Assembly: GCA_021414365.1 (NCBI GenBank)
Contig: JAIOOR010000013.1
Location: 1-64,000 of the forward strand
DNA: 64,000 nucleotides
Source of the DNA: Nitrosarchaeum sp.
GTDB taxonomy: Archaea > Thermoproteota > Nitrososphaeria > Nitrososphaerales > Nitrosopumilaceae
Direction of reading: 5' to 3'
Part shown: positions 1 to 64,000 of the stretch, in pieces
How the letters are laid out: the number at the start of each line of letters is the position of its first letter
How positions within the stretch are numbered: the stretch's first letter is position 1
Program-made: the position numbers and the translations under genes
Notes under the pieces: generated by a model
The model's database searches: none
Told to the model about the DNA's origin: nothing
Seen by the model: the letters and a program-made list of their open reading frames with translations, nothing else

Positions 1-193
1 TCACAAGTTCTATCAATTTTGTTTGATACTCCAAGATTCAAACTGTTTAAGAGTATTAATGCTAAATTTTTCAAAATGTAAAATCCCAAAAAATACACTT
101 TTAATTAAGAGTTTGAAAATTCAATACGGTTTGCACGCCAACAATCCAGAAGGAATCATCTAATGATGGTTCTTTCTGGAGTTTCAATAAGGT

Positions 194-352
194 ATGAACA
201 TGTTTGAAATCTTATTTTTTGGGCTTTTATCTCATTTGTTTTTGTACACTATAGAAATTGGTCAAATAGCATTTTTTGTTGCTATAATAGTGATTTCAGT
301 ATCTGTAATTATTAAAATTATTAAAAATAGAAAAACCAAAAAAAATCTTTAA
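194..352 (+). CDS. small membrane protein, 52 aa
   Basis: Open frame from ATG to TAA. About residues 3-20 and 23-43 are hydrophobic, followed by a lysine/arginine-rich tail, which fits a two-helix membrane protein with a cytoplasmic C-terminus. I do not recognise a family. Codon use is AT-rich like its neighbours. Support is the membrane-protein composition and the lack of a competing gene; the first ~190 bases of the window hold nothing else I can identify. Confidence 0.45.
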   Translation: MNMFEILFFGLLSHLFLYTIEIGQIAFFVAIIVISVSVIIKIIKNRKTKKNL

Positions 353-432
353 TAAATTACAAAACTATTTGTTTTTTATTAATCTGAACTTGTCACTCTA
401 AGTTATTATATTGAAACAAAGTACTAATTATA

Positions 433-756
433 ATGCAAATTGAATATGAAGAATTTGATACTATTGAGGATATCTTCATGTACATGTCATCTGCAGCTCC
501 TCCAATGAAAAATACAATGCCAATTAATTCATACAAAGGATACATTATGGCATTCATTCCACTAGGATCTGCAACTGGAGACACCTATCTTATGATTTAT
601 GCTAAAGGTACACTTGAATCAGGAATTTACGAATTTGATATTAATTCAAAGTCTTTCAAAAAAGTCAATGCCATTGAAAGAGCAGACAAAAATTACTTTG
701 TATCTTTAACACCAAAAAGAAACACAATAGCTGATGAAGCTATTAAAAATCTATAA
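433..756 (+). CDS. hypothetical protein, 107 aa
   Basis: ATG-started soluble protein of mixed alpha/beta composition with no signal peptide, no membrane segment and no cysteine cluster. I do not recognise the family. It stands alone: the previous small membrane gene ends about 80 bases upstream, and the next gene is on the other strand. It contains a short stretch typical of small thaumarchaeal orphan proteins (acidic N-terminus, then a beta-rich middle and a basic C-terminus). The antisense open frame over the same bases is a shadow. Confidence 0.6.
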   Translation: MQIEYEEFDTIEDIFMYMSSAAPPMKNTMPINSYKGYIMAFIPLGSATGDTYLMIYAKGTLESGIYEFDINSKSFKKVNAIERADKNYFVSLTPKRNTIADEAIKNL

Positions 757-940
757 AAAGGGAATCCCCCCTCTTTGTGAGTAATTTTGTGCTATGTCTA
801 GAAAGAACGTTTCAATCTGAGAGAAAATACGAGTTTAGACACGGGACAAAGACTAGAGATGGGTTGAAAAATGTTCAGGAAATTACAATTGTAAAGATTA
901 TGGTTCAGAATTTGGCATTGTATTAAAAATAATAAAATGA

Positions 941-1228
941 TTACTTTTTAGAAGATTTTCTTTTTGTCTTTGATACAACTCGTTTAGCAGTGCTCTTTTT
1001 TGCAACCTTTTTTCTAGTGGTGGATTTTTTTGCAACAGTTTTTCTTCTAGTCTGCTTTGATGAAGGTCCTGCTCCCTGATGGCGGCACATGTATTCACCA
1101 TTGTGCTCTCCTGATGTTTTTAGAGTGCAAAATATTTCGGCACCACGGTTAAGACAGCTGTTGTTATGAAATGGCGGATTTGCTGAAAGATTGCATTGGG
1201 TATTTTTATGATAATGTGTATGTGCCAT
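941..1228 (-). CDS. small protein with Cys/His N-terminus and histone-H1-like lysine tail, 95 aa
   Basis: The first ~50 residues hold four cysteines (C12, C25, C34, C48) and several histidines. The last ~40 residues are almost entirely Lys, Arg, Ser, Thr, Ala and Val in short KK/KST repeats, like the tail of eukaryotic or bacterial histone H1-type proteins. Such tails bind DNA or RNA non-specifically, so a nucleic-acid-binding role is likely by inference. No known domain is recognised in the N-terminal part. The gene is monocistronic, and a tiny Cys-rich ORF lies just upstream on the same strand. Confidence 0.65.
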   Translation of the reverse strand: MAHTHYHKNTQCNLSANPPFHNNSCLNRGAEIFCTLKTSGEHNGEYMCRHQGAGPSSKQTRRKTVAKKSTTRKKVAKKSTAKRVVSKTKRKSSKK

Positions 1229-1297
1229 TGAATTTTGAATGGTTTTGGAATTACTTAAGGATTATGAAAAGAGTTTAGAATCTAAATGTTATTTTTA

Positions 1298-1396
1298 CTA
1301 TTGCTGATTTTCATCAGTTCTACAATCTTCGCAAGGACAATGCCAATGACACTGAAGATTCTGGCGTTGTTTCAAATCCTTTTTCTTTCGTGCCAT
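1298..1396 (-). CDS. tiny Cys/His-rich protein, 32 aa
   Basis: ATG to TAG frame. It starts with a basic stretch and then has a compact metal-binding-like cluster: C-H-W-H-C-P-C followed two residues later by another Cys. The spacing suggests a single zinc site. It lies upstream of the basic-tail gene on the same strand. It is too short to prove as a gene from sequence alone; the cysteine cluster is the only positive evidence. Confidence 0.4.
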   Translation of the reverse strand: MARKKKDLKQRQNLQCHWHCPCEDCRTDENQQ

Positions 1397-1490
1397 GATT
1401 TTCTAAATTTTGTATGAACTTAAAATTTTCCTGAAACATGAGATAACATCATCATTTGTATTTCATACAATGATAATAATTGAAGATAAT

Positions 1491-3068
1491 CTATAATTTT
1501 TTTGTTTGAATCTTTGGGGCAGAAATTGATCTACTTCTTGCATATTTATCGATAATTTCGTCTGGGGTTCTACCGTTGAATAGATCTTTGCATAATCCTC
1601 TAAGATATCTCATAATTGCCCACGTACCTGCTTTTAGAATTCCATACATGAATACTTTCATTGGTGGACCATATGTTTTGTTTCTAAGGATGATTGGAAT
1701 AATATCATTAATTACTCGAAGATTATTTTCCCAACATTTCCAAAACAATGTAAATTGTGCCTCATTCAAATTTCCAAAATGCATTGAATTTTTTTCACTA
1801 AAGTCTTGATAAAGTAATGGTGCTACTAATCCTCTAAAGTTCATCTCTCTAAAGTCACTCATCATATCAATTGTATATTGAACATCATCTGGAGTTTCAT
1901 CTGGCCAACCTATGATGATTGTTGCAGCTGGGAACCAATGATTTTCATTTAATATTTTTGCGCCTTCTCTTACCACACTACCCCACTCTTCAGGAGCAAA
2001 TGGTCTTGTTTTTACACCAAGATGCTTTCTTACCATGTTTGGAGCAACAGTTTCAATTCCCAAATTAGTTGCAAGCCACCTACCTGTTTCATCTTGTTTA
2101 TTGATACTTGAAATTTGTCGCATTAACTCTGGATCTGCTGCCACAGCTGAGAAAGTCATATGAGTTGTTCCAATGAAATTTGCTCCTAATCCTTTAAGAC
2201 CTTTCCAGAGCTCTGTGATTGCATCTCTATTTGGAATAAAGTCTCTATTGTCACATCCATAAAGTAACATCTCATCAGAATGCAGCCAAATAGAATCAAA
2301 TCCATAATCTAAATTAATTTTTGCTTCATGTTGTAATCTTTCTAATGGTAGATCTTTTTTGGATCTCTTATTCACATCACAAAAATCACACCCTCTTCCA
2401 CATCCTCTCATAGCTTCAATAAGCGAATTAATTGTAGGCCCTTCAATAATTGGAATATTTTGTATGTTCTTTACAAAACAATGCATTAATTCTGGTGCAT
2501 CACCTTTTTCTAAATCATGAAATAAATCTAATGCTAATTCATCTGCTTCTCCAACTACAACTGTGTCAATTCCATGGATTTGCATTCTATCTGATTTTGC
2601 AAGCTCCCATGCACCGTTTCCTCCAACTACTACATGAAAATCATACTTCTTTTTTAACTGGATAATGTTAGCACACATTTTTTTAAATTTCATTGCAACA
2701 TATGATAATTTTTCAGGTGACATTGTTGTAGTAACTGGTGCCATTCCAAGTGGATCCATTACATTAATTCCAACCACTTTAGTATCTGGACCAATAGATT
2801 TTTCCAACATCTCTGGATTTGCAACAAATACTTCATCTCGTCTGTATCCTTGTAATAATGCACTTTCTACTCTTCTTAATCCCACTTGTGCAACTTTTGC
2901 TTCGCCTGTAACTGGATCAGTTTCAACTGCTGGACAAAACACTTTATCAAAAACCCATTCTGGAAGTACTTCGTATGGACCACATGCGATAAATCCATAC
3001 AAAAAATTTCCTCTATAATTTGTCATTAAACTACGATCAGCAGTTAGAACAATTCGTTTCCCAGCCAA
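1491..3068 (-). CDS. B12-binding-type radical SAM protein, 525 aa
   Basis: Radical SAM enzyme. The cluster-binding motif C-x3-C-x2-C is at C223, C227 and C230. The ~210 residues before it look like the cobalamin-binding-type Rossmann domain found in this superfamily (V-V-V-G-G-N-G near residue 147 and V-V-V-G-E-A-D near 170). The TIM-barrel core follows, with conserved patches around residues 235-400. The substrate cannot be named from sequence. The gene stands alone on the minus strand, with larB next downstream of its promoter side but ~85 bases apart. Length and domain order are normal for the B12-binding radical SAM class, and the ATG start fits. Confidence 0.85.
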   Translation of the reverse strand: MAGKRIVLTADRSLMTNYRGNFLYGFIACGPYEVLPEWVFDKVFCPAVETDPVTGEAKVAQVGLRRVESALLQGYRRDEVFVANPEMLEKSIGPDTKVVGINVMDPLGMAPVTTTMSPEKLSYVAMKFKKMCANIIQLKKKYDFHVVVGGNGAWELAKSDRMQIHGIDTVVVGEADELALDLFHDLEKGDAPELMHCFVKNIQNIPIIEGPTINSLIEAMRGCGRGCDFCDVNKRSKKDLPLERLQHEAKINLDYGFDSIWLHSDEMLLYGCDNRDFIPNRDAITELWKGLKGLGANFIGTTHMTFSAVAADPELMRQISSINKQDETGRWLATNLGIETVAPNMVRKHLGVKTRPFAPEEWGSVVREGAKILNENHWFPAATIIIGWPDETPDDVQYTIDMMSDFREMNFRGLVAPLLYQDFSEKNSMHFGNLNEAQFTLFWKCWENNLRVINDIIPIILRNKTYGPPMKVFMYGILKAGTWAIMRYLRGLCKDLFNGRTPDEIIDKYARSRSISAPKIQTKKL

Positions 3069-3152
3069 TTAACAAGTTTCGTTCTTGTATGCTATATATC
3101 ATTTACGAGGTTAATTAATCGCATAATTTTCTAAAATTTCCGTTTTAGGGTA

Positions 3153-3941
3153 TTATTTTGATCTATTTTTTCGTACAGCTCTATTTGCAATATTTGCTGC
3201 TATTGCTCCAGCTGCAATTCCATTATCAATGTTAACTACTGATAATCCTAATGAACAACTTTGTAACATTGATGCAAGAGCTGCTATTCCTTTTCCACCA
3301 TAGCCATATCCTATAGATGTCGGTATGCCAATTACTGGAATATCTACCATAGATGAGACTAGTGTGGCTAACGCTCCCTCCATTCCAGCTACTACGATTA
3401 TGCAATCCACTTCTTCTTTTATCATTTCTTTTAAAATTGGAAATACTCGTTGAATTCCAGCAACCCCCACATCATAGCTTGAAATACATTTACAGTTCAT
3501 TGCCTCGCTCATCAATCTGGCCTCTTCAGCAACCCCCACATCTGATGTTCCTGCTGTAAGTATGCCCACTTTTCCACCTTCGAATTTTATTGGATTTTTA
3601 AATAGTAATAGTGTTGATGAGTTTTTTCCAGTTTTTATTTTTAATTTTAATTTTTTTGCGAATTCTATAATTTTGAAATAATCTTCTTTGTTGATTCTTG
3701 AAATTACTACTGAATTTGTTTTTTCTACTGTCTTCTTAATTATTTTTTTAATTTCATCTAATTTTTTAGTTTCTGCAAAAATTACTTCTGGTATTCCTTT
3801 TCGTTTTCTTCTATTTATGTCAATTTTGGCGATCCCTTCTATTTTCTCAATAGAATAAAGTGATAGCATTTTTTTTGCATTATTTACTGAAATTTTTCCT
3901 TTTTCTAGAGATTCTAAAATTTCATGAATTTCCAATAACAT
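3153..3941 (-). CDS. larB: LarB, pyridinium-3,5-biscarboxylic acid mononucleotide synthase
   Basis: LarB carboxylates and hydrolyses nicotinate adenine dinucleotide, the first step of the nickel-pincer nucleotide (NPN) cofactor made for lactate racemase and other LarA-family enzymes. The C-terminal ~140 residues are PurE-like. The motif G-T-S-D-V-G-V is near residue 131. Glu188 and Cys229 are 41 residues apart, the same spacing as the catalytic Glu/Cys pair known in the Lactobacillus enzyme. The gene lies 26 bases downstream of malate dehydrogenase on the same strand and diverges from larC-larE, so the set is physically linked though split over two strands. Confidence 0.92.
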   Translation of the reverse strand: MLLEIHEILESLEKGKISVNNAKKMLSLYSIEKIEGIAKIDINRRKRKGIPEVIFAETKKLDEIKKIIKKTVEKTNSVVISRINKEDYFKIIEFAKKLKLKIKTGKNSSTLLLFKNPIKFEGGKVGILTAGTSDVGVAEEARLMSEAMNCKCISSYDVGVAGIQRVFPILKEMIKEEVDCIIVVAGMEGALATLVSSMVDIPVIGIPTSIGYGYGGKGIAALASMLQSCSLGLSVVNIDNGIAAGAIAANIANRAVRKNRSK

Positions 3942-3967
3942 TCCACCTTAATTTGAATAAAAAATGC

Positions 3968-4882
3968 TTATATTTGAATTCCAGAAATTGCACTTTTCAC
4001 ACTTTGTACTGCACTATCAAACAATTGTTTTTCTTCAGCATTTAGATCTAATTCAATTATTTTTTCAACACCCTTCTTTCCAATTACTGCAGGAACTCCT
4101 ATTGTGACATCTGAATGACCATATTCTCCTTTAAGAAATGTTGAAACTGGTATCACTTGTTTTCTATCTCTTACCACTGATTCAATCATTGCAGAAATTG
4201 CATTTCCAGGTGCATGTATTGTTGCACCTTTTAATTCAATTACCTTTGCCGCAACTTGTTTTGTATTTTGAACAAGTTCATCTAATTTTTGTTTTGGAAG
4301 AAATGAAGTAAGTGGAATTCCTGAAACTGAGGAAAATCTTGGTAGGGGTAACATGTTTTCACCATGCTCTCCAATTACTAATGCTCTAATAGAATCTCGA
4401 GAATGACCTGTGGCCTCATGAATAAATTGTCTGAATCTAGATAAATCTAACATTCCACCCATTCCAAATACTCTACTTCTATCAAATCCTGAAACCTTGT
4501 AAGTAATGTATGCCATAGGATCAAGTGGATTTGTAACTGGAATTATTATAGAATCATCTGCATATTTTTTGATATTTTCTACAACACTTTTTACAATAGT
4601 CGCATTGATTTTCAAAAGATCCATCCTAGTCATTCCTGGCTTTCTTCCAGAACCTGCCACAACCACTACTATGTTAGAACCTTTCATATCTGCAAAATTG
4701 CTAGACCCCTTTACTTCCACATCAATTCCTTGTTCTGATAACATGTGATTGATATCCATTGCTTCACCCTGTGGTAACCCCTCTACAACATCTAGTAACA
4801 AAATTTGATCATCTAATCGTTTTAGTGCTGAGAACAAAGCTGCATCTCCACCAACTTTTCCTGAACCTATTATTGTAATCAT
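3968..4882 (-). CDS. mdh: malate dehydrogenase (LDH/MDH superfamily), 304 aa
   Basis: NAD(P)-dependent interconversion of malate and oxaloacetate. The N-terminal dinucleotide motif G-S-G-K-V-G-G is at residues 6-12. The substrate-binding arginines sit in a R-K-P-G-M-T-R loop (R80/R86): an Arg rather than Gln at this place marks malate over lactate. The catalytic His is in the G-E-H-G motif (H173). Length is normal for archaeal MDH. It is the first gene of a minus-strand pair with larB. Whether this is operonic chance or a functional link to an alpha-hydroxyacid enzyme using the NPN cofactor is open. Confidence 0.93.
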
Positions 4883-4974
4883 GAATTAAGCCACCAATTT
4901 TCAATAATTAAATCTAGTGAAATTTTTTGTTTCTTTAGACAGAATTTATATGCATTTTTAGTAATCTTCTATCT
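4883..4974. promoter_or_regulatory. divergent promoter region between mdh-larB and larC-larE-nifS
   Basis: A 92-base AT-rich gap separates the two halves of the lar locus. On the plus strand a TATA-box-like TTTATAT at about 4945-4951 lies ~25 bases before the larC ATG (4975), the spacing of a leaderless archaeal mRNA. No clear operator palindrome is visible. Confidence 0.5.
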
Positions 4975-6198
4975 ATGGTTATTGTGATAGATCCTCAAAT
5001 TGCAGGTGTATCTGGTGATATGCTTTTGTGTTCTTTGGTAGATTTGGGTGCTAATAAAACCAAAATTATTGATGGTGTTAAACTATCAAAAAAATTTCTA
5101 TCTAATTCAGTCATTAAACAAATTGATTTTAAAAAAATAGATAAACATGGTATAGATGCCACAGAATTATTTTTAGATATAGATGAAAATGTTCATGAAA
5201 GAAAGGGTATAGAAATTAAAAAGGCAATCATTGATTTGGCAAAAGAAATTGGTTTTTCTAATAGGGCAAAAATTTTTGCAGAATCTTGTATTGATACTCT
5301 GATATACTCCGAATCTAAAATTCATGGCTTACCTGTAGATTCGGTTCATTTTCATGAAGCATCAAGTATTGATACTTTGATTGATATTGTTGGAACTGCA
5401 ATTGCACTGGATGATTTAGGGATATTTGATGAAGAAATTGTCTGTATGCCTATCGCAGTTGGTGGAGGAAATGTAACTTTTTCTCATGGGACTATGTCTA
5501 ATCCTGCAAGCGCCATTCTTGAAATCTTAAAAAATTCAAAATTATCGATTCACGGTGGTCATGTTAGTGATGAATTAACTACTCCAACAGGTGCTAGCAT
5601 CCTAGTTAACCTCTCAAAAATATCTGTGGATTACTATCCTTCAATGCAGATAAATTCTATTGGATATGGAGCAGGAAAAAAAAACTTTGATGGATTTTCA
5701 AATGTATTAAAAATTGTAAAAGGAACACAAACAAAAAACTTTGAATCAGATTCTGTTAAAATTTTAGAAACTAACGTTGATGATATATCTGGTGAAATAT
5801 TAGCAAATACGATTGAAAAAATTATGAATAAAGGTGCCAAAGATGTTTCTATTTATCACGGCATTACAAAAAAAGGAAGGCCCACAAATCTGATATCTGT
5901 TATTTGTGATGACTCATCAATGCATGATATTATGGATATTTTAGTAACTGAAACGGGAACATTAGGGATACGTGTAGCTACTTTAGATAGGTTTATCGTT
6001 CCAAGAACACATCACGAAGCAAAATTAACACTTGATGGAAAAGAGTTTGTTGTAAAATACAAAATTTCATCATTTAAAGGTAAAAATCATTTTAAAATTG
6101 AATTTGATGATTTAAAATTAATATCTGATACACTACATAAATCAATAAAGGAAACAGAGTCTTTGATTAGGGCAAAGATACTACAACTAGGTAAATGA
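4975..6198 (+). CDS. larC: LarC, nickel-inserting cyclometallase, single frame, 407 aa
   Basis: LarC inserts Ni into the dithiocarboxylated pincer nucleotide in a CTP-dependent step. The N-terminus (I-D-P-Q-I-A-G-V-S-G-D-M-L) and the H-F-H-E-A motif with following S-x-D-T region (about residues 122-132) are LarC1 hallmarks. Residues ~260-407 are the LarC2 part. In Lactobacillus the two parts are joined by a programmed frameshift; here both are in one uninterrupted frame. larE begins one base after the stop, so the two are co-transcribed, probably from the TATA box just upstream. Confidence 0.92.
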   Translation: MVIVIDPQIAGVSGDMLLCSLVDLGANKTKIIDGVKLSKKFLSNSVIKQIDFKKIDKHGIDATELFLDIDENVHERKGIEIKKAIIDLAKEIGFSNRAKIFAESCIDTLIYSESKIHGLPVDSVHFHEASSIDTLIDIVGTAIALDDLGIFDEEIVCMPIAVGGGNVTFSHGTMSNPASAILEILKNSKLSIHGGHVSDELTTPTGASILVNLSKISVDYYPSMQINSIGYGAGKKNFDGFSNVLKIVKGTQTKNFESDSVKILETNVDDISGEILANTIEKIMNKGAKDVSIYHGITKKGRPTNLISVICDDSSMHDIMDILVTETGTLGIRVATLDRFIVPRTHHEAKLTLDGKEFVVKYKISSFKGKNHFKIEFDDLKLISDTLHKSIKETESLIRAKILQLGK

Positions 6199-6199
6199 T

Positions 6200-6997
6200 A
6201 TGGCCAAACTTGATGATCTTATTGATTGGTTTAAAAACAAAAATAAAGTAATGATTGCCCTTTCAGGTGGTGTCGATAGTGCACTTGTTGCATTTGCTGC
6301 ATTTCAAAAATTAGGCCATTCTGCAATTGCAGTCACCGCTGATTACAAAACTTTATCAAAAGAGGAACTTGAAACAGCAAAACAAATTTGTTCAGAAATC
6401 GGAATTAAGCAAATTCTCTTAGATTATGATGAGCTTCAAAATGAAGAGTTTGTAAAGAATTCATCCGATCGTTGTTTTCACTGCAGACTTGAATTAGGTG
6501 ATCATCTAATTACTTTAGCAAAACAATATGACGTTGAATTTATTGTTGATGGGACAAATTTAGATGATTTAGGCGAATACAGGCCAGGAATTAATGCATT
6601 AAAGAAAAATGGCATTAGAAGCCCATTGGTAGAAACCAATTTTACAAAAAATGAAATTCGAATAGCTGCAAAATTGATAGGTCTGTCTGTATATGATAAA
6701 CCATCTAATTCTTGTTTGGCATCACGCATTCCATGGGGACAAAGAGTAACTGCTGAAAAATTAACGCGAATAGAATTAGGAGAAACAATTGTAAAACAGA
6801 TTACAAATCTAAAACAAGTCAGAGTTAGAGATCTTAACGGAAATGCAAAAATTGAAGTAGACAAAGATCGAATTTCTGTTTTTGAAGATAACATTTTGAA
6901 TGAAATAACAAACAAACTAAAATTAATTGGATTTTTATCTGTTCATGTAGATCCAGATGGATATAGACCAGGAAAAATTAACGTGATTACAGATTGA
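6200..6997 (+). CDS. larE: LarE, ATP-dependent sulfurtransferase for the nickel-pincer cofactor, 265 aa
   Basis: PP-loop ATPase that adenylates and then sulfurates the biscarboxylated mononucleotide. The S-G-G-V-D-S PP-loop is at residues 22-27. There are three candidate sulfur- or cluster-handling cysteines: C92 and C95 (C-F-H-C) and C172 (in S-C-L-A-S-R). One LarE class sacrifices a single Cys; another uses a 4Fe-4S cluster held by three Cys. This protein keeps three candidates, so the cluster type is possible (inference). It overlaps the next gene, a cysteine desulfurase, by four bases. Confidence 0.9.
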   Translation: MAKLDDLIDWFKNKNKVMIALSGGVDSALVAFAAFQKLGHSAIAVTADYKTLSKEELETAKQICSEIGIKQILLDYDELQNEEFVKNSSDRCFHCRLELGDHLITLAKQYDVEFIVDGTNLDDLGEYRPGINALKKNGIRSPLVETNFTKNEIRIAAKLIGLSVYDKPSNSCLASRIPWGQRVTAEKLTRIELGETIVKQITNLKQVRVRDLNGNAKIEVDKDRISVFEDNILNEITNKLKLIGFLSVHVDPDGYRPGKINVITD

Positions 6998-8151
6998 TTT
7001 ATCTTGATAATGCAGCATCAACGCAAATTCATGAAAATGTTTTAGATGCAATGTTGCCATATCTTAAAGAACAATATGGTAATCCTTCATCAATCCATCG
7101 TTATGGTAGATTGGCCAATAAAGCTATGGAAAAAGCAAGAAAACAAATTGCCCTGCTAATCAACGCTGATCCTTCTGAAATTTTACTTACTTCTGGAGGC
7201 ACTGAATCTAATAATACTGCGCTTTATGGAATTTCCGAGAAAAAATCACACTCTCAAATAATTACATCTTCTATTGAACATGATGCAATCTTGGAACCAT
7301 GTAAAAAGCTTGCAAGAAATGGATTTGATATTGTCTATTTGCCTGTTGATAATCTAGGAGTTGTAAATTTGGATGCTCTACAAAATTCACTTTCAAATAA
7401 CACTTGTCTTGTTTCAATCATGTTTGCAAATAACGAAGTAGGTACAATAGAGCCAATTTCTAAAATTGCTAAATTATGTAATGAACAAAATATTCTATTT
7501 CATACAGATGCGATTCAAGCAGTAGGGAAAATACCAATAGATGTAAAAAAATTAGGCGTAGATTTACTTTCAATATCTTCACATAAAATTAATGGGCCAA
7601 AAGGAATTGGGGCATTGTATATTCGAAATGGAGTTGATATCGATCCTGTTATTTTAGGTGGAGGTCAGGAACACGGTTTACGTTCAGGTACTGAAAATGT
7701 GGCAAATATTGTAGGATTTGGAAAAGCATGTGAGATTGCTGCACTCAATTTATCTGAAAATATATCTCACATGAAAAACCTGCGAGATATTCTTGTTACA
7801 AAAGTTCTCGGTGAAATTTCAGGCGTGACTCTCAACGGTCATCCTGAAGACCGATTACCAAATAATGCTCATTTTACATTTCTAGGAGTTGCAGGAGAAG
7901 ATCTAATTATTAAATTAGATGAATATGGAATTGCTGCATCAACTGGCTCTGCATGTTCTGTTCACACTCAAAAAGCATCACATGTTTTAGAGGCTATGGG
8001 ATATTCATATGAGCAGATTACAGGTTCATTGAGATTGACACTTGGATTGTTTAATACTTTAGAGCAAATAGATGAGACTGTAAATATTCTAAAAAAAGTC
8101 ACTGCAGAACTACGCTCTGTCTCGCCATTTAAAGAAAAGTACTCGTTTTAA
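6994..8151 (+). CDS. cysteine desulfurase (IscS/NifS family), 385 aa
   Basis: PLP enzyme that takes sulfur from cysteine and passes it on as persulfide. The PLP lysine is K198 in the S-S-H-K motif. The active-site loop holds C321 in S-T-G-S-A-C-S, which is typical of IscS/NifS. The start is TTG at 6994, overlapping the larE stop (TTGA), so the pair is translationally coupled. This placement suggests it supplies sulfur for LarE or for its iron-sulfur cluster, though a general Fe-S or tRNA thiolation role cannot be excluded. Full length, with no lesions. Confidence 0.92.
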   Translation: MIYLDNAASTQIHENVLDAMLPYLKEQYGNPSSIHRYGRLANKAMEKARKQIALLINADPSEILLTSGGTESNNTALYGISEKKSHSQIITSSIEHDAILEPCKKLARNGFDIVYLPVDNLGVVNLDALQNSLSNNTCLVSIMFANNEVGTIEPISKIAKLCNEQNILFHTDAIQAVGKIPIDVKKLGVDLLSISSHKINGPKGIGALYIRNGVDIDPVILGGGQEHGLRSGTENVANIVGFGKACEIAALNLSENISHMKNLRDILVTKVLGEISGVTLNGHPEDRLPNNAHFTFLGVAGEDLIIKLDEYGIAASTGSACSVHTQKASHVLEAMGYSYEQITGSLRLTLGLFNTLEQIDETVNILKKVTAELRSVSPFKEKYSF

Positions 8152-8158
8152 CTAAATT

Positions 8159-8956
8159 CTAAAAAACCATTTGAAATCTATTTCTTGTAACAACTATTGT
8201 TGTTATGATTCCTGCTGCTAAAATCATTACTGCGATTGTTCCGAATTCTGGAATTACAGTGGTACCTATTATTTCAATATCTGAATCTCCTTGCTCAAAA
8301 TTGATTGTGATTACTCTTGAATCTGAATCTGTTACTGTCTCTTGATATGGTGCTTCAATTCCATCTATTATTATGATAAATATGTCATCTGTGTTGTCTT
8401 GCTTTTTTGCATCAAGTGCATCTCTTGGAATTTTTAATGAAATAGATCCCTTATCCGTAGAATCAACTGTCACTATCAATGCAAAAATATCCTGATCTAC
8501 TACCATGTTTTTTACAGTTCCACCTTCTATGGAATATTCTACATCAAACGTGCCATGACTTCCCGCATCTACTTCAAAGGTATTTGTAGTGGATACTCCA
8601 GTATTTAATAAATAATTAAATTGAGTTTCTGCAATATTTCCTCCCCCAAAAGATGCTCTTACTGTATACTCTCCTTCTTTAGCCCATAGTGGGCCCTGTG
8701 CAATTATTGTATGTGAATAACTTCCATCTGCTGCTACGGTGATCTGTGCGATATCTACCAAATTACCTTCATTGAAAATCTGTAATGTTACAGGTGTTCC
8801 AACTATGACTGTATTTACTTTGCCTGAAATTACAACTGTCTCTCCCTCTTTGTATGATTTAGCATTTGTTTCTATAGAAATTATTGAATCTGCAAAAGCT
8901 GGTAAAGTAAAAGCAACCAATAAAATTAAAATCCCAGAAATAATTACAACTCGCAC
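8159..8956 (-). CDS. secreted PEFG-CTERM Ig-like protein, 265 aa
   Basis: The N-terminal signal peptide (hydrophobic residues 3-20, then A-F-A-D) is followed by an Ig-like/beta-sandwich region with the S-Y-x-E-G-E-x-V-x-x-S-G-K-V pattern near residue 35. The C-terminal sorting signal is PEFG at about residue 236, a hydrophobic helix and a short basic end. PEFG-CTERM proteins are thought to be processed by a thaumarchaeal archaeosortase and displayed on the cell surface. It is the most diverged of four paralogues here and is convergent with the desulfurase gene 7 bases away. Confidence 0.85.
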   Translation of the reverse strand: MRVVIISGILILLVAFTLPAFADSIISIETNAKSYKEGETVVISGKVNTVIVGTPVTLQIFNEGNLVDIAQITVAADGSYSHTIIAQGPLWAKEGEYTVRASFGGGNIAETQFNYLLNTGVSTTNTFEVDAGSHGTFDVEYSIEGGTVKNMVVDQDIFALIVTVDSTDKGSISLKIPRDALDAKKQDNTDDIFIIIIDGIEAPYQETVTDSDSRVITINFEQGDSDIEIIGTTVIPEFGTIAVMILAAGIITTIVVTRNRFQMVF

Positions 8957-9027
8957 AAAATTTCTTATTGAATGATTCTATATTTCCTTTACTATCAATA
9001 AAATGAAAAAATGAAAAAAGTTGTAGG

Positions 9028-9130
9028 TTTAGTATCTTGGCATAATGCTTAGTCTTGATTTTGCAGATACTGCAATTATTGATATAATTGCTACTGCTAG
9101 AATCATAACTGCGATTGTACCAAATTCTGG
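9028..9130. repeat. 103-bp identical repeat, copy 1 of 3 (PEFG-CTERM coding end)
   Basis: Covers the stop codon and the coding sequence for PEFG, the transmembrane helix and the basic tail. It is identical base for base to 9943-10045 and 14768-14870. With copy 2 the identity runs about 20 bases further into the 3' flank. Identity at synonymous sites points to recent duplication or gene conversion. Confidence 0.9.
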
Positions 9131-9880
9131 AATTACAGAGGTACCTATTACTTCAATTTTCTCAGCACCTGCTGGGAACATTACTGTGACACTATTGCCA
9201 CTAATTTCCACATCATCAGCTTCTTCTCCATCAACTAGTACCATGAAGATACCATTTAGGATTGATTTGTCTGGACTTAATGTGAATGTTCCATCTTCAG
9301 TTGAACTGATTTTGACAATAATTGAATTGTCATTACTGTTGATGCTTGCTCCGGCTACCATTCCACCTGTAATACTATATGGTACACAATGATCACCCTT
9401 TAGAGATAACTCTGAAGGACCACAATTGGTTGAGCCAGCTGAAGTTACACCTGTTAGTTCAACAAGCACTTTGTTATTTTTTTCAAAAGTACCATAGTTG
9501 ACTTTTATGGTGTATGTACCTTTATGTTTCCACAATTCCCCCCCTGTATTTAGAGTCGTTTCAAAACTACCATCACTTTTTACATCTAATTGAGCAATTG
9601 TGACAACAGAATTCAATGGACTCATAACAGTAAGTGTTACTGGCATTCCAGAAACATTTGCTACTTTACCGTATACCATGATTTTGTCATTATTATCATA
9701 GGTTGTTTTATCTGTCCAAACAGAAATTGGCATATCCATAAGCAACATTTGATTTGCTGCTTCTCTTCCACCATCTGTTTTTTCACAACCTACACATGCT
9801 TGAGCATATGCTGATGACAAAGTTAAAGTACCGACTGCAGTCAAAACGGCCAATAGCGCGAACGACGTACGGTTGTTCAT
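9029..9880 (-). CDS. secreted PEFG-CTERM Ig-like protein, 283 aa
   Basis: The signal peptide (residues 6-26, ending A-Y-A-Q-A) is followed by a mature N-terminus with two cysteines (C-V-G-C) and two more Cys further on. It has an Ig-like domain around residues 55-140 of the same type as its neighbours, then a second beta-rich region (150-245) and PEFG at 251-254 with its transmembrane helix. The last ~34 codons plus stop are identical in DNA to two other genes in the window. It is probably a surface protein; its ligand is unknown. Confidence 0.87.
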   Translation of the reverse strand: MNNRTSFALLAVLTAVGTLTLSSAYAQACVGCEKTDGGREAANQMLLMDMPISVWTDKTTYDNNDKIMVYGKVANVSGMPVTLTVMSPLNSVVTIAQLDVKSDGSFETTLNTGGELWKHKGTYTIKVNYGTFEKNNKVLVELTGVTSAGSTNCGPSELSLKGDHCVPYSITGGMVAGASINSNDNSIIVKISSTEDGTFTLSPDKSILNGIFMVLVDGEEADDVEISGNSVTVMFPAGAEKIEVIGTSVIPEFGTIAVMILAVAIISIIAVSAKSRLSIMPRY

Positions 9881-9942
9881 CTTATTTGCGAATTGAACCC
9901 ATCTCTATTTATGTATATTTAAAAATTGAAAAAAGTTGTAGG

Positions 9943-10045
9943 TTTAGTATCTTGGCATAATGCTTAGTCTTGATTTTGCAGATACTGCAATTATTGATAT
10001 AATTGCTACTGCTAGAATCATAACTGCGATTGTACCAAATTCTGG
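9943..10045. repeat. 103-bp identical repeat, copy 2 of 3 (PEFG-CTERM coding end)
   Basis: Identical to 9028-9130 and 14768-14870. Same role and orientation: the 3' end of a minus-strand PEFG-CTERM gene. Confidence 0.9.
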
Positions 10046-10798
10046 AATTACAACACCATCTTTTATTCCGACTTCAATAGAATGCTTGTATCTAGGATCT
10101 TCTCCTTGTTGAACTGTGATCTTATAATTTCCATCTTGCTTCCATAGTGGTCCACCAGTTGTAATGTCTTTTAAGAAGTTACCCTGTGTATCTATAATTG
10201 GTACAAATTGATCAACAACAACTACATTTCCATTTGGTGCCACTACTTTCAATGTGATGGAATTTGCACTATCTGTCATTCCCTTTATTGAAATTGTATT
10301 TGAACCTGCAATTGAATTTGCTTCTATGATTGTCAACCCTGTTCTCTCTACAGGTTTTGATTCAAAGGCTCCTGGTTTTTCAGTGGATTGAGTAACCTCT
10401 GTTCTTGTAGTCATACCATTGTTTACTTCCACACGAAGTGATAACTTGTATAATGAACTTCCATGTGGACTTTGTTCAACTTTAATGGTGTAAAATCCAT
10501 CTTCTTTCCACATTGAATTTGTTTTAAATTCTGTGGCAAAGTTTCCCATCATATCTGGTTTTACTTGATCAACACTAACTATGTTTTGACTTGGAGAAAT
10601 CACTGTAAATGTTACATCTGTAATTTGTGACATTGTATGTCCATTAACTGATATGGTATCAGACATTTCTGAAGATGTAGCTGAAACTGTCATTCCTGTA
10701 GTTTGAGCAAAAGCATCCTGTTGAATTGAAGTTATTGCGATTATTGACAAGGCTATTAGAGCTAATGTCATTGATGTTGTTGATCGTTTAAAATTCAT
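9944..10798 (-). CDS. secreted PEFG-CTERM protein with two Ig-like repeats, 284 aa
   Basis: I chose the ATG at 10798 (M-N-F-K-R-S) over a TTG 12 bases upstream because the signal peptide then has normal length (hydrophobic to about residue 26, then A-F-A-Q). Two related beta-sandwich repeats (about 30-125 and 150-245) each contain a V-x-x-x-S-x-T/N-x-I-S-V/I-x-G core. PEFG and helix end the protein, with the shared 103-bp repeat. It lies just outside the left inverted repeat of the transposase/HicAB island, whose outer edge is 48 bases upstream of this start. Confidence 0.85.
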   Translation of the reverse strand: MNFKRSTTSMTLALIALSIIAITSIQQDAFAQTTGMTVSATSSEMSDTISVNGHTMSQITDVTFTVISPSQNIVSVDQVKPDMMGNFATEFKTNSMWKEDGFYTIKVEQSPHGSSLYKLSLRVEVNNGMTTRTEVTQSTEKPGAFESKPVERTGLTIIEANSIAGSNTISIKGMTDSANSITLKVVAPNGNVVVVDQFVPIIDTQGNFLKDITTGGPLWKQDGNYKITVQQGEDPRYKHSIEVGIKDGVVIPEFGTIAVMILAVAIISIIAVSAKSRLSIMPRY

Positions 10799-10845
10799 TC
10801 TAATCTGCAAACGGTTGCTTGGTATTAATATATATTTTTAAAAAG

Positions 10846-10898
10846 GATTCTGTGTAATTCAGGGGAGATAATCTCTCGTGGGTAGTATCGGTAGCTGG
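10846..10898. repeat. left 53-bp inverted repeat
   Basis: Begins GATTCTGTGTAATTC and ends GGTAGCTGG. It is the reverse complement of 14053-14105 except for one A/C difference. It lies between the PEFG gene at 9944 and the 211-aa gene, so it may also contain their promoters. Confidence 0.85.
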
Positions 10899-10935
10899 TG
10901 TTGGTTAGTAAAAAAACTCTATATTCAATCTAATA

Positions 10936-11571
10936 GTGAATATGATAACGAATCCATCAAAAGAAAGAGAATCACCATTTTACGTTGCAGTGAGGTTTGC
11001 TAGATTGAGAGATCGAAGTATTGGACAAACAGATGAAATTCAGGCATTATTTGAGATATTGAATGGTTCTGAACAAATCATCCAAATGTCAAATGACGCA
11101 ATAATTAATTATGCTAAAAATCGAAAACAGCGTTCCCCTGAGTACATTCAACAAACATGTCTGGATATTATAATAAAAGTTGGAGATGGTCTTACAAAAT
11201 ACATTGACAGTAAAACAAATAGAATTTTAAAACTTCTTGATTATTTTAGACTTAGTGAACGTGATGTAAGTGAAGAAACTCAAAAACTCAAAGAATTTGA
11301 GGTTTTATGGGATGATATTAAACGAGAATATGATCGCATAAAAAATGAATTTCTATCTAGACCTATGTCAAAATATTCACTAGATACAATCAAAGAATTT
11401 AAAATTTTTCAAGAAATTATAATACAAAAAGGAATACCGCTTATGAGAAGATTAAATGATTTAGAGGATAAAATCCAAAAAGATATTGTAAATCAGATTG
11501 CATCTTTTACAAAGGCAAATACCATTATGGATTCGAATGATTTGTATAAACTTCTAACAGGTGAACCGTAA
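10936..11571 (+). CDS. hypothetical helical protein inside the island, 211 aa
   Basis: The start is GTG at 10936 or ATG at 10942. The protein is soluble, highly charged and almost wholly helical, with possible coiled coil at about residues 95-190. It has no signal, membrane segment or metal motif, and I recognise no family. It reads toward the transposase gene and ends 5 bases from that gene's end (convergent). Its position just inside the left inverted repeat makes it a cargo gene by context. A role in immunity or in regulating the element is possible but unproven. Confidence 0.7.
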   Translation: MNMITNPSKERESPFYVAVRFARLRDRSIGQTDEIQALFEILNGSEQIIQMSNDAIINYAKNRKQRSPEYIQQTCLDIIIKVGDGLTKYIDSKTNRILKLLDYFRLSERDVSEETQKLKEFEVLWDDIKREYDRIKNEFLSRPMSKYSLDTIKEFKIFQEIIIQKGIPLMRRLNDLEDKIQKDIVNQIASFTKANTIMDSNDLYKLLTGEP

Positions 11572-11576
11572 AGAAA

Positions 11577-12686
11577 CTATGTTTTTTTGGTTGCATTTTG
11601 AATTAATGTAATCCATTTATTATTACCTTCAATCTTTATTCCAGCTTTATCAGCTGGAGTTTGCCCATCTAATGCCATATGAGGTCGAATAAAATTATGA
11701 TGTATTTTCATGCCTGTGATTATTGTTGAATCTTCCTTTTTTAGACCTCTCATTACTTTTTCCCTATCACGAATTTCACCATTAAGCCTCTCCATACGAT
11801 TATTGTTAAAATCTCCTTTCAAGTGAATATGGCTGATATGGATTGAATGCGGTTTTGCTAAAGTCCTAAACTCTTTTTTATGGGCTTCTGCAAAATTTCT
11901 AGCCCCATCAGAAATTAAAACCGCTGGTCGTTTGTTTGCAATTTCTTGACTTTTTCTAAATAGTGGTCTAACATCTTCTGTGTATTTGTTGTTTGAAACT
12001 TGTGAGGCAATCCATAAACGGGTTTGGTCGTCCATCATTGCATAAAGATATTTTCTATTTCCTTTGATTTTCAGATAAATTTCATCAGTTCTCCAAGTAT
12101 CGCCTACTTGTGGTGTTATCTGTTCCAGATATTTGTCCATCAATTTGACATATTTTTTGATCCAATTTTCTATTGTCTTATGAGTGACTTTGACACCAAA
12201 TAATTTCATTGAATCTGCAACATGTCTTAATGACTCACCGTTAAAGTAGAGATTCATTGAAGCTGTAACTGATTCAGGCGTAGCCTTTAGTCTCTCAAAT
12301 CCTAAATTCATTGAGAATTTCTTGTTACAGTTTTTACATCTATACATCTGAATATCATAATTTTTGTTGTGTCTAATTCCTATTTTCTTTATTTTTTCTG
12401 ATTGGCATTTGGTACAGCAATCCATGTTTATTGGATTAATTGTTACAATTTGTTGTTCTACTTTTTGTCTAATTTTTAAGCTAATTTCCACAGAATGAAT
12501 ATGTTTACAGCAAACTTTTCTAAACTGATGATCTGGACATGAACAGGAAAGCCCTGATTCTGTAGAAATAATATCGTATTCATTGTTAGTTGATTGTGAT
12601 TTTACTTTGTAGTGGTTTGAATCAATTCTTTTGATTTGGTTGTTTTTTTCTGCTATGATTTTTCCTTTTTCTTGTCTTTGATTCAT
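11577..12686 (-). CDS. DDE transposase with SWIM zinc finger, 369 aa (IS6-like)
   Basis: The N-terminal SWIM-type finger is C-x-C (48, 50) then C-x-H (60, 62). A zinc ribbon follows with cysteines at 90/91/94 and 117/120, then a helix-turn-helix-like stretch (~150-180). The RNase-H-fold catalytic core has D201 (T-D-E-I-Y), D260 (I-S-D-G-A) and E299 (N-N-R-M-E), the IS6/IS240-type arrangement. The protein is complete, so the element may be active. The gene is divergent from the AbrB-hicBA operon across an 87-base region full of TACGTA sites, and its ATG lies inside one of these palindromes, which suggests repression. Confidence 0.88.
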   Translation of the reverse strand: MNQRQEKGKIIAEKNNQIKRIDSNHYKVKSQSTNNEYDIISTESGLSCSCPDHQFRKVCCKHIHSVEISLKIRQKVEQQIVTINPINMDCCTKCQSEKIKKIGIRHNKNYDIQMYRCKNCNKKFSMNLGFERLKATPESVTASMNLYFNGESLRHVADSMKLFGVKVTHKTIENWIKKYVKLMDKYLEQITPQVGDTWRTDEIYLKIKGNRKYLYAMMDDQTRLWIASQVSNNKYTEDVRPLFRKSQEIANKRPAVLISDGARNFAEAHKKEFRTLAKPHSIHISHIHLKGDFNNNRMERLNGEIRDREKVMRGLKKEDSTIITGMKIHHNFIRPHMALDGQTPADKAGIKIEGNNKWITLIQNATKKT

Positions 12687-12773
12687 ATCTACGTAGATAT
12701 AGTATATACGTATATAAAAATATTACGTAACTACGTAGATAATCTTTTTATACGTAGATAAAGAAATTACGTT
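12685..12773. promoter_or_regulatory. TACGTA operator array between transposase and antitoxin operon
   Basis: TACGTA occurs at 12690, 12707, 12724, 12732 and 12751, with a TACGTT at 12768. Successive spacings are 17, 17, 8, 19 and 17 bases. The first is the centre of the perfect palindrome ATATCTACGTAGATAT (12685-12700) and the second of TATATACGTATATA (12703-12716). The array covers the start codon of the transposase and ends at the ATG of the AbrB-like gene. The likely ligand is that AbrB-like protein or HicB (inference). Confidence 0.75.
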
Positions 12774-12998
12774 ATGCCAAAATGGAAAAAGGATGCTAAA
12801 GAGTTTACAGTTAGTGTAAACTTCAATGAAAGTCGTGGTTATCAAAGTTCTATACCAAAGCCTGTAATTGAAGCATTAGGTGAACCTGAAAATATTACAT
12901 TTGTGATTGATGGTAAAAGTGTGAAAATAAAGCGTGTGTCGTCAGATAGTTCTCACACTCCTTTTAAAGTAGAAAGCTCTAATAAGAGAACAAGGTGA
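12774..12998 (+). CDS. AbrB/SpoVT-type DNA-binding protein, 74 aa
   Basis: Swapped-hairpin AbrB fold: residues ~10-55 show the pattern of beta strand, Q-S-S-I-P-K-P-V-I-E-A-L-G helix, then I-T-F-V-I-D-G and a final strand. A basic tail follows. Such proteins usually act as antitoxins or autoregulators binding palindromes. The gene starts immediately after the TACGTA array and its stop overlaps the GTG of hicB (GTGA), so it is the first gene of a three-gene operon. The extra regulator in front of hicBA is unusual. Confidence 0.75.
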   Translation: MPKWKKDAKEFTVSVNFNESRGYQSSIPKPVIEALGEPENITFVIDGKSVKIKRVSSDSSHTPFKVESSNKRTR

Positions 12999-13315
12999 CG
13001 TCATACATGTCTCAATCATTTGTTATTCCACATGATCTTGAGTTACAAGATGCAGAAAAAACATCATTGAAATTCATACCTGTTGATAAAGGATTTACGG
13101 GTGCATCATCAGAAGACAAATATCTTTCTGTATTTAGAATAACTCTAAAAAAAGATGAAGATGGAAGATATGTTGCTACATGTCAGGATCTACAAGGGGT
13201 AGTAACTGATGGAAAAACTGAAGATGAAGCAATGAAAAATGCCTTTGAAGCAATACAGGCAATGCTAGAATCTATTGGTAGAAAAAGCGAACAATTTATC
13301 TTGATTCAAAACTAG
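12995..13315 (+). CDS. hicB: HicB-family antitoxin, 106 aa
   Basis: The partial-RNase-H-fold HicB domain spans about residues 43-95: strand F-R-I-T-L, then D-G-R-Y-V-A-T-C-Q-D-L, a G-x-x-T-D-G turn and the helix E-D-E-A-M-K-N-A. HicB neutralises HicA and often represses the operon. This copy has no clear DNA-binding C-terminal domain, which may be why an AbrB-like protein precedes it. The start is GTG overlapping the previous stop, with an alternative ATG at 13007. hicA follows after 7 bases. Confidence 0.82.
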   Translation: MTSYMSQSFVIPHDLELQDAEKTSLKFIPVDKGFTGASSEDKYLSVFRITLKKDEDGRYVATCQDLQGVVTDGKTEDEAMKNAFEAIQAMLESIGRKSEQFILIQN

Positions 13316-13322
13316 TTACTTT

Positions 13323-13547
13323 GTGACTAATCTTCCAGTAATTTCTTCTGATGATTTAATTAAATTTTTAACTAAAGAAAAAAAATTTGTATATGATAGA
13401 ACTCGTGGTTCTCATCATATTTTTATCTCAACAACTAAACGAGTATCTATACCTGAACGTAAAGAACTTGGAAAAGGGTTATTTCGACAAATTTTGTTAG
13501 AAATAGGTGTTAGTGAAACAGAATTTATTACATATTGGAATAGTTAA
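13323..13547 (+). CDS. hicA: HicA-family mRNA interferase toxin, 74 aa
   Basis: Small double-stranded-RNA-binding-like fold. The family's catalytic His lies in the T-R-G-S-H-H motif (H31/H32), between the N-terminal helix and the central strands; a short lysine-rich segment follows. HicA cleaves mRNA when free of HicB. The start is GTG seven bases after hicB, so the order is antitoxin then toxin, the reverse of classical hicAB but common. It is intact, so the pair could stabilise the surrounding element. Confidence 0.85.
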   Translation: MTNLPVISSDDLIKFLTKEKKFVYDRTRGSHHIFISTTKRVSIPERKELGKGLFRQILLEIGVSETEFITYWNS

Positions 13548-13589
13548 AAGTTTATGAATTACATGAAAATACCTTAAACAAGAAAAGAA

Positions 13590-14048
13590 ATGATACCTGA
13601 AGAAGAAATTATGTCCGAAATCAAAGAGATGGGTTATGTCACAATAAAACCAAGAGTTGAAAGACCCAGTTATTACAAATTGAGTGATGGGACAATCGTA
13701 AAAGCATTAGTCCATATCAACAGCATAATCGCTGACCCAAGAAATCCTGAAGGATTCAATGTTAATCCTACAAATTTAGTATCTGCATTTGTACCTAAAG
13801 AAAAGCGAAATCCTATGGGATTTCAACCACAATCACAAGGTGAGGATTTAGCACAGGGGATGATTGAACAAGATGTTGATTTTGAAGTTTTGAAAGAAGA
13901 TTTTAGCGTGTATGAATTAAGTAATAATTTGATTTTAAGTGTCAAAACAGTTGTAGGTCAAATAAGTAAAACAAAACATTACACAAAAGAAGGAGAATCA
14001 GTCTATCTAGTAAACATGAACCCAATTATCAAAGTAAAAAAAGCATAA
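13590..14048 (+). CDS. hypothetical protein at the right end of the island, 152 aa
   Basis: Soluble alpha/beta protein, ATG start, no signal or membrane segment, no cysteines. Basic residues cluster in the first 30 positions and at the C-terminus. I recognise no family. It starts 43 bases after hicA in the same direction and its stop is only 5 bases from the right inverted repeat, so it is probably part of the same transcript and cargo of the element. Confidence 0.7.
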   Translation: MIPEEEIMSEIKEMGYVTIKPRVERPSYYKLSDGTIVKALVHINSIIADPRNPEGFNVNPTNLVSAFVPKEKRNPMGFQPQSQGEDLAQGMIEQDVDFEVLKEDFSVYELSNNLILSVKTVVGQISKTKHYTKEGESVYLVNMNPIIKVKKA

Positions 14049-14052
14049 ATTT

Positions 14053-14105
14053 CCAGCTACCGATACTACCCACGAGAGATTAGCTCCCCTGAATTACACA
14101 GAATC
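14053..14105. repeat. right 53-bp inverted repeat
   Basis: Reverse complement of 10846-10898 with one mismatch. On its outer side the bases 14106-14125 (TTAAAAAGGATTCTGGGTAA) resemble the bases around 10838-10857 in direct orientation, so the right junction carries both orientations of the outer end. Confidence 0.85.
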
Positions 14106-14542
14106 TTAAAAAGGATTCTGGGTAATCAACGGGGGTTGCCCGATTTTATTGGAAAAATTTTCCTGTTTACTTCGGGGGTTTTTAGTTATTGAGTGATTTT
14201 GACTCTATTTTGATCGTAGCTGGTAGTTTCTGTCCATGTTTGCATGTTATCAATTCAGTATTGTTATGGAAAGGCAGGAATCAAAATTGAGGGGAAAACA
14301 AATGGAATACTTTGATTCAGAACGCAAGCAATCTTATCATTTCCATTCGTCACAATATAATGGCGTGTTAAAAGGAATTAATCCCATTTTTAATAGATAT
14401 TTCTCACGCACTGACACTATAATATTCACAGCATTTAGTGCATGGAATATTCATTATTCTCCTAACATCATAAAATGCACTTAACAAATAGGCTGTCTTT
14501 TTTGATCGAATTAAATATTATATTTTTATTATTCTAACAGGT
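14106..14542. other. 437-base stretch without a convincing gene
   Basis: An 82-codon open frame at 14236-14484 has no recognisable motif, irregular composition and no ribosome site, so I do not call it. The stretch is the outer flank of the island and contains G-rich runs (near 14130 and 14170). I see no RNA gene. Confidence 0.4.
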
Positions 14543-14635
14543 ATGATTCGTTGTTCAAAATGTGGTAAAATAAATATTAACTTTGGTGATAGGTGTTCTA
14601 ACTGTAATTCAAAACTTGATAAAAACAAGAAATAG
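14543..14635 (+). CDS. tiny zinc-ribbon protein, 30 aa
   Basis: The frame from ATG to TAG encodes C-S-K-C (C4, C7) and C-S-N-C (C18, C21), the two knuckles of a zinc ribbon 10 residues apart, then a lysine-rich tail. A TATA-like AT run lies just upstream. Several such micro zinc ribbons occur in this window. The function is unknown; protein or nucleic-acid binding is plausible. Confidence 0.55.
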   Translation: MIRCSKCGKININFGDRCSNCNSKLDKNKK

Positions 14636-14731
14636 AACAAGAAAATTGAACTTAAGTTGGTTTAACATCTCTATTTAACCTCTGAAAGTAAACAGTGATA
14701 ATTTTTTGAGAAGTTTGATCTAACTCCCTCA

Positions 14732-14753
14732 GATTACACAGAATCTTAAAAAG
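14732..14753. repeat. third copy of the island's outer repeat end
   Basis: GATTACACAGAATCTTAAAA followed by AG repeats the sequence at 14091-14112 apart from one substitution, and the preceding ~10 bases (CTCCC-rich) are also similar. It lies 15 bases downstream of the end of the next PEFG gene, in the same orientation relative to that gene as copies elsewhere. Confidence 0.65.
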
Positions 14754-14767
14754 AGAAAAAAGATGAA

Positions 14768-14870
14768 TTTAGTATCTTGGCATAATGCTTAGTCTTGATT
14801 TTGCAGATACTGCAATTATTGATATAATTGCTACTGCTAGAATCATAACTGCGATTGTACCAAATTCTGG
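14768..14870. repeat. 103-bp identical repeat, copy 3 of 3 (PEFG-CTERM coding end)
   Basis: Identical to 9028-9130 and 9943-10045, but sequence on both sides differs, so identity stops within the codons just before PEFG and at the stop codon. Confidence 0.9.
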
Positions 14871-15584
14871 GACTACTACGGTACCAATGACCTCAATTTC
14901 CTCAGCACCTGCTGGGAAATGTATTGTTAGTGTTCTATCTGTAGATGTTGCAGTTTCCTCAAAGTCTACCTCTTCTCCGTCTACTAAGACAAAGAATGTA
15001 TCATCTTGATCACCCATCTTTGCGTCAATCAAAGATCTTGGTAATGTAATGACAAGTGTACCATCCTGACTTGCACTTATTGCAATTATCAGGGAGTGTG
15101 CTTCTACATCAGGAGTAATACTGATAAGCTTACCACCAGTTATCTTGTAATTGACCATAAAGTCAGTACCTGTAACTTGTATTGTTGGTGATGCTGGTGT
15201 TCCTCCCATTGAACCGCCGAATGTAAATGTGGTTTCAGCTACACGATGTTCGGTTCCATAGAATGCTGTAACGGTATATGTCCCCTCAGATTTCATTAGT
15301 GCTCCGCCTGCAATTAACTCAGTACTGAATGTTTTGTCTTCGTTAACGTCAATTTGTGCAACTGTTACTAAGTTGCCATTAGGGGCTACTACTCTGAGAC
15401 TAACAGGAACTCCTGATAGACGGTCTTTCACTTCACCAGTTACTAAGATTTTTTCGCCATCAGCGTATGATTGCTTATCTGTAGTAACCATGATTGAATC
15501 CGTTTGTCCAAATGCTGGTGCTAATCCTATACTTGCAATAATAATTGCAGATAAGGCTAACACCGATAGATGAGTATTCATCAA
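14769..15584 (-). CDS. secreted PEFG-CTERM Ig-like protein, 271 aa
   Basis: The signal peptide (to about residue 26, A-F-G-Q) precedes an Ig-like domain at ~30-120 (S-Y-A-D-G-E-K-I-L-V-T-G-E-V pattern), a second beta-rich region (~145-235) and PEFG at 239-242 with membrane helix and basic end. It resembles the 265-aa paralogue at 8159 in domain order, but its 3' end is identical to those at 9029 and 9944. Probably a surface-exposed protein; function unknown. It diverges from rpoH. Confidence 0.87.
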   Translation of the reverse strand: MMNTHLSVLALSAIIIASIGLAPAFGQTDSIMVTTDKQSYADGEKILVTGEVKDRLSGVPVSLRVVAPNGNLVTVAQIDVNEDKTFSTELIAGGALMKSEGTYTVTAFYGTEHRVAETTFTFGGSMGGTPASPTIQVTGTDFMVNYKITGGKLISITPDVEAHSLIIAISASQDGTLVITLPRSLIDAKMGDQDDTFFVLVDGEEVDFEETATSTDRTLTIHFPAGAEEIEVIGTVVVPEFGTIAVMILAVAIISIIAVSAKSRLSIMPRY

Positions 15585-15670
15585 TTTTACGCCTGAATTT
15601 ATCTTATTTAAGGTTGTGGAAAATATTATTGACTAAAGAGAAAAAATAGAGATTTATGCCGAATTTCAGA

Positions 15671-15753
15671 TTAGATATATATTAACCTGAGCGTGAGTTT
15701 TTGACAGTTTGTGTGTTTTGTTTGCTATTACATTTAATGTTCGTCATGGAGGT
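15671..15753 (+). promoter_or_regulatory. promoter and ribosome site of the RNA polymerase operon
   Basis: A TATA-like TTAGATATATATTA lies at 15671-15684, ~75 bases before the rpoH ATG, so the mRNA is leadered. A strong Shine-Dalgarno GGAGGT at 15748-15753 ends 7 bases before the ATG at 15761 and fixes that start. Confidence 0.6.
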
Positions 15754-15760
15754 TTAGTAA

Positions 15761-16012
15761 ATGGCAACTAAGAAAAATCAAGTTCTAGTACCAGATCATA
15801 TTTATGTTCCAAAACATGAAATAATTTCAAAACAAGAAGCTGAAGAAGTTTTAAAAAAATATAATTGTAAGCCTACTGAATTACCATTAATTTTTGTAAA
15901 CGATCCTGCAATATTGGGACTAGGTGTTAAACCAGGTGATATGATAAAAATCACAAGAATTAGTCCTACTGCTGGTGAGAGTCTCTATTATCGATACGTG
16001 GTGGAAGTCTAA
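15761..16012 (+). CDS. rpoH: DNA-directed RNA polymerase subunit H (Rpb5-like), 83 aa
   Basis: Archaeal subunit H, equivalent to the C-terminal domain of eukaryotic Rpb5, part of the polymerase jaw. The pattern H-x-x-V-P-K-H near residue 16, L-P-x-I near 46 and the C-terminal G-x-x-x-Y-R-Y/V end are typical. Length is normal. Its stop overlaps the rpoB start (TAATG), and it leads the rpoH-rpoB-rpoA operon as in other archaea. Confidence 0.95.
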   Translation: MATKKNQVLVPDHIYVPKHEIISKQEAEEVLKKYNCKPTELPLIFVNDPAILGLGVKPGDMIKITRISPTAGESLYYRYVVEV

Positions 16013-19000
16013 TGGCGGATTCCTCAGTAAAACGCTGGCCAGTAATTCAAGATATCTTAAAACGTGAAGGTATCGCTCGTCAACATCTTAACTCATTTGA
16101 TGAATTTCTAGAAAGAGGTCTTCAAAGTATCATAAATGAAGTGGGTCAAATTGAAATTGAAAATGCAGAATATCCATACAAAATTCAATTAGGTAAAGTC
16201 AAGCTCCAGCAACCAAGAATGATGGAACTCGATGGTTCTATTACTCATATTACTCCAGCTGAAGCCCGACTTAGAAACGTCTCTTATTCTGCCCCTGTTA
16301 TGATGGAGGCAAGTGTTGTTGAGGATGGCAAAATTTTGGAATCTAGATTTGTACATATTGGCGATGTTCCAGTAATGGCAAAATCAAATGCTTGCATTTT
16401 ACATAATTTTTCAACTCAAAAACTCATAGAACATGGAGAGGATCCAAATGATCCTGGAGGTTACTTTATCATAAATGGATCTGAGCGAGTTATTGTAGGA
16501 CTAGAAGATCTTTCATACAACAAAATAATTGTTGACAGAGAAAGTGTTGGTGGAAATACTGTTTTCAAAGCTAAAGTATATTCTTCTATTGTAGGTTATC
16601 GTGCAAAACTAGAACTAGTTATGAAAAACGATGGACTAATTGTAGCCCGAATTCCTGGGTCTCCTGTTGATATTCCAGTTGTTACATTAACAAGAGCACT
16701 TGGATTAGAATCTGACAGAGAGATTGCGGCAGCAGTTTCACTTGTAGATGAAATTCAAAATGAATTGGAAGGTTCATTTGAAAAAGCAGGTGATGTACCT
16801 ACAGCAAAAGATGCAATTGTTTACATCAGTAAAAGAATTGCACCTGGAATGTTAGAAGAGTTTCAAATTAAACGAGCAGAGACACTTTTGGATTGGGGCC
16901 TATTACCACACTTGGGTAAGCATCCTGAAAACAGAAAGGAAAAAGCCCAATTTTTAGGTGAAGCGGCATGTAAATTATTAGAGCTTAAACTAGGTTGGAT
17001 TTCTCCTGATGACAAAGATCACTATGGAAATAAAGTGATTAAATTTGCAGGACAAATGTTGGCAGATCTTTTCAGAACTGCATTTAGAAATTTAGTTCGA
17101 GATATGAAATACCAATTAGAAAGATCTGGTCAGAAGAGAGGCATCAATGCGGTTGCGGCAGCAATTCGTCCTGGAATTATTACTGATAAATTAAACAATG
17201 CCATTGCAACCGGAAACTGGGGCAGAGGACGTGTAGGTGTTACTCAATTACTAGATAGAACAAACTATCTATCCACTATTAGCCATCTTAGAAGAATTCA
17301 ATCACCTCTTAGCAGAACTCAGCCAAACTTTGAGGCAAGAGATTTACATGCGACTCATTTTGGAAGAATCTGTCCAAGTGAAACTCCTGAAGGTTCCAAT
17401 TGTGGTCTTGTAAAGAACTTGGCACTTTCTGGAATTATTTCTGTAAATGTTCCGTCTGAAGAAATCGTTGAGAAACTCTATGATCTAGGAACCATTCATT
17501 TCTTTGATGCAAAAGAAGATGTGAAAAAAGATGGAGCCAGAATATTTGTTGATGGTAGATTAATTGGATATTACAAAGACGGTGCACAGTTAGCAGAGTC
17601 ACTTAGAGAACTTAGAAGAAACTCCAAGATTCATCCTCACGTTGGAATATCATTTCATAAATCAGAAATTGAAGGCTCTACAAAAAGACTTTATGTTAAC
17701 TGTAATGCAGGACGTGTCTTACGCCCATTAATCATAATCAAAGAAAACAAGCCATTGCTTACACAAGATCTCTTAGATAAGATTTCCAAAAAATTACTTT
17801 CATGGACTGATCTGTTACGTATGGGAGTATTGGAAATGATTGATGCAAATGAAGAAGAGAACTGCTATATCACATTAGATGAAAAAGATTCAAAGAAACA
17901 CACGCATCTTGAAGTGTTCCCACCAGCAATCTTGGGAGCAGGCGCATCTATAATTCCATATCCAGAACATAATCAATCTCCAAGAAACACATACGAATCT
18001 GCAATGGCAAAACAAAGTTTAGGATTTTCAACTCCAATGATGAATACGAGTACTTACGTAAGACAACATTTGATGCTGTATCCACAAACACCTATTGTAA
18101 ATACAAAAGCAATGAAGTTGTTAGGATTAGAAGACAGACCAGCTGGACAAAATTGTGTTGTAGCAGTGTTACCATTTGACGGTTACAATATCGAAGATGC
18201 CATCGTACTAAGTAAGGCATCAGTTGATAGAGGATTGGGAAGAACTTTCTTCTTTAGAATTTATGATGCTGAAGCAAAGCAATACCCCGGTGGAATGCGC
18301 GATACTTTTGAAATTCCAAATGCTGAGGATAACATCCGAGGATACAAAGGAGAAAAGGCTTATCGATTATTAGAAGAAGACGGAGTGGTTGCATCTGAAT
18401 CTCCTGTACATGGTGGGGATATTTTGATTGGTAAAACTAGTCCCCCAAGATTTATGGAAGAATATAGGGAATTTGAATCATCAGGACCTTACCGAAGAGA
18501 TACTTCAATTGGAGTAAGACCATCTGAAACCGGCGTTGTTGATACTGTTGTAATGACTCAATCCAATGAAGGTGGCAAGATGTACAAGATTAGAGTAAGA
18601 GATATGAGAATTCCTGAAATTGGTGACAAATTTGCATCAAGACATGGACAAAAAGGTGTTCTGGGAATTTTAGCTAAAGCCGAAGACTTACCATACACTG
18701 CAGACGGAATTTCACCAGATGTGTTGATCAACCCACATGCATTCCCTTCAAGAATGACTGTTGGAATGTTTATGGAATCAATTTGTGGAAAGGCAGCCGC
18801 ACTAAGAGGAAGTCAATTTGATGGTTCTGCATTTGTTGGAGAAAAAATGGAAGAAGTCAAACCTGTCATGGACGCTGCTGGATTCAAGTATTCTGGTAAA
18901 GAAATAATGTATGATGGAAGAACTGGAAAGTCATTCCCAGTTGAAGTTTTCATTGGAGTGGTATACTATCAAAAATTACACCACATGGTTGCAGACAAGA

Positions 19001-19359
19001 TTCATGCAAGAGCTCGTGGTCAAGTTCAGATGTTAACTAAACAACCTACTGAAGGTAGAGCGAGAGGCGGTGGATTGAGATTTGGTGAAATGGAGCGAGA
19101 CTGTTTGATTGCATATGGTGCATCTATGATTCTTAAAGACAGATTACTTGATGAATCAGATAAATCAGATATTTTTGTCTGTGAGAGATGTGGGCTAGTT
19201 GCATATCATGATGTTAAACAAAGAAAATATGTATGCCGAGTTTGTGGTGATAAAGCCAAAGTTTCATCCGTATCAGTTGCATATGCATTCAAACTTTTGT
19301 TGCAAGAAATGCAAAGTTTGAATGTGGCTCCAAGATTAATCATAAAGGAGAAAATCTAG
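16012..19359 (+). CDS. rpoB: DNA-directed RNA polymerase subunit B (unsplit), 1115 aa
   Basis: Second-largest polymerase subunit, forming one side of the active cleft. It is a single gene (B'/B'' not split). The hybrid-binding region G-D-K-F-A-S-R-H-G-Q-K-G lies around residue 876, and near the C-terminus a zinc-binding set C-x2-C then C-x2-C (C-E-R-C and C-R-V-C) matches the family. Length is normal. It overlaps rpoH by one base and abuts rpoA with no gap. Confidence 0.98.
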   Translation: MADSSVKRWPVIQDILKREGIARQHLNSFDEFLERGLQSIINEVGQIEIENAEYPYKIQLGKVKLQQPRMMELDGSITHITPAEARLRNVSYSAPVMMEASVVEDGKILESRFVHIGDVPVMAKSNACILHNFSTQKLIEHGEDPNDPGGYFIINGSERVIVGLEDLSYNKIIVDRESVGGNTVFKAKVYSSIVGYRAKLELVMKNDGLIVARIPGSPVDIPVVTLTRALGLESDREIAAAVSLVDEIQNELEGSFEKAGDVPTAKDAIVYISKRIAPGMLEEFQIKRAETLLDWGLLPHLGKHPENRKEKAQFLGEAACKLLELKLGWISPDDKDHYGNKVIKFAGQMLADLFRTAFRNLVRDMKYQLERSGQKRGINAVAAAIRPGIITDKLNNAIATGNWGRGRVGVTQLLDRTNYLSTISHLRRIQSPLSRTQPNFEARDLHATHFGRICPSETPEGSNCGLVKNLALSGIISVNVPSEEIVEKLYDLGTIHFFDAKEDVKKDGARIFVDGRLIGYYKDGAQLAESLRELRRNSKIHPHVGISFHKSEIEGSTKRLYVNCNAGRVLRPLIIIKENKPLLTQDLLDKISKKLLSWTDLLRMGVLEMIDANEEENCYITLDEKDSKKHTHLEVFPPAILGAGASIIPYPEHNQSPRNTYESAMAKQSLGFSTPMMNTSTYVRQHLMLYPQTPIVNTKAMKLLGLEDRPAGQNCVVAVLPFDGYNIEDAIVLSKASVDRGLGRTFFFRIYDAEAKQYPGGMRDTFEIPNAEDNIRGYKGEKAYRLLEEDGVVASESPVHGGDILIGKTSPPRFMEEYREFESSGPYRRDTSIGVRPSETGVVDTVVMTQSNEGGKMYKIRVRDMRIPEIGDKFASRHGQKGVLGILAKAEDLPYTADGISPDVLINPHAFPSRMTVGMFMESICGKAAALRGSQFDGSAFVGEKMEEVKPVMDAAGFKYSGKEIMYDGRTGKSFPVEVFIGVVYYQKLHHMVADKIHARARGQVQMLTKQPTEGRARGGGLRFGEMERDCLIAYGASMILKDRLLDESDKSDIFVCERCGLVAYHDVKQRKYVCRVCGDKAKVSSVSVAYAFKLLLQEMQSLNVAPRLIIKEKI

Positions 19360-22300
19360 ATGTCTATTCAAGCAATAAAATCAATTGATTCTATTAGATT
19401 TTCAGTTTGGTCTCCAACTGAAATCAGAAAATACTCTGTTGCAGAAATTACCGCTCCTGAAACATATGATGAAGATGGAATGCCAGTACAAGGAGGTCTT
19501 ATGGATGGAAGACTAGGTACACTTGAGCCAGGACAAAAATGCTTGACATGTGGAAACACTGCTGCTAGATGTCCAGGACACTTTGGTCATATTGAACTTG
19601 CAGAACCAATTTTGCATATTGCATTTATTGACAATATTTACAAGCTTTTACAATCAACATGCCGTTCTTGTGCAAGACTCAAAGTACCACAAGAAGATCT
19701 AGATGAATTTAAAAAAATTAAAGAAAAACATGCAGCATACACTGTAATTTCAGAAAAACGTATTCCAGAACAAATTATTGAAAAAGCAAAAAAAGCAAAA
19801 GAATGTCCTCATTGTGGTAAAACTCAATATGAGCTAATTTTTACAAAACCCACTATCTTTGTTGAAAAAACAGAGATAGGAGAACACAGATTACTTCCAA
19901 TTACAATCAGAGAAAGATTTACTCAAATCACTGACGATGATCTTAATCTCTTATCATATGACCCTGTCACTGCAAGACCTGAGTGGTTTATTTTACAAGC
20001 CTTACCTGTCCCACCAGTAACTGTTAGACCTTCTATTATTCTTGAAACTGGAATTCGTTCTGAAGATGATTTAACCCATAAAATGGTAGATATCATCAGA
20101 GTCAATCAAAGACTAAAAGAAAGTAAAGAAGCAGGAACTCCGCCATTAATCGTTCAAGACTTGGTAGATCTGTTACAGTATCATGCAACTACATATTTTG
20201 ATAATGAAGTATCTGGCATCCCACAAGCTCATCATCGTTCAGGACGTCCACTAAAAACACTCACTCAAAGACTCAAAGGAAAAGAAGGAAGATTCAGAGG
20301 ATCACTGTCTGGAAAAAGAGTTGATTTCTCAAGTAGAACTGTAATCTCACCTGATCCTAACTTGGACTTGTCTGAAGTAGGAGTCCCAGAACAAATAGCA
20401 ATGAAACTAACAATACCTGAAATTGTCACTGAATGGAATATTGAAAGAATGAGAACACTTGTAATAAATGGTCCAAATAAATTCCCAGGTGTCAATTATA
20501 TCGTTAGACCTGACGGTGTAAAAATAAGATTAGACTTTGTTGAGGATCGTTCTACAATAGCTGAAACATTAGAAATTGGATATCTTGTAGAAAGACATCT
20601 TGCAAATGGTGATATTGTCTTGTTTAACCGACAACCTTCTCTTCACCAAATGTCAATTATGGCTCACTATGTAAGAGTACTACCAGGAAAAACTTTCAGA
20701 TTACACCCATCTGTATGTCCTCCATACAACGCAGACTTTGATGGTGATGAAATGAACCTTCACGTTCCTCAAAGCGAAGAAGCAAGAGCTGAAGCAATCT
20801 TGCTTATGAGAGTTCAAGATCAACTAATCTCACCAAGATACGGTGGTCCAATCATTGGAGCTCTTAGAGACTTTGTTACAGGAGCATATCTTTTAACAAA
20901 AGATGATACTGTACTAACTCCACAAGAATTTTACAATTATGCAATGCTTGGTGGATATAATGATAAATTCCCAAAACCTGGAACTAAAAACAAAGACGGA
21001 CCAGCATATACTGGTAAACAACTATTTTCATTATTCTTGCCAAAAGACTTCAACTATGTAATTACATCAAAGTGGTCAAAAGGAACCAAAGGTGCACAAA
21101 AAGATGTTGTAATTAAAAACGGTGAACTAATCAGTGGTGTAATTGATAAATCATCAATCGGAGCAGAAGAGCCAGAAAGTGTATTGCACAGAATTGCAAA
21201 AGATTATGGAAATACAAAAGCAAAGAACTTTTTGAATTCTATCTTAATTATGGTAAAACAATACATTACTCACTATGGCTTTAGCTATGGTTACGCTGAT
21301 CTTGAAGTGCCAGAAAAAGAAAAACAACAGATTCTAAATGATATTCAAGACACATATGGAATCATATCTGATCTTACTTCTCAATATGAAAAAGGAACTT
21401 TAAAACTAACCAGAGGAATGAGGCCTGAAGAAGCATTAGAAGCATATATTGTCAACGAACTAGGAAAAGCAAGAGATAAAGCTGGAATGACTGCAGATCA
21501 ATCACTTGATCAAAGTAATGCTGGAAGAATCATGGCAACAACTGGTGCAAGAGGTTCATCACTTAACATTGGTCAGATGGCTGGTGCATTGGGACAACAA
21601 TCAAGACGTGGAAGTAGATTACATTCTGGTTATAATAATCGTGCATTACCTCATTTTCAAGAACATGATAACAATCCAGACGCACACGGATTTGTAAAAT
21701 CAAATTACAGAGAAGGCCTGTCTGCACTAGAATTCTTTTTCCATGCAATGGGTGGAAGAGAGGGACTAGTAGATACTGCAGTTAGAACACAACAAAGTGG
21801 ATACATGCAGCGTAGACTGATCAATGCACTAGAACACATTAGATTAGAATATGATGGAACAGTAAGAGACCCACATGGCCATATCATTCAATTCCTTTAC
21901 GGTGAAGATGGAATAGATGTTGCAAAAAGTGATCATGGTGAAGCATTCAATGTTACTAGATTAATCGAATCCCAAACAATTATTGATTCTGGTAAAAAGG
22001 CAACTAGAGAAGAAATTTTAGATTTAGCAAAGAAATACACAAAGACGTTCAATCCAAGACTAAAACAACTTGTATCTGATGGATTACTTGATTCTAAATT
22101 AAGTAAAGAAGGAGCAGAAGTTGTTTGTAAGAAAGGACTTACATTATACAACAAGGCCAAAGTAGAACCAGGACAAGCAGTAGGAATTATCACTGCCCAA
22201 TCAATTGGTGAACCTGGTACACAAATGACATTAAGAACATTCCACTTTGCAGGAATTGCAGAGAGAAACGTAACATTAGGTCTTCCAAGATTAATTGAAC

Positions 22301-23151
22301 TAGTTGATGCAAGAAAAAAACCAGTAACTCCAACTATGGATATTTACCTTGATAACGAATCTAAAAAATCCAGAGAAAAAGCAATTGATGTTGCAAGAAA
22401 TATTTTACAAACCAAAGTAAGCGCACTAATATCTGATAGTGAAACTGATTACACTTCTCAAATCAAATTAATTCTAAGTGCAAATAGACTCAAAGAAAGA
22501 GGATGTACTGTAGGTGAAGTAGAATCTGCATTGCAATCGAACAAAAAATTCAAAATTGAAACAACTGGAGATTTGATAACTCTGAAATTAGTTGAGGAAT
22601 CTGATGCACCAACAGTAATTGCAATTAGAAATAAAGTACTCAATACTACTGTTAAAGGAGTTCCTGACATTGAGCGAGTAACTCTAGTTCAAAAAGACGA
22701 TGAATGGGTAATTCAAACAACAGGTTCAAACATTGCCAAAGTGCTTGAAGTCTCAGGAATTGACAAGAAAAACGTCCGAACAAACAATGTATTTGAAATT
22801 GCAGGCACATTGGGAATCGAAGCATCTAGAAACGCATTGATTAATGAATTGAACAATACTCTGGAAGATCAAGGTCTGGAAGTTGATAACAGGTATATCA
22901 TGTTAGTATCTGATTTAATGTGCTCCAGAGGATACATGCAACAAATTGGTAGACATGGAATCGCTGGAACTAAAGACAGTGTTCTTGCAAGAGCTGCATT
23001 TGAAATTACTGTTCCAACTATAGCACATGCTGCATTGGCAGGTGAAGTTGAACAACTAAAAGGAATTACAGAAAACGTTATTGTTGGAAGTATCATTCCA
23101 ATTGGTAGTGGAACGGTAGATCTTTACATGCAAGTAAGTAAAAAGAAATGA
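19360..23151 (+). CDS. rpoA: DNA-directed RNA polymerase subunit A, fused A'+A'', 1263 aa
   Basis: Largest polymerase subunit. The N-terminal zinc clamp C-L-T-C...C-P-G-H-F-G-H is near residue 60. The catalytic magnesium loop N-A-D-F-D-G-D is near residues 456-462. The trigger-loop and bridge-helix regions follow, then sequences normally in the separate A'' gene (from about residue 880 to the end). Most archaea split this gene; thaumarchaea are known to keep it whole, as here. No frameshift or intein. The next gene, an Sm-like protein, starts 31 bases later. Confidence 0.98.
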   Translation: MSIQAIKSIDSIRFSVWSPTEIRKYSVAEITAPETYDEDGMPVQGGLMDGRLGTLEPGQKCLTCGNTAARCPGHFGHIELAEPILHIAFIDNIYKLLQSTCRSCARLKVPQEDLDEFKKIKEKHAAYTVISEKRIPEQIIEKAKKAKECPHCGKTQYELIFTKPTIFVEKTEIGEHRLLPITIRERFTQITDDDLNLLSYDPVTARPEWFILQALPVPPVTVRPSIILETGIRSEDDLTHKMVDIIRVNQRLKESKEAGTPPLIVQDLVDLLQYHATTYFDNEVSGIPQAHHRSGRPLKTLTQRLKGKEGRFRGSLSGKRVDFSSRTVISPDPNLDLSEVGVPEQIAMKLTIPEIVTEWNIERMRTLVINGPNKFPGVNYIVRPDGVKIRLDFVEDRSTIAETLEIGYLVERHLANGDIVLFNRQPSLHQMSIMAHYVRVLPGKTFRLHPSVCPPYNADFDGDEMNLHVPQSEEARAEAILLMRVQDQLISPRYGGPIIGALRDFVTGAYLLTKDDTVLTPQEFYNYAMLGGYNDKFPKPGTKNKDGPAYTGKQLFSLFLPKDFNYVITSKWSKGTKGAQKDVVIKNGELISGVIDKSSIGAEEPESVLHRIAKDYGNTKAKNFLNSILIMVKQYITHYGFSYGYADLEVPEKEKQQILNDIQDTYGIISDLTSQYEKGTLKLTRGMRPEEALEAYIVNELGKARDKAGMTADQSLDQSNAGRIMATTGARGSSLNIGQMAGALGQQSRRGSRLHSGYNNRALPHFQEHDNNPDAHGFVKSNYREGLSALEFFFHAMGGREGLVDTAVRTQQSGYMQRRLINALEHIRLEYDGTVRDPHGHIIQFLYGEDGIDVAKSDHGEAFNVTRLIESQTIIDSGKKATREEILDLAKKYTKTFNPRLKQLVSDGLLDSKLSKEGAEVVCKKGLTLYNKAKVEPGQAVGIITAQSIGEPGTQMTLRTFHFAGIAERNVTLGLPRLIELVDARKKPVTPTMDIYLDNESKKSREKAIDVARNILQTKVSALISDSETDYTSQIKLILSANRLKERGCTVGEVESALQSNKKFKIETTGDLITLKLVEESDAPTVIAIRNKVLNTTVKGVPDIERVTLVQKDDEWVIQTTGSNIAKVLEVSGIDKKNVRTNNVFEIAGTLGIEASRNALINELNNTLEDQGLEVDNRYIMLVSDLMCSRGYMQQIGRHGIAGTKDSVLARAAFEITVPTIAHAALAGEVEQLKGITENVIVGSIIPIGSGTVDLYMQVSKKK

Positions 23152-23182
23152 GGATAACTAGTAAAATTTAATGTGATAAAAA

Positions 23183-23413
23183 ATGGGAGACGAAATTTCT
23201 AACTTGATGAGCAGTAACAAAGACAAAGTTATTTTGTTACGTCTAAGAAACAACAAATCTGTTCGAGGAAATCTTCAGGATTTTGACATTCACATGAATT
23301 TGACATTAGAAGATGCTGAAGATATTTCAGACGACAAAGTCGTAAAACTAGGAAAAATTCTTTTACGTGGTGATAATATTTTGGCAATATCACTACCTGA
23401 TGAAGAATCTTAA
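23183..23413 (+). CDS. Sm-like (LSm/SmAP) RNA-binding protein, 76 aa
   Basis: Sm1 motif about residues 15-45 (V-I-L-L-R-L-R-N...V-R-G-x-L-x-x-F-D-x-H-M-N-L) and Sm2 about 58-72 (L-L-R-G-D-N-I-L-A-I). These form heptameric rings that bind U-rich RNA. Full length. It follows rpoA closely in the same direction, so it may be in the same transcript; Sm-like genes often sit near transcription or translation genes in archaea. Confidence 0.93.
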   Translation: MGDEISNLMSSNKDKVILLRLRNNKSVRGNLQDFDIHMNLTLEDAEDISDDKVVKLGKILLRGDNILAISLPDEES

Positions 23414-23450
23414 TTTCTCAAACATTAAATCTAAACTCTGACTAGTTACT

Positions 23451-24632
23451 ATGTTGATAACTTCGTTAATTTTTTTAATCTTTCTCACTCCTGTATTTGC
23501 AGAACAAATTCCAGATTACAATAATCCATACGCTCCAATTTTTACTGACAAGCCAGTATACTCATGGACTGACAAAGTAAAAATGACAATTCTTGCACCA
23601 AGCTGGAATTCTGATAGGTATCAAATTGATTCAATAGGTGGAGACGAAGATCATCCGATTAAAATTTCTACAGGAAGTCACTCACTTGAACCGTATAGAT
23701 TTACAGAGACTGAAGTAAACTCTGGGATATTTACTGGGGAGGTTACTCTTACAGGATTTCCTCACGATACTGACGGCGATGGAATCTCTGATACAACACC
23801 TAGAACCAATGGAAGTGGACCTACAAGTGGGTTTTTAGAAACGGACAGAGACTCTTCAATGACAATTTCTTTTAAATTTGCAAATGGAGTTGTACTGGTA
23901 GATTCTGTTCCAATAAAATGGAACATTGGACAAATCCAATTCTCTGAGGAAAATTATCTTTCTGATAAAACTGCATCAATACGTGTAATTGATCCTGATC
24001 TTAATCTCAATCCGAAATCACTAGATCAAGTGCTGATCCATGTGACTTCTGACTCTGATCATTCTGGCATTGAGGTTAGTGCAACTGAAACATCTGAAAG
24101 CTCTGGAATATTTGTTGGGACAATCTCTTTTTCACAAAACCACTCTTCAAGTGGGAATCGTTTGTTTGCAATGCCTGGTAATACAATTTTTGCAAAATAT
24201 GATGACTTTACACTTCCAACACCATATAGCATATCTGATAAACTTGAAATCAAAACAATTACAACTGTTGATTCCTCAATTCCTGCACTGCAAAGACTGA
24301 CAAGTTTGCCAATTTCCTTATCTGATTCATTTGGTAATAATTTGACATCATTTTCAGCAAATGATCAAATACAAATTGTTGGAACAGTATCTAATGAACA
24401 AAATTTTAAACAGAAATTTGTCTATCTATTTCAAGTCAAAGACGAGACCAACTCTGTAGTATCTGTTTCTTGGATACAAAGTGAAATATTTGAAAATCAA
24501 AAACTTGATGTCTCTCAATCTTGGATTCCTGCTGAACCTGGAAAATACACAATTGAAACATACGTTTGGAGTTCATTGATCAATATCACTCCATTATCTC
24601 CGTCATTATCCAAATCAATTATTGTAAAATAA
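23451..24632 (+). CDS. secreted hypothetical protein, 393 aa
   Basis: The signal peptide is residues 1-17 (hydrophobic core then V-F-A-E). The mature part is beta-rich and acidic, with two similar repeats of the type E-T-x-x-x-S-G-x-F-x-G (near residues 85-100 and 205-222) and a D-x-D-G-D-G-I-S-D calcium-loop-like motif near 107. It has no C-terminal membrane anchor and no PEFG signal, so it is probably released or attached to the S-layer. The same E/S-G-I-F-x-G repeats occur in many thaumarchaeal secreted proteins of unknown function. It sits between the Sm gene and an Ig-TPR protein. Confidence 0.8.
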   Translation: MLITSLIFLIFLTPVFAEQIPDYNNPYAPIFTDKPVYSWTDKVKMTILAPSWNSDRYQIDSIGGDEDHPIKISTGSHSLEPYRFTETEVNSGIFTGEVTLTGFPHDTDGDGISDTTPRTNGSGPTSGFLETDRDSSMTISFKFANGVVLVDSVPIKWNIGQIQFSEENYLSDKTASIRVIDPDLNLNPKSLDQVLIHVTSDSDHSGIEVSATETSESSGIFVGTISFSQNHSSSGNRLFAMPGNTIFAKYDDFTLPTPYSISDKLEIKTITTVDSSIPALQRLTSLPISLSDSFGNNLTSFSANDQIQIVGTVSNEQNFKQKFVYLFQVKDETNSVVSVSWIQSEIFENQKLDVSQSWIPAEPGKYTIETYVWSSLINITPLSPSLSKSIIVK

Positions 24633-24686
24633 TTAAACGTATGATTTCTACTTAACCCATAAATACAAAATTTCTAGTTTTACCGT

Positions 24687-26189
24687 ATGTTGGGCTTAAA
24701 AATCGGTTTGTTCCTGCTTATTGTTTTGTCTTCTATTACCGTCTCTCAAAGTTTTGCAGATTCTATCTTAGTTGAATTTGATAAACCAGAATACAACACT
24801 AGTGACTCTCTTATGATCTCTGGCTATATTTCAGATCTCAAGATGCCTGAAATTGGAATTAGCATCTATGATCCTGATGGAACAATCATATCGGCAAATA
24901 ATGTAGATGTTGATTCAGATGGACTATTTTCTAAAACAATCACATTAGATTCTCCATTTTATGATAAATCTGGAGAATATTCAGTAAAACTAAACTATGG
25001 TAAAATTTCTCAAACTGAATTTTTTACCATCACAGGTAATGCATCAGAGCCAGAAATGCTTATTCCGGAATTAATAGAGCCTGAAATCACTTCATTGAAT
25101 ACTGACAAGGATCATTATTATGATAATGATTTTGTAATAATTTCTGGAACTGTTTCTGTACTTGACTCTCCTAGTGTACTAATTGGTGTTTATGATAAAT
25201 TTGGAACTCCGATGGGGTTTTACTTTGGAGAAGTAAATTCTAATTTAGAATTCACTGCCAAATTTCTTGTAAAGTTTGGTGTTAATTTTAAGACTGATGG
25301 AATTTATTCAATAAAGGCACATTATGGAGCATCTGAAAAAACAGTTGACTTTAATTTTAGTAAACCTGTTACGATAATAGATACAACACCAGATACCATA
25401 ACAGATACTATCACGAAAATAGATACAACAACAAAAACTACAGAATCAACTAAACCAACAATTACAAATAAAGATACATCAAAAACAAATTCAGAAAATA
25501 ATAATCCTAGTGCAGAATCTTCAAAAAATAATTCTGAACAAAATATTGCAACTAATGTCGATACACCAATACAAAAATATGATAATCTTTCAGTTGAAGA
25601 TATTCAATTGGGGTTATTGCTTAATCAGATCAATTTAGAATGTGATAAAAGTGAATTAGTTGATACTATTTCTTATTATGATGGTATGGGACCTGCATTG
25701 TACAGACTTTGTAAATTTGATCAGTCTTTGGAATTCTTTGATGATTCTTTGAAAAAGGATCCTACTAATGTTGAGATAATAACAGACAAAGGGTCTGTTC
25801 TTAGAAAATTAGGGCGTTTGCCAGAGGCCATTTCATATTATGATCAGGCTCTAAAAATCGATCCTTCATTTACCCCTGCAATTAACAACAAGGCAAATGT
25901 ACTTGCATCAATGGGAAAATATGATGATTCTATTTCCTTTTATGATCAAGCTATCCAAAAAAATCCTAACTATGATACCGCAAGAAAAAATCTAACGCTA
26001 GTTTTATCAAAGGTTTCTCAAGAGAGCAACATAATACCTGTTCAGCAAGAATCCCACTCTAAAATTTCATCTGAAATAGTTCCACTTGAAAATATTTCAG
26101 AATCGCAAATAAAAAAATCATTTAATCTTTTTGAACAAATAAACAATGCGTTTTCATCTTTGGGCTCTCTATTTGGATTTCAAAATTGA
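24687..26189 (+). CDS. secreted Ig-like + TPR protein, 500 aa
   Basis: Signal peptide to about residue 24 (S-F-A-D). Two Ig-like domains of the PEFG-protein type follow (about 25-115 and 135-225; each starts F-D-K-P-E-Y / T-D-K-D-H-Y and has the I-S-G strand). Then comes a Thr/Ser/Asn-rich linker (235-300) and tetratricopeptide repeats (about 345-440, with the A-I-S-Y-Y-D-Q-A-L/I pattern repeated at ~34 residues). No PEFG tail. TPRs on an exported protein suggest surface protein-protein contacts. It lies just before rpl30e and shares no overlap with it. Confidence 0.82.
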   Translation: MLGLKIGLFLLIVLSSITVSQSFADSILVEFDKPEYNTSDSLMISGYISDLKMPEIGISIYDPDGTIISANNVDVDSDGLFSKTITLDSPFYDKSGEYSVKLNYGKISQTEFFTITGNASEPEMLIPELIEPEITSLNTDKDHYYDNDFVIISGTVSVLDSPSVLIGVYDKFGTPMGFYFGEVNSNLEFTAKFLVKFGVNFKTDGIYSIKAHYGASEKTVDFNFSKPVTIIDTTPDTITDTITKIDTTTKTTESTKPTITNKDTSKTNSENNNPSAESSKNNSEQNIATNVDTPIQKYDNLSVEDIQLGLLLNQINLECDKSELVDTISYYDGMGPALYRLCKFDQSLEFFDDSLKKDPTNVEIITDKGSVLRKLGRLPEAISYYDQALKIDPSFTPAINNKANVLASMGKYDDSISFYDQAIQKNPNYDTARKNLTLVLSKVSQESNIIPVQQESHSKISSEIVPLENISESQIKKSFNLFEQINNAFSSLGSLFGFQN

Positions 26190-26266
26190 TTTTTTGACTT
26201 TTTTATAGGTAAAATTTCAATAAACCTATAAAGCCCTCTTATGACGATCGTCCATAAGGATAACAC

Positions 26267-26590
26267 ATGAGTAAGATATTAGAAAAAATACTAAAGGATG
26301 CTCTCAAAGAAGATCAAATCACAATGGGCACAAAACAAGTATTGAACTCCATGAAAAACTCCAAGCTTATTGTATTGTCAAAATCCCTGCAAAAAGAAAC
26401 CCTTGCAAAAATTGAATCAGATGCAAAAAAAGAAAAGATACCATTGGTTAACTTTCAAGGAACATCTGTCGCGTTAGGAAGATTATGCGGCTTACAATTC
26501 AGAATTTCAACAATCTCATTTACATCATTAAGTGATGCAAACATCAAATCAATTTTAAAGGATATAGGAACTGAGGAAAAAAATGAATAA
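26267..26590 (+). CDS. rpl30e: ribosomal protein L30e (eL30), 107 aa
   Basis: The L7Ae-like fold with characteristic region G-T-S-V-A-L-G-R-L-C-G (about residues 66-76), K-Q-V-L-x-x-M-K near residue 23 and length close to the family norm identify eL30. It starts the rpl30e-nusA-rps12-rps7 cluster. In other archaea this block directly follows rpoA; here three genes intervene. Confidence 0.92.
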   Translation: MSKILEKILKDALKEDQITMGTKQVLNSMKNSKLIVLSKSLQKETLAKIESDAKKEKIPLVNFQGTSVALGRLCGLQFRISTISFTSLSDANIKSILKDIGTEEKNE

Positions 26591-26654
26591 TAATTTTACA
26601 TCAAATGAAAGTTTAAATGATATACAACTTGGTTGGAGATAAAAAGGAATTCTA

Positions 26655-27119
26655 ATGACACAATCAATTAAACTCTCAACTGATCAAATGCGAATGATGT
26701 CTCTTTTTCAAAATGTAACCGGTGCCACAGCTCGTGATTGTGTCGAAGATGAAAAACATGACCGCGTAATTTTTGTGGTAAATACTGGTAAAATGGGATT
26801 GGCAATCGGAAAAGGTGGAATTCATATAAAATCACTGCAAAACATTGTCAAAAAAACTGTTGAACTGGTAGAATTTGATGAAGATCCTGCTAAATTCTTG
26901 ATAAACCTGCTCAACTCTAAACTAGTTTCTGAAGTAAAATTAAATACACGTGCTGATGGTTCTAAACAAGCGATAGTTATGGTAGACCCAAGAAAGAAAG
27001 GCATTGTAGTTGGAAGAGAAGGCAGAAATGCAGAGAAAGCCAGACTACTTGCAAAACGTTATTTTGATATAACGAGTGTTCTAATTAACAGTCCTGAAAA
27101 AGCAACATTGGAGATGTAA
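26655..27119 (+). CDS. nusA: archaeal transcription factor NusA (two KH domains), 154 aa
   Basis: Short archaeal NusA lacking the N-terminal and S1 domains of bacterial NusA. KH1 has G-L-A-I-G-K-G-G (about 45-52) and KH2 has G-I-V-V-G-R-E-G-R (about 117-125). It binds RNA and is thought to affect elongation or termination. The stop is 3 bases before rps12, consistent with one operon with rps12-rps7. Confidence 0.94.
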   Translation: MTQSIKLSTDQMRMMSLFQNVTGATARDCVEDEKHDRVIFVVNTGKMGLAIGKGGIHIKSLQNIVKKTVELVEFDEDPAKFLINLLNSKLVSEVKLNTRADGSKQAIVMVDPRKKGIVVGREGRNAEKARLLAKRYFDITSVLINSPEKATLEM

Positions 27120-27122
27120 AAT

Positions 27123-27560
27123 ATGACAAAATCACCACTAGGCTTATTTGCTGGCAGAGTTTTAGTTGCAAAAAGAAAAAGACAACGATGGGCAATCTCT
27201 ACTTACAAAAGAAGAAAACTTGGTATTGATAAAAAAGCAGATCCACTTGGTGGTGCACCACAAGGAAGAGGAATAGTTTTGGAAAAAGTAGGCATTGCTG
27301 CAAAACAGCCAAACTCTGCAGTTAGAAAATGTGTTAGAGTTCAATTAATTAAAAATGGCAAAACTGTCACGGCATTTTTGCCTCGAGACGGTGCAATGAA
27401 TTTCATTGACGAACACGATGAAGTACACATTCAAGGAATGGGTGCAACACAAGGCGGTGCAATGGGAGATATTCCTGGAGTAAGATTCAAAGTTTTCAAA
27501 GTAAACGGTACATCACTTAATGAACTAGTAACTGGAAAGAAAGAAAAACCAAGGAGATAG
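27123..27560 (+). CDS. rps12: ribosomal protein S12 (uS12), 145 aa
   Basis: Decoding-centre protein. The conserved [16 protein letters not shown] stretch (about residues 60-75) and the later P-x-D-G region (about 89-93) match archaeal/eukaryotic S12. Length is normal. It ends two bases before rps7. Confidence 0.98.
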
Positions 27561-27562
27561 AA

Positions 27563-28162
27563 ATGGCTGAAACTAAGAATATGTTATTATTTAGAAAATG
27601 GGATATGACCGGAATCGAAGTCAAAGATCCTGGATTAAAAACCGCAATCTCTCTTAGACAACAAATTTTACCATACACATTTGGTCGCTCAGCTCTTAAA
27701 AGATTCAACAAAGCCGAGGTTAACATCGTTGAAAGACTAATTAACAAAGTCATGCATTTTGGTAAAAAATATGCAAAAAACACCGGAAGAATGACTGGAA
27801 AGAAAACCAAAGTACTAAACACTGTAAAACTTGCATTTGATATTATTGCATTAAAGACTGGTCAAAATCCAGTTGAGGTGCTAGTTAGAGCAATTGAACA
27901 TTCTGCACCAAACGAAGATACTACAAGAATAGTATACGGTGGTACAGTCTACCATGTATCAGTAGATGTTGCTCCAATTAGACGAGTTGACATGGCACTA
28001 AAATTCATCGGCGATTCCATTAGAGATGCAACATTTTCTAATCCTAAACCAATCGAAGAGCATATGGCAGAGCAATTAATCTTGGCAGCTGCTAATGATC
28101 CAAATGCTCCATCTGTCAAGAAAAAACACGAATTAGAAAGAATAGCACAAGCATCTAGATAG
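27563..28162 (+). CDS. rps7: ribosomal protein S7 (uS7), 199 aa
   Basis: Head protein of the 30S subunit. The family region near residues 40-75 (R-F-N-K-A-E-V-N-I-V-E-R-L) and the later V-x-V-A-P-I-R-R-V-D segment (about 134-144) fit archaeal S7. Length normal. Last gene of the block; the tRNA-Gln on the other strand ends 14 bases downstream. Confidence 0.98.
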   Translation: MAETKNMLLFRKWDMTGIEVKDPGLKTAISLRQQILPYTFGRSALKRFNKAEVNIVERLINKVMHFGKKYAKNTGRMTGKKTKVLNTVKLAFDIIALKTGQNPVEVLVRAIEHSAPNEDTTRIVYGGTVYHVSVDVAPIRRVDMALKFIGDSIRDATFSNPKPIEEHMAEQLILAAANDPNAPSVKKKHELERIAQASR

Positions 28163-28175
28163 AAATTTTTCCAGT

Positions 28176-28283
28176 AGCCCGAGGCAGATTCGAACTGCCG
28201 TCTCCGCCTATCCACTCTTGAGATCCAGAGGGCAGAATCCATGATCTAAAATTTTTTTTATTTGACCGCTAGACTATCGGGCT
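28176..28283 (-). tRNA. tRNA-Gln(CUG) with two apparent introns
   Basis: Read on the minus strand: acceptor AGCCCGA pairs perfectly with TCGGGCT at the 3' end; the T arm is GGCAG-TTCGAAT-CTGCC; the anticodon stem is CTGCC/GGCGG. The loop reads CTCTGG then A, giving T33 and anticodon CTG (28226-28228). The extra ~15 bases at about 28210-28224 sit at the canonical 37/38 intron site and contain AGAG that can pair with CTCT. A second AT-rich insert of ~22 bases (about 28241-28262) interrupts the D arm between the D loop and GGAT. Removal of both leaves ~71 nt. CCA is not encoded. Intron borders are approximate. Confidence 0.75.
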
Positions 28284-28329
28284 ACCAAAACAAATTCTGA
28301 CGTTTTAGAATATAATCATTGTCAAACAA

Positions 28330-28385
28330 TCGGACATAATAGGCACAAAACATCACCTCAAATCGGTCGTAATGTCGGTCATAAT
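28330..28385. repeat. three short repeats TCGG(A/T)C(A/G)TAAT upstream of the tRNA
   Basis: Copies at 28330-28340, 28363-28373 and 28375-28385. They lie 5' of the minus-strand tRNA-Gln. Just beyond, GTTCAGAGATTCA-type sequence is repeated near 28391 and 28423. Role unknown; no gene is apparent in 28284-28527. Confidence 0.4.
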
Positions 28386-28527
28386 TGTCTGTTCAGAGAT
28401 TCATTCGTAAATGACAAAACTCATTCAGAGATTCACTTGTTCAAAATCACTCTGAACACATTTCTGAGGTGTTCATTTTCAAAGCATCCAAAACTCGAGA
28501 CTGAATAGGCAACACTAGAAAAATACC

Positions 28528-29034
28528 CTATCCATACATTGATGGACTAGAGGTATTTGATCCTGATTCCATCGCTCCCTTGACGCCAAACTTGATTTGT
28601 ATTTTTTTAATTGTAATTTGTCTAAAGTTTGCAACAGCATCCCACACCCTGAAAAATTTTTCTCGATTCATGGACTCCACATCCACATAACCATTGATGA
28701 ACATGTGGTTGATTTGTTTGGGATTGCTCTGCTCTTGTCCTATAATGAGACTTAGATTGGCCAAACTTAATGGCTCACCAATACTGACTGCAAATTCCTG
28801 CCACTCTTTATCCCCCAAGTTTGCAGTCGCCGTCTTGTGTTCTGACGCAAATCCAAAAAATGTTTCTACCGTGACTCTGTCAGCCCTGTTCTTCATTGAA
28901 TATATCACAATATCTCCCATTTTAAATCCAAAACCAAAGTTTGGATCTTTTTTTGTTACATCCTCATATGGTTTTCCTACAATCTTTATCCAATCCTCAA
29001 CAATATTTTTAATCTGATCAGGGGTTTTATTCAT
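28528..29034 (-). CDS. hypothetical protein, 168 aa
   Basis: Soluble alpha/beta protein starting at ATG with an amphipathic helix (residues 4-20), a beta-rich middle (40-110, including G-D-I-V-I-Y-S) and a C-terminal helix near 130-150 followed by a Ser/Thr/Gly-rich tail. No signal peptide or metal motif. Small archaeal proteins of unknown function with this layout exist, but I cannot name the family. It stands alone. Confidence 0.7.
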   Translation of the reverse strand: MNKTPDQIKNIVEDWIKIVGKPYEDVTKKDPNFGFGFKMGDIVIYSMKNRADRVTVETFFGFASEHKTATANLGDKEWQEFAVSIGEPLSLANLSLIIGQEQSNPKQINHMFINGYVDVESMNREKFFRVWDAVANFRQITIKKIQIKFGVKGAMESGSNTSSPSMYG

Positions 29035-29108
29035 GTGTTTGATTAATTTACAATCAATAAAAAGAGATCATCTCAATTACATTTCTGAATTAGTCATGAA
29101 AAGAGTTA

Positions 29109-29297
29109 CTACATTCTATGATTTTTTGCTTTTTCACTCTCATTTGTAGAATCCTCATACCATGCTTCTATCTCATCTTTTAGAACAACATCTACCTTGA
29201 TGCACTCACTTCCACATTTGGGACAAACTATGGACTGCTCATCATCACTTTGCGGTGTCCATTGGCATTGATTGCAGAAAAACCGCTGCTCTCCCAT
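29109..29297 (-). CDS. zinc-ribbon protein, 62 aa
   Basis: C8-x2-C11 and C25-x2-C28 (C-N-Q-C and C-P-K-C) form a rubredoxin-like zinc ribbon, followed by C32 and an acidic helix (D-E-I-E-A-W-Y-E-D). ATG start. It is last in a minus-strand run of tiny zinc-finger genes (29777 down to 29109). Function unknown; probably structural zinc. Confidence 0.7.
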   Translation of the reverse strand: MGEQRFFCNQCQWTPQSDDEQSIVCPKCGSECIKVDVVLKDEIEAWYEDSTNESEKAKNHRM

Positions 29298-29333
29298 TAA
29301 ATTTTGGTTACCCGTGTTTTGAATTAAGGTTTT

Positions 29334-29495
29334 CTAGCTATTAGCCATATTATCCATATGACCCTTATCGTTTTTTACCGCATCCTGTATTCTTTTGGTA
29401 AGTCCTGTTAGGTAAGCATCTTTACAAACTTGAGAACAAAACTTTTCATTGTCATTTTCAAATGGTTTTCTACAATGTACACAGATTTTGCTCAT
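29334..29495 (-). CDS. small zinc-finger protein, 53 aa
   Basis: ATG to TAG frame. C5-x2-C8 and C20-x3-C24 make one treble-clef-like zinc knuckle (C-V-H-C...F-C-S-Q-V-C), followed by a helix (Y-L-T-G-L-T-K-R-I-Q-D-A-V). The C-x2-C...F/Y-C-S-x2/3-C pattern is shared with the 40-aa protein at 29655, so these are paralogues. It starts 7 bases after the end of the broken ribbon-helix-helix gene, suggesting one transcript. Confidence 0.65.
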   Translation of the reverse strand: MSKICVHCRKPFENDNEKFCSQVCKDAYLTGLTKRIQDAVKNDKGHMDNMANS

Positions 29496-29502
29496 TTGCA
29501 AC

Positions 29503-29654
29503 TCAATACGATTTATTGCAAGCCTTGACTAATACTTCATTAATCACTTTGGAAAAACTTACCGAAGTGGATCTGTTTGAATCCTTTTTGCTTGTATTAA
29601 TCTTAATTTTTTAACCATGTCGTAATCTAACATGATCGTTACTCGTTTAGACAT
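29503..29654 (-). pseudogene. ribbon-helix-helix regulator broken by a -1 frameshift
   Basis: Frame 1 from ATG (29654) encodes M-S-K-R-V-T-I-M-L-D then the first RHH helix and stops at 29559. The next frame, entered by restoring one base near 29562, continues V-S-F-S-K-V-I-N-E-V-L-V-K-A, which is exactly the second helix of an RHH protein, and stops at 29503. The joined product would be ~50 aa, normal for CopG/MetJ-type regulators. Either the gene is inactivated or the assembly lacks one base. It abuts the 40-aa zinc-finger gene (TGA then ATG). Confidence 0.75.
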
Positions 29655-29777
29655 TCAATTATTTCCTATTTTCTGCGGGTATATTTTTTTCAAGTATTCA
29701 TACGCACATATTGAAGAACAGTAATCACTTGAACTGTTTTCAAATATTTTTCCGCATTCTTTGCAGATTTTTTTCAT
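29655..29777 (-). CDS. small zinc-finger protein, 40 aa
   Basis: C5-x2-C8 and C20-x3-C24 with the same spacing as the 53-aa protein at 29334 (C-K-E-C...Y-C-S-S-I-C), then a basic aromatic helix. Its stop is immediately followed by the ATG of the ribbon-helix-helix gene, so the two are co-transcribed. It may act with that DNA-binding protein (inference). Confidence 0.6.
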   Translation of the reverse strand: MKKICKECGKIFENSSSDYCSSICAYEYLKKIYPQKIGNN

Positions 29778-29861
29778 GTACAAATCAAAATGGATTATCA
29801 TAGATAATTAAACTTCACTTTTGATTTATCCAATACTCCCAAAAATGGGAATTAAAGATGT

Positions 29862-30284
29862 CTAACTTTTTTCTTGCGTAAAAGCAGACAGCCACGTATT
29901 CATGATGTTTCTGTTTAGGTCAGTAAATGCACTGGCATTTTCATTCCATGTTTTCATGTTTTGTTTTATTGTGTCATTTGTGGTTTGCATGATCTGGCTG
30001 TGTGTAGAGTTTACCCTGATTAACTGCTTGTTTATATCAACAAGGGAATTTTTTGCAGTCTCTGATATGTCTGTGTGCGTTCCAGATTTTTTGGCAAATT
30101 CCTGTCGCAAAGATATTGCAGAGTTTATCACATTCTTACAACCATGAAGGCATTCTTCGTGCATACTTGAGAGCAACTGGAAATATTGCGGCATGGTTTT
30201 TTCCACACTCTCAAAATATTTTTCAACGTTTTGCTTGTATACTCCGTAAACGTCCTCTTTTGTTTCAGTAATCTGTTTGCTCAT
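29862..30284 (-). CDS. phasin-like helical protein, 140 aa
   Basis: I chose the ATG at 30284 (M-S-K-Q-I-T-E) over a start 24 bases upstream because the intervening residues are unlike the rest. The protein is entirely helical with heptad-like spacing over about residues 10-130, like phasins or other granule- or membrane-associated coiled coils. No cysteine motif (two isolated Cys), no membrane segment. Thaumarchaea are known to carry polyhydroxyalkanoate genes, so a phasin role is possible, but nothing nearby supports it. Confidence 0.65.
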   Translation of the reverse strand: MSKQITETKEDVYGVYKQNVEKYFESVEKTMPQYFQLLSSMHEECLHGCKNVINSAISLRQEFAKKSGTHTDISETAKNSLVDINKQLIRVNSTHSQIMQTTNDTIKQNMKTWNENASAFTDLNRNIMNTWLSAFTQEKS

Positions 30285-30554
30285 GCAGAAACTAGTGATG
30301 TAAATCAATTAAGATAGATGTCAATAGATTACATGGTTATCTGTAACTAACATACCATACAGATTTACATTATTATAAAATAGTGATCTTAAATCAAGGA
30401 ATTTAGTGTCATGCTATGATTTTTAAATCCTTTTGGCAAATAATATCTTTTTTTCTGTAGTGTGGATTTTTGTTTAGTTAAATGATTGTTTTTTAAACAT
30501 GCTTTAATTTTCTATTCAGAATATCTTAAGTTACACAAATAACATATCTAGGCT

Positions 30555-30788
30555 GTGACTCTTACTGCGATACACAAATCTGATAGTCACATACTTGATG
30601 CAGGTGAATTGGAATGCATTGGTAAAACATTGGATGTGGTCATAAAAAATTTAGACGATATTAATGCAAAATATCCATCAGGACTAAACAATGAATTTAG
30701 CCAACTTCTCAAGCAAAAAATCCAAGAGTGGAAAGAATCCAATGAATTTATCTTACAAATAATGGATTCTCATGCAATAAAAACATAA
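30555..30788 (+). CDS. hypothetical helical protein, 77 aa
   Basis: GTG start. Short, charged, helical protein (pattern L-E-C-I-G-K-T-L-D-V-V-I-K-N-L near residue 20), no known domain. A TATA-like sequence is present in the ~25 bases before the start, which suggests a leaderless mRNA. It stands alone between a minus-strand and a plus-strand small gene. Confidence 0.5.
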   Translation: MTLTAIHKSDSHILDAGELECIGKTLDVVIKNLDDINAKYPSGLNNEFSQLLKQKIQEWKESNEFILQIMDSHAIKT

Positions 30789-30850
30789 GAAAACACTAGT
30801 TTCCACATCTAGCTGTAGCGGTTTCTACCTTTAGTCAAGTAAACCATTTC

Positions 30851-31048
30851 ATGGAATTGACAGAAAATCAAAAAAGCTCCTCTTTGCATACATTAAAAAC
30901 TTGGGTAATGGCAGAGGCATTCTTTAGGAAATATGCCCTGCAAACTAGAGAACCTAACGGAACTGAACTCAAATCATACGTCAATCCAGTTACAATACAA
31001 TCAAAATTGGGTTGGACATGTCTGAAAGGTAAAGGCTATCAGAGATGA
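30851..31048 (+). CDS. hypothetical protein, 65 aa
   Basis: ATG start, basic protein. The middle contains V-N-P-V-T-I-Q-S-K-L-G-W, which could be a short recognition helix, but no family is recognised. Downstream lies a small hairpin GGTGAA...TTCACC at about 31058-31073, a possible terminator. Confidence 0.45.
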   Translation: MELTENQKSSSLHTLKTWVMAEAFFRKYALQTREPNGTELKSYVNPVTIQSKLGWTCLKGKGYQR

Positions 31049-31117
31049 TAAGAACCGGTGAAAAGGTTCACCAAATTCATGATCAGATAGCAAAAGGTCA
31101 AAGTTTGTCGCATAACT

Positions 31118-31204
31118 ATGAATCATGAAAATCTTGACAAAACACATCTAGCCAAAATCATCATCTTGTTCGCTGTCTGGCTCTTCTATGTTCAGGTGAT
31201 ATAG
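31118..31204 (+). CDS. possible single-helix membrane peptide, 28 aa
   Basis: ATG-TAG frame with a charged start and one hydrophobic helix (I-I-I-L-F-A-V-W-L-F-Y-V-Q-V-I) to the end. Very short; the only support is the membrane helix. The rest of 31205-31360 holds a 17-base direct repeat pair (AAATGATTCATCCTAAG near 31320 and a near copy right after it) and no gene. Confidence 0.3.
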   Translation: MNHENLDKTHLAKIIILFAVWLFYVQVI

Positions 31205-31360
31205 AATTGCTTTTCTGTGTGACATTGCACACTGTATGAACTTATGATATTTGAATTGCATCAATATATTTTAGCATGCCATCCATACCATTGGTAGTAA
31301 ATAATAGGTTACAGTTAGGAAATGATTCATCCTAAGAAATGATTCATCGCAAGCACCAAT

Positions 31361-31473
31361 TAATGACTAAACAATTCAGAGTAGTAATCGTGGTATTTTA
31401 GCAAGGTAGTCTTTTTACACTTGGGGCAAATCTCTTGAAAAACAATCTCGCATTTGGAACACTGAAAAATCAT
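31361..31473 (-). pseudogene. zinc-ribbon micro-gene with an apparent one-base deletion
   Basis: From ATG (31473) the frame gives C5-x2-C8 (C-S-K-C) and then loses the pattern after a run of four T. Adding one T gives F-Q-E-I-C-P-K-C-K-K, the second zinc knuckle at the usual distance, and continues to a TAA at 31361. The restored product has ~37 residues. Without the correction the frame stops early. Pseudogene or assembly indel. Confidence 0.5.
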
Positions 31474-31620
31474 ACAGCCTGTCTCCGTAGTTTCTGCATG
31501 CCATTTTTTGAAAACCAGATCAGCAAAAAATTTTTATTGCCTATTTTAATTCTATTATTTTGTAATGGATACAATTGGAGATAATTATGTCCGATTCAAT
31601 ATTAATAATCATTTGTGAAA

Positions 31621-31941
31621 TCATCTAAACTTAACTTCATGAATAGCTTCTGCATAATCACATTTTGCTTTTAATCGCATATATGGAATTAATCTAAAAT
31701 GAATAGAATAAATGTCATCTTCTTTTCTTAGGATTCCTTTTTTCATCAATGACACTAAACCGCGTGATGTAGCTCCTACCTTCATATTTTCTCTTTGACA
31801 AATCTCGTCACGTTTTTTTTGATACTGTTTTAGTGAAAATGCAACATCATTAATTTCTAGAATCAAAGGCCAAACAATCTCGGCCCAAACAAATCTTCTG
31901 ATTTCAGTAGCTGCTGCATACTTGCCTTTTTCACTCAACAT
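31621..31941 (-). CDS. hypothetical protein, possibly winged-helix, 106 aa
   Basis: ATG start. The helical N-terminus contains W-A-E-I-V-W-P-L-I-L-E-I. Residues ~55-90 (T-S-R-G-L-V-S-L-M-K-K-G-I-L-R-K-E-D-D-I-Y-S-I) look like the recognition helix and wing of a winged helix, so it may bind DNA. No family is named. It is divergent from the YkgJ-like gene with only 35 bases between them. Confidence 0.6.
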   Translation of the reverse strand: MLSEKGKYAAATEIRRFVWAEIVWPLILEINDVAFSLKQYQKKRDEICQRENMKVGATSRGLVSLMKKGILRKEDDIYSIHFRLIPYMRLKAKCDYAEAIHEVKFR

Positions 31942-31976
31942 TAATAATGACAGCGGCAGATATTATAATTTAATAC

Positions 31977-32681
31977 TTGTCTCAAAAAGAAATTGAAGAA
32001 TCTCTAAATCTGTTACAAAAAGATTGGAACGTTGATCCTATATTACGAGAATTTATGCTTGGCAAAATTTCTGATGTATCTGACTATTCACTCAAAGTCA
32101 AAGATGTAATTTTCCACATTCCATATCTTGCATCGCAAAAAAAATACATTCTGTGGAAATGTTTTTGGCCTGATTGTCATAACTGCTGCGACCGACAAGG
32201 AAGACTGCCTCTTACTTCTAATGATTTAATCACAATAGGAAAGGGACTAAAATACAAAAAAACATCCGATTTTATAAAAAATGAAACTGTCACTACCACA
32301 TGGCAAGACTCTTCTCCATCTAGACAAATCATTACTATGACTACAATTAATCTGAAAAGAAAAAAAGATGAGACTGAGCAAGAAGATGGAACTCATATCT
32401 CTTGCAGGTTCTTAGATGAAAAGGGTGGCTGTAGCATGCATCCTGACAGACCAGGAGTGTGCTATCTGTACCCGTTTTCTACTTGGCTTGAAAACGAAAA
32501 TGGCAATGCACGTGTACATGCAACATACCAGTTTACAGGTGACTGTCCTGGATTTTATCTCTCAGATGACTTGCAACAAATGAAACAGGAACTAAAAGAC
32601 TATTCTAAAATAATTTATGATTACAATATGTCCTCAAGTAGAACAATGCGAGAGAATTTTGGCTCTGTAAGTTTTGGCTAA
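31977..32681 (+). CDS. YkgJ-family cysteine-cluster protein, 234 aa
   Basis: The start is TTG at 31977 (no better ATG upstream). Cysteines C62, C67, C70, C71 (C-x4-C-x2-C-C) and later Cys around 140-160 (S-C-R-F...G-C-S-M-H-P-x-R-P-x-V-C) match the YkgJ/UPF0153 zinc- or iron-chelating domain. The biochemical role is unknown. Its last bases overlap the end of the convergent flavoprotein gene by 4. Confidence 0.8.
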   Translation: MSQKEIEESLNLLQKDWNVDPILREFMLGKISDVSDYSLKVKDVIFHIPYLASQKKYILWKCFWPDCHNCCDRQGRLPLTSNDLITIGKGLKYKKTSDFIKNETVTTTWQDSSPSRQIITMTTINLKRKKDETEQEDGTHISCRFLDEKGGCSMHPDRPGVCYLYPFSTWLENENGNARVHATYQFTGDCPGFYLSDDLQQMKQELKDYSKIIYDYNMSSSRTMRENFGSVSFG

Positions 32682-33691
32682 GCCTTTGCCACTTTCATCA
32701 AGTCTGAAATTTTAATATCCATTCCAAATCTTGCTTCGTTTTTCTTCATGTATCTAAAAATCGATATAAAGTCTGGAAGTGATTTTATGAAATTAAAGTT
32801 CTTGTGAATCTTTGCTCTGACAAACTTGAATACCTTATTGTATATCTTGTAGTGCGTATCTACTGCTTTTTCATAAGCTGCAAAGTCATGCATGTTTTCT
32901 AAAAATATGTCAACACACTGCATACTTGGGATAATTCCTTCACCAAGTAATGCATAAACAGTTCCAATTGATTCTCCTACCCCTACTACCTTGCCTTTGT
33001 AAAACGGCTTACACTTTCCTGGAGTTGCAAGTCTAATCGGTCTTCCTTTTGTTTGCAAAACCTTTCCTCCGTGCTTTTTTAGAAATTCATCAGTCGCCTT
33101 GATGTGGTTTTTTCTATAATCTCCTGCGCCAATATGTGCCCACTTTTCACCCAATGGGAAATACCAGAAATATCCTGACATTCCTGGAAATGGTTCAATG
33201 TAAAAATCATCGTATGGTAATTTGTTTTCATATTCTACTTTGTACTCATATGTTGGCAAGAAAAAATCTTCTTGCAGTTTTGGCAAGTATGCTCTTGCAA
33301 ATCCGGTACAATCAACTATCACGTCGTACTCTTTTTCCAGATCTTCTAATTTGGGAGTCTCACCGTAAATAATTTTAGAATCTTTTATGAAATCTTTGAT
33401 TAATGCCAACTTGTCATATGTGCACAATCCGTGCAAGCCAATATCGAATTTTACGTTATTATTCATCTTTACATGCATTGTCTTTCCGTCATGAATTAGA
33501 AAGTCATCAAAATTACGTCCCGTCTTTTTGCAAAATCCACTCAATTCTGACTTTATTGTTCCCCATGCACAAATAGAATCGTGTCTTTCTTGGGTGCTTC
33601 GCTCATATCCTACAACTTGGTGTTCAGAATCTTTGAGTCTTGCTATGAGATAGCTACCTGCGACTCCCATCCCCATTACTGCAATCTTCAT
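32678..33691 (-). CDS. geranylgeranyl-reductase-like FAD oxidoreductase, 337 aa
   Basis: The FAD-binding G-M-G-V-A-G-S-Y motif is at residues 7-14, followed by Y-E-R-S at the end of strand 2. A second conserved zone is V-D-C-T-G-F-A-R near 125, and G-V-G-E-S-I-G-T in the last third resembles the G-D-A-x-G motif of the geranylgeranyl reductase family. Members saturate isoprenoid chains of archaeal lipids or quinones. Shorter than typical, and the substrate is unknown. Confidence 0.78.
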   Translation of the reverse strand: MKIAVMGMGVAGSYLIARLKDSEHQVVGYERSTQERHDSICAWGTIKSELSGFCKKTGRNFDDFLIHDGKTMHVKMNNNVKFDIGLHGLCTYDKLALIKDFIKDSKIIYGETPKLEDLEKEYDVIVDCTGFARAYLPKLQEDFFLPTYEYKVEYENKLPYDDFYIEPFPGMSGYFWYFPLGEKWAHIGAGDYRKNHIKATDEFLKKHGGKVLQTKGRPIRLATPGKCKPFYKGKVVGVGESIGTVYALLGEGIIPSMQCVDIFLENMHDFAAYEKAVDTHYKIYNKVFKFVRAKIHKNFNFIKSLPDFISIFRYMKKNEARFGMDIKISDLMKVAKA

Positions 33692-33799
33692 TTGACTAGA
33701 GACTCGTTTTACCTAATAAATACACTATCTGCCATTCTAGTGTTAATTTGATTTTTCAAATCCCATTCAAGTTAAATCTGGCAATCTACAAAAAAAACC

Positions 33800-34399
33800 A
33801 TGGATACATTTGATGCGATTAAAACTAGAAGATCAATTAAGAGTTTTCAAGATCATGAAATGAGCAAAGATGAGATAAACAAATTACTTGAAGCTGCATT
33901 ACTGTCTCCAACTTCGTACAACATCCAGAATTGGAGATTTGTAATTGTTACAAATCAGCAACTCAAAGACAAGCTATGTGAATTATCCTATGGGCAAAGA
34001 CAAGTGGCAGAAGCTTCCTTGGTGATTATTCTATGTGCTGACCTCAAAGCTTGGGAGAAAGATCCTGAAAGATACTGGAAAAACCTTCCTGAAGAGCCAC
34101 GAAAATCACTTGCGAATGCAATTAGACAGTCTTACTCTGGAAATCCAACCCTTGAAAAAGATGAGGCTATGCGCTCTTGTGGATTTGCAGCTCAAACAAT
34201 AATGCTCGGAGCAAGATCAATGGGCTATGATACTTGTCCTATGGAGGGATTTGATTTTGCTAAGGTTGGCAAACTGATCAATTTACCGTCTGATCACATC
34301 ATAACAATGATGGTAGTAGTTGGCAAAAAAGCAAAAGAAGCTGGACTTCGTGGCGGACAATTACCTTTACCTGAAGTAGTTTTTGAGAACAGTTTTTAG
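33800..34399 (+). CDS. nitroreductase-family FMN oxidoreductase, 199 aa
   Basis: The N-terminal motif T-R-R-S-I-K-S-F (residues 9-16) and A-A-L-L-S-P-T-S-Y-N-I-Q-N-W (31-44) bind FMN. Near 124-145, C-G-F-A-A-Q-T-I-M-L-G-A is the usual second helix. G-G at the end is in place. It reduces nitro compounds, quinones or flavins with NAD(P)H; the physiological substrate is unknown. ATG start. It stands between the flavoprotein and the helical-protein operon. Confidence 0.88.
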   Translation: MDTFDAIKTRRSIKSFQDHEMSKDEINKLLEAALLSPTSYNIQNWRFVIVTNQQLKDKLCELSYGQRQVAEASLVIILCADLKAWEKDPERYWKNLPEEPRKSLANAIRQSYSGNPTLEKDEAMRSCGFAAQTIMLGARSMGYDTCPMEGFDFAKVGKLINLPSDHIITMMVVVGKKAKEAGLRGGQLPLPEVVFENSF

Positions 34400-34495
34400 A
34401 TTATTTTTAAAAACTTTACTGCTTTGATACATGGATCAAAGATATGAACAAATCCTTAGCGAGCGTTATTAGCAAAATCCCTCATCTGCTAAATC

Positions 34496-34957
34496 ATGAA
34501 AGATTTCAACCAAAACAAATCTTCACAAGAAGTCCATCGATGGACAATAGACGAGACAGTGGGAGCCATCCAAAGTGTCTCAAAGAACATCAGAGAGTAC
34601 TCATTTAGAATGAGGACAAACATGAAAACTCTACGTGAAAGCGGTGCCATTCCAGAAATGGCCGATGCAATACGTGAAGCTTCGTTTGCAGTCCGTGATA
34701 CTGTAAATGAAATCAACGAAACAACAAAAGAATTGCAAAAAAAGGGAGCCATAACTGAAACTGCAAGAGCAATTGAAAACACCGTTAAATCAGTTGAAGA
34801 CTCTGCTGTAACTGTAAAAGAGATTGTAGCAGATGCAGGAAAATCATTACCGCATTCCACAAAAGTACTCCATGATGGAATTGATATTGTCAAAGCAACT
34901 CGCATACCTGACAAGGTCAAGAATTTCAAAAAGTTGGTGTCTCATGAAATCCAATAA
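34496..34957 (+). CDS. helical protein, first gene of a three-gene operon, 153 aa
   Basis: Almost wholly helical with long amphipathic stretches (residues 20-135) rich in E-T/A-V-K-x-V-x-x-I-like repeats; the pattern A-I-P-E-M-A-D-A-I near residue 44 recurs as A-I-T-E-T-A-R-A-I near 84. This resembles HAMP- or methyl-accepting-type linker coils without any sensor or signalling domain. Its last 14 bases overlap the start of the next gene, so they are coupled. Confidence 0.75.
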   Translation: MKDFNQNKSSQEVHRWTIDETVGAIQSVSKNIREYSFRMRTNMKTLRESGAIPEMADAIREASFAVRDTVNEINETTKELQKKGAITETARAIENTVKSVEDSAVTVKEIVADAGKSLPHSTKVLHDGIDIVKATRIPDKVKNFKKLVSHEIQ

Positions 34958-35225
34958 AGTAGAAAAACTCGCAAACCTGCCTATATCTGACTCGGCAACG
35001 CTTAGCGCATTTGTTCACCTGCTAGACTTTGCAATCAAAATAGGCAAATATTTTCCCCTAATCTCAATTTGCTTAACTTGCCTTAATCTCACACTTGCAG
35101 TAAATGACTTTCTTGCAAACAATCTTGGCTTTGCGATACTAAACTCTATGTTTGTAGTAAGCGGCCTTGTCTTTATTATTCAAATGCATCTTGTGGACAG
35201 AATTCATCACATAAGTAAAAGTTGA
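34944..35225 (+). CDS. two-helix membrane protein, 93 aa
   Basis: I chose the ATG at 34944 (M-K-S-N-K-V-E-K-L), which overlaps the previous gene by 14 bases; upstream codons in the same frame would overlap it much further. Two hydrophobic helices (about 32-52 and 59-81) follow a soluble N-terminus with A-F-V-H-L-L-D-F-A. Its stop overlaps the TTG of the third gene by four bases. Likely the membrane partner of its two helical neighbours. Confidence 0.7.
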   Translation: MKSNKVEKLANLPISDSATLSAFVHLLDFAIKIGKYFPLISICLTCLNLTLAVNDFLANNLGFAILNSMFVVSGLVFIIQMHLVDRIHHISKS

Positions 35226-35737
35226 GAATTATGGAAGACAAAAAATCAAAACTAGCTGAAATCAGGGCAACTGCCTTTGATGTAACAGTAATAATGAAAC
35301 AAATTGGCACACCTGGATTTTTAGAGTCTTTGACTAGCATCAAAGATACCGTATCCCAAGTAAATGAGATTATCCAATCTTTACAAACACCCGAGATGGT
35401 CAAAAACATTGAAAACTTTCGTATACTCTCTGAGAACTTTAATGATTCAGCAACTAAAATGCAAAGCACAGTAAATGTTCTAAAAGAATCCGGCATTATA
35501 GACAAGACTGTCAGTCTGGTGGATAGTGCAAAATCAAAGATTGACTCTTTTGACACCCAGGGAAGCCAGGGAATCAATGGCGTTATAGTCTCGTCTCAGG
35601 AAATGATCACATCAATTACTGGTCTTGTAAATGAAATAACCCAGACAGTATCGTACTCTAAAAGATCTACTATTGTTGAAAACATTCAAGAGACAATCCA
35701 TGGTGCATCGGAGATTTACCATACCATCTCCAGATAA
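35222..35737 (+). CDS. helical protein, third gene of the operon, 171 aa
   Basis: TTG start at 35222 coupled to the previous stop (TTGA), or ATG at 35231. A long helical protein like the 153-aa gene two positions upstream, with S-L-T-S-I-K-D-T-V-S-Q-V-N-E-I-I and T-K-M-Q-S-T-V-N-V-L-K-E-S-G-I-I repeats. The repeated L-K-E-S-G-I/A-I motif is shared with that gene (T-L-R-E-S-G-A-I), so the two are paralogues flanking a membrane protein. Role unknown. Confidence 0.72.
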   Translation: MRIMEDKKSKLAEIRATAFDVTVIMKQIGTPGFLESLTSIKDTVSQVNEIIQSLQTPEMVKNIENFRILSENFNDSATKMQSTVNVLKESGIIDKTVSLVDSAKSKIDSFDTQGSQGINGVIVSSQEMITSITGLVNEITQTVSYSKRSTIVENIQETIHGASEIYHTISR

Positions 35738-35860
35738 CTATGCAGAACTAGGCATTTTAATTTCTAAATCCTTAAGTTGAGATGGTATTAAATATATCAT
35801 GATTCGATTTGAATCTCGGCTGTAAATTAATTCTGATGCAGTCAAACACCTCAATCCTTA

Positions 35861-36235
35861 ATGCTTTATTTGCAATTCAGAAATTATGGGTTTTTTTGCC
35901 AGCAAGGTACTCGAGTATTAACAAAAGAAGCTACTCGAGGCTCAAAACAACCTCAAATTACACTTGAAGAAATGGAGAATCTTCAATCTAAAGGAACTGA
36001 GAAGGAAATTACCAATCAACAAAAAAATGATCAATATCTGGAGTGCAAACATAGAGAAGATAAAAAAGAGATAAACAAACTCAAAGAGAAAAAAATAGTT
36101 AATAAATACTCAAAGTATGATGTTCTTATAATGAAAAAGCGAGTACGATGCAAGATTTGCAATCTATATCTGTCCAGCGAAGGATATCTAAATAGACATT
36201 ACAAGATGTGCCATAAAGATGAGATTGGAACTTAA
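35861..36235 (+). CDS. C2H2 zinc-finger protein, 124 aa
   Basis: Residues 97-118 hold a classical C2H2 finger: C-x2-C, 12 residues, then H-x4-H (C-K-I-C...Y-L-N-R-H-Y-K-M-C-H). The preceding ~80 residues are charged and helical (K/E-rich), likely coiled coil. Single C2H2 fingers of eukaryotic type are rare but present in archaea and usually bind DNA or RNA. The first ~15 residues look irregular, so an internal start is possible. Confidence 0.65.
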   Translation: MLYLQFRNYGFFCQQGTRVLTKEATRGSKQPQITLEEMENLQSKGTEKEITNQQKNDQYLECKHREDKKEINKLKEKKIVNKYSKYDVLIMKKRVRCKICNLYLSSEGYLNRHYKMCHKDEIGT

Positions 36236-36757
36236 GACCATCAACGGTTGTTGATTGGTGAGAGCCCCAATGAGTATGATTTTGCAAATTAGTATTTAGG
36301 GGATACTGATGATTTGTATGAATGATTTCTACGTGGCTCTTTTAAGCAAATTACACTAATTTCCATTGGTCCTCATTGAGGAGTCATTCGTTCATACAGA
36401 CCAGTTCATGGTTGGGCAATTTGGCCCAATCTTTTTAATTTGTTTTCAAGCAGTTTTTCTGACTATATGACAATTGCACTTTTTTCTAAATGATTAAAAA
36501 TTGTGCTTTAAAACATTGCTCTGAAAATTATAAAATGAAATTCATGATCATCATTAAATGTTATTTTGACGTATAATTACTAACGAGAAACTGTCATATC
36601 TGCGTCGTAGATTGACAGAACAAGGAAAACATTCATGTTATTGCATAGGAAAATGCGTTATGGTTTTCCAATCTTTTCTCGTTAATTTAAATTCTAAACT
36701 ATATTATGTATTCTCAAAGAAAAGATCTTTTTGACTAAAAAATAATCTAGAATGCAA
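36236..36757. other. 522-base stretch without a clear protein gene
   Basis: It holds a perfect palindrome TCCTCATTGAGGA (36370-36382) and a hairpin TTGGGC...GCCCAA (36412-36429) followed by CTTTTTAATT, a terminator-like element. A pair of 10-base inverted repeats TAACGAGAAA / TTTCTCGTTA (36581-36590, 36675-36684) encloses a 104-base unit. An open frame inside that unit has cysteines (S-C-Y-C-I-G-K-C) but no start codon. A small RNA is possible but unproven. Confidence 0.4.
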
Positions 36758-36904
36758 TCAATAACCCAGATCGCTCCATCTAATCTGTTTTAGATTACAT
36801 TGACAACTCTCTCTTTTTCCACACTTGGGGCAATTACAATCGCAAAGTAGTAGTGAAGAATTACATCCAATACACTTTGTGTATTCTGCAAAATCATCTC
36901 TCAT
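36758..36904 (-). CDS. Cys-rich micro-protein, 48 aa
   Basis: ATG to TGA. Eight cysteines in 26 residues (C-x2-C, then C-x-C-x-C-x2-C, then C-x-C) fit two zinc sites. An acidic start and a basic end frame them. No family is recognised. Isolated between the gene-poor stretch and a DUF1059 gene on the same strand. Confidence 0.55.
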   Translation of the reverse strand: MRDDFAEYTKCIGCNSSLLLCDCNCPKCGKRESCQCNLKQIRWSDLGY

Positions 36905-37047
36905 TACATATCATATGGTATCATGAAAATTAAGTGTAAAAATTATTTTCTTAAAATTTGTTTGATATTTTATTTTATTTCAAATTTTTGTAAACTGGCA
37001 TGATTTTTGATATTTATACACTCTATAATTCATGGGTAATTAACAGA

Positions 37048-37245
37048 CTATACATCTTTTATCGATGAAGCAATCTTGTACTTTCTATAAACTGGGATTT
37101 GTTTTACGTTATGACTAATAGCTGCATGCCTGAATATTTTTTCCACCAATTCAGACAAGTTATCTGCTTTTGCAATCCAGCTGCAGTCTTTTCCCATATC
37201 GGCACATTTGAAACTCTTCATAGGGTATTGTATCGTCATAGACAA
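37048..37245 (-). CDS. DUF1059-family small protein, 65 aa
   Basis: Matches the small DUF1059 pattern: M-K-S-F-K-C-A-D-M-G-K-D-C-S-W, later a helix ending in A-A-I-S-H. Cys14, Cys21 and His39 probably bind metal. The start could be the first ATG or the internal Met9 immediately before K-S-F-K-C; the second gives the usual length. Function unknown in all members. Confidence 0.75.
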   Translation of the reverse strand: MSMTIQYPMKSFKCADMGKDCSWIAKADNLSELVEKIFRHAAISHNVKQIPVYRKYKIASSIKDV

Positions 37246-37359
37246 TAATAAAGTAATTTATTTGATATCTGTAAAAACATTTAGATAACTAATATTCAAT
37301 CAAACAAATATTCATATATTGACAATTAATCTTAATTATCTAGAATTTCATTTAATACT

Positions 37360-37599
37360 ATGGAAACAGCATATGTCCTAGTAAATTGTGAACTGGGAAA
37401 AGAAGAGGAAGTAATTGAAAATCTAAAACACATAGATTCTGTCAAAGAAGTATATGGTACATTTGGTGCATATGATATTATTGCAAAAGTTGAAAATGCT
37501 CAAAAAGAAAAAGTGCGAGAAATCATTGTTTGGAATATTAGGAGAATACCACATGTTAGATCTACACTTACACTAATGGGAATAGAAGGACAAAGCTAG
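37360..37599 (+). CDS. stand-alone Lrp/AsnC ligand-binding (RAM) domain, 79 aa
   Basis: The alpha/beta RAM fold without a helix-turn-helix: strand Y-V-L-V-N-C-E, helix E-E-E-V-I-E-N-L, strand V-K-E-V-Y-G-T-F-G-A-Y-D-I-I-A-K, second helix and final strand T-L-T-L. Such proteins are co-regulators or sensors of amino acids for full-length Lrp proteins. ATG start; AT-rich promoter region upstream. Confidence 0.85.
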   Translation: METAYVLVNCELGKEEEVIENLKHIDSVKEVYGTFGAYDIIAKVENAQKEKVREIIVWNIRRIPHVRSTLTLMGIEGQS

Positions 37600-37625
37600 A
37601 GTTTTCCACTGTAAAAATTAATTTT

Positions 37626-38150
37626 TCAGATGCTATTTGACCTTGGCAGAATTATTGAAAATGCTGATGGGTGATTTTTGTAGACCAGTTTGCCTCCATG
37701 CTGCTCTACAATCATTTTACTAATTGCCAATCCCAACCCACTGCCGTTTTGCTTTGTGCTAAACATTGGCTCAAACATTCTATTTTGTTCTACAGACTCT
37801 ATCCCTTCCCCAGAATCCTCAAAATTAATCTCAACATCGCTTACATTGCTGAGAATTTTTACCGATACATACCCTTGACCTTTGATTGCCTCAATCGAAT
37901 ATTTTAATAGATTTCCAAAAACCACCTGTAACTTTCTGTCATCGCATAAAATTGATACATCATTCCCTTGAATTCTTAAATCCACAGTCGATGGGATTTT
38001 TAACTTGGAGATTGAGGTATCTAAAATATTCTTTAATGTATACTTGCTTAAATAAATCTCAGATCTTCTTACTGTATCTAAAAGATCCTCAATAAAGTAA
38101 GCCATATTTGAAATGTCATTATTGGTTTTTTGCTTGTTTTCATTTATCAT
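37626..38150 (-). CDS. truncated histidine-kinase-like ATPase (pseudokinase?), 174 aa
   Basis: Contains only the HATPase_c domain plus the last helix of the dimerisation domain. Compared with its neighbour at 38659 it lacks the N-terminal ~180 residues including the H box. The metal-binding Asn of the N box is Tyr84 (F-G-N-L-L-K-Y-S-I-E-A; the paralogue has K-N-A). G boxes D-S-G-E-G and G-S-G-L-G-L-A are kept. It can still bind nucleotide in principle but not autophosphorylate. The ATG lies at the edge of a duplicated upstream block, so it arose by duplication plus internal deletion. Confidence 0.8.
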   Translation of the reverse strand: MINENKQKTNNDISNMAYFIEDLLDTVRRSEIYLSKYTLKNILDTSISKLKIPSTVDLRIQGNDVSILCDDRKLQVVFGNLLKYSIEAIKGQGYVSVKILSNVSDVEINFEDSGEGIESVEQNRMFEPMFSTKQNGSGLGLAISKMIVEQHGGKLVYKNHPSAFSIILPRSNSI

Positions 38151-38220
38151 ATGTTATCAACATCATACCATATTATCATATTATTGGTTTAACAAATAGT
38201 GTGTACCTATTGATCAAACA
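38146..38220. repeat. duplicated block upstream of kinase copy 1
   Basis: Starts ATCATATGTTATCAACATCA and ends with GATCAAACAT. A near copy (a handful of mismatches over ~75 bases) is at 39870-39945, upstream of the second kinase. It probably contains the promoter or a regulator site. Confidence 0.75.
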
Positions 38221-38420
38221 TTAATAGATAATCCGGAGTTTTAGGCATGCGTAAAAATCAATAAAATCGCTTTATTTTCTAATTCCATTATTCACCAAAA
38301 CCTGTGTTTTAATTATGTCTTAAAGTATAATCATCATATGGTATTACTTTTTATTCATTAGTGACATAATATACTTGAATTGCCAGCTTCAAACCGTGAT
38401 TTCAAGTCAGGACATGAGAT

Positions 38421-38630
38421 ATGGGTAGTGCTGTAAAGATAAGATACAAGCTAAAGGGGGATAGAGAATACACCACATGTGTGGTTACAAGGGTACAATA
38501 TGAGAATTTTAAAATTTTGCCAATCATAAAAGAATGCGAAATCATACAAAGAGATGTCTCAATTTCAGACGATCAGATAGAAGAGATAAACCAGGCACTA
38601 GTTGAGGCTATAAAAGAGGATATTGGCTAG
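38421..38630 (+). CDS. hypothetical protein, 69 aa
   Basis: ATG start. A small beta-rich N-terminal part (V-K-I-R-Y-K-L-K-G-D-R-E-Y-T-T-C-V-V-T) is followed by an acidic helix (S-D-D-Q-I-E-E-I-N-Q-A-L-V-E-A-I). No family recognised. It lies between the two kinase paralogues and reads toward the end of the second one. Confidence 0.55.
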   Translation: MGSAVKIRYKLKGDREYTTCVVTRVQYENFKILPIIKECEIIQRDVSISDDQIEEINQALVEAIKEDIG

Positions 38631-38658
38631 TGCCTTACAATATTTGTGAGAGTTGATT

Positions 38659-39738
38659 TTATCGAGCTAATATTTTCTGGTCGCTATTTCTTGGCAGAAT
38701 TACTGAAAATGCTGATGGGTGATTTTTGTAGACCAGTTTGCCTCCATGCTGCTCTACAATCATTTTACTAATTGCCAATCCCAACCCACTGCCGTTTTGC
38801 TTTGTGCTAAACATTGGCTCAAACATCTTGGATTGCACTATGGATCTCACCCCTTCTCCAGAATCCTCAAAATAAATCTCAACATCGCTTACATTGCTGA
38901 GAATTTTTACCGATACATACCCTTGACCTTTGATTGCCTCTAAAGCATTTTTTAATATATTTCCAAACACTGCCTCTATTTTTCTATCATCGCATAGAAC
39001 TGCCATGTCGTTTCCCTCAATGGTTAAATTTACAGTTGATGGGATTTCAAACTTGGAGATGGATGCATCTAAAATATTCTTTAATGTATGCTCTCTTAAA
39101 TTAAGTTCAGACATTCTAACAAACTCCAAGACATCTTCAATGATGTGAGTCATATTTGAAACGCCGTCATTGATTCTTTGCTGATTTTTTATTTTTTCTA
39201 TAACCAGCATTTTTTGAGCTTGACACAAAATATCATGTGCGAGTTTTATCTTAGTTAGGGGATTTCTTAGGTCTTGGGCCAATCTTGATGTTAATTGCCC
39301 AATCATGGCCATTTTTTCAGTTCTCATCAAAACCCCTGACTGTTCTTGGATCTTTTTTTCTAGGAACATCTGCTTTACTGATAATTCTTTTTCTTTTTTA
39401 ATTACATTACCAAGATCTGTTTTTAGTTGTTCGTTTAGTCTGTGATAGGTGCTTTTTTCAACTATTACTTCTCTTATTGCGTTTTCCAGATTGGAGTTTT
39501 TTTCTTGAATGGTTTTTGTCATATTTTCTACATATGATATTTGTTCTTGGAGGTTGTGGTTTACTTTGGTAATCTCATTGACTCTCTCGTTTGTCATTCT
39601 GTTTACATCTTGCATTCGTAAATCGTTTTCTTGGATCTGTTTTTTTGACATCTCCAAGTCCTTGAGCGCTTTAATTGAGATTTGTGCCAAATCCCGTAAT
39701 ACAGAATCATTTTCAATAGGGCTGCCTGATAGCATCAC
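38659..39738 (-). CDS. histidine-kinase-like protein with Gln in place of phosphoacceptor His, 359 aa
   Basis: N-terminal coiled coil (~20-130), dimerisation helix, HATPase_c domain. The H-box reads S-R-L-A-Q-D-L-R-N-P-L: position Q155 stands where the phosphorylated His should be (codon CAA). The N box Asn (N264), D-S-G-E-G (292-296) and G-S-G-L-G-L-A (316-322) are intact. It may therefore bind ATP but not autophosphorylate at the normal site, and might serve as a scaffold, phosphatase or regulator. No membrane segment. The last ~120 codons are very similar in DNA to the truncated copy at 37626. Confidence 0.85.
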   Translation of the reverse strand: MMLSGSPIENDSVLRDLAQISIKALKDLEMSKKQIQENDLRMQDVNRMTNERVNEITKVNHNLQEQISYVENMTKTIQEKNSNLENAIREVIVEKSTYHRLNEQLKTDLGNVIKKEKELSVKQMFLEKKIQEQSGVLMRTEKMAMIGQLTSRLAQDLRNPLTKIKLAHDILCQAQKMLVIEKIKNQQRINDGVSNMTHIIEDVLEFVRMSELNLREHTLKNILDASISKFEIPSTVNLTIEGNDMAVLCDDRKIEAVFGNILKNALEAIKGQGYVSVKILSNVSDVEIYFEDSGEGVRSIVQSKMFEPMFSTKQNGSGLGLAISKMIVEQHGGKLVYKNHPSAFSVILPRNSDQKILAR

Positions 39739-39869
39739 GTTTACTTTGATTTGGAAGGTATTACCTCAAGTATGTCTACTTTGGACACATTTGATCGCTT
39801 CTAATCAATCACGTCTGACTTGATGTGGTGTCATACTTTGTCAAATGGATTCTTTGACGGTTTTTATTC

Positions 39870-39945
39870 ATCATATGTTATCAACATCATACCATATTAT
39901 TCTATTATTAATATAACAAATGGTGTGTACTCATTGATCAAACAT
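39870..39945. repeat. duplicated block upstream of kinase copy 2
   Basis: Near copy of 38146-38220. Here it is about 130 bases upstream of the kinase start, whereas in the truncated copy it touches the start codon. The rest of 39739-40106 shows no gene. Confidence 0.75.
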
Positions 39946-40106
39946 CCTCAGATTAATACTGGATGACATGTCTAAGCCTATTTTGGTTTTCTATAATTTT
40001 GATTGCCCTAGAATCTTAAAGATTGTCCATTATTGTCACTTATTTTTGCATATTTGTCCATGTTTAGTATAATCGATATTAAATTCCATTACTGCCATCA
40101 AATCCC

Positions 40107-40184
40107 ATGAAAGACAAGAAAGAAAAAGAGCGAGAAAAGTTTCGAGAAAAAATGGCCAAAGGTGAAGTCATGGAATTTACCTAA
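40107..40184 (+). CDS. possible micro-protein, 25 aa
   Basis: ATG-TAA frame, almost wholly Lys/Glu/Arg helix. Very short. No motif, so a gene is only possible. It is followed 70 bases later by the 351-aa membrane protein. Confidence 0.25.
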   Translation: MKDKKEKEREKFREKMAKGEVMEFT

Positions 40185-40253
40185 TTTCCATGGCTTTGAA
40201 ATTTTATATTTAAAATAAGCCATTCACCTTTAAATTTAAAGCAGACAATAGAA

Positions 40254-41309
40254 ATGCAATTGAACTTTAAGATAATTGCAATATTATTCCTAATTGTTTT
40301 AGTATCTCTGAGTGTTACTCCTGCTTTTGCTCACTTTGAGCATTTGCCACACAACAACGGTGGCGGCGAAGATTTGGGAAGATATTATGTGAATCAAGCA
40401 CTAGACCCTGAATATGCAAAACCAGGTCAGCCTGCACACATTGAATTTTCAATACAAGATGACAATGGACATGATGTATCTAATGTTATGACTGCAGTTG
40501 AGGTATATGACGGAATAACAGGACAGCGACTTGAATTATTTCCTTGGCAGCTTCACAGCTCTGGGGATTTTGAAGTACATTACACATTTGAAAAACTTGG
40601 AAACTATGTAGTTGTAATTAGTTTAGCTGATGAAAACACTACACCAGATCATATCATACCACCAAGAAATCTTTTATCTAGTCTTTCTGATTGTCAGTGT
40701 CAGAGAGCAGTCTTTAATATTTCAATTACTGATCACATTGGAACAGTTTGGAACACTGTGATGACTCTGGCAATATTTATCCCACTTACTGTATTTGGCT
40801 CTGTCTTGGCAATGCACTTTTGGAATCTAAAAAAGAAAGGAATTCAGCCAACGACTCCAGAAGTCATGAAATACCTAATCATGCTTTTGGCAGTAGCTGG
40901 TGGAATAATTCATCTTGGGGTGTATGCTGATCATGGAAGCCTACGAATAGAGTATAGTATATTTTTGCTTGCAGCATCAATTATTCAAGTTGGATTTGGA
41001 ATTTTCTATGTGTTAATGACCCTACTTCCGCCATCAATAACATCAAAGCAGTCAATTTTGCAGCATTACAACAAAACTTTATTGCTAAATTTAGTTGGAT
41101 TGGTTGGCACTTCAATCTTGGTTGGGCTGTACATTTACGTGCTGATATTTCCGCCACCTCTATCCCCTGATGGCAGGCCTGAAATATTAGACTATGACGG
41201 TGCGTTCTCAAAGTCAGTTGAAATCACAACAATGATTGGAATTTTGTACTTGATGATATATGAGAGAAGGAAAAAAAAGATACTGCTAGGAAGTATTCCA
41301 AAATTATGA
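40254..41309 (+). CDS. membrane protein with secreted CopC/Ig-like N-terminal domain, 351 aa
   Basis: Signal peptide to residue ~26 (A-F-A-H). An extracellular, histidine-containing beta domain (27-155, starting H-F-E-H-L-P-H) is followed by five transmembrane helices (about 163-186, 202-222, 232-262, 278-300, 320-336) and a K/R-rich end. The His-rich N-terminus could bind copper, which would suit an ammonia oxidiser with many copper enzymes (inference). ATG start after an AT-rich promoter. No family name. Confidence 0.75.
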   Translation: MQLNFKIIAILFLIVLVSLSVTPAFAHFEHLPHNNGGGEDLGRYYVNQALDPEYAKPGQPAHIEFSIQDDNGHDVSNVMTAVEVYDGITGQRLELFPWQLHSSGDFEVHYTFEKLGNYVVVISLADENTTPDHIIPPRNLLSSLSDCQCQRAVFNISITDHIGTVWNTVMTLAIFIPLTVFGSVLAMHFWNLKKKGIQPTTPEVMKYLIMLLAVAGGIIHLGVYADHGSLRIEYSIFLLAASIIQVGFGIFYVLMTLLPPSITSKQSILQHYNKTLLLNLVGLVGTSILVGLYIYVLIFPPPLSPDGRPEILDYDGAFSKSVEITTMIGILYLMIYERRKKKILLGSIPKL

Positions 41310-41498
41310 TTTCATGACTGTATTACACTTGGCTGAATAATTGAACATAATCTTATATTTAAAGCAAATTTCACTTAGTCAAATACACTAGTATATTTGG
41401 GTAACTTGTGATTAAATTTTCATATTCATGTTGTAAACATTGTTTTCATCATTGCTAAATAATTTTTATTCACTTGCTTAACTCTAAATTCAAAAACG

Positions 41499-42380
41499 AT
41501 GATTTTAGTGTATATAAAAATTCTTTTCATTGTATTGATTTCTATTTCAGTTTCGTTAGTCTCAGCTCAAAGTCCTTCATTTCATCTCATATCAAAAATT
41601 CCAAACACATTTTATGATGGAGACATTCCAAAGATTACAGGCATAGTACTAGATCAATCCTATAAACCAGTATCTGATGCACAAATACGAATCAAATACC
41701 CTTCTGAAACAATACAGGTAACAAGTACTGCCGATGGTTCGTTTAATGTCTCACCAACCATACCTTTGGAATTAGGTTCATTATATGGAACTAGCATAAT
41801 AATTTCAAAACAAGGTTATACAACATCAGTTTTTCCAATACAATATTCAGTTATTGAAAGACCGTCAATACTACCAATAATCAACACTACTAGTATAGAA
41901 AAACTACAAGATACTGGAATTAAAAATGAAATCACAAATAGCTCAATTGATAAATTTTTAGAAAAACAAATAGAACTATCACAAACCAAATTAGAAATAA
42001 TACAAAATAACACAGATCAGAATAACATGCTAAATGAGCAAAGAAAGATTGCTCAAGAAACACTCAAGCAAGATATTACAAAATCTGAAGATAATTTTGC
42101 AAAATACAATCCGTTTAATGTCTTTTCTGAGTTTGTTGTAGGCTTTGATGATTCCATAAGAAATATTTTCTTGGGTCAATTTGCAGTTACACAAAATCAA
42201 CATCAAGAGGGGCAAAAAGCACAAAATGCAGCACTAGCAAATGGACAAGACTCAAAATCTGCAATGATCGCATTTCAAGAAAAAGCAAAAATCTCACGTG
42301 ATGCAATAATTGATCTGAACAACCAACTCAATGCTAACTTTAAACCTGTAAATCAGTCTGAAAATTCTACACTAAAATAA
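41499..42380 (+). CDS. secreted hypothetical protein, 293 aa
   Basis: The signal peptide (to about residue 24, V-S-A-Q) is followed by a carboxypeptidase-regulatory-like/Ig beta domain (25-105, with G-I-V-L-D-Q-S-Y-K-P-V-S-D-A and a later D-G-S-F-N-V). A charged, helical region follows (130-293), with Gln/Asn-rich segments. No C-terminal anchor. Extracellular; function unknown. It may share a transcription unit with the 351-aa membrane protein upstream, but a 189-base gap argues against that. Confidence 0.72.
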   Translation: MILVYIKILFIVLISISVSLVSAQSPSFHLISKIPNTFYDGDIPKITGIVLDQSYKPVSDAQIRIKYPSETIQVTSTADGSFNVSPTIPLELGSLYGTSIIISKQGYTTSVFPIQYSVIERPSILPIINTTSIEKLQDTGIKNEITNSSIDKFLEKQIELSQTKLEIIQNNTDQNNMLNEQRKIAQETLKQDITKSEDNFAKYNPFNVFSEFVVGFDDSIRNIFLGQFAVTQNQHQEGQKAQNAALANGQDSKSAMIAFQEKAKISRDAIIDLNNQLNANFKPVNQSENSTLK

Positions 42381-42412
42381 TTTATGCGCCATCATTGTCA
42401 CTATCAGCATCC

Positions 42413-42592
42413 TCAGGACTCTAGCATGAACTGTGCGATTCCAGTTTCATTCACAGAGTCTGACTGTATATCTACAGTGTTTTCTCTATACTCAATACTT
42501 GCAAATGCTTTGGTTTCATCTATATGTGCTACAACTGATACGACTAATGAAATTACAAAGAAAATAACGTAGATAATTTTATCGTTTACCAT
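42413..42592 (-). CDS. small secreted or membrane protein, 59 aa
   Basis: ATG start with one hydrophobic helix (I-I-Y-V-I-F-F-V-I-S-L-V-V-S-V-V-A), then an acidic tail. I prefer this to a plus-strand open frame over the same bases, which lacks any such feature. The natural end may be further: just past the stop another frame reads S-P-E-D-A-D-S-D-N-D-G-A to a stop at 42384, so a small indel is possible here too. Confidence 0.45.
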   Translation of the reverse strand: MVNDKIIYVIFFVISLVVSVVAHIDETKAFASIEYRENTVDIQSDSVNETGIAQFMLES

Positions 42593-42964
42593 TTATGTTA
42601 CTTTTATGGATTTGACCCTTATACTATATTACATCTATGATACAATCATCTAGCATTTGTCTCAAACAATACATCATAATCAAATATAATATGCAAAATT
42701 AAATGACTCAAAGATTTATCGCATATTTTTATGATGATTCTCTTAGACTAGCAGATTAATTAAAACAAATCTTAGGTAACAATGTTACCTGCCAATTGAT
42801 AGCGCCTCTTACTTGATTTTATAATTTTTGTGCTGATGAAAAAATATTACGCCCGAATTCTCATTTTATGAGAATAGTCGATACACATTATATTCGTTTT
42901 ATTGTATACAGTGCATGAAAACAATTCAAATCTATTTGAAGACACAAGTTCAAAGTGAGGCACA
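42593..42964. other. 372-base gap with one palindrome
   Basis: AGGTAAC-AAT-GTTACCT at 42774-42790 is a 7-base-pair inverted repeat, possibly an operator or hairpin. I see no gene. The promoter of the small membrane gene at 42965 should lie at its right end. Confidence 0.35.
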
Positions 42965-43111
42965 ATGGCTCTAGCTTTAGCATCATTGTTTTTGTATGGC
43001 ACGCTGGTTGTCATTATTGCTTCAATCTCTTTTACTGGAATTAAAGTAGTTCGGATTATAAAGCCAAGAAAATTATCATCTGAGATAAAATGCAAAAAAA
43101 ATACCTCCTAG
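42965..43111 (+). CDS. single-helix membrane protein, 48 aa
   Basis: ATG-TAG. One strongly hydrophobic helix (about residues 3-24) followed by a basic tail (K-V-V-R-I-I-K-P-R-K-L). It overlaps the next gene's first 22 bases, which indicates translational coupling with the di-heme-like membrane protein; it could be a small subunit of it (inference). Confidence 0.5.
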   Translation: MALALASLFLYGTLVVIIASISFTGIKVVRIIKPRKLSSEIKCKKNTS

Positions 43112-43569
43112 TTTTTGCACTTTTGTTTGTCCCGTTATCGGCATTTGCAGACAATGGAAGAAGTGGTGATGCAGTAAACCTGGGATGGCTCTCAATTGGT
43201 GCTGGAATTACTGCCATGATTCCTATTTTTGTGGCTCAGAAAATAAGAAAATCTATTACAATCTTCAGTAATGGAGCATCAACTGTACAGGTAACATCTA
43301 CATACAAATCTATTCTTAATCTTCACATCATACTAAGCTCGACTGCATTTGCAGCTGGGATGGCCCACGGATTATTTTTGCTAAAGCATCTTGATTACAT
43401 ATCACTATCACTTGCAATTACAATGAGTGTGCTTATGGTAAGTGGGATTTTGCTAAAATTTTCACAATCAAGAAATCTGTATCTCTTTAACAAATTACTT
43501 CACGGGCAAACTGCTCTTGTTATCTTGCTTGTTGCGTTGATCTTTTTGCATATTGTCATTGAATTTTAG
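43090..43569 (+). CDS. membrane protein with paired histidines (cytochrome-b-like), 159 aa
   Basis: Signal peptide or first helix (1-20, A-F-A-D), then four helices (about 30-50, 74-98, 102-122, 137-157). The second helix carries H79 and H93 (13 residues between) and the last carries H138 and H154 (15 between); H100 lies on the loop. Two His pairs spaced like this are the arrangement that holds two b hemes in ferric-reductase- and NOX-type membrane domains. No cytochrome family is named. ATG start overlapping the previous gene. Confidence 0.7.
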   Translation: MQKKYLLVFALLFVPLSAFADNGRSGDAVNLGWLSIGAGITAMIPIFVAQKIRKSITIFSNGASTVQVTSTYKSILNLHIILSSTAFAAGMAHGLFLLKHLDYISLSLAITMSVLMVSGILLKFSQSRNLYLFNKLLHGQTALVILLVALIFLHIVIEF

Positions 43570-43708
43570 AAAATAAAATCCTTTATTGTAGATTGATACA
43601 ATTATTTTTTGAAAATGTTCTACTTTAAAACATTGATCATTTCAAATTAAAAAAATTCACAACGGTGGTAAGTGTTTTATATCTAAACACATAATCTTAT
43701 CTGATATA

Positions 43709-46588
43709 TCACTCAATCAAAATTGCTGGCTTGAACGACCTTGCATATCTTGCCTTTCCTTTAGGATCATAAATTCCATCATCTGATTCAGAGAAAACAT
43801 CAATGTCTACGCCAAATTCTTTCTTACCTATTTGAATCAATTCGCTTGCAAGAAATTTTTTCTCATCAAATTCTTTTGATTGTAATTTCATTTCTCTGAT
43901 TTCAGTTGGTTCTGATAAAATATCTTTGATTGTTTTTTGTACAAAGTCTGGAATCTTTTTTACATCTGAAGTTTCTGGATTTGCAATTAACTCTTTCATG
44001 ACAATTCCCATGTTGGTCTGACCTGACATTACTTTCTCCAATATGGAATGATACACTTTAGACTTGAATGAATCAGCAGTATAGATTGTGATCTTTTTTG
44101 GAGTGATCTTTGTTACTTTGAGAATATTTGCAATATCGTCAATTAATAATTTTAACAACTCTTCAGACTGTATTGCAGATGCATTGATACTATTAGCAGA
44201 ATATTCTGGCCATTGAGATATTGATACTAGTTTATCATGTCCTAGTTTTTCCCACATCTCTTCTGCTATGTGCGGTGCAAATGGTGATAACATTGCAACT
44301 CTGGTGGAATTTATCTGGTGTAAAATTCCTGAAATATTTTCTCTGTTTTTTGCCTTTACTCTTTTTGAATACCAATTCAAATCAGATTCAAATGAAAACA
44401 AAATATCATGGAGTGCTTCTCGTAGTCTCATTTTTTCAATAGAACTAGTAACTTGAGCCACCATGCTCTGAGTTTTTGATAAAATCCACTTGTCTTCAGC
44501 CTCAAGATTGTCGATTTTTTCAGCTTTTAGCCTCGAGCACTCTTTGTATAGTGATTCTAGCTTGTTTTGAATTCCAGATACTGATTCCATGTTAAAATCT
44601 GCATCTTGGAGTAATTCAGCTGATATGATTATTGCCAATCTAATTGGGTCTGCACCGTAATCTTGTATTGCCTTTCGTAGAGGAATGATGTTTCCCATAC
44701 TCTTTGACATTTTTGAACCATTCATCAAGACAGAACCATTGACTACAATTTCTTTTGGCCAGTTGCTCTCAGGAAATATTGCAACATGGTTTAGTACAAA
44801 AAATGTCAAGTGATTTGGAACCAAATCTCTTCCTGAATGTCTAGAGTCCACTGGATAAAAGTAATCAAACTCTTTTTTGATCTGGTTAATCACATCTGTA
44901 GACAATCCGGTAATTGTAGAGACTTTAGTTGCATCACCCTTGCCCAAAAATATATAATCAAAAAATTCTTCAGATAATTTTTCTGCCTTTAGAGTTCCAT
45001 TGTTAACAAATTTTGAAATTATATAGTATGCCATGTATATTACAGAATCAGATAGACTCTCTACAATCCAGTCCTTATCCCATGGTATCTTGGTTCCAAG
45101 TCCGTGTTGTCTTGCACAAGCTCGCTCTCGTAGCCAACCGATTACATAATTAAACTCTGATCTAATCTCTTGCGGTAAAATGCTCATCTGATCAAAGCAT
45201 TTTGTAGCAAGTTCTTTCCAGTTCTTATCGCCATAATTTAAGAACCATTGATTGTTGAGTACCTTGACTACACATTCAGCTCCACATCTACATCGAACTG
45301 GAGTATTTGTTAATTCTAATAAAATATCTGCATGTTTGTTTTGTATCAGCCATTCTTTTATCGTGTCTTTTGCATATGCAACTTTGATTCCAGAAAATTG
45401 TTCGGTGTTTACTTTTAGCTTTCCACCGTAGAACTCTTTTCCATAAACTTCCTTTGTTGCCTCTTCTAGCTTTGGATCACTTTGATTAACAACACCGAAC
45501 TTTTCTACTACCTCTTTTGCTGGATTTTCTCCAAATCCTTCAGTTTGGATAATCGATATGGGAATAATTTTTGCAACCACACCTGCTAATTCAGGCTCGA
45601 TTTTGGCTTTTTTCAGATCCTCTAGGGCCTGATAATCAAATGGCGCATGTGCTGGAACTGACATTACCATTCCAGTGCCAGTACCGCTTTCAACAAAACT
45701 CGCTGGAAGCATTGCAATTGACTCATTTCTGTATGGAACTGTAACTGATTTACCAATTAACTCAGAACCCTTTATCTCGCCATCATATGTGATTTTTTTA
45801 TCTAAAAATTCTAGCTTGTATGCACACTCACTACTTACAATCCATTTCTCATTGTCCACGGTAATTTTTTTATACACTATGTCTGGATTGATCCATAAAT
45901 TTACAACACCAAAAATTGTTTCAGGTCGAAGTGTTGCAGTTGGAATAATGTAATCTCCATACTTGAATTTAATTAGTATGTATTCAGTAAAGTCAGGTTC
46001 CACATCACCTAGTGTGTCATGTTGTGATACTGGATTTTGATCCTTTGGACACCAGCCAACTGGATGAGAGCCTTGAATAATTAATTTTTTTTCTTTTAAT
46101 GTGTTTATTTGCCATTCGATAAATTTACTATACACTGGATCAATTGTTGTAAACTCGCGTCTCCAATCAATAGAATAACCCATCTCAATCATTCCAATTT
46201 TTATTTCCTTGTGGAAATAATCTGCAATCTTTACTGGTTCTACAAATGTTTTGATTGATTCTTCTGGTACTCCATAGAGATTTTTTAAATTCTCAATAAT
46301 CTCTTTGTCGTTTGCCTCTACTCTTTTTGCCATTCCAAGAATTGGAGTTCCAGTGTAATGAAACGCCATTGGAAACAGTACATTGAATCCCTTCATCCTA
46401 TAGAATCTTGCGTGAACATCAGCTAGTGTGTATGTTCTGCCATGTCCAATGTGTTGAGGTGAGTTTGGATACGGATATGCAACTGTTATGAATTTTTTTT
46501 CTTTTTCAGTAGGATCTGTTTCAAAATCTTTAGAGTCATTCCATCTCTTTCTCCACTTTGATTCAATTTCATTCCATTTTATTTCCAT
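43709..46588 (-). CDS. leuS: leucyl-tRNA synthetase, archaeal type, 959 aa
   Basis: Charges tRNA-Leu. The class I signature is present as Q-H-I-G-H near residue 45 and K-M-S-K-S near residue 640. The CP1 editing domain spans about 200-420. I chose the ATG at 46588 (M-E-I-K-W) with GGATGAT just upstream, rather than a TTG 15 bases earlier that would overlap alaS by 11 bases. It follows alaS on the same strand with almost no gap, so the two synthetases form one operon. Confidence 0.95.
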   Translation of the reverse strand: MEIKWNEIESKWRKRWNDSKDFETDPTEKEKKFITVAYPYPNSPQHIGHGRTYTLADVHARFYRMKGFNVLFPMAFHYTGTPILGMAKRVEANDKEIIENLKNLYGVPEESIKTFVEPVKIADYFHKEIKIGMIEMGYSIDWRREFTTIDPVYSKFIEWQINTLKEKKLIIQGSHPVGWCPKDQNPVSQHDTLGDVEPDFTEYILIKFKYGDYIIPTATLRPETIFGVVNLWINPDIVYKKITVDNEKWIVSSECAYKLEFLDKKITYDGEIKGSELIGKSVTVPYRNESIAMLPASFVESGTGTGMVMSVPAHAPFDYQALEDLKKAKIEPELAGVVAKIIPISIIQTEGFGENPAKEVVEKFGVVNQSDPKLEEATKEVYGKEFYGGKLKVNTEQFSGIKVAYAKDTIKEWLIQNKHADILLELTNTPVRCRCGAECVVKVLNNQWFLNYGDKNWKELATKCFDQMSILPQEIRSEFNYVIGWLRERACARQHGLGTKIPWDKDWIVESLSDSVIYMAYYIISKFVNNGTLKAEKLSEEFFDYIFLGKGDATKVSTITGLSTDVINQIKKEFDYFYPVDSRHSGRDLVPNHLTFFVLNHVAIFPESNWPKEIVVNGSVLMNGSKMSKSMGNIIPLRKAIQDYGADPIRLAIIISAELLQDADFNMESVSGIQNKLESLYKECSRLKAEKIDNLEAEDKWILSKTQSMVAQVTSSIEKMRLREALHDILFSFESDLNWYSKRVKAKNRENISGILHQINSTRVAMLSPFAPHIAEEMWEKLGHDKLVSISQWPEYSANSINASAIQSEELLKLLIDDIANILKVTKITPKKITIYTADSFKSKVYHSILEKVMSGQTNMGIVMKELIANPETSDVKKIPDFVQKTIKDILSEPTEIREMKLQSKEFDEKKFLASELIQIGKKEFGVDIDVFSESDDGIYDPKGKARYARSFKPAILIE

Positions 46589-46592
46589 AGTA

Positions 46593-49283
46593 TCATCCTG
46601 CAATCATTGATTTTGCTTTGGCTATTGCCTCACTTATTTTAGATGTGTCTTTTCCTCCCCCTTGGGCAAACTTTGCATCTCCGCCACCTGCCCCGCCCAG
46701 TATTTCAGCCATGGATTTGGCAATATTTCCGGCATTTTTGCTCTTTGAGGCCTCATCACCAGAATATGCCACTACTCTAATGGTTGGACCTGACTGGAAA
46801 ATCCCGACATAGACAGCATTTGGATTGTCTTTGACTAGTTTTTTGCCAAAGTTCATGTGGAAAAACTCGTCGTATTGATTTGAATTTGTAAAACATGATT
46901 TTATTCCATTTACATTAATTTCAATCTCATCAATTATTTCAGAACTAGAAAGTGCTGCAACTTGCTCTAATAATATGGGGATCTTTTCTTTTGCTTTTTG
47001 TTTTTCTTCTTCTCTTTGTTTGTCTTTGAGTTCTTTTTGTTTTTCTTCTTCTGCTTTTTTTGCTTGTTCTATTTCTTGCTGTTTTACATATTCTCGTGCA
47101 GTTGGACCTGAGACAAACTCCAATCTTACTACTCCATCTTGAATTCTTTTTGTCTTTGTAATTTTGATTAAATCAACTTCCTTTGTCTTTTTGACATGTG
47201 TTCCACCACAAGCCTCTACATCAAAGTCTTCAATTGAAACAATTCTGACAGACTTTACAGGAACTACACCGCCCTGATAAATTTTAAATCCATACTTTTG
47301 CTCTGCAGTTCCCCTGTCGTAGTTATCAATTGATACAGTCATATTCTTTGCAACAATCTCGTTTGCCTTTTTCTCAATGTCTTGCACTTGCTTGTCTGTC
47401 AATGATGAATGATGAGTGATATCTAATCTTGCATGATCTGCTTCTTTGAATGCAGAGTGCTGCCATATCCAAGAACCCAATACACTTCTTGATGAAGAGT
47501 TTAGAATATGTGTGCTGGTGTGATTCTTTGTTATGTTTGCTCTTCTAAGAGAATCAACAACACACTTTACAGTGTCTCCTTGTTTTGGAATCACTCCATC
47601 TAGTTCGTGAACAATTACCCCACCATGTTTGTTTACATCAACTACTTTGGCGCCATTAATTGTTCCATGGTCTGGCTCTTGTCCTCCACCTCTTGCATAA
47701 AATGAAGTTCTATCAAGTATTACTGAATTATCAAATATTTTGAGAACTTTGGCATCAAACTCCATTGGGTCATCTTTGTAAAAGAGCATCTCTGTCTCTG
47801 GAATATTTTCAAGCGGTAGTTGTTCTATGTCCTTTTTCTTATCTGATTGGTGCAAGTCAGATAATTTGGCATAAAATGAAGAGGGAATCTCTGAGATTAC
47901 CTCAATCTCTTTGAGGTATTCAGGCGTGATTCCGTCTGATTCGTAGAGTGTGATTAACTCATCAACTGTTGGGGCTCGACCTTTGCCCTTGAGGCGTTCT
48001 GCCATCTTGCCCATTCTTGTCTTTGATTCAACATATCTTTCAGATTCTAATTTTAGTATGGTTTTGACATCTTGTCTTTTCTCATCAAGCTCAGGATATG
48101 TATCTCTAAGATAGTCAATGTGCATATCTACCAATTCATCAATGTCCAGATTAAGATTCATTCTATCTACTGTTCCGTTAATTCTTCGCAACATCATTCT
48201 TAGATTGTATCCGCCACCGACATTGCTTGGAAGGGCACCATCAGTAATTGCAAAGATTAGTGTACGTAGATGATCTGCAATTAGATACATTCCTTCTAGT
48301 GGTGTAATGATTCGATTAACTTGATCCTGTGTTAGTCCTGTTGCATTTACTGCATGTCTTCTTACATTAATTAGGTCTTCATGAATCTCCAAATTCTTTG
48401 CTATTGCAGTAAAGTACTTTCGCAGCATTTCAGAATCTGAATCAATTCCAATTTTCTCAAAGAGGTGATTTGTAATTGGACCAAAACAACAGTCATATGC
48501 AGTTGGAGTTCCCTTTGTAATCCACGCAAATCTTTCCAATCCTGCTCCCATGTCGATAATCTTTTGATCAAGTGTTGTATGATTTCCAAGCTCACCTTGA
48601 AATTCAGTAAAGACTGCATTTCCTAATTCCAGTCCTCTTACAAAGTATTCAAGTGATGATCCAAAAGAGCCGCCACCTGCCCATACGTCTTCAACAAAGA
48701 TGACTTCTTCTTTTTTTATTCCAAACTGTTCAGTCAATAACCTAAAATCCAGATCAACACATTCATCTTTCCAGTATCCTTGGGAATTTGGAATGCTGTG
48801 CTGTCCTATCATGCAAAAGCTAGAAAAGTGTCTGCCAGTTACTCCGACATTTTCTAAATCCTTGAATCTCAAACAAGTCTGAGGAACTACAAGTGGATTT
48901 GCAGGAAACTCAAAGACTACTTTTGATCCCATAATTCTTTGAAAGTCTACAATTGATGCAATTGTAAAATACAGATCATCTCGCCATCTACACACTACTG
49001 GATATCTTGAGACTGAAGTGTGACCATTTTTGACAAAAAACGATTCTACTTCTTTCCAGGCCTGTGTATAGTCAAATCTCTTTGCAGTTGGTGGCTCGCC
49101 AATAAACGAATACGTATCATCTGCATCATCAGGACAATATTGCCTGCCAGAATCCAAAGTCCAAAAAAATCGCTTACACTTTAGACACGATTTTCTAACA
49201 AACCCTTGCTCTTCAAATAATTTTACCTTGTAATATCTATCAGAATCCTCAGAGAATTCCTTTAGAATTTCTTTTTTATCCAA
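46593..49283 (-). CDS. alaS: alanyl-tRNA synthetase, archaeal type, 896 aa
   Basis: Charges tRNA-Ala. The archaeal N-terminal extension contains a zinc-like C-x2-C and a later C-P-D (C-L-K-C at ~35, Y-C-P-D at ~50). The class II core follows, then the editing domain with H-x3-H (H-T-S-T-H near 583) and C-G-G-T-H (near 690). The C-Ala domain ends the protein with a Gly-rich stretch. Complete. First gene of the alaS-leuS pair. Confidence 0.96.
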   Translation of the reverse strand: MDKKEILKEFSEDSDRYYKVKLFEEQGFVRKSCLKCKRFFWTLDSGRQYCPDDADDTYSFIGEPPTAKRFDYTQAWKEVESFFVKNGHTSVSRYPVVCRWRDDLYFTIASIVDFQRIMGSKVVFEFPANPLVVPQTCLRFKDLENVGVTGRHFSSFCMIGQHSIPNSQGYWKDECVDLDFRLLTEQFGIKKEEVIFVEDVWAGGGSFGSSLEYFVRGLELGNAVFTEFQGELGNHTTLDQKIIDMGAGLERFAWITKGTPTAYDCCFGPITNHLFEKIGIDSDSEMLRKYFTAIAKNLEIHEDLINVRRHAVNATGLTQDQVNRIITPLEGMYLIADHLRTLIFAITDGALPSNVGGGYNLRMMLRRINGTVDRMNLNLDIDELVDMHIDYLRDTYPELDEKRQDVKTILKLESERYVESKTRMGKMAERLKGKGRAPTVDELITLYESDGITPEYLKEIEVISEIPSSFYAKLSDLHQSDKKKDIEQLPLENIPETEMLFYKDDPMEFDAKVLKIFDNSVILDRTSFYARGGGQEPDHGTINGAKVVDVNKHGGVIVHELDGVIPKQGDTVKCVVDSLRRANITKNHTSTHILNSSSRSVLGSWIWQHSAFKEADHARLDITHHSSLTDKQVQDIEKKANEIVAKNMTVSIDNYDRGTAEQKYGFKIYQGGVVPVKSVRIVSIEDFDVEACGGTHVKKTKEVDLIKITKTKRIQDGVVRLEFVSGPTAREYVKQQEIEQAKKAEEEKQKELKDKQREEEKQKAKEKIPILLEQVAALSSSEIIDEIEINVNGIKSCFTNSNQYDEFFHMNFGKKLVKDNPNAVYVGIFQSGPTIRVVAYSGDEASKSKNAGNIAKSMAEILGGAGGGDAKFAQGGGKDTSKISEAIAKAKSMIAG

Positions 49284-49411
49284 CGATAAAACGTCATTTG
49301 CTCCGATATTAAGAATTGTCGATTAATAATGTGTGAAATTTTGTAACACGATCAAATTTCTCATTTTCAAATCATATAGTAGATTAGCAAGGTTGTTCTT
49401 ACTAGAGTGAT

Positions 49412-49720
49412 TTGAATCCATTATTTCAGCTCAGCACTAGAAGTTATGAAACAGAGTTGCCAATAGTGACTAAAGCCTTAGAAGACTTGGAATCCGAATG
49501 CAATGTCAAAGATGGTTATACCATAGAAAAACCATTTGAGAAATTTGGCTGGACGTTTTTTAATATTCAAATTAGCATGGAGATGGCACAAATAATTGAA
49601 AAATCTGGTATGATGAAAGGCGCTTTGGGTTATAAAATTGGAGAACAAATGACAAATTTTATCGGACATTATCTGGAATCAAAGGGAAGCAACGTACGAA
49701 TAAAAAAGATCAATTACTAA
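49412..49720 (+). CDS. hypothetical protein, 102 aa
   Basis: TTG start; no in-frame ATG is near. Small alpha/beta protein without Cys motifs. The central part (W-T-F-F-N-I-Q-I-S-M-E-M-A-Q-I-I-E-K-S) could be a strand-helix unit. Unknown family. Ends by overlapping the convergent 148-aa gene by 4 bases. Confidence 0.55.
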   Translation: MNPLFQLSTRSYETELPIVTKALEDLESECNVKDGYTIEKPFEKFGWTFFNIQISMEMAQIIEKSGMMKGALGYKIGEQMTNFIGHYLESKGSNVRIKKINY

Positions 49721-50163
49721 CTTTCACAGGAATTTAGTACAGATAACAAAAAGTTTTCCTTATTCTGATCGTTTTCAGACCATTTTGTTATTACGTCTGA
49801 ACTGTTCTCCAAGTCACTTGAAAATTTTTCTGCTATTGTTTGCTTTATCTGGGATAATTCATCGCGTAACTCATCACTCATTACTGCAAAAGGTCCTTTT
49901 TTGCAAAACATTGCAATTTGAATTTTAAACATCTGCTCTACAAGGTTTACATCCTTATTGGTACTCAGACGCTGCTCTAACAAATTTTTGATATCCGGCT
50001 CTTCAATTTTCTCAGATATTATATGATAAAGTGTATCTAAATCATTTGATGTGATTAGTAGATTTTCAAGGGATGAATCCTTTTGCCCTATTTGCAGATA
50101 TGGGCCACCATGTGTTTTATTTGAAATAAATCTCTGCTCTTTATCACTTGAACCAATTTGCAT
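49717..50163 (-). CDS. hypothetical protein, 148 aa
   Basis: ATG start. Helical, acidic, soluble; two Cys (one near the C-terminus, one in F-C-K-K-G). No recognised domain. Isolated; a plausible gene by length and codon use only. Confidence 0.6.
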   Translation of the reverse strand: MQIGSSDKEQRFISNKTHGGPYLQIGQKDSSLENLLITSNDLDTLYHIISEKIEEPDIKNLLEQRLSTNKDVNLVEQMFKIQIAMFCKKGPFAVMSDELRDELSQIKQTIAEKFSSDLENSSDVITKWSENDQNKENFLLSVLNSCES

Positions 50164-50347
50164 AACCTGAGACTATCAATTTTACTATATAACATATTGT
50201 GATGTTCATACTATAATGTGTGCTTGAAATGATGAATTTATTAAACTTGAGATGTTAGACCCTCAATTCTATCTCAAAACCGCTATCAAGTAAAAAATCT
50301 ACATTTTTTGAATTAAAATTTTTAAATTAAAAAATACTTGTAATTTT

Positions 50348-50440
50348 ATGAAACCTCAATCGTGTCGAAATTGTGGAAAAGAACTATTCCAAAAAATTTG
50401 CCCTGTCTGTGGTAGAAACAGTGAAGATAATCTAGAATAA
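50348..50440 (+). CDS. tiny zinc-ribbon protein, 30 aa
   Basis: C6-x2-C9 and C19-x2-C22 (C-R-N-C and C-P-V-C), 10 residues apart, with a short acidic tail. Same design as the 30-aa protein at 14543, so these belong to one family of micro zinc ribbons. Confidence 0.6.
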   Translation: MKPQSCRNCGKELFQKICPVCGRNSEDNLE

Positions 50441-50587
50441 TTCTCAACTTCTAACAACTTGACATTAAATGATTGATACGTTATAGTATTGTAAATCTAC
50501 ATGTACCTGATTTTTAGTACTGATGCAATTATGACAATTAGCACTTGGTTTGATAGCAATAAATACACTACATAGTACATTCTACAC

Positions 50588-51097
50588 ATGTTTAACAAAA
50601 AACCTTCATTGCGAGAGGGAGTGCATGTCTTTTCCACAAAGAAAAATGGTGAATTCTATGACTTTATCTTTGGAATCGTTACAGGAATTGAAGGAAGAAA
50701 GGTTGGCATTAACGGAGTAATTGTTAATCCAGTCGGACTCAAAAACAAAATTGCTCAAGGCAAAACAGGTTCTAGGTCATCTGAAATTTTAGAACATCCA
50801 ACACCGGACAATGTTGTATTGGCTCTAGTTTACAGAGTTGAACATGAAAATTTTGCTGAAGTAATTGATTTGGATAAGGACAAGTGCGATATTCTTCCAC
50901 CTAAAGTTTATTCAATGCTTGATGGTTGGATTCGAGAATCTCTTCCAGAATTAATTAACAATGTTTTATCACTGGCACCTGGAGATGAAAGAGATGAAGC
51001 AAAACGTGTTTTAAAACACAGAATGGAGACACTAACTGATAAGCATCTCAAAAGAACACTTTATTCTGTTTGCAGAAGTCTGAAAATATTAAACTAG
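50588..51097 (+). CDS. hypothetical protein, 169 aa
   Basis: Residues 10-60 look like a small beta-barrel (V-H-V-F-S-T-K...F-I-F-G-I-V-T-G-I-E-G-R-K-V-G-I-N-G), perhaps KOW- or SH3-like. The C-terminal half is helical, with a charged segment P-G-D-E-R-D-E-A-K-R-V. No signal. A nucleic-acid-related role is a guess. ATG start; good AT promoter upstream. Well-formed gene. Confidence 0.7.
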   Translation: MFNKKPSLREGVHVFSTKKNGEFYDFIFGIVTGIEGRKVGINGVIVNPVGLKNKIAQGKTGSRSSEILEHPTPDNVVLALVYRVEHENFAEVIDLDKDKCDILPPKVYSMLDGWIRESLPELINNVLSLAPGDERDEAKRVLKHRMETLTDKHLKRTLYSVCRSLKILN

Positions 51098-51235
51098 AAT
51101 TTTTCAGAATTTCAGGTTCTAAATTAACTAATTTCCCTAAAAATGTGATGGGAAATATGATAATGTTAGCATTTACTTTAGAATTATAAATTCAAATTTG
51201 ATACATAACAATTCATATTAAATACATAGAATTTC

Positions 51236-51418
51236 TTATTTGGTTCCTTTTTTATTATCTAAAATTTTAAAGATGAGTTGATTTTTTGAGTTACAATTAA
51301 CATGAAACTTTGTTCCTGTTTTTAGTTTTAATTGGTCACGTATCTTTTTTGGAATAACAACTACTACAGTTCCTTTTTTTACTTCCCAACACTTTACAAT
51401 GTTAGTTATACGAGCCAT
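51236..51418 (-). CDS. AbrB/SpoVT-type DNA-binding protein, 60 aa
   Basis: The pattern W-E-V-K-K-G-T-V-V-V-V-I-P-K-K-I-R-D-Q-L-K-L-K-T-G is the AbrB swapped-hairpin signature (strand, I-P-K-x-I-R-x-x-L helix, G-T/D-x strand). Such proteins are antitoxins or regulators. No toxin-like partner is visible beside it. Basic C-terminus. Confidence 0.8.
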   Translation of the reverse strand: MARITNIVKCWEVKKGTVVVVIPKKIRDQLKLKTGTKFHVNCNSKNQLIFKILDNKKGTK

Positions 51419-51494
51419 CTAAAATTTTTCTCCAAATCTACCTAAATCTAGGAAAGTAGCTACTTTATGTAGGCTGAAAAATAAAATAGCTATA

Positions 51495-51823
51495 ATGTTT
51501 GATGGTGAAATTAAGATAGTTGTTGCAATTATTTAGGTGGATTTACTATCTTTGGAATTATAGTGGGTGTATATGCAGGATCTAAAGCGGTAGATGCTAC
51601 TTGGTCAGCTTCCGATAAGATAGTAGAAAAATCAGATAATCCCCAATTACAGAAATCATATAATGTAGGTAAAAATATGATTACACCCGCTGAAGATTTA
51701 CAAGATATAAAAGATGTAAAAGATATTTTAGAAAAATCTCCATGATCTGAAGAACTAAAAGAATTTAAAAAAGAGCCGACACTTGACAGCAAAAAGAATT
51801 TCAGAGAAGATCCTAAGATTTGA
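51495..51823 (+). pseudogene. small membrane protein gene with frameshift and nonsense codon
   Basis: ATG at 51495 encodes M-F-D-G-E-I-K-I-V-V-A-I-I, then a TAG. Adding one T to the TTT run at about 51532-51534 continues L-G-G-F-T-I-F-G-I-I-V-G-V-Y-A-G, completing a transmembrane helix and the rest of the protein to a TGA at 51743-51745. The same frame then goes on for 25 charged codons to a TGA at 51823. The broken helix is strong evidence for one real gene damaged at least once. Confidence 0.6.
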
Positions 51824-51877
51824 CAGAACCGAATTTCACCATAGTTTTATATTATGCCCTAAGAAAATCTCGATACA

Positions 51878-52171
51878 ATGGAATACGTTTATGCTGCTTT
51901 ACTTCTTCACAAGCTACAAAAAGAAGTTAACGAGACAAATATCAGCTCAGTTGTTAAAGCATCTGGCGCTTCTGTAAATGATGCTCAAGTAAAAGCACTA
52001 GTTGCAGCCTTGGCTGATGTTAACATCGAAGAAGCAATCAAAGCCGCACCAGTAGCAGTAGCAGCAGCCGCTCCAGCAGCCGCAGCACCTGAAGCAAAGA
52101 AAGAAGCACCAGTTGATCATAGTAAAACAGAAGAAGCCGCAATGGAAGGTCTATCTTCTCTCTTTGGCTAA
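51878..52171 (+). CDS. rpl12: ribosomal stalk protein L12/P1, 97 aa
   Basis: Acidic stalk protein that recruits translation factors. The N-terminal dimerisation part (Y-A-A-L-L-L-H-K) precedes an Ala-rich hinge (about 55-80) and the conserved acidic end E-G-L-S-S-L-F-G. In other archaea it follows rpl10 in one operon; here it is on the opposite strand and separated from rpl10 by a TRIC-like gene. Confidence 0.95.
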
Positions 52172-52244
52172 ACAACTTTTCTTTTTTCAATTTAATTTTT
52201 ATTTATATCAATCTTAATTAACAATTATTTTATTTTCATAATAA

Positions 52245-52895
52245 TTGGTTGATTTTTCAATTTCCGGTCAAGTTTTTATTTACATTCTAGATTTGTTTGG
52301 CACAATGGCGTTTGCAGTAACTGGTGCATTCAAAGCAATTGAACACAAGTTTGACATTGTTGGAATTATTTTACTTGCAACAATCACTGGAGTCGCAGGG
52401 GGGACAATCAGGGATGTCCTTATGGGACAATTTCCAAACTCTTTGTCTGATCCTGCATATGTATCAATTACAGTACTGTCTGGCATATCTCTTTTTTTCT
52501 TGCACTCTCATCTAAAAAAACACTGGAATCTATTTTTGAAGTTTGACGCAATTGGCCTCGGAGTATTTTCAATAATTGGTGCAACTTTTGCCTATCATCT
52601 AGTTGGGCTAAATCTTTTGGCAATAATGCTGGCAGGAATACTTACTGCAGTGGGTGGAGGAATACTGCGAGATGTTTTTGTCTCTCATGTCCCCATAGTC
52701 TTTATCAAAGAGTTTTACATTTCTGCAAGCTTTATTGGAATTTTGGTGTTTTACCTGATTTTGTATTTTGGAGGGGATCTGTACTCTGCAACAATTTTAG
52801 GAATAATACTTACCACTGCACTGAGACTCGTTGCCATGAAGTTTAATTGGAATCTTCCAAAGGTAAAAGGAAATTCTGATTATGCTGGAGAATAG
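52245..52895 (+). CDS. TRIC/UPF0126-family membrane channel protein, 216 aa
   Basis: Seven predicted helices in two pseudo-repeats, each with G-G-x-x-R-D-V (G-G-T-I-R-D-V-L near residue 55 and G-G-I-L-R-D-V-F near 145), the mark of the prokaryotic TRIC/UPF0126 family, a trimeric cation channel family. The start is TTG. Its last 16 bases overlap the end of the convergent rpl10. Confidence 0.85.
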   Translation: MVDFSISGQVFIYILDLFGTMAFAVTGAFKAIEHKFDIVGIILLATITGVAGGTIRDVLMGQFPNSLSDPAYVSITVLSGISLFFLHSHLKKHWNLFLKFDAIGLGVFSIIGATFAYHLVGLNLLAIMLAGILTAVGGGILRDVFVSHVPIVFIKEFYISASFIGILVFYLILYFGGDLYSATILGIILTTALRLVAMKFNWNLPKVKGNSDYAGE

Positions 52896-53746
52896 TCTTT
52901 AGCTTTGCTTGCAAGAGCAGTTGCTTGAGCATTTGCTTTTTGCAATATTTGATCTTTTGTATCCTCTGTCATAAATCCAGACTCTACTGACAATGAACGT
53001 GCATGCTGTGCTGCTCTGCTGAGAATCTGGTTGATGTTTTCTTTGGTAACATATGCTGCTGCAATTGATAGTGAAATTGCCTCTTGGTGGAATTGAGTAA
53101 ACTCGTTTCTAATCTTTTCAACATCTATGACCAATTCTGCTGCTGCATACTTTAGACCATCCTCAAGTGCCGTATAAAGTGAAATTCCTGCCTCTACTGG
53201 CTTGATATCTAATTTACCCAAAAGTGCTGCTAGTTTCTCATTGATTACTCCTCCTTTCTTTACTGGGGTAGAGTCTTTTGCAATCCAAATTGTTCCTTGA
53301 TCAATTTTTGTTGGAATTCCTGCTTCTTTGAATTCAGTAAGCATCGGACCTGGTGCAATTCCTGTGTTTTTGGCTGGAACCAAAATATCTATACTGGCAA
53401 TGTCTCCGCCTCTTGCGGCCATCATGATTTTGTTTTTTGCCAATAACACATTTAGCTTAAATGGTGACATATTTGTAAATATGAAAAGACACTGACCAAC
53501 AAGTTCATCTGAGATTTCTTTGATTCCTGGAATGTCTGATTTTTCTAATGCCTTTTGTGCAATTCTGTCTTTGACACAAACAAATTCTACTTGACCTTTG
53601 AGTGCTTTTCTTAATGGTAATAGTTGTGATGCTCTGACTTTTTCAGTTTTTACAAGGGCGACAACTTTGTATTTTTTTGGAATCTCAATTAATTGCTGAT
53701 ACATCTGAGTCTTTCTTTTTGGATATGTCGTTCTATTTTCATGCAT
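52880..53746 (-). CDS. rpl10: ribosomal protein L10 (P0/uL10), 288 aa
   Basis: Base of the ribosomal stalk; binds L11 rRNA and L12 dimers. Family traits: L-x-x-x-N-K-I-M-M-A-A-R-G-G-D, P-A-K-N-T-G-I-A-P-G and the C-terminal helix region with A-A-x-Y-V-T-x-E-N-I. The usual acidic C-terminal peptide is short here. The start overlaps rpl1 by 8 bases. First ATG of the frame. Confidence 0.92.
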   Translation of the reverse strand: MHENRTTYPKRKTQMYQQLIEIPKKYKVVALVKTEKVRASQLLPLRKALKGQVEFVCVKDRIAQKALEKSDIPGIKEISDELVGQCLFIFTNMSPFKLNVLLAKNKIMMAARGGDIASIDILVPAKNTGIAPGPMLTEFKEAGIPTKIDQGTIWIAKDSTPVKKGGVINEKLAALLGKLDIKPVEAGISLYTALEDGLKYAAAELVIDVEKIRNEFTQFHQEAISLSIAAAYVTKENINQILSRAAQHARSLSVESGFMTEDTKDQILQKANAQATALASKAKDYSPA

Positions 53747-54401
53747 GTTTCTTCTTGACCTCTTCTATTTGCTTAATTGGTTTTCCCATTGTTGTTTTGA
53801 TGATGATTCTTTTGAGATTCTTTTCTCCGTTTGGTAATTTTTTCTCTACGGCACTTAGTACTGCATGTGCATTAACTGCTAAATCTGAATTTTCCATTGA
53901 CTCGTCTCCAATTTTGCAAGACATTGCAAGTGTTGCTCTTGCTCTAACTTTAATTGATGATCTAAATCTTGTTAGGAATGATTCAATTGATGCGTTAAAT
54001 GGAACCGGTGTCGGCATTTTTCCTCTTGGACCTAAAAGTTGACCAAGAACTTTACCTACTGCTGGCATGATTTGAGTGTCTGCCAAAAAGAAATCATATT
54101 TGTTGATAAATTTTCTAGAACCTCTTTTATCAGCAGCAAATTTTTCTAGTTGTTCTGCTCCTACTACTGCATCCGCCTTTGCGTCTTTTGCTTTTTGACC
54201 CATGTCTCCAGTGGCCATAATGCATACTGTTGCAGGTGAGCTAGTTTTTGGAAGCTGTACTACCTCGTTTAATGCAAAGCCCTTTTTTACATCAATATCT
54301 TTAAAAACCAGAATCATCTCTACTGACTGCTTGAATTTCTTCTTCTTGGTGCTTTCCTTGGCTTGCTGAATCATTTCTGCAATTTTGGCCTCTGTAATCA
54401 T
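53739..54401 (-). CDS. rpl1: ribosomal protein L1 (uL1), 220 aa
   Basis: L1-stalk protein. Conserved P-x-x-G-K-V-L-G-x-L-L-G-P-R-G-K-M-P (about 113-130) and the late K-x-T-M-G region near 205 are present. It leads the rpl1-rpl10 pair on the minus strand and diverges from the Lrp gene (157-base intergenic region). Confidence 0.96.
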   Translation of the reverse strand: MITEAKIAEMIQQAKESTKKKKFKQSVEMILVFKDIDVKKGFALNEVVQLPKTSSPATVCIMATGDMGQKAKDAKADAVVGAEQLEKFAADKRGSRKFINKYDFFLADTQIMPAVGKVLGQLLGPRGKMPTPVPFNASIESFLTRFRSSIKVRARATLAMSCKIGDESMENSDLAVNAHAVLSAVEKKLPNGEKNLKRIIIKTTMGKPIKQIEEVKKKHA

Positions 54402-54557
54402 TATGTGGCTTTTCGAGAAAGCCTACTTAAAATCGTTTAGAGACACAAATTATGATTCATATTTTATTTTAAAAATTTACACTTTTTTGAGGTGATAGTT
54501 GTAATTCTAAAGTAAAAACTCCTTTTAACTTACATTTATTAAATCATAAACCTCGTT

Positions 54558-55022
54558 TTGAACATATTGCAGAAATTTGATGAACTCGATATGAAACTGC
54601 TTTTTGAGTTATCCAAAGACGGCTCAATCTCTGTCCCAATCCTCTCAAAAAAACTCGGAATCAATGCTTCAGTTCTTTATAGCCGAATAAAGAGATTAAT
54701 GAAAAAAAAACTAATCAAAAAATTTACCATAGTTGTAGATGATTCTCTTTTGGGAGTAGGTGTCAAAGCATCGGTAGGAATTAACAGAGACCCTAAATTT
54801 AAAGATAATATTTACAAAAAAATGATGGAAACTGCAGAAATTGTATCTATTTCTGAAGTGACAGGAAGATTCGATGTTATCATCAAGGTTCACGCAAAAA
54901 ATCTAGAAGCACTTCACTCTATAGTTATAGAAAAGATAGGAAAAATTGATGGTATCTTAAACACGGAAACCTTTGTAGAGTTACAAAAAACCGATAAAGA
55001 TCCATCTTATTCTATTCTTTAA
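54558..55022 (+). CDS. Lrp/AsnC-family transcription regulator, 154 aa
   Basis: N-terminal helix-turn-helix (about 12-55; G-S-I-S-V-P-I-L-S-K-K-L-G-I-N-A) followed by a RAM ligand domain (about 70-150, with G-V-K-A-S-V-G-I-N and G-R-F-D-V-I-I-K). A feast/famine-type regulator. The start is TTG; a second start a few codons later is possible. Inserted between rpl1 and rpl11, whose genes are on the opposite strand, so the usual L11-L1 operon is broken here. Confidence 0.9.
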   Translation: MNILQKFDELDMKLLFELSKDGSISVPILSKKLGINASVLYSRIKRLMKKKLIKKFTIVVDDSLLGVGVKASVGINRDPKFKDNIYKKMMETAEIVSISEVTGRFDVIIKVHAKNLEALHSIVIEKIGKIDGILNTETFVELQKTDKDPSYSIL

Positions 55023-55023
55023 T

Positions 55024-55506
55024 TTATTTTAGTTTTGCATCCCACTTACCTTCGTTAATTTCGGCAGTGATCTCTTTTGGGGTCTTTCCCTCAACTTTGA
55101 TTCCGAGTGATAAACATGTTCCAATTATTGTCTTTGCGACAGATTTCAATGAAGATGCATACGAGTTTTCTAATTTTGTATTTGCAACCTTGATTACTGA
55201 ATCCATGGATATTTCGCCTGCCCATGCAGTACCTGGAGTTCCTGTTCCTTTTTGAATGCCTGCTTCTTTTAGCAACAATGCAGCTGCTGAAGGAATTCCA
55301 ATTTCAATCTCCCACTTTTTTGTATCTGGGAAAACTGAAACTGTTACTGGTACTTTCATACCCTCAAAGTCTTTTGTTTTTTCATTGATGGCCTTGATAA
55401 TCTCCATAATGTTAACTCCTAAAGGACCCAAAGCTGGACCTAGTGGTGGGCCTGCAGATGCTGCTCCGCCTGTAACGAGTGATGATACTTTTTGCGCTTC
55501 TACCAT
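55024..55506 (-). CDS. rpl11: ribosomal protein L11 (uL11), 160 aa
   Basis: GTPase-centre protein. Conserved G-G-A-A-S-A-G-P-P-L-G-P-A-L-G-P-L-G (about 13-30), P-x-G-T-x-x (about 95-100, inside G-T-G-T-P-G-T) and the C-terminal RNA-binding part match archaeal L11. It follows nusG by 34 bases, giving secE-nusG-rpl11. Confidence 0.97.
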   Translation of the reverse strand: MVEAQKVSSLVTGGAASAGPPLGPALGPLGVNIMEIIKAINEKTKDFEGMKVPVTVSVFPDTKKWEIEIGIPSAAALLLKEAGIQKGTGTPGTAWAGEISMDSVIKVANTKLENSYASSLKSVAKTIIGTCLSLGIKVEGKTPKEITAEINEGKWDAKLK

Positions 55507-55540
55507 GTTTATCAGCTTAATATGAAAAATTTAATCCTTC

Positions 55541-55999
55541 CTAAGACTCACTTGATAGCTTGAGATAGTTAGCATCAACAGTTACTGGCAGTTGGTAAGA
55601 TGCATCTAGTAAAACAACCGTTGCTTCTTCTTTGTCTACATCTATTCTGGTGATTGTAGCCTTCATTCCTTTGAATGGACCTCCTGTAATCTCAATTACA
55701 TCGTCTACTGCTAATTGTGATACTGTAGATTTCTTAACCAAATATCCTTCAATGTCTTTAAATTCTAATTCTCCTCTTAGTTGACCGCGAATATGTCTGA
55801 CCCCTTCTACTGCCATGTATGCATCGCTTGGATTAATTGCCTCAATTACAACATATCCTTTTAGATTATCTACAAGTAATACTGATTGAATGTTTAATTT
55901 ACTAGAGTTTGCTTTTGCTTCTAATAGTCTCATGACTATCTTCTCTTGACCTCCTGTGGTTCTTATTGCAAAAAGATGAGATTTAATTTCCTCTGACAT
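55541..55999 (-). CDS. nusG: transcription elongation factor Spt5/NusG, 152 aa
   Basis: NGN domain (about 1-90, H-L-F-A-I-R-T-T-G-G-Q-E) and a KOW domain (about 95-145; V-I-E-I-T-G-G-P-F-K-G-M-K-A). It binds the polymerase clamp and RNA. I chose the ATG at 55999, because the longer frame upstream reads through secE. It starts one base after the secE stop (TAA-C-ATG). Confidence 0.94.
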   Translation of the reverse strand: MSEEIKSHLFAIRTTGGQEKIVMRLLEAKANSSKLNIQSVLLVDNLKGYVVIEAINPSDAYMAVEGVRHIRGQLRGELEFKDIEGYLVKKSTVSQLAVDDVIEITGGPFKGMKATITRIDVDKEEATVVLLDASYQLPVTVDANYLKLSSES

Positions 56000-56000
56000 G

Positions 56001-56174
56001 TTATTTCCCAAGTGTAAATACCGAAAACACAAACTGAATTGTAAAGCCAATAGCTCCAACACCTGCTATTCCTAATAATACTAATCTGAGATGCTGCATG
56101 TACTCGTCACGATCTGGCTTTTTTGCCATCTTCATGGTATTTGCCATGTTTTTCAAAGTCTGCTTCGGGTTCAT
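56001..56174 (-). CDS. secE: preprotein translocase subunit SecE (Sec61 gamma), 57 aa
   Basis: ATG to TAA. An amphipathic N-terminal helix (K-M-A-K-K-P-D-R-D-E-Y) and one transmembrane helix (about residues 30-54, L-V-L-L-G-I-A-G-V-G-A-I-G-F) fit archaeal SecE, and the secE-nusG-rpl11 order is conserved in archaea. It was easily missed because it is only 57 codons. Diverges from dtdA with 39 bases between. Confidence 0.9.
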   Translation of the reverse strand: MNPKQTLKNMANTMKMAKKPDRDEYMQHLRLVLLGIAGVGAIGFTIQFVFSVFTLGK

Positions 56175-56213
56175 TGCTGGAAATTAATAAGGTGTCCTTA
56201 TATCTCTTATCTC

Positions 56214-56990
56214 ATGGAATTGCTTGTAGCATATCGTGATGACCCTGCAGGGTACAATATGGCAAAATTTCTTTCTCAAAAAATGACACTTGACGGTGAA
56301 ATTTACAAAGGCAAATACTATGATTTACTGATAATTCCAACTCCTGCAATTTCAGCTGATTGGCTAGAAGAAAAATATGATTATGATGGATTTATCTTTC
56401 TCTCAAAACATGCAGCAGGATCTGGAGTATTAGCACTTACTTGTCATAGCACTGGTAATTTTGGAGAAGCTAAATTTGGTGGAAACAAAAAACAAATGGC
56501 AGTGCCTCATCCGTTTATTCAAAAAAAATACCTCCAAACACTTTGGAAAAATAAATCACAATTTGCAGATTTTCAAATTACAATTGAAGCTACACACCAT
56601 GGCCCAACTGCATTGACAAAACCTACAATCTTCATTGAGATTGGAACAACTGAAAAGCAATGGATTGATGTCCCTTTGTGCAACTCTGTAGCTGCTCTGG
56701 TACATGAAGTAATGGTTGAAGAGATTCCACAATCTTCTGTGGCGATTTGTTTTGGAGGTACTCATTATCCAGATAAATTTACAAAGGAACTAATCAGCGG
56801 AAAGTTCTCACTTGGAACTGTAGTGCCAAAGTATGCACTAGATGACGTTGATAAAAATTTATTTTTGCATATTTTGGAGCAGAACAAAATAGCAAAAACT
56901 GCATTGCTTGATTGGGGAGGACTTGGTCCAAACAAACAAAAGATACTTGATTTTCTAAGTGAAACTAATCTTGAGGTAATCAAACTTTGA
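56214..56990 (+). CDS. dtdA: archaeal D-aminoacyl-tRNA deacylase DtdA, 258 aa
   Basis: Removes D-amino acids (mainly D-Tyr) from tRNA. I chose the ATG at 56214 (M-E-L-L-V-A-Y); upstream codons overlap secE on the other strand. Conserved: H-x-T-G-N-F near residue 80, the T-H-H-G-P-T motif near residue 125, G-G-T-H-Y near 182 and the late L-D-W-G-G-L-G near 240. Full length. Its TGA overlaps the TTG of the next gene. Confidence 0.9.
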   Translation: MELLVAYRDDPAGYNMAKFLSQKMTLDGEIYKGKYYDLLIIPTPAISADWLEEKYDYDGFIFLSKHAAGSGVLALTCHSTGNFGEAKFGGNKKQMAVPHPFIQKKYLQTLWKNKSQFADFQITIEATHHGPTALTKPTIFIEIGTTEKQWIDVPLCNSVAALVHEVMVEEIPQSSVAICFGGTHYPDKFTKELISGKFSLGTVVPKYALDDVDKNLFLHILEQNKIAKTALLDWGGLGPNKQKILDFLSETNLEVIKL

Positions 56991-57286
56991 ATCTTGATAA
57001 AAAAATTTATAAAAAATTACTTGAAGTCCCTAAAGGAAAAATTACAACATATGGTGAGCTTGCAAAAGCAGTTGGTTTGAAAAATGGACAGAGAGCAGTT
57101 GGCAAAATTATGAACAAAAACCCATACCCTGTAATCATTCCATGTCATCGAGTTGTAAAATCAGATGGCAAAGTTGGCGGATATGCATATGGTGAGGAAA
57201 TAAAATCTGACATGCTGATAAAAGAAGGAATAGAAATCAAAAATGGTAAAATTCTAGATTTAGACAATAGGATTTATCGATTCTAG
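56987..57286 (+). CDS. ogt: O6-alkylguanine-DNA alkyltransferase-like protein, 99 aa
   Basis: C-terminal methyltransferase domain only. The active site is I-P-C-H-R-V with Cys53, which accepts the alkyl group, and the helix-turn-helix (T-T-Y-G-E-L-A-K-A-V-G) is intact. Compared with full MGMT it lacks the N-terminal domain, like alkyltransferase-like proteins, but keeps the catalytic Cys. TTG start coupled to dtdA. Ends by overlapping rpl19e by 4 bases. Confidence 0.88.
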   Translation: MNLDKKIYKKLLEVPKGKITTYGELAKAVGLKNGQRAVGKIMNKNPYPVIIPCHRVVKSDGKVGGYAYGEEIKSDMLIKEGIEIKNGKILDLDNRIYRF

Positions 57287-57738
57287 CTCTTTCTTTTTTC
57301 AATGGTTTCTGCCATTAGTAATCTTAAGTGAGCTTTGTTTCTTACTGTATTTCCACCTACTCTTTTGTAGAGCATCCAGAATTCAGGATTCGTAATCTCT
57401 TTTCTGTCTTTGGCAATTTTTAGCAATCTTCGCAATGCGCGAACCTTGGCAACATAGATGTCTTTTTTTCCAACTCTAGCTCCTTTTCTTCCTTGTTTTG
57501 AACCCTGAGTTGTTCCTCTCTTGTTTTTCTGAGTCTTTTTAAAAAATGATCTTCCTCTAGAAGTTCCAACAATTGGTTTTATTGTGATTTTTTTTGCTGT
57601 AATTAAACTGCGAATATTTGATCTTGTAATTGCATCAGCTACGTCATCTAAGTGATCTGCATCTAATCTTACTCTGTGAACTCCAACACCGGTAACTCTA
57701 GATACCAGTCTTTTTTTAGCTTTAAGATTTACTACCAA
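57283..57738 (-). CDS. rpl19e: ribosomal protein L19e (eL19), 151 aa
   Basis: Very basic, with N-terminal L-K-A-K-K-R-L-V-S-R-V-T-G-V-G and S-R-G-R-S-F-F-K-K-T-Q-K near residue 60, typical of archaeal L19e. Length normal. Overlaps rpl32e by 17 bases; same strand, one operon. Confidence 0.96.
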   Translation of the reverse strand: MVVNLKAKKRLVSRVTGVGVHRVRLDADHLDDVADAITRSNIRSLITAKKITIKPIVGTSRGRSFFKKTQKNKRGTTQGSKQGRKGARVGKKDIYVAKVRALRRLLKIAKDRKEITNPEFWMLYKRVGGNTVRNKAHLRLLMAETIEKRKS

Positions 57739-58129
57739 TTGAACTCACTCGTGCATTAAATATTTTGAACTTGCCTTCTAAAGCTTTTACCATGATCTCT
57801 TTTCTTTTTCTAGTGCCGACACCATGTCCAAATCTTACTCCATCTGTTTTTGAATCTAATTTTGTTAAATCATCAATTGTGTAAACTAAATTATCTGTAT
57901 ATCCTGAAGGATGCAATCCCTTTGCAATTTTTGGTCCACCATAACCTACTTTGACTAGTCCTGGACGACCTCTGCTTTTTTGTTTTCTTTGGTGATGATC
58001 AATACCTTTTGGTTTTCTCCAATTTGTTTCGAGCCTAATATAACGCCAGCTTTCTGGTCTGAGAAATTCTGGATTGTTTCCTTTGACCTCTTCCCTCTTT
58101 GCTAGCTTCTCTTTGTTGATAGTCATCAT
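57722..58129 (-). CDS. rpl32e: ribosomal protein L32e (eL32), 135 aa
   Basis: Basic protein with E-S-W-R-Y-I-R-L-E-T-N-W-R-K-P-K-G-I-D (about 26-44), R-K-Q-K-S-R-G-R-P-G and V-G-Y-G-G-P-K near 60, all family marks. The first ATG fits. Leads rpl32e-rpl19e and diverges from pckA. Confidence 0.95.
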   Translation of the reverse strand: MMTINKEKLAKREEVKGNNPEFLRPESWRYIRLETNWRKPKGIDHHQRKQKSRGRPGLVKVGYGGPKIAKGLHPSGYTDNLVYTIDDLTKLDSKTDGVRFGHGVGTRKRKEIMVKALEGKFKIFNARVSSIGSKS

Positions 58130-58305
58130 TTTGACTCCTGAAATTTTAAATAAATACGTTCCTAGATTTTAAAATCTTATTTTGGGAAAGAGATAATAAG
58201 GAAAATTGAGGCGGATCGAAATATCTCATGATTGAACCTGGGATTGTATTGATAATTGTTGATGGGGGGTACTTCTTCTGACCGTAGTTGTAGGTCCTAT
58301 AACCA

Positions 58306-59876
58306 ATGACAAATTTTTATCACAAATTAATGACTTTGGAATAAAACCATCAAAAATTCATCGCAATCTGGACGTAGATGACCTTGTAAAACTTTCAGTA
58401 GAGAGAAAAGAAGGAATTGTAAATTCCACAGGCTCTCTATCGGTAAACACTGGCAAGTATACTGGAAGGTCCCCAGATGACAGATACATCGTAATTGACA
58501 ATAAAACTAAAGACACAATTGATTGGGGTAAGGTGAATCACCAGTTCCCATCTGAAAAGTTTGTCAAACTTCTTGAAAAAATGAAGCGTTTTGTTGATAA
58601 CAAAGAACTTTTTGTATTTGACGGATTTGTTGGAGCTGATAAGGATAATCGCTTGCCAATTAGAGTAATAAATGATCATGTATGGCAAAGTCTCTTTTCA
58701 AGAAATTTGTTTATTCGTCCCACAAACAAAGAACTTGAAGAACACAAACCTGAATTTACCATACTATGTATTAATAACTTTGAATCAATTCCAGTAGAAA
58801 ACGGTACTGGTTCAAATGTTTTCATAATTATTGATTTGACTAGAAAAATTGTCTTAATTGGAGGAACTCAATATGCCGGAGAGATGAAAAAATCAATGTT
58901 TAGTGTAATGAATTTTCTTTTACCTGATAAAGGAATTTTTCCAATGCACTGTTCTGCAAACATTGGCAAAAAAGGAGACACTGCCTTGTTTTTTGGATTG
59001 TCTGGTACTGGAAAGACAACACTATCAGCTGATTCAAATAGAAACTTGATCGGTGATGATGAACACGGTTGGTCAGATAATGGGACATTTAATTTTGAAG
59101 GAGGATGTTATGCAAAATGTATTAATCTTAGTCAAGAAGCAGAACCTGAAATTTGGAATGCCATCAGACCTGGTGCTGTTTTGGAAAATGTTGTACTAAA
59201 CAACGGTGTTCCTGATTATGACGATAACGCACTAACTGAAAATACCAGAGTAGCATATCCACTTGATTACATTCCAGGTGCCGTCATTCCTAGTGTAGGG
59301 GGACATCCCAAAGTAATTGTATTTTTGACAGCAGATGCACTAGGTGTCTTGCCACCAATCTCTAGACTAACAAAAGAGGGTGCAATGTATCACTTTATGT
59401 CCGGTTATACCAGCAAGTTGGCTGGAACTGAACGTGGAATCAAAGAGCCAAAATCAGTGTTTTCTGAGTGCTTTGGAGCACCATTTATGCCCAGACCTGC
59501 GGCAGTTTATGCAAAGATACTAGGGGAAAAAATTACCAAACACAACACTGTAGTTTATCTTGTTAATACTGGTTGGTCTGGTGGCCCATATGGAATTGGA
59601 AAAAGAATCAAAATAAAATACAGCAGAGCAATGGTAACTGCCGCGCTAACAGGAGCACTTGATAATATACAGTACAGACATGATAATTTGTTTAATGTAG
59701 ATATTCCAACCCAAGTCCCAGACGTTCCTGCAGAAATCTTGGATCCAAAAACTACATGGGAAGACAAAGCATTGTATGATTCATCTGCAAGAAAATTAGC
59801 TGTAATGTTTGTAGAGAACTTTAAAAAATTCAAAAACGTTGCACCTGAAATAATGCAAGCCGGTCCTAATCCTTAG
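58306..59876 (+). CDS. pckA: ATP-dependent PEP carboxykinase, start disrupted by a one-base deletion
   Basis: Converts oxaloacetate and ATP to PEP and CO2 (gluconeogenesis). Kinase P-loop G-L-S-G-T-G-K-T-T, D-D-E-H-G-W and the C-terminal active-site region R-P-A-A-V-Y-A are intact. Without correction an unbroken frame begins only at a GTG (58533), missing the conserved N-terminal V-N-T-G-K-Y-T-G-R-S-P motif, and no start codon exists upstream in that frame. Adding one T to the five-T run at 58314-58318 joins M-T-N-F (ATG 58306) to L-S-Q-I-N-D-F-G, a natural N-terminus. I treat it as a likely assembly or population indel. Confidence 0.85.
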
Positions 59877-61908
59877 ATGCTCTTCTAAGTGATATTACCC
59901 CAATAACTGCAATCACTATTACAAATCCCGCAACTATGACTATTTGTTTTTGCGGAATTTCTGAAAAATTAATTGTGCTCTGAGTATTTGGCTTTACTGA
60001 ATTTACATTAATGGTATTGTATGCCTCCAATGTTGTATCATTTGTTTTTATCTTGGCATCAATCCAATACTCAGAATTTTCTTTGACTAAAAGTGATGTG
60101 TTTTTTCCTGGAACTGCTGTAGTTGTTTCAGTCATTCCGTTTTTGCTATTGATTACTGAAATCTTTACAAAATCCCAATCTGCAGGACGTTTTACAACAA
60201 AGCTCAGCATTCCATCTTTTTGATTTACAGAAATTGAACCCTCTGTATAATGAATCCATACAGGAATTATGTATGTTATTTTTTCATGGGTGATGATTAT
60301 TCTTCCTTCATAGTCTTTGTAATTTTGCCCAACAATTTTTATTTTGTACAGCACATTGTTTCCCTCCAAGACATATGCAAACTGGATATTTTCAGGCCCT
60401 ACAAATTTGACTTCTAAATTATCAAGGGTTCCTCCTAGCAGTTTTAAATTCAATTGCTTTTGGACAACTGGGTTATCTGAGGATAAATTAATTACAACAT
60501 TTGGAGGTGTGATGATCAGTTTTGCCTTAAAGGCATTTTCGATATCTACTCTGCCAGAGCCTGCATCCGCAAATGAAAATGCGCTACCATATGCATCAGA
60601 AACACGCTCAGATGTAGTCATCAGTAGAGCCTTTATCTCATGGTGATGGATGGTTGGATATTTCTCTAAGAGCAGTGCAGCTGCACCGCTAACATGGGGT
60701 GCTGCAAAACTTGTACCGCTAGTGAAATTATATCCGCCATGAATCTGTGTGGAATTGATGTATGCTCCAGGAGCTACAATGTCCGGTTTTATGTAAAATG
60801 GAGATACTGGTCCCCTTGAGCTAAAATGTGCAACAAAATCTGGATTGTAAAAAAGATGCAAACTAGCTTTGTTTTTCTCTTTAATCATTTCTATTATTTC
60901 TAATCCATCTTTTCTATCAATTGAAACTACTGGAATTTGCGGCTTGTAGTCTGACTCTACAAATTCATGAATCAATTCTCCTAGAAATATTCCCGGCTCG
61001 TTGTTGTAGACTATCAGGGCTTTGGCTCCTGCGTTTGCAGCGTTTTTTTCCTTTGTGGAAAAATATAGTCTGTCATCTTTGTTGTTGCTGCCTCTTTCAA
61101 CTAAAAGAATTGCACCTGTTATATTGAGGCCTTTGAGGTCTTCTTCTTTTCCATATTTTCCAAAAATTATTTTTGAAACAACTGGCTCATTTAATTTAGA
61201 AGATCCGACCATGGGAATTACAGTATATGGTTTTTCATTTACATCAAGTGTTGCAACCAAGCTAGATGTCAAATTATTGTATGTTGCACCTACTGTGATG
61301 GAGCCATAGTCTTTTCCTGGACTGCCAATTGTTTGTGGTAGTGGACCGTCATTGCCAGCAGCGGTTACAACAAAAATTTCCTTATCAAGTGCTCTATTGA
61401 CTGCATGATCAATGCTAGAGTTTGTTTTGTTTACGCCTAAGCTGATGTTGATAATATCAGCACCGTCTTCAATTGCTTTGTCGATTGCTTTTACTATCAA
61501 ATCAGATGCCACTGCTTCACCATTATCTGAAACTTTGTAGGCTAAAATTTTTGCCTTAGGAGCTACGCCCTTTAGTACTCCGTCTGCAGCAATTACTCCT
61601 GCAACTTGAGTACCGTGTCCATTTGTGTCAAGTGGAGGTGTGCCCACTTCAATGAAGTTGTACCCTCCAACTACCTTTCCATTTGGTCCCCATCCAAAAA
61701 GATCTGGATGGTTAAAGTCTACTCCAGTATCAATTACGGCAACTTTGATTCCGACTCCATCAATTCCTTCCATTTTTGGAATGTTTCCTCCGATGAATGG
61801 AACGCTTTTGTCAAGATATGTGTGAAAAATATCCTCTGGTTCAAATTGTAAAATAATCAAAGATCCTAATATGGATAGAACAAATGCAAAAACCAGCATC
61901 AGTTTCAT
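59866..61908 (-). CDS. subtilisin-like serine protease, secreted and membrane-anchored, 680 aa
   Basis: S8 peptidase. Signal anchor (2-22). Catalytic Asp in V-A-V-I-D-T-G-V-D (about 60), His in N-G-H-G-T-Q-V-A-G-V (about 97) and Ser in G-T-S-F-A-A-P-H-V-S (about 395). A PA-type inserted domain lies around 250-350. Then a C-terminal beta domain and a final transmembrane helix (about 655-674) with a basic end. It probably processes surface proteins, with the catalytic part outside the cell. Convergent with pckA, overlapping 11 bases. Confidence 0.9.
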   Translation of the reverse strand: MKLMLVFAFVLSILGSLIILQFEPEDIFHTYLDKSVPFIGGNIPKMEGIDGVGIKVAVIDTGVDFNHPDLFGWGPNGKVVGGYNFIEVGTPPLDTNGHGTQVAGVIAADGVLKGVAPKAKILAYKVSDNGEAVASDLIVKAIDKAIEDGADIINISLGVNKTNSSIDHAVNRALDKEIFVVTAAGNDGPLPQTIGSPGKDYGSITVGATYNNLTSSLVATLDVNEKPYTVIPMVGSSKLNEPVVSKIIFGKYGKEEDLKGLNITGAILLVERGSNNKDDRLYFSTKEKNAANAGAKALIVYNNEPGIFLGELIHEFVESDYKPQIPVVSIDRKDGLEIIEMIKEKNKASLHLFYNPDFVAHFSSRGPVSPFYIKPDIVAPGAYINSTQIHGGYNFTSGTSFAAPHVSGAAALLLEKYPTIHHHEIKALLMTTSERVSDAYGSAFSFADAGSGRVDIENAFKAKLIITPPNVVINLSSDNPVVQKQLNLKLLGGTLDNLEVKFVGPENIQFAYVLEGNNVLYKIKIVGQNYKDYEGRIIITHEKITYIIPVWIHYTEGSISVNQKDGMLSFVVKRPADWDFVKISVINSKNGMTETTTAVPGKNTSLLVKENSEYWIDAKIKTNDTTLEAYNTINVNSVKPNTQSTINFSEIPQKQIVIVAGFVIVIAVIGVISLRRASKD

Positions 61909-61985
61909 ATTTTTACGATATTTTCAACAAGTAAAAACCAATTGCTTAGTAAAACAATAAATGGAATAAACAACAAACGTTTTGC

Positions 61986-62606
61986 ATGGGAAAATATACA
62001 CTTCCGCAAATTCCATATGCTTATGATGCATTAGAACCTCATATTGACGCAAGAACAATGGAGATTCATCATACAAAACACCACCAAGCATACACTGACA
62101 AATTAAATACAGCACTAGAAGCCTGTCCAACAGAAATACAGAGCAAAGACATTTTGGAAATCTTGGCAAACATTAACCAAGTACCAGAATCACAAAGAGG
62201 TGCAATTAATTTCAATGGTGGTGGATATGACAATCATAAGTTGTATTGGAACAACATGAAACCAAATGGAGGTGGAGAGCCTGGAGGATCAATTGCAGAT
62301 GCAATCAATGATTCTTTTGGAAGCTTTTCTGCATTCAAGGAGAAATTCTCATCAACTTCTGCAGTAATTCAAGGCAGTGGCTGGGGATGGTTAGTATACA
62401 ATCCTTCAACTAAGAAGGTTGAGTACAAGTCCATGCCAAACCAAACTAGTCCAAGAACTGAAGGATTAGTGCCATTATTGGGATGTGATGTTTGGGAGCA
62501 TGCATATTATCTGAAATATCAAAACAAGAGACCTGACTACATTTCATCTTGGTGGAATATAGTTAATTGGGACGAAGTAGAAAACAGATTCTCCAAAGCA
62601 AAATAA
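61986..62606 (+). CDS. sodA: Fe/Mn superoxide dismutase, 206 aa
   Basis: Disproportionates superoxide. The first metal His is H28 in I-H-H-T-K-H-H, the second lies in the D-N-H-K-L-Y-W-N-N stretch near residue 83, and Asp and His in D-V-W-E-H-A-Y-Y-L (about 167-175). G-S-G-W-G-W-L is in place. Fe or Mn cannot be told by eye. Useful in an aerobic ammonia oxidiser. ATG start; diverges from the subtilase. Confidence 0.96.
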   Translation: MGKYTLPQIPYAYDALEPHIDARTMEIHHTKHHQAYTDKLNTALEACPTEIQSKDILEILANINQVPESQRGAINFNGGGYDNHKLYWNNMKPNGGGEPGGSIADAINDSFGSFSAFKEKFSSTSAVIQGSGWGWLVYNPSTKKVEYKSMPNQTSPRTEGLVPLLGCDVWEHAYYLKYQNKRPDYISSWWNIVNWDEVENRFSKAK

Positions 62607-62685
62607 AGTTTTATCTTTATTTTTTTTATTGTTTAGTGTTATCTTATGAATGAATTTATAAACATCTCAAGGTGGTTTGTTGTAA

Positions 62686-63111
62686 ATGAGTGAAGAACAT
62701 GCCCAACGATTGATGCAACAAATGCAAATGCTTGAAACTTACTATGCAGATTTGTCTCAACGCGAAGCAACCCTTGTCAATGTTCTAAGAGAGGCAATAT
62801 CCGCAATTGAATCAATAAAGGCGCTTAGTGAAAAACCTAATTCTGATACTTTGGTTCCAATTGGAATGGGAACATTTGTGCAAACAAAAATTTCATCTAC
62901 TGACAAAATTATTTTGAATATTGGTGCAGGAGTTGCTGTGGAAAAGCCACGTGATTCTGCAATAAACTATCTTGAGGCAAAAATTAAAGAAATTGAAGTT
63001 GCAATACAAGATACTTCTGCCAGAAAACAAGATGCAATAGCAAGGTTGGAACAAGGCAAAGAGCAAATGAATCTCCTGATGCAAGAAACATCTCAAAATA
63101 CTACAGGATAA
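62686..63111 (+). CDS. pfdA: prefoldin subunit alpha, 141 aa
   Basis: Two long coiled-coil helices (residues 1-47 and 95-138) with a beta-hairpin region between (P-I-G-M-G-T-F-V-Q-T-K-I and I-L-N-I-G-A-G-V-A-V-E-K). Part of the hexameric chaperone that hands unfolded proteins to the thermosome. A ribosome site AAGGTGG precedes the ATG. ftsY follows after 4 bases, the common archaeal order pfdA-ftsY. Confidence 0.94.
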   Translation: MSEEHAQRLMQQMQMLETYYADLSQREATLVNVLREAISAIESIKALSEKPNSDTLVPIGMGTFVQTKISSTDKIILNIGAGVAVEKPRDSAINYLEAKIKEIEVAIQDTSARKQDAIARLEQGKEQMNLLMQETSQNTTG

Positions 63112-63115
63112 AATA

Positions 63116-64000
63116 ATGTTTGATAATCTTCGCAATGCATTTTCAAATGCAGCGAAAAGTCTTGGTGAAAAAGAACTCAACGAAAAAGATATTGAAGCAA
63201 TCCTCTACGAGTTAGAACTTTCTTTGATGGAATCTGATGTAGCCAGTGAAGTTATCGATTCTATAAAATCTGACCTGAAAAGTCAACTAATTGGTTCTAG
63301 AGTAGATAGAAAAGAAATTGAAAAATTTGTCAAAGACAGCCTGATTTCAAGCATCTCTTCTTTGTTTGATGTCGCAGGAACAATTGATCTTTTTGAAAAA
63401 ATCAATGAAAAAAAGAAAACGGGTCAGCCTTTTCTTATTCTTTTTGTAGGGATTAACGGAACTGGAAAAACAACTTCTCTTGCAAAAGTAGCTCATATGT
63501 TGCAGCAAGCAAAATACTCTGTGGTAGTCGCAGCAGCTGATACATTCAGAGCAGGAGCTATTGAGCAACTACGTGAACACACAAATCGTTTGAATCTAAA
63601 ACTAGTCGCTCAAAATTATAATTCTGATCCTGCTGCAGTAGCTAGGGATGCAGTTCTTTATGCAAAATCTCACAAAACTGACTGTGTGTTAATTGACACT
63701 GCAGGCAGAATGCAAACTAGTAAAAACCTGATGGAACAAATTTCTAAAATCTCTAAAGTTGTAAATCCTGATTTTAAAATTTTTGTAGGTGATTCATTAG
63801 CTGGAAATGATACTGTAAATCAAGCTAGAGAATTCTTTGAACATGTAAAGTTCAATGGATCAATTCTAACAAAAAGTGATGCAGATGCACGTGGTGGAGC
63901 TGCATTATCAATTGTAAAAATTACTTCTACACCAGTTCTCTATCTCGGTGTTGGACAAGAATATCAAGATCTAAAACCATTTGATAAAGAAACTTTTCTA
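63116..64000 (+). CDS. ftsY: signal recognition particle receptor FtsY, 5' 295 codons (runs off the window)
   Basis: SRP receptor GTPase. N domain (about 1-100); P-loop G-I-N-G-T-G-K-T-T (112-120); G2 box A-D-T-F-R-A-G-A, whose D-T-F-R marks FtsY rather than Ffh; D-T-A-G-R (near 197); T-K-S-D near 257; and the G5 G-V-G-Q near 280. The A domain is absent or minimal. The start is ATG at 63116. The 3' end lies beyond the window. Confidence 0.93.
   Translation, partial: MFDNLRNAFSNAAKSLGEKELNEKDIEAILYELELSLMESDVASEVIDSIKSDLKSQLIGSRVDRKEIEKFVKDSLISSISSLFDVAGTIDLFEKINEKKKTGQPFLILFVGINGTGKTTSLAKVAHMLQQAKYSVVVAAADTFRAGAIEQLREHTNRLNLKLVAQNYNSDPAAVARDAVLYAKSHKTDCVLIDTAGRMQTSKNLMEQISKISKVVNPDFKIFVGDSLAGNDTVNQAREFFEHVKFNGSILTKSDADARGGAALSIVKITSTPVLYLGVGQEYQDLKPFDKETFL

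Follow-up and report, generated by a model that had tools for sequence, protein, structure and literature searches.

Gene content of the island

The window, i.e., the whole stretch of 64,000 nucleotides of Nitrosarchaeum sp. DNA that was analyzed, contains an island of 3,260 bp, element 1, in which six open reading frames lie between inverted repeats of 53 bp (Table 1). These repeats, with their single mismatch, and all six reading frames were found as the initial annotation had described them. The second-best inverted repeat within 5 kb measures 27 nt at 78%, compared with 53 nt at 98% for the terminal pair, and a chance origin was rejected on this comparison; the 53-bp repeat is single copy in the host genome. 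The 8-bp target duplication, the adjoining second element, the TATA box, and the palindromes between the transposase and AbrB genes were absent from that annotation.

Table 1 Features of element 1, element 2, and the adjoining promoter (positions in the window)
Feature	Position	Strand	Remarks
PEFG-CTERM gene	9944..10798	-	promoter targeted by insertion; start codon at 39 nt from target duplication
TATA-box region of PEFG gene	10825..10832	-	~6 nt beyond target duplication
Target-site duplication, copy 1	10838..10845	+	TTAAAAAG; CTTTTTAA on promoter strand; empty site in relatives
Left terminal inverted repeat, element 1	10846..10898	+	starts GATTCTGTGTAATTCAGGGG; 53 nt, 98% complementary to 14053-14105
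211-aa protein	10936..11571	+	ORF; all-helical prediction, low confidence
Transposase, 369 aa	11577..12686	-	IS6-like DDE; N-terminal SWIM finger, IS1/IS1595-type zinc ribbon
Divergent control region	12687..12773		repeated ACGT-core palindromes; ATATCTACGTAGATAT adjoins transposase start; predicted AbrB operators
AbrB-like protein, 74 aa	12774..12998	+	divergent from transposase; predicted transposon regulator
HicB-like antitoxin, 106 aa	12995..13315	+	GTG at 12995, alternative ATG at 13007
HicA toxin, 74 aa	13323..13547	+	GSHHIF motif intact
152-aa protein	13590..14048	+	two similar halves, all-beta prediction; follows toxin/antitoxin genes of several types as third gene
Right terminal inverted repeat, element 1	14053..14105	-	pair of 10846-10898, 52/53
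Target-site duplication, copy 2	14106..14113	+	TTAAAAAG; common to elements 1 and 2
Element 2, decayed, 632 bp	14114..14745		imperfect inverted repeats 14114-14138 and 14721-14745; abuts element 1
Transposase 3'-end remnant in element 2	14273..14327	+	80% DNA identity to G014 transposase gene 3' end
Target-site duplication, copy 3	14746..14753	+	TTAAAAAG; far end of element 2

The transposase scored 64.7 bits against the Pfam model DDE_Tnp_IS240 (PF13610; cut-off, 27), and its score of 117 bits against the NCBIfam IS6 model NF033587 (cut-off, 125) compares with 32 bits against the IS256 model. The SWIM Pfam model gave 19.4 bits (cut-off, 19.6), and the alignment points to D201, D260, and E299 as the probable catalytic residues. 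HicA is above the cut-off of its Pfam family (PF07927; 42.5 versus 27 bits), and HicB is just under that of PF15919 (26.5 versus 27 bits) and matches solved HicB structures with an E value of about 0.001; Pfam reported no HTH or RHH DNA-binding domain in HicB. The proposed SWIM-containing, IS6-like transposase with HicBA cargo is supported, the matches to the SWIM, HicB, and IS6 models lying just under the cut-offs.

The 211-aa protein had no match in Pfam or NCBIfam, and only one degraded homologue was found among 250 genomes of the family; its structure model (pLDDT 64) is of low confidence and gave no lead. On this evidence it appears to be nearly an orphan.

Insertion site and the archaeal family

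Element 1 is bordered on both sides by an exact 8-bp duplication of TTAAAAAG, and the empty site is kept by five related Nitrosarchaeum species (G002, G006, G013, G011, and G014), so that both signs of insertion for which a comparison with relatives had been proposed were found. On the basis of the target duplication and the empty sites, the island is judged to be a real, mobile unit, as the initial annotation had suggested; the idea that it is a relic of a larger element was rejected because of the empty sites in relatives. Its reported location inside a PEFG cluster is borne out, and the promoter of a PEFG-CTERM gene is the target itself. Fragments similar to the transposase remnant of element 2 occur in other genomes too.

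Searches of genome contigs and viral contigs with the single transposase sequence gave no match, and the family was recovered with an alignment of five transposase sequences. The transposase of element 1 is placed in an archaea-wide IS6-like group whose members generally carry passenger genes. In total, 51 bounded elements of 1.9-6.8 kb with exact 8-mer repeats were mapped. Inverted-repeat tips together with exact 8-bp repeats surround 30 of 85 transposases and none of 30 chimaera controls; among the 44 transposases flanked by 3 kb or more on each side, 21 have bounded elements, and the strict boundary search found none at roughly half of the loci where flanks are ample. The tips read GGTTCTGT in most relatives and GATTCTGT in element 1; the family-wide count of CTGT tips is biased because CTGT belonged to the search pattern, and the ends of element 1 and of L035 were found without it. 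The initial annotation had proposed to check whether the repeats and the six genes occur together elsewhere: the inverted repeats, the transposase, and a divergent regulator are the only features conserved across the family, and the complete set of six genes is not. One 4.7-kb locus (L117) contains an IS110-type transposase, which makes its status as a single element doubtful.

The elements are frequently stacked: the tip of another element opens 14 of 74 flanks (expected, 0.05). On the L304 chromosome, four boundaries separated by TGTTTCGA share the same 8-mer and end at the TATA box of radA. The far-end 8-mer of the neighbor was located in L304; a search of the remaining abutted loci, where flanks are short, did not find it. 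Each insertion restores the same 8 bp next to the TATA box, which lets further elements insert at that point, and the newest copy would consequently be nearest to the TATA box, with older copies decaying behind it. At the PEFG site, it is the intact element 1 that adjoins the TATA box, with the decayed element 2 on its far side.

Insertion upstream of TATA boxes

In the usual layout, the 8-bp target is followed by about 6 bp and then by the TATA box, and the start codon is 36-48 nt from the target, as in 16 of the 21 flanks read. In all 12 cases where another element adjoins one side of an element, the opposite flank carries TTA at offsets 6-8. A matrix built from these 12 was tested on 38 others at 46 offsets on both sides; its peak coincided with the training offset in 15 elements (expected, 0.8) and was no more than 2 nt away in 23 (expected, about 4), counts that are not fully independent because several of the mapped insertions fall in common promoters (radA, PEFG, and a conserved 128-aa gene). 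In the remaining 15 of 38, the peak lay farther away; some of these are PEFG sites, whose TATA box, ATATACATAAATA, scores poorly with the matrix. The promoters targeted include those of radA (RadA), TFB, the thermosome, sufB (SufB), and PEFG genes. Such constant placement of insertions before archaeal TATA boxes appears to be new.

Archaeal promoters use TBP and TFB, as eukaryotic promoters do, and elements that pick core promoters by position occur in yeast (Ty3) and in a few bacterial families. We suggest that the transposase attaches the inverted-repeat ends to an 8-bp target that lies just ahead of the TATA box at a constant spacing. The TBP/TFB promoter complex, or promoter DNA that these factors occupy, is the most likely guide, and the host promoter would stay intact beside the element. 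The transposase might instead read an AT-rich, TATA-like target directly, without transcription factors, and strike promoters because they contain it; DNA recognition alone would also give TATA-like hexamers at a fixed offset. This is possible but doubtful: the motif at the offset is weak and variable (TTA, ATA, and ATT forms), yet the distances to start codons look as if working promoters were chosen, and AT-rich archaeal genomes have many TATA-like words outside promoters. The same 8-mer of the PEFG site holds elements or scars, base-exact, in G016, G017, G001, and G015, and the identical position could reflect a single ancient insertion in the PEFG cluster that was inherited and then rearranged or gene converted; the short scars (G001, G015, and G017) and the intact or decayed elements elsewhere could share one event. 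Such common ancestry is very unlikely, however, as species with the empty site fall between those carrying elements, the 8-mer is occupied in a different genus (G173) by an element with different ends and the opposite gene order, the same offset recurs at the unrelated promoters of radA, TFB, and the thermosome, and the stacked elements of L304 differ in their ends.

Probable regulator and passenger genes

A small AbrB, RHH, or zinc-ribbon protein is encoded divergently from the transposase in 34 of 37 elements, over palindromes that are specific to its class. The AbrB type-1 motif occurs in 7/7 members of its class versus 0/30 of the remaining elements and the type-2 motif in 4/4 versus 0/33, both motifs having been picked after the sequences had been inspected; palindromes of at least 16 bp are present in 7 of 37 control regions versus 0.26 in shuffles. 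The TATCTACGTAGATA palindromes are predicted AbrB binding sites, and such a divergent DNA-binding protein over class-specific palindromes also appears to be new.

The initial annotation joined AbrB, HicB, and HicA in one three-gene antitoxin/toxin operon, in which AbrB would be the DNA-binding antitoxin partner. The three genes do run in the same direction, with a 4-bp overlap of AbrB and HicB, and HicB has no recognizable DNA-binding domain; nevertheless, we regard this arrangement as quite improbable, and AbrB as an obligate HicBA partner was rejected, because AbrB homologues lie divergent to the transposase with other cargo and no HicBA in L040, L057, L078, and L109, and hicB-hicA-152aa sets occur with no AbrB in L254 and L261. 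AbrB is thus best read as the transposon's own regulator, most likely not part of HicBA, and, acting at the common palindromes, would repress the transposase as well as the passenger operon that follows. That operon comprises HicB, HicA, and the 152-aa protein, and HicA may penalize loss of the element. The cargo varies between elements and many passengers are unannotated, as would be expected of a chance assemblage around an insertion sequence with passengers functionally unconnected to it, but we consider this unlikely: in several lineages (L253, L110, L103, and L135), the 152-aa protein turns up behind toxin-antitoxin genes close to a transposase of this type, and restriction-modification, Fic, and GmrSD genes are found as passengers of other elements.

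Both proteins of unassigned function had been proposed as possible new components; of the two, the 211-aa protein is nearly an orphan. The 152-aa family repeatedly supplies a third gene after HicBA, PIN, and Fic/Doc genes; it had no match in Pfam, PHROGs, or PDB, and the member in element 1 had none in NCBIfam or the plasmid collection. Its predicted structure, from two sequences, is of moderate quality (pLDDT 68, pTM 0.57), and comparison of the model with solved folds gave no convincing match. From its genomic contexts, it is a recurrent, undescribed, toxin-antitoxin-linked component.

Comparison with known systems

Most known IS6 (IS6/IS26) members have a length of about 0.8 kb, a single gene, and ends of 15-20 bp; ISDsp3 is the only passenger-carrying member listed, and clades h and i have zinc fingers (PMC7986276, PMC6807381). 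The present elements resemble this family in a DDE domain closest to the IS6 model, the 8-bp target duplication, GG..CTGT tips, an N-terminal zinc finger as in clades h and i, and small derivatives similar to MITEs. They differ in their length (1.9-6.8 kb), ends of up to 93 bp, N-terminal SWIM motif, cargo of several genes, divergent regulator, and constant spacing from TATA. Element 1 itself, with 53-bp repeats, 3,260 bp, and six ORFs, departs from the usual ends, size, and gene number.

TnGBS, ISLre2, and ISKra4 elements (p-MULT 3 and 4) insert 15-17 bp upstream of sigma-A promoters (PMC3942029). The archaeal elements likewise keep a fixed distance from the core promoter, with about 14 bp between the end of the inverted repeat and the TATA box, and insert in both orientations when their ends are symmetrical; the promoter type is analogous, not homologous. 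Unlike these bacterial elements with Mutator-like transposases, they have an IS6-like transposase, use archaeal TATA promoters, and stack in tandem. The toxin-antitoxin genes share with type II HicAB an intact HicA GSHHIF motif and a partial RNase-H-like domain in HicB, whereas HicB lacks the recognizable HTH or RHH domain common in HicB proteins and a 152-aa gene follows. A survey of thaumarchaeal insertion sequences and integrated elements describes insertion sequences of one or two genes and, as here, IS-like transposons in Nitrosopumilaceae; passages on AbrB, HicBA cargo, or TATA targeting were not found there (PMC6563490). As the initial annotation had supposed, no described element with the same combination of features was found in the literature searched.

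Taken together, element 1 is very probably a complete, passenger-carrying transposon of an IS6-like archaeal family that inserts upstream of TATA boxes, stacks, and has an AbrB regulator, with tethering, repression, and addiction as its presumed modes of action. A bolder reading, whose chances we put at slightly below even, is that archaea-wide transposons are tethered to TATA-bound TBP/TFB and form self-renewing tandem arrays of regulated passengers before housekeeping promoters, the 152-aa protein being the type member of a new third component common to unrelated toxin-antitoxin systems.

No report of an archaeal transposon that chooses core promoters by position was found in the literature searched. 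If true, the finding would show how archaea gather toxin-antitoxin, restriction, and signaling genes before essential genes, and it would offer a testable system for transcription factor-guided transposition, a new candidate toxin-antitoxin component in the 152-aa protein, and a possible genetic tool for archaea that lack such tools.

Insertion of the island in the PEFG cluster

The island (element 1) lies between two PEFG-CTERM genes of a four-gene cluster that is kept in Nitrosarchaeum relatives. The initial annotation gave its ends as 53-bp inverted repeats with one mismatch, and we found these exactly at the coordinates claimed; no further copy of the repeat was present in the window's genome (G000). 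The repeats are flanked by an 8-bp target duplication (TSD), and the comparison with relatives that the initial annotation had proposed revealed the first PEFG gap to be empty (...TCTCTTTTTAAAAATATATAT...) in G002, G006, G013, G011, and G014. Element 1 is thus a mobile unit, as had been suggested. The neighboring element 2 is decayed and has imperfect ends of the same type (GATTCTGGGTAATC... and the reverse complement of ...GATTACACAGAATC), which gives the layout CTTTTTAA-element 2-CTTTTTAA-element 1-CTTTTTAAAAATATATAT. In part, element 2 is 84% identical to G000:C3:56834-56971, elsewhere in the same genome. Orphan fragments containing only the last 40 to 60 transposase codons recur in many Nitrosarchaeum genomes (e.g., L046, L047, L048, L049, and L050), and no inverted repeats were found near them; they may be products of decay or have been put to another use.

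Features of the island, its neighbor, and the 117 + 68 aa gene pair
Feature	Position	Description
Element 1 inverted repeats	10846-10898 and 14053-14105	53 nt, one mismatch
Element 1 ORFs		211 aa (+); transposase, 369 aa (-); AbrB-like, HicB, HicA, 152 aa (all +)
TSD of element 1	10838-10845 and 14106-14113	exact 8-bp TTAAAAAG
Element 2	14114-14745	632 bp, directly right of element 1
Transposase 3'-end remnant	14273-14327	inside element 2
Third TTAAAAAG copy	14746-14753	beyond element 2
117 + 68 aa pair	L253:4966-5522, L256:5768-6303, L259:1004-1581, L103:2341-2969	precedes 152-aa gene

At an 8-mer identical to that of the window, G016 carries a 0.95-kb element, and G017, G001, and G015 carry scars of 42 to 45 bp. 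The second PEFG gap, at the junction of TTTTTTAA and ATATACAT, is also used repeatedly: G014 (Nitrosarchaeum sp. nzgw8) has a 4408-bp insert, G016, G017, G008, and G004 have shorter elements, and G012 has a scar. In none of the Nitrosarchaeum relatives compared does the third gap, which lacks the second-gap sequence, contain an insertion. The same PEFG sites were struck again in a second genus, in which G173 has an element with different ends (GGTTCTGTCAAGTTAG) and reversed gene order at CTTTTTAA. Inserts of approximately 48 bp with GATC inverted repeats occur at the PEFG site in Nitrosopumilus (L280, L281, L282, L294, L296, and L298) and are possibly scars of old elements.

Transposase family and cargo

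The transposase most resembles IS6 (117 bits versus a cut-off of 125). It contains Pfam DDE_Tnp_IS240 together with a zinc ribbon and a SWIM finger of borderline score, in agreement with its first description as a SWIM-finger IS6-like enzyme. Of 250 genomes of the same family, 89 encode relatives detected with a five-sequence transposase profile, as do 151 contig stretches from Thaumarchaeota, Methanoperedens, Bathyarchaeota, Asgard archaea, and Thermoplasmata. Relatives are also encoded on five contigs (L299 to L303) in a collection of viral sequences, a hint of spread via viruses or proviruses. A strict search for IS6-like tips with an exact 8-bp repeat found boundaries for 30 of 85 transposases, including 21 of the 44 that have 3 kb or more of sequence on each side, and for 0 of 30 chimaera controls. 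Across the sets, 51 distinct elements (37 plus 14 new) of 1.9 to 6.8 kb were mapped, with repeats of up to 93 bp. As a rule, the elements carry passenger genes, among them restriction–modification, Fic, GmrSD, ParB, response regulators, proteasome-like proteins, and many unknowns. Four cargo proteins, placed by sequence resemblance at L057:285-1214, L075:314-1240, L082:204-1037, and L134:7263-7982, match Pfam Proteasome; such Ntn-hydrolase proteins are probably recurrent passengers.

Spacing from the TATA box and stacking

In all 12 elements that are abutted by another element on one side only, TTA occupies offsets 6 to 8 of the opposite flank. A matrix built from these 12 was then used, without change, to score 38 others at 46 offsets on both sides; its maximum lay at the training offset in 15 elements (expected, 0.8) and no more than 2 nt from it in 23 (expected, about 4). 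The TATA spacing is fixed. The PEFG sites (ATATACATAAATA) score poorly with this matrix, yet their TATA has the same position. Of the 21 flanks read, 16 have the start codon 36 to 48 nt away from the target (39 nt for the PEFG gene in the window), a distance that matches a leaderless archaeal promoter. Target genes include those of RadA, transcription factor B, thermosome, SufB, PEFG proteins, and a conserved unnamed 128-aa protein. Because some mapped elements have the radA, 128-aa, or PEFG promoter in common, the TATA and start-codon counts are partly non-independent. In several genomes, elements have landed repeatedly at the radA promoter (L304, L101, L097, L098, L070, L111, L118, L327, and L349), which has a conserved TACCGTA-N3-TACGGTA palindrome located between its TATA box and start codon. 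The 128-aa gene (MPKAGFKSITVSETVYDKF...; L143:7924-8310, L059, L122, L088, and L254), which has no match in NCBIfam, is likewise hit repeatedly.

The tip of another element directly abuts the TSD in 14 of 74 flanks (expected, 0.05). The complete chromosome of G175 (L304) carries a stack of at least three elements plus the beginning of a fourth, with copies of one 8-mer, TGTTTCGA, between them; the stack terminates at the radA TATA box. The window contains a small-scale stack, in which intact element 1 adjoins the PEFG TATA box and decayed element 2 is the more distant of the two. Most simply read, each insertion restores the target next to the TATA box.

Divergent regulator

The elements have a transposase–regulator–operator core: a small DNA-binding protein (AbrB, ribbon-helix-helix [RHH], or zinc ribbon) is divergent to the transposase in 34 of 37, a count that includes nine elements that supplied seeds, and the control region that the two genes share contains a palindrome particular to each regulator class. 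With motifs picked after inspection of the sequences, an ACGT or GTAC core palindrome accompanies AbrB type 1 in 7/7 elements (elsewhere, 0/30), TAGGNACCTA accompanies AbrB type 2 in 4/4 (elsewhere, 0/33), and ATACTACT/AGTAGTAT or ACCATTAATGGT accompanies RHH type 1 in 6/6 (elsewhere, 1/31). Perfect palindromes of at least 16 bp occur in 7 of 37 control regions versus 0.26 in shuffles; that of the window, the 16-bp ATATCTACGTAGATAT, ends at the transposase start codon. The AbrB protein, initially assigned to an AbrB-HicB-HicA operon, is therefore better read as the regulator of the transposon than as a component of HicBA.

HicBA and associated passengers

HicA scores above its family threshold with an intact GSHHIF motif; HicB is a borderline family match in which no DNA-binding domain is recognizable. 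The 152-aa protein consists of two similar halves, has no database match, and has homologues in 14 of the 250 family genomes. Its gene stands behind HicBA at L254 (62% identity), L261, and L262, near HicBA at L268, behind Fic/Doc genes at L265 and L266, and behind PIN-type genes at L264 and near L110, where the Methanoperedens homologue (32% identity) has an IS6-like transposase alongside. The L254 module adjoins the promoter of the 128-aa gene and has an element-like end at TTTAGAAT. At four loci, an unnamed pair of about 117 and 68 aa takes the preceding place; the order AbrB-117-68-152 at L253, divergent from a transposase, puts the two genes in the HicB/HicA positions, and they are a candidate new toxin-antitoxin pair. 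Our guess is that the 152-aa protein is an accessory antitoxin or regulator. For the 211-aa protein, a single degraded homologue was found in the 250 family genomes.

Discussion

IS6 members share 8-bp duplications and have GG...CTGT tips, but they are single-gene elements of about 0.8 kb, among which one carrier of passengers is listed (PMC7986276), whereas the elements mapped here are 1.9 to 6.8 kb and, as a rule, have passengers. The place of archaeal and long clostridial members with IS26 has been doubted (PMC6807381). Bacterial TnGBS, ISLre2, and ISKra4, which insert 15 to 17 bp upstream of sigma-A promoters (PMC3942029), are a close functional parallel, although their transposase is unrelated. 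A survey of thaumarchaeal mobile elements covers insertion sequences with one to two genes (PMC6563490), and no description of a TATA-spaced archaeal transposon family was found in the open-licence literature searched.

The promoter complex probably guides the transposase to its target; direct recognition of a TATA-like sequence by the transposase is a serious rival. AbrB would repress the transposase and the passengers, and HicBA would discourage loss of the element.
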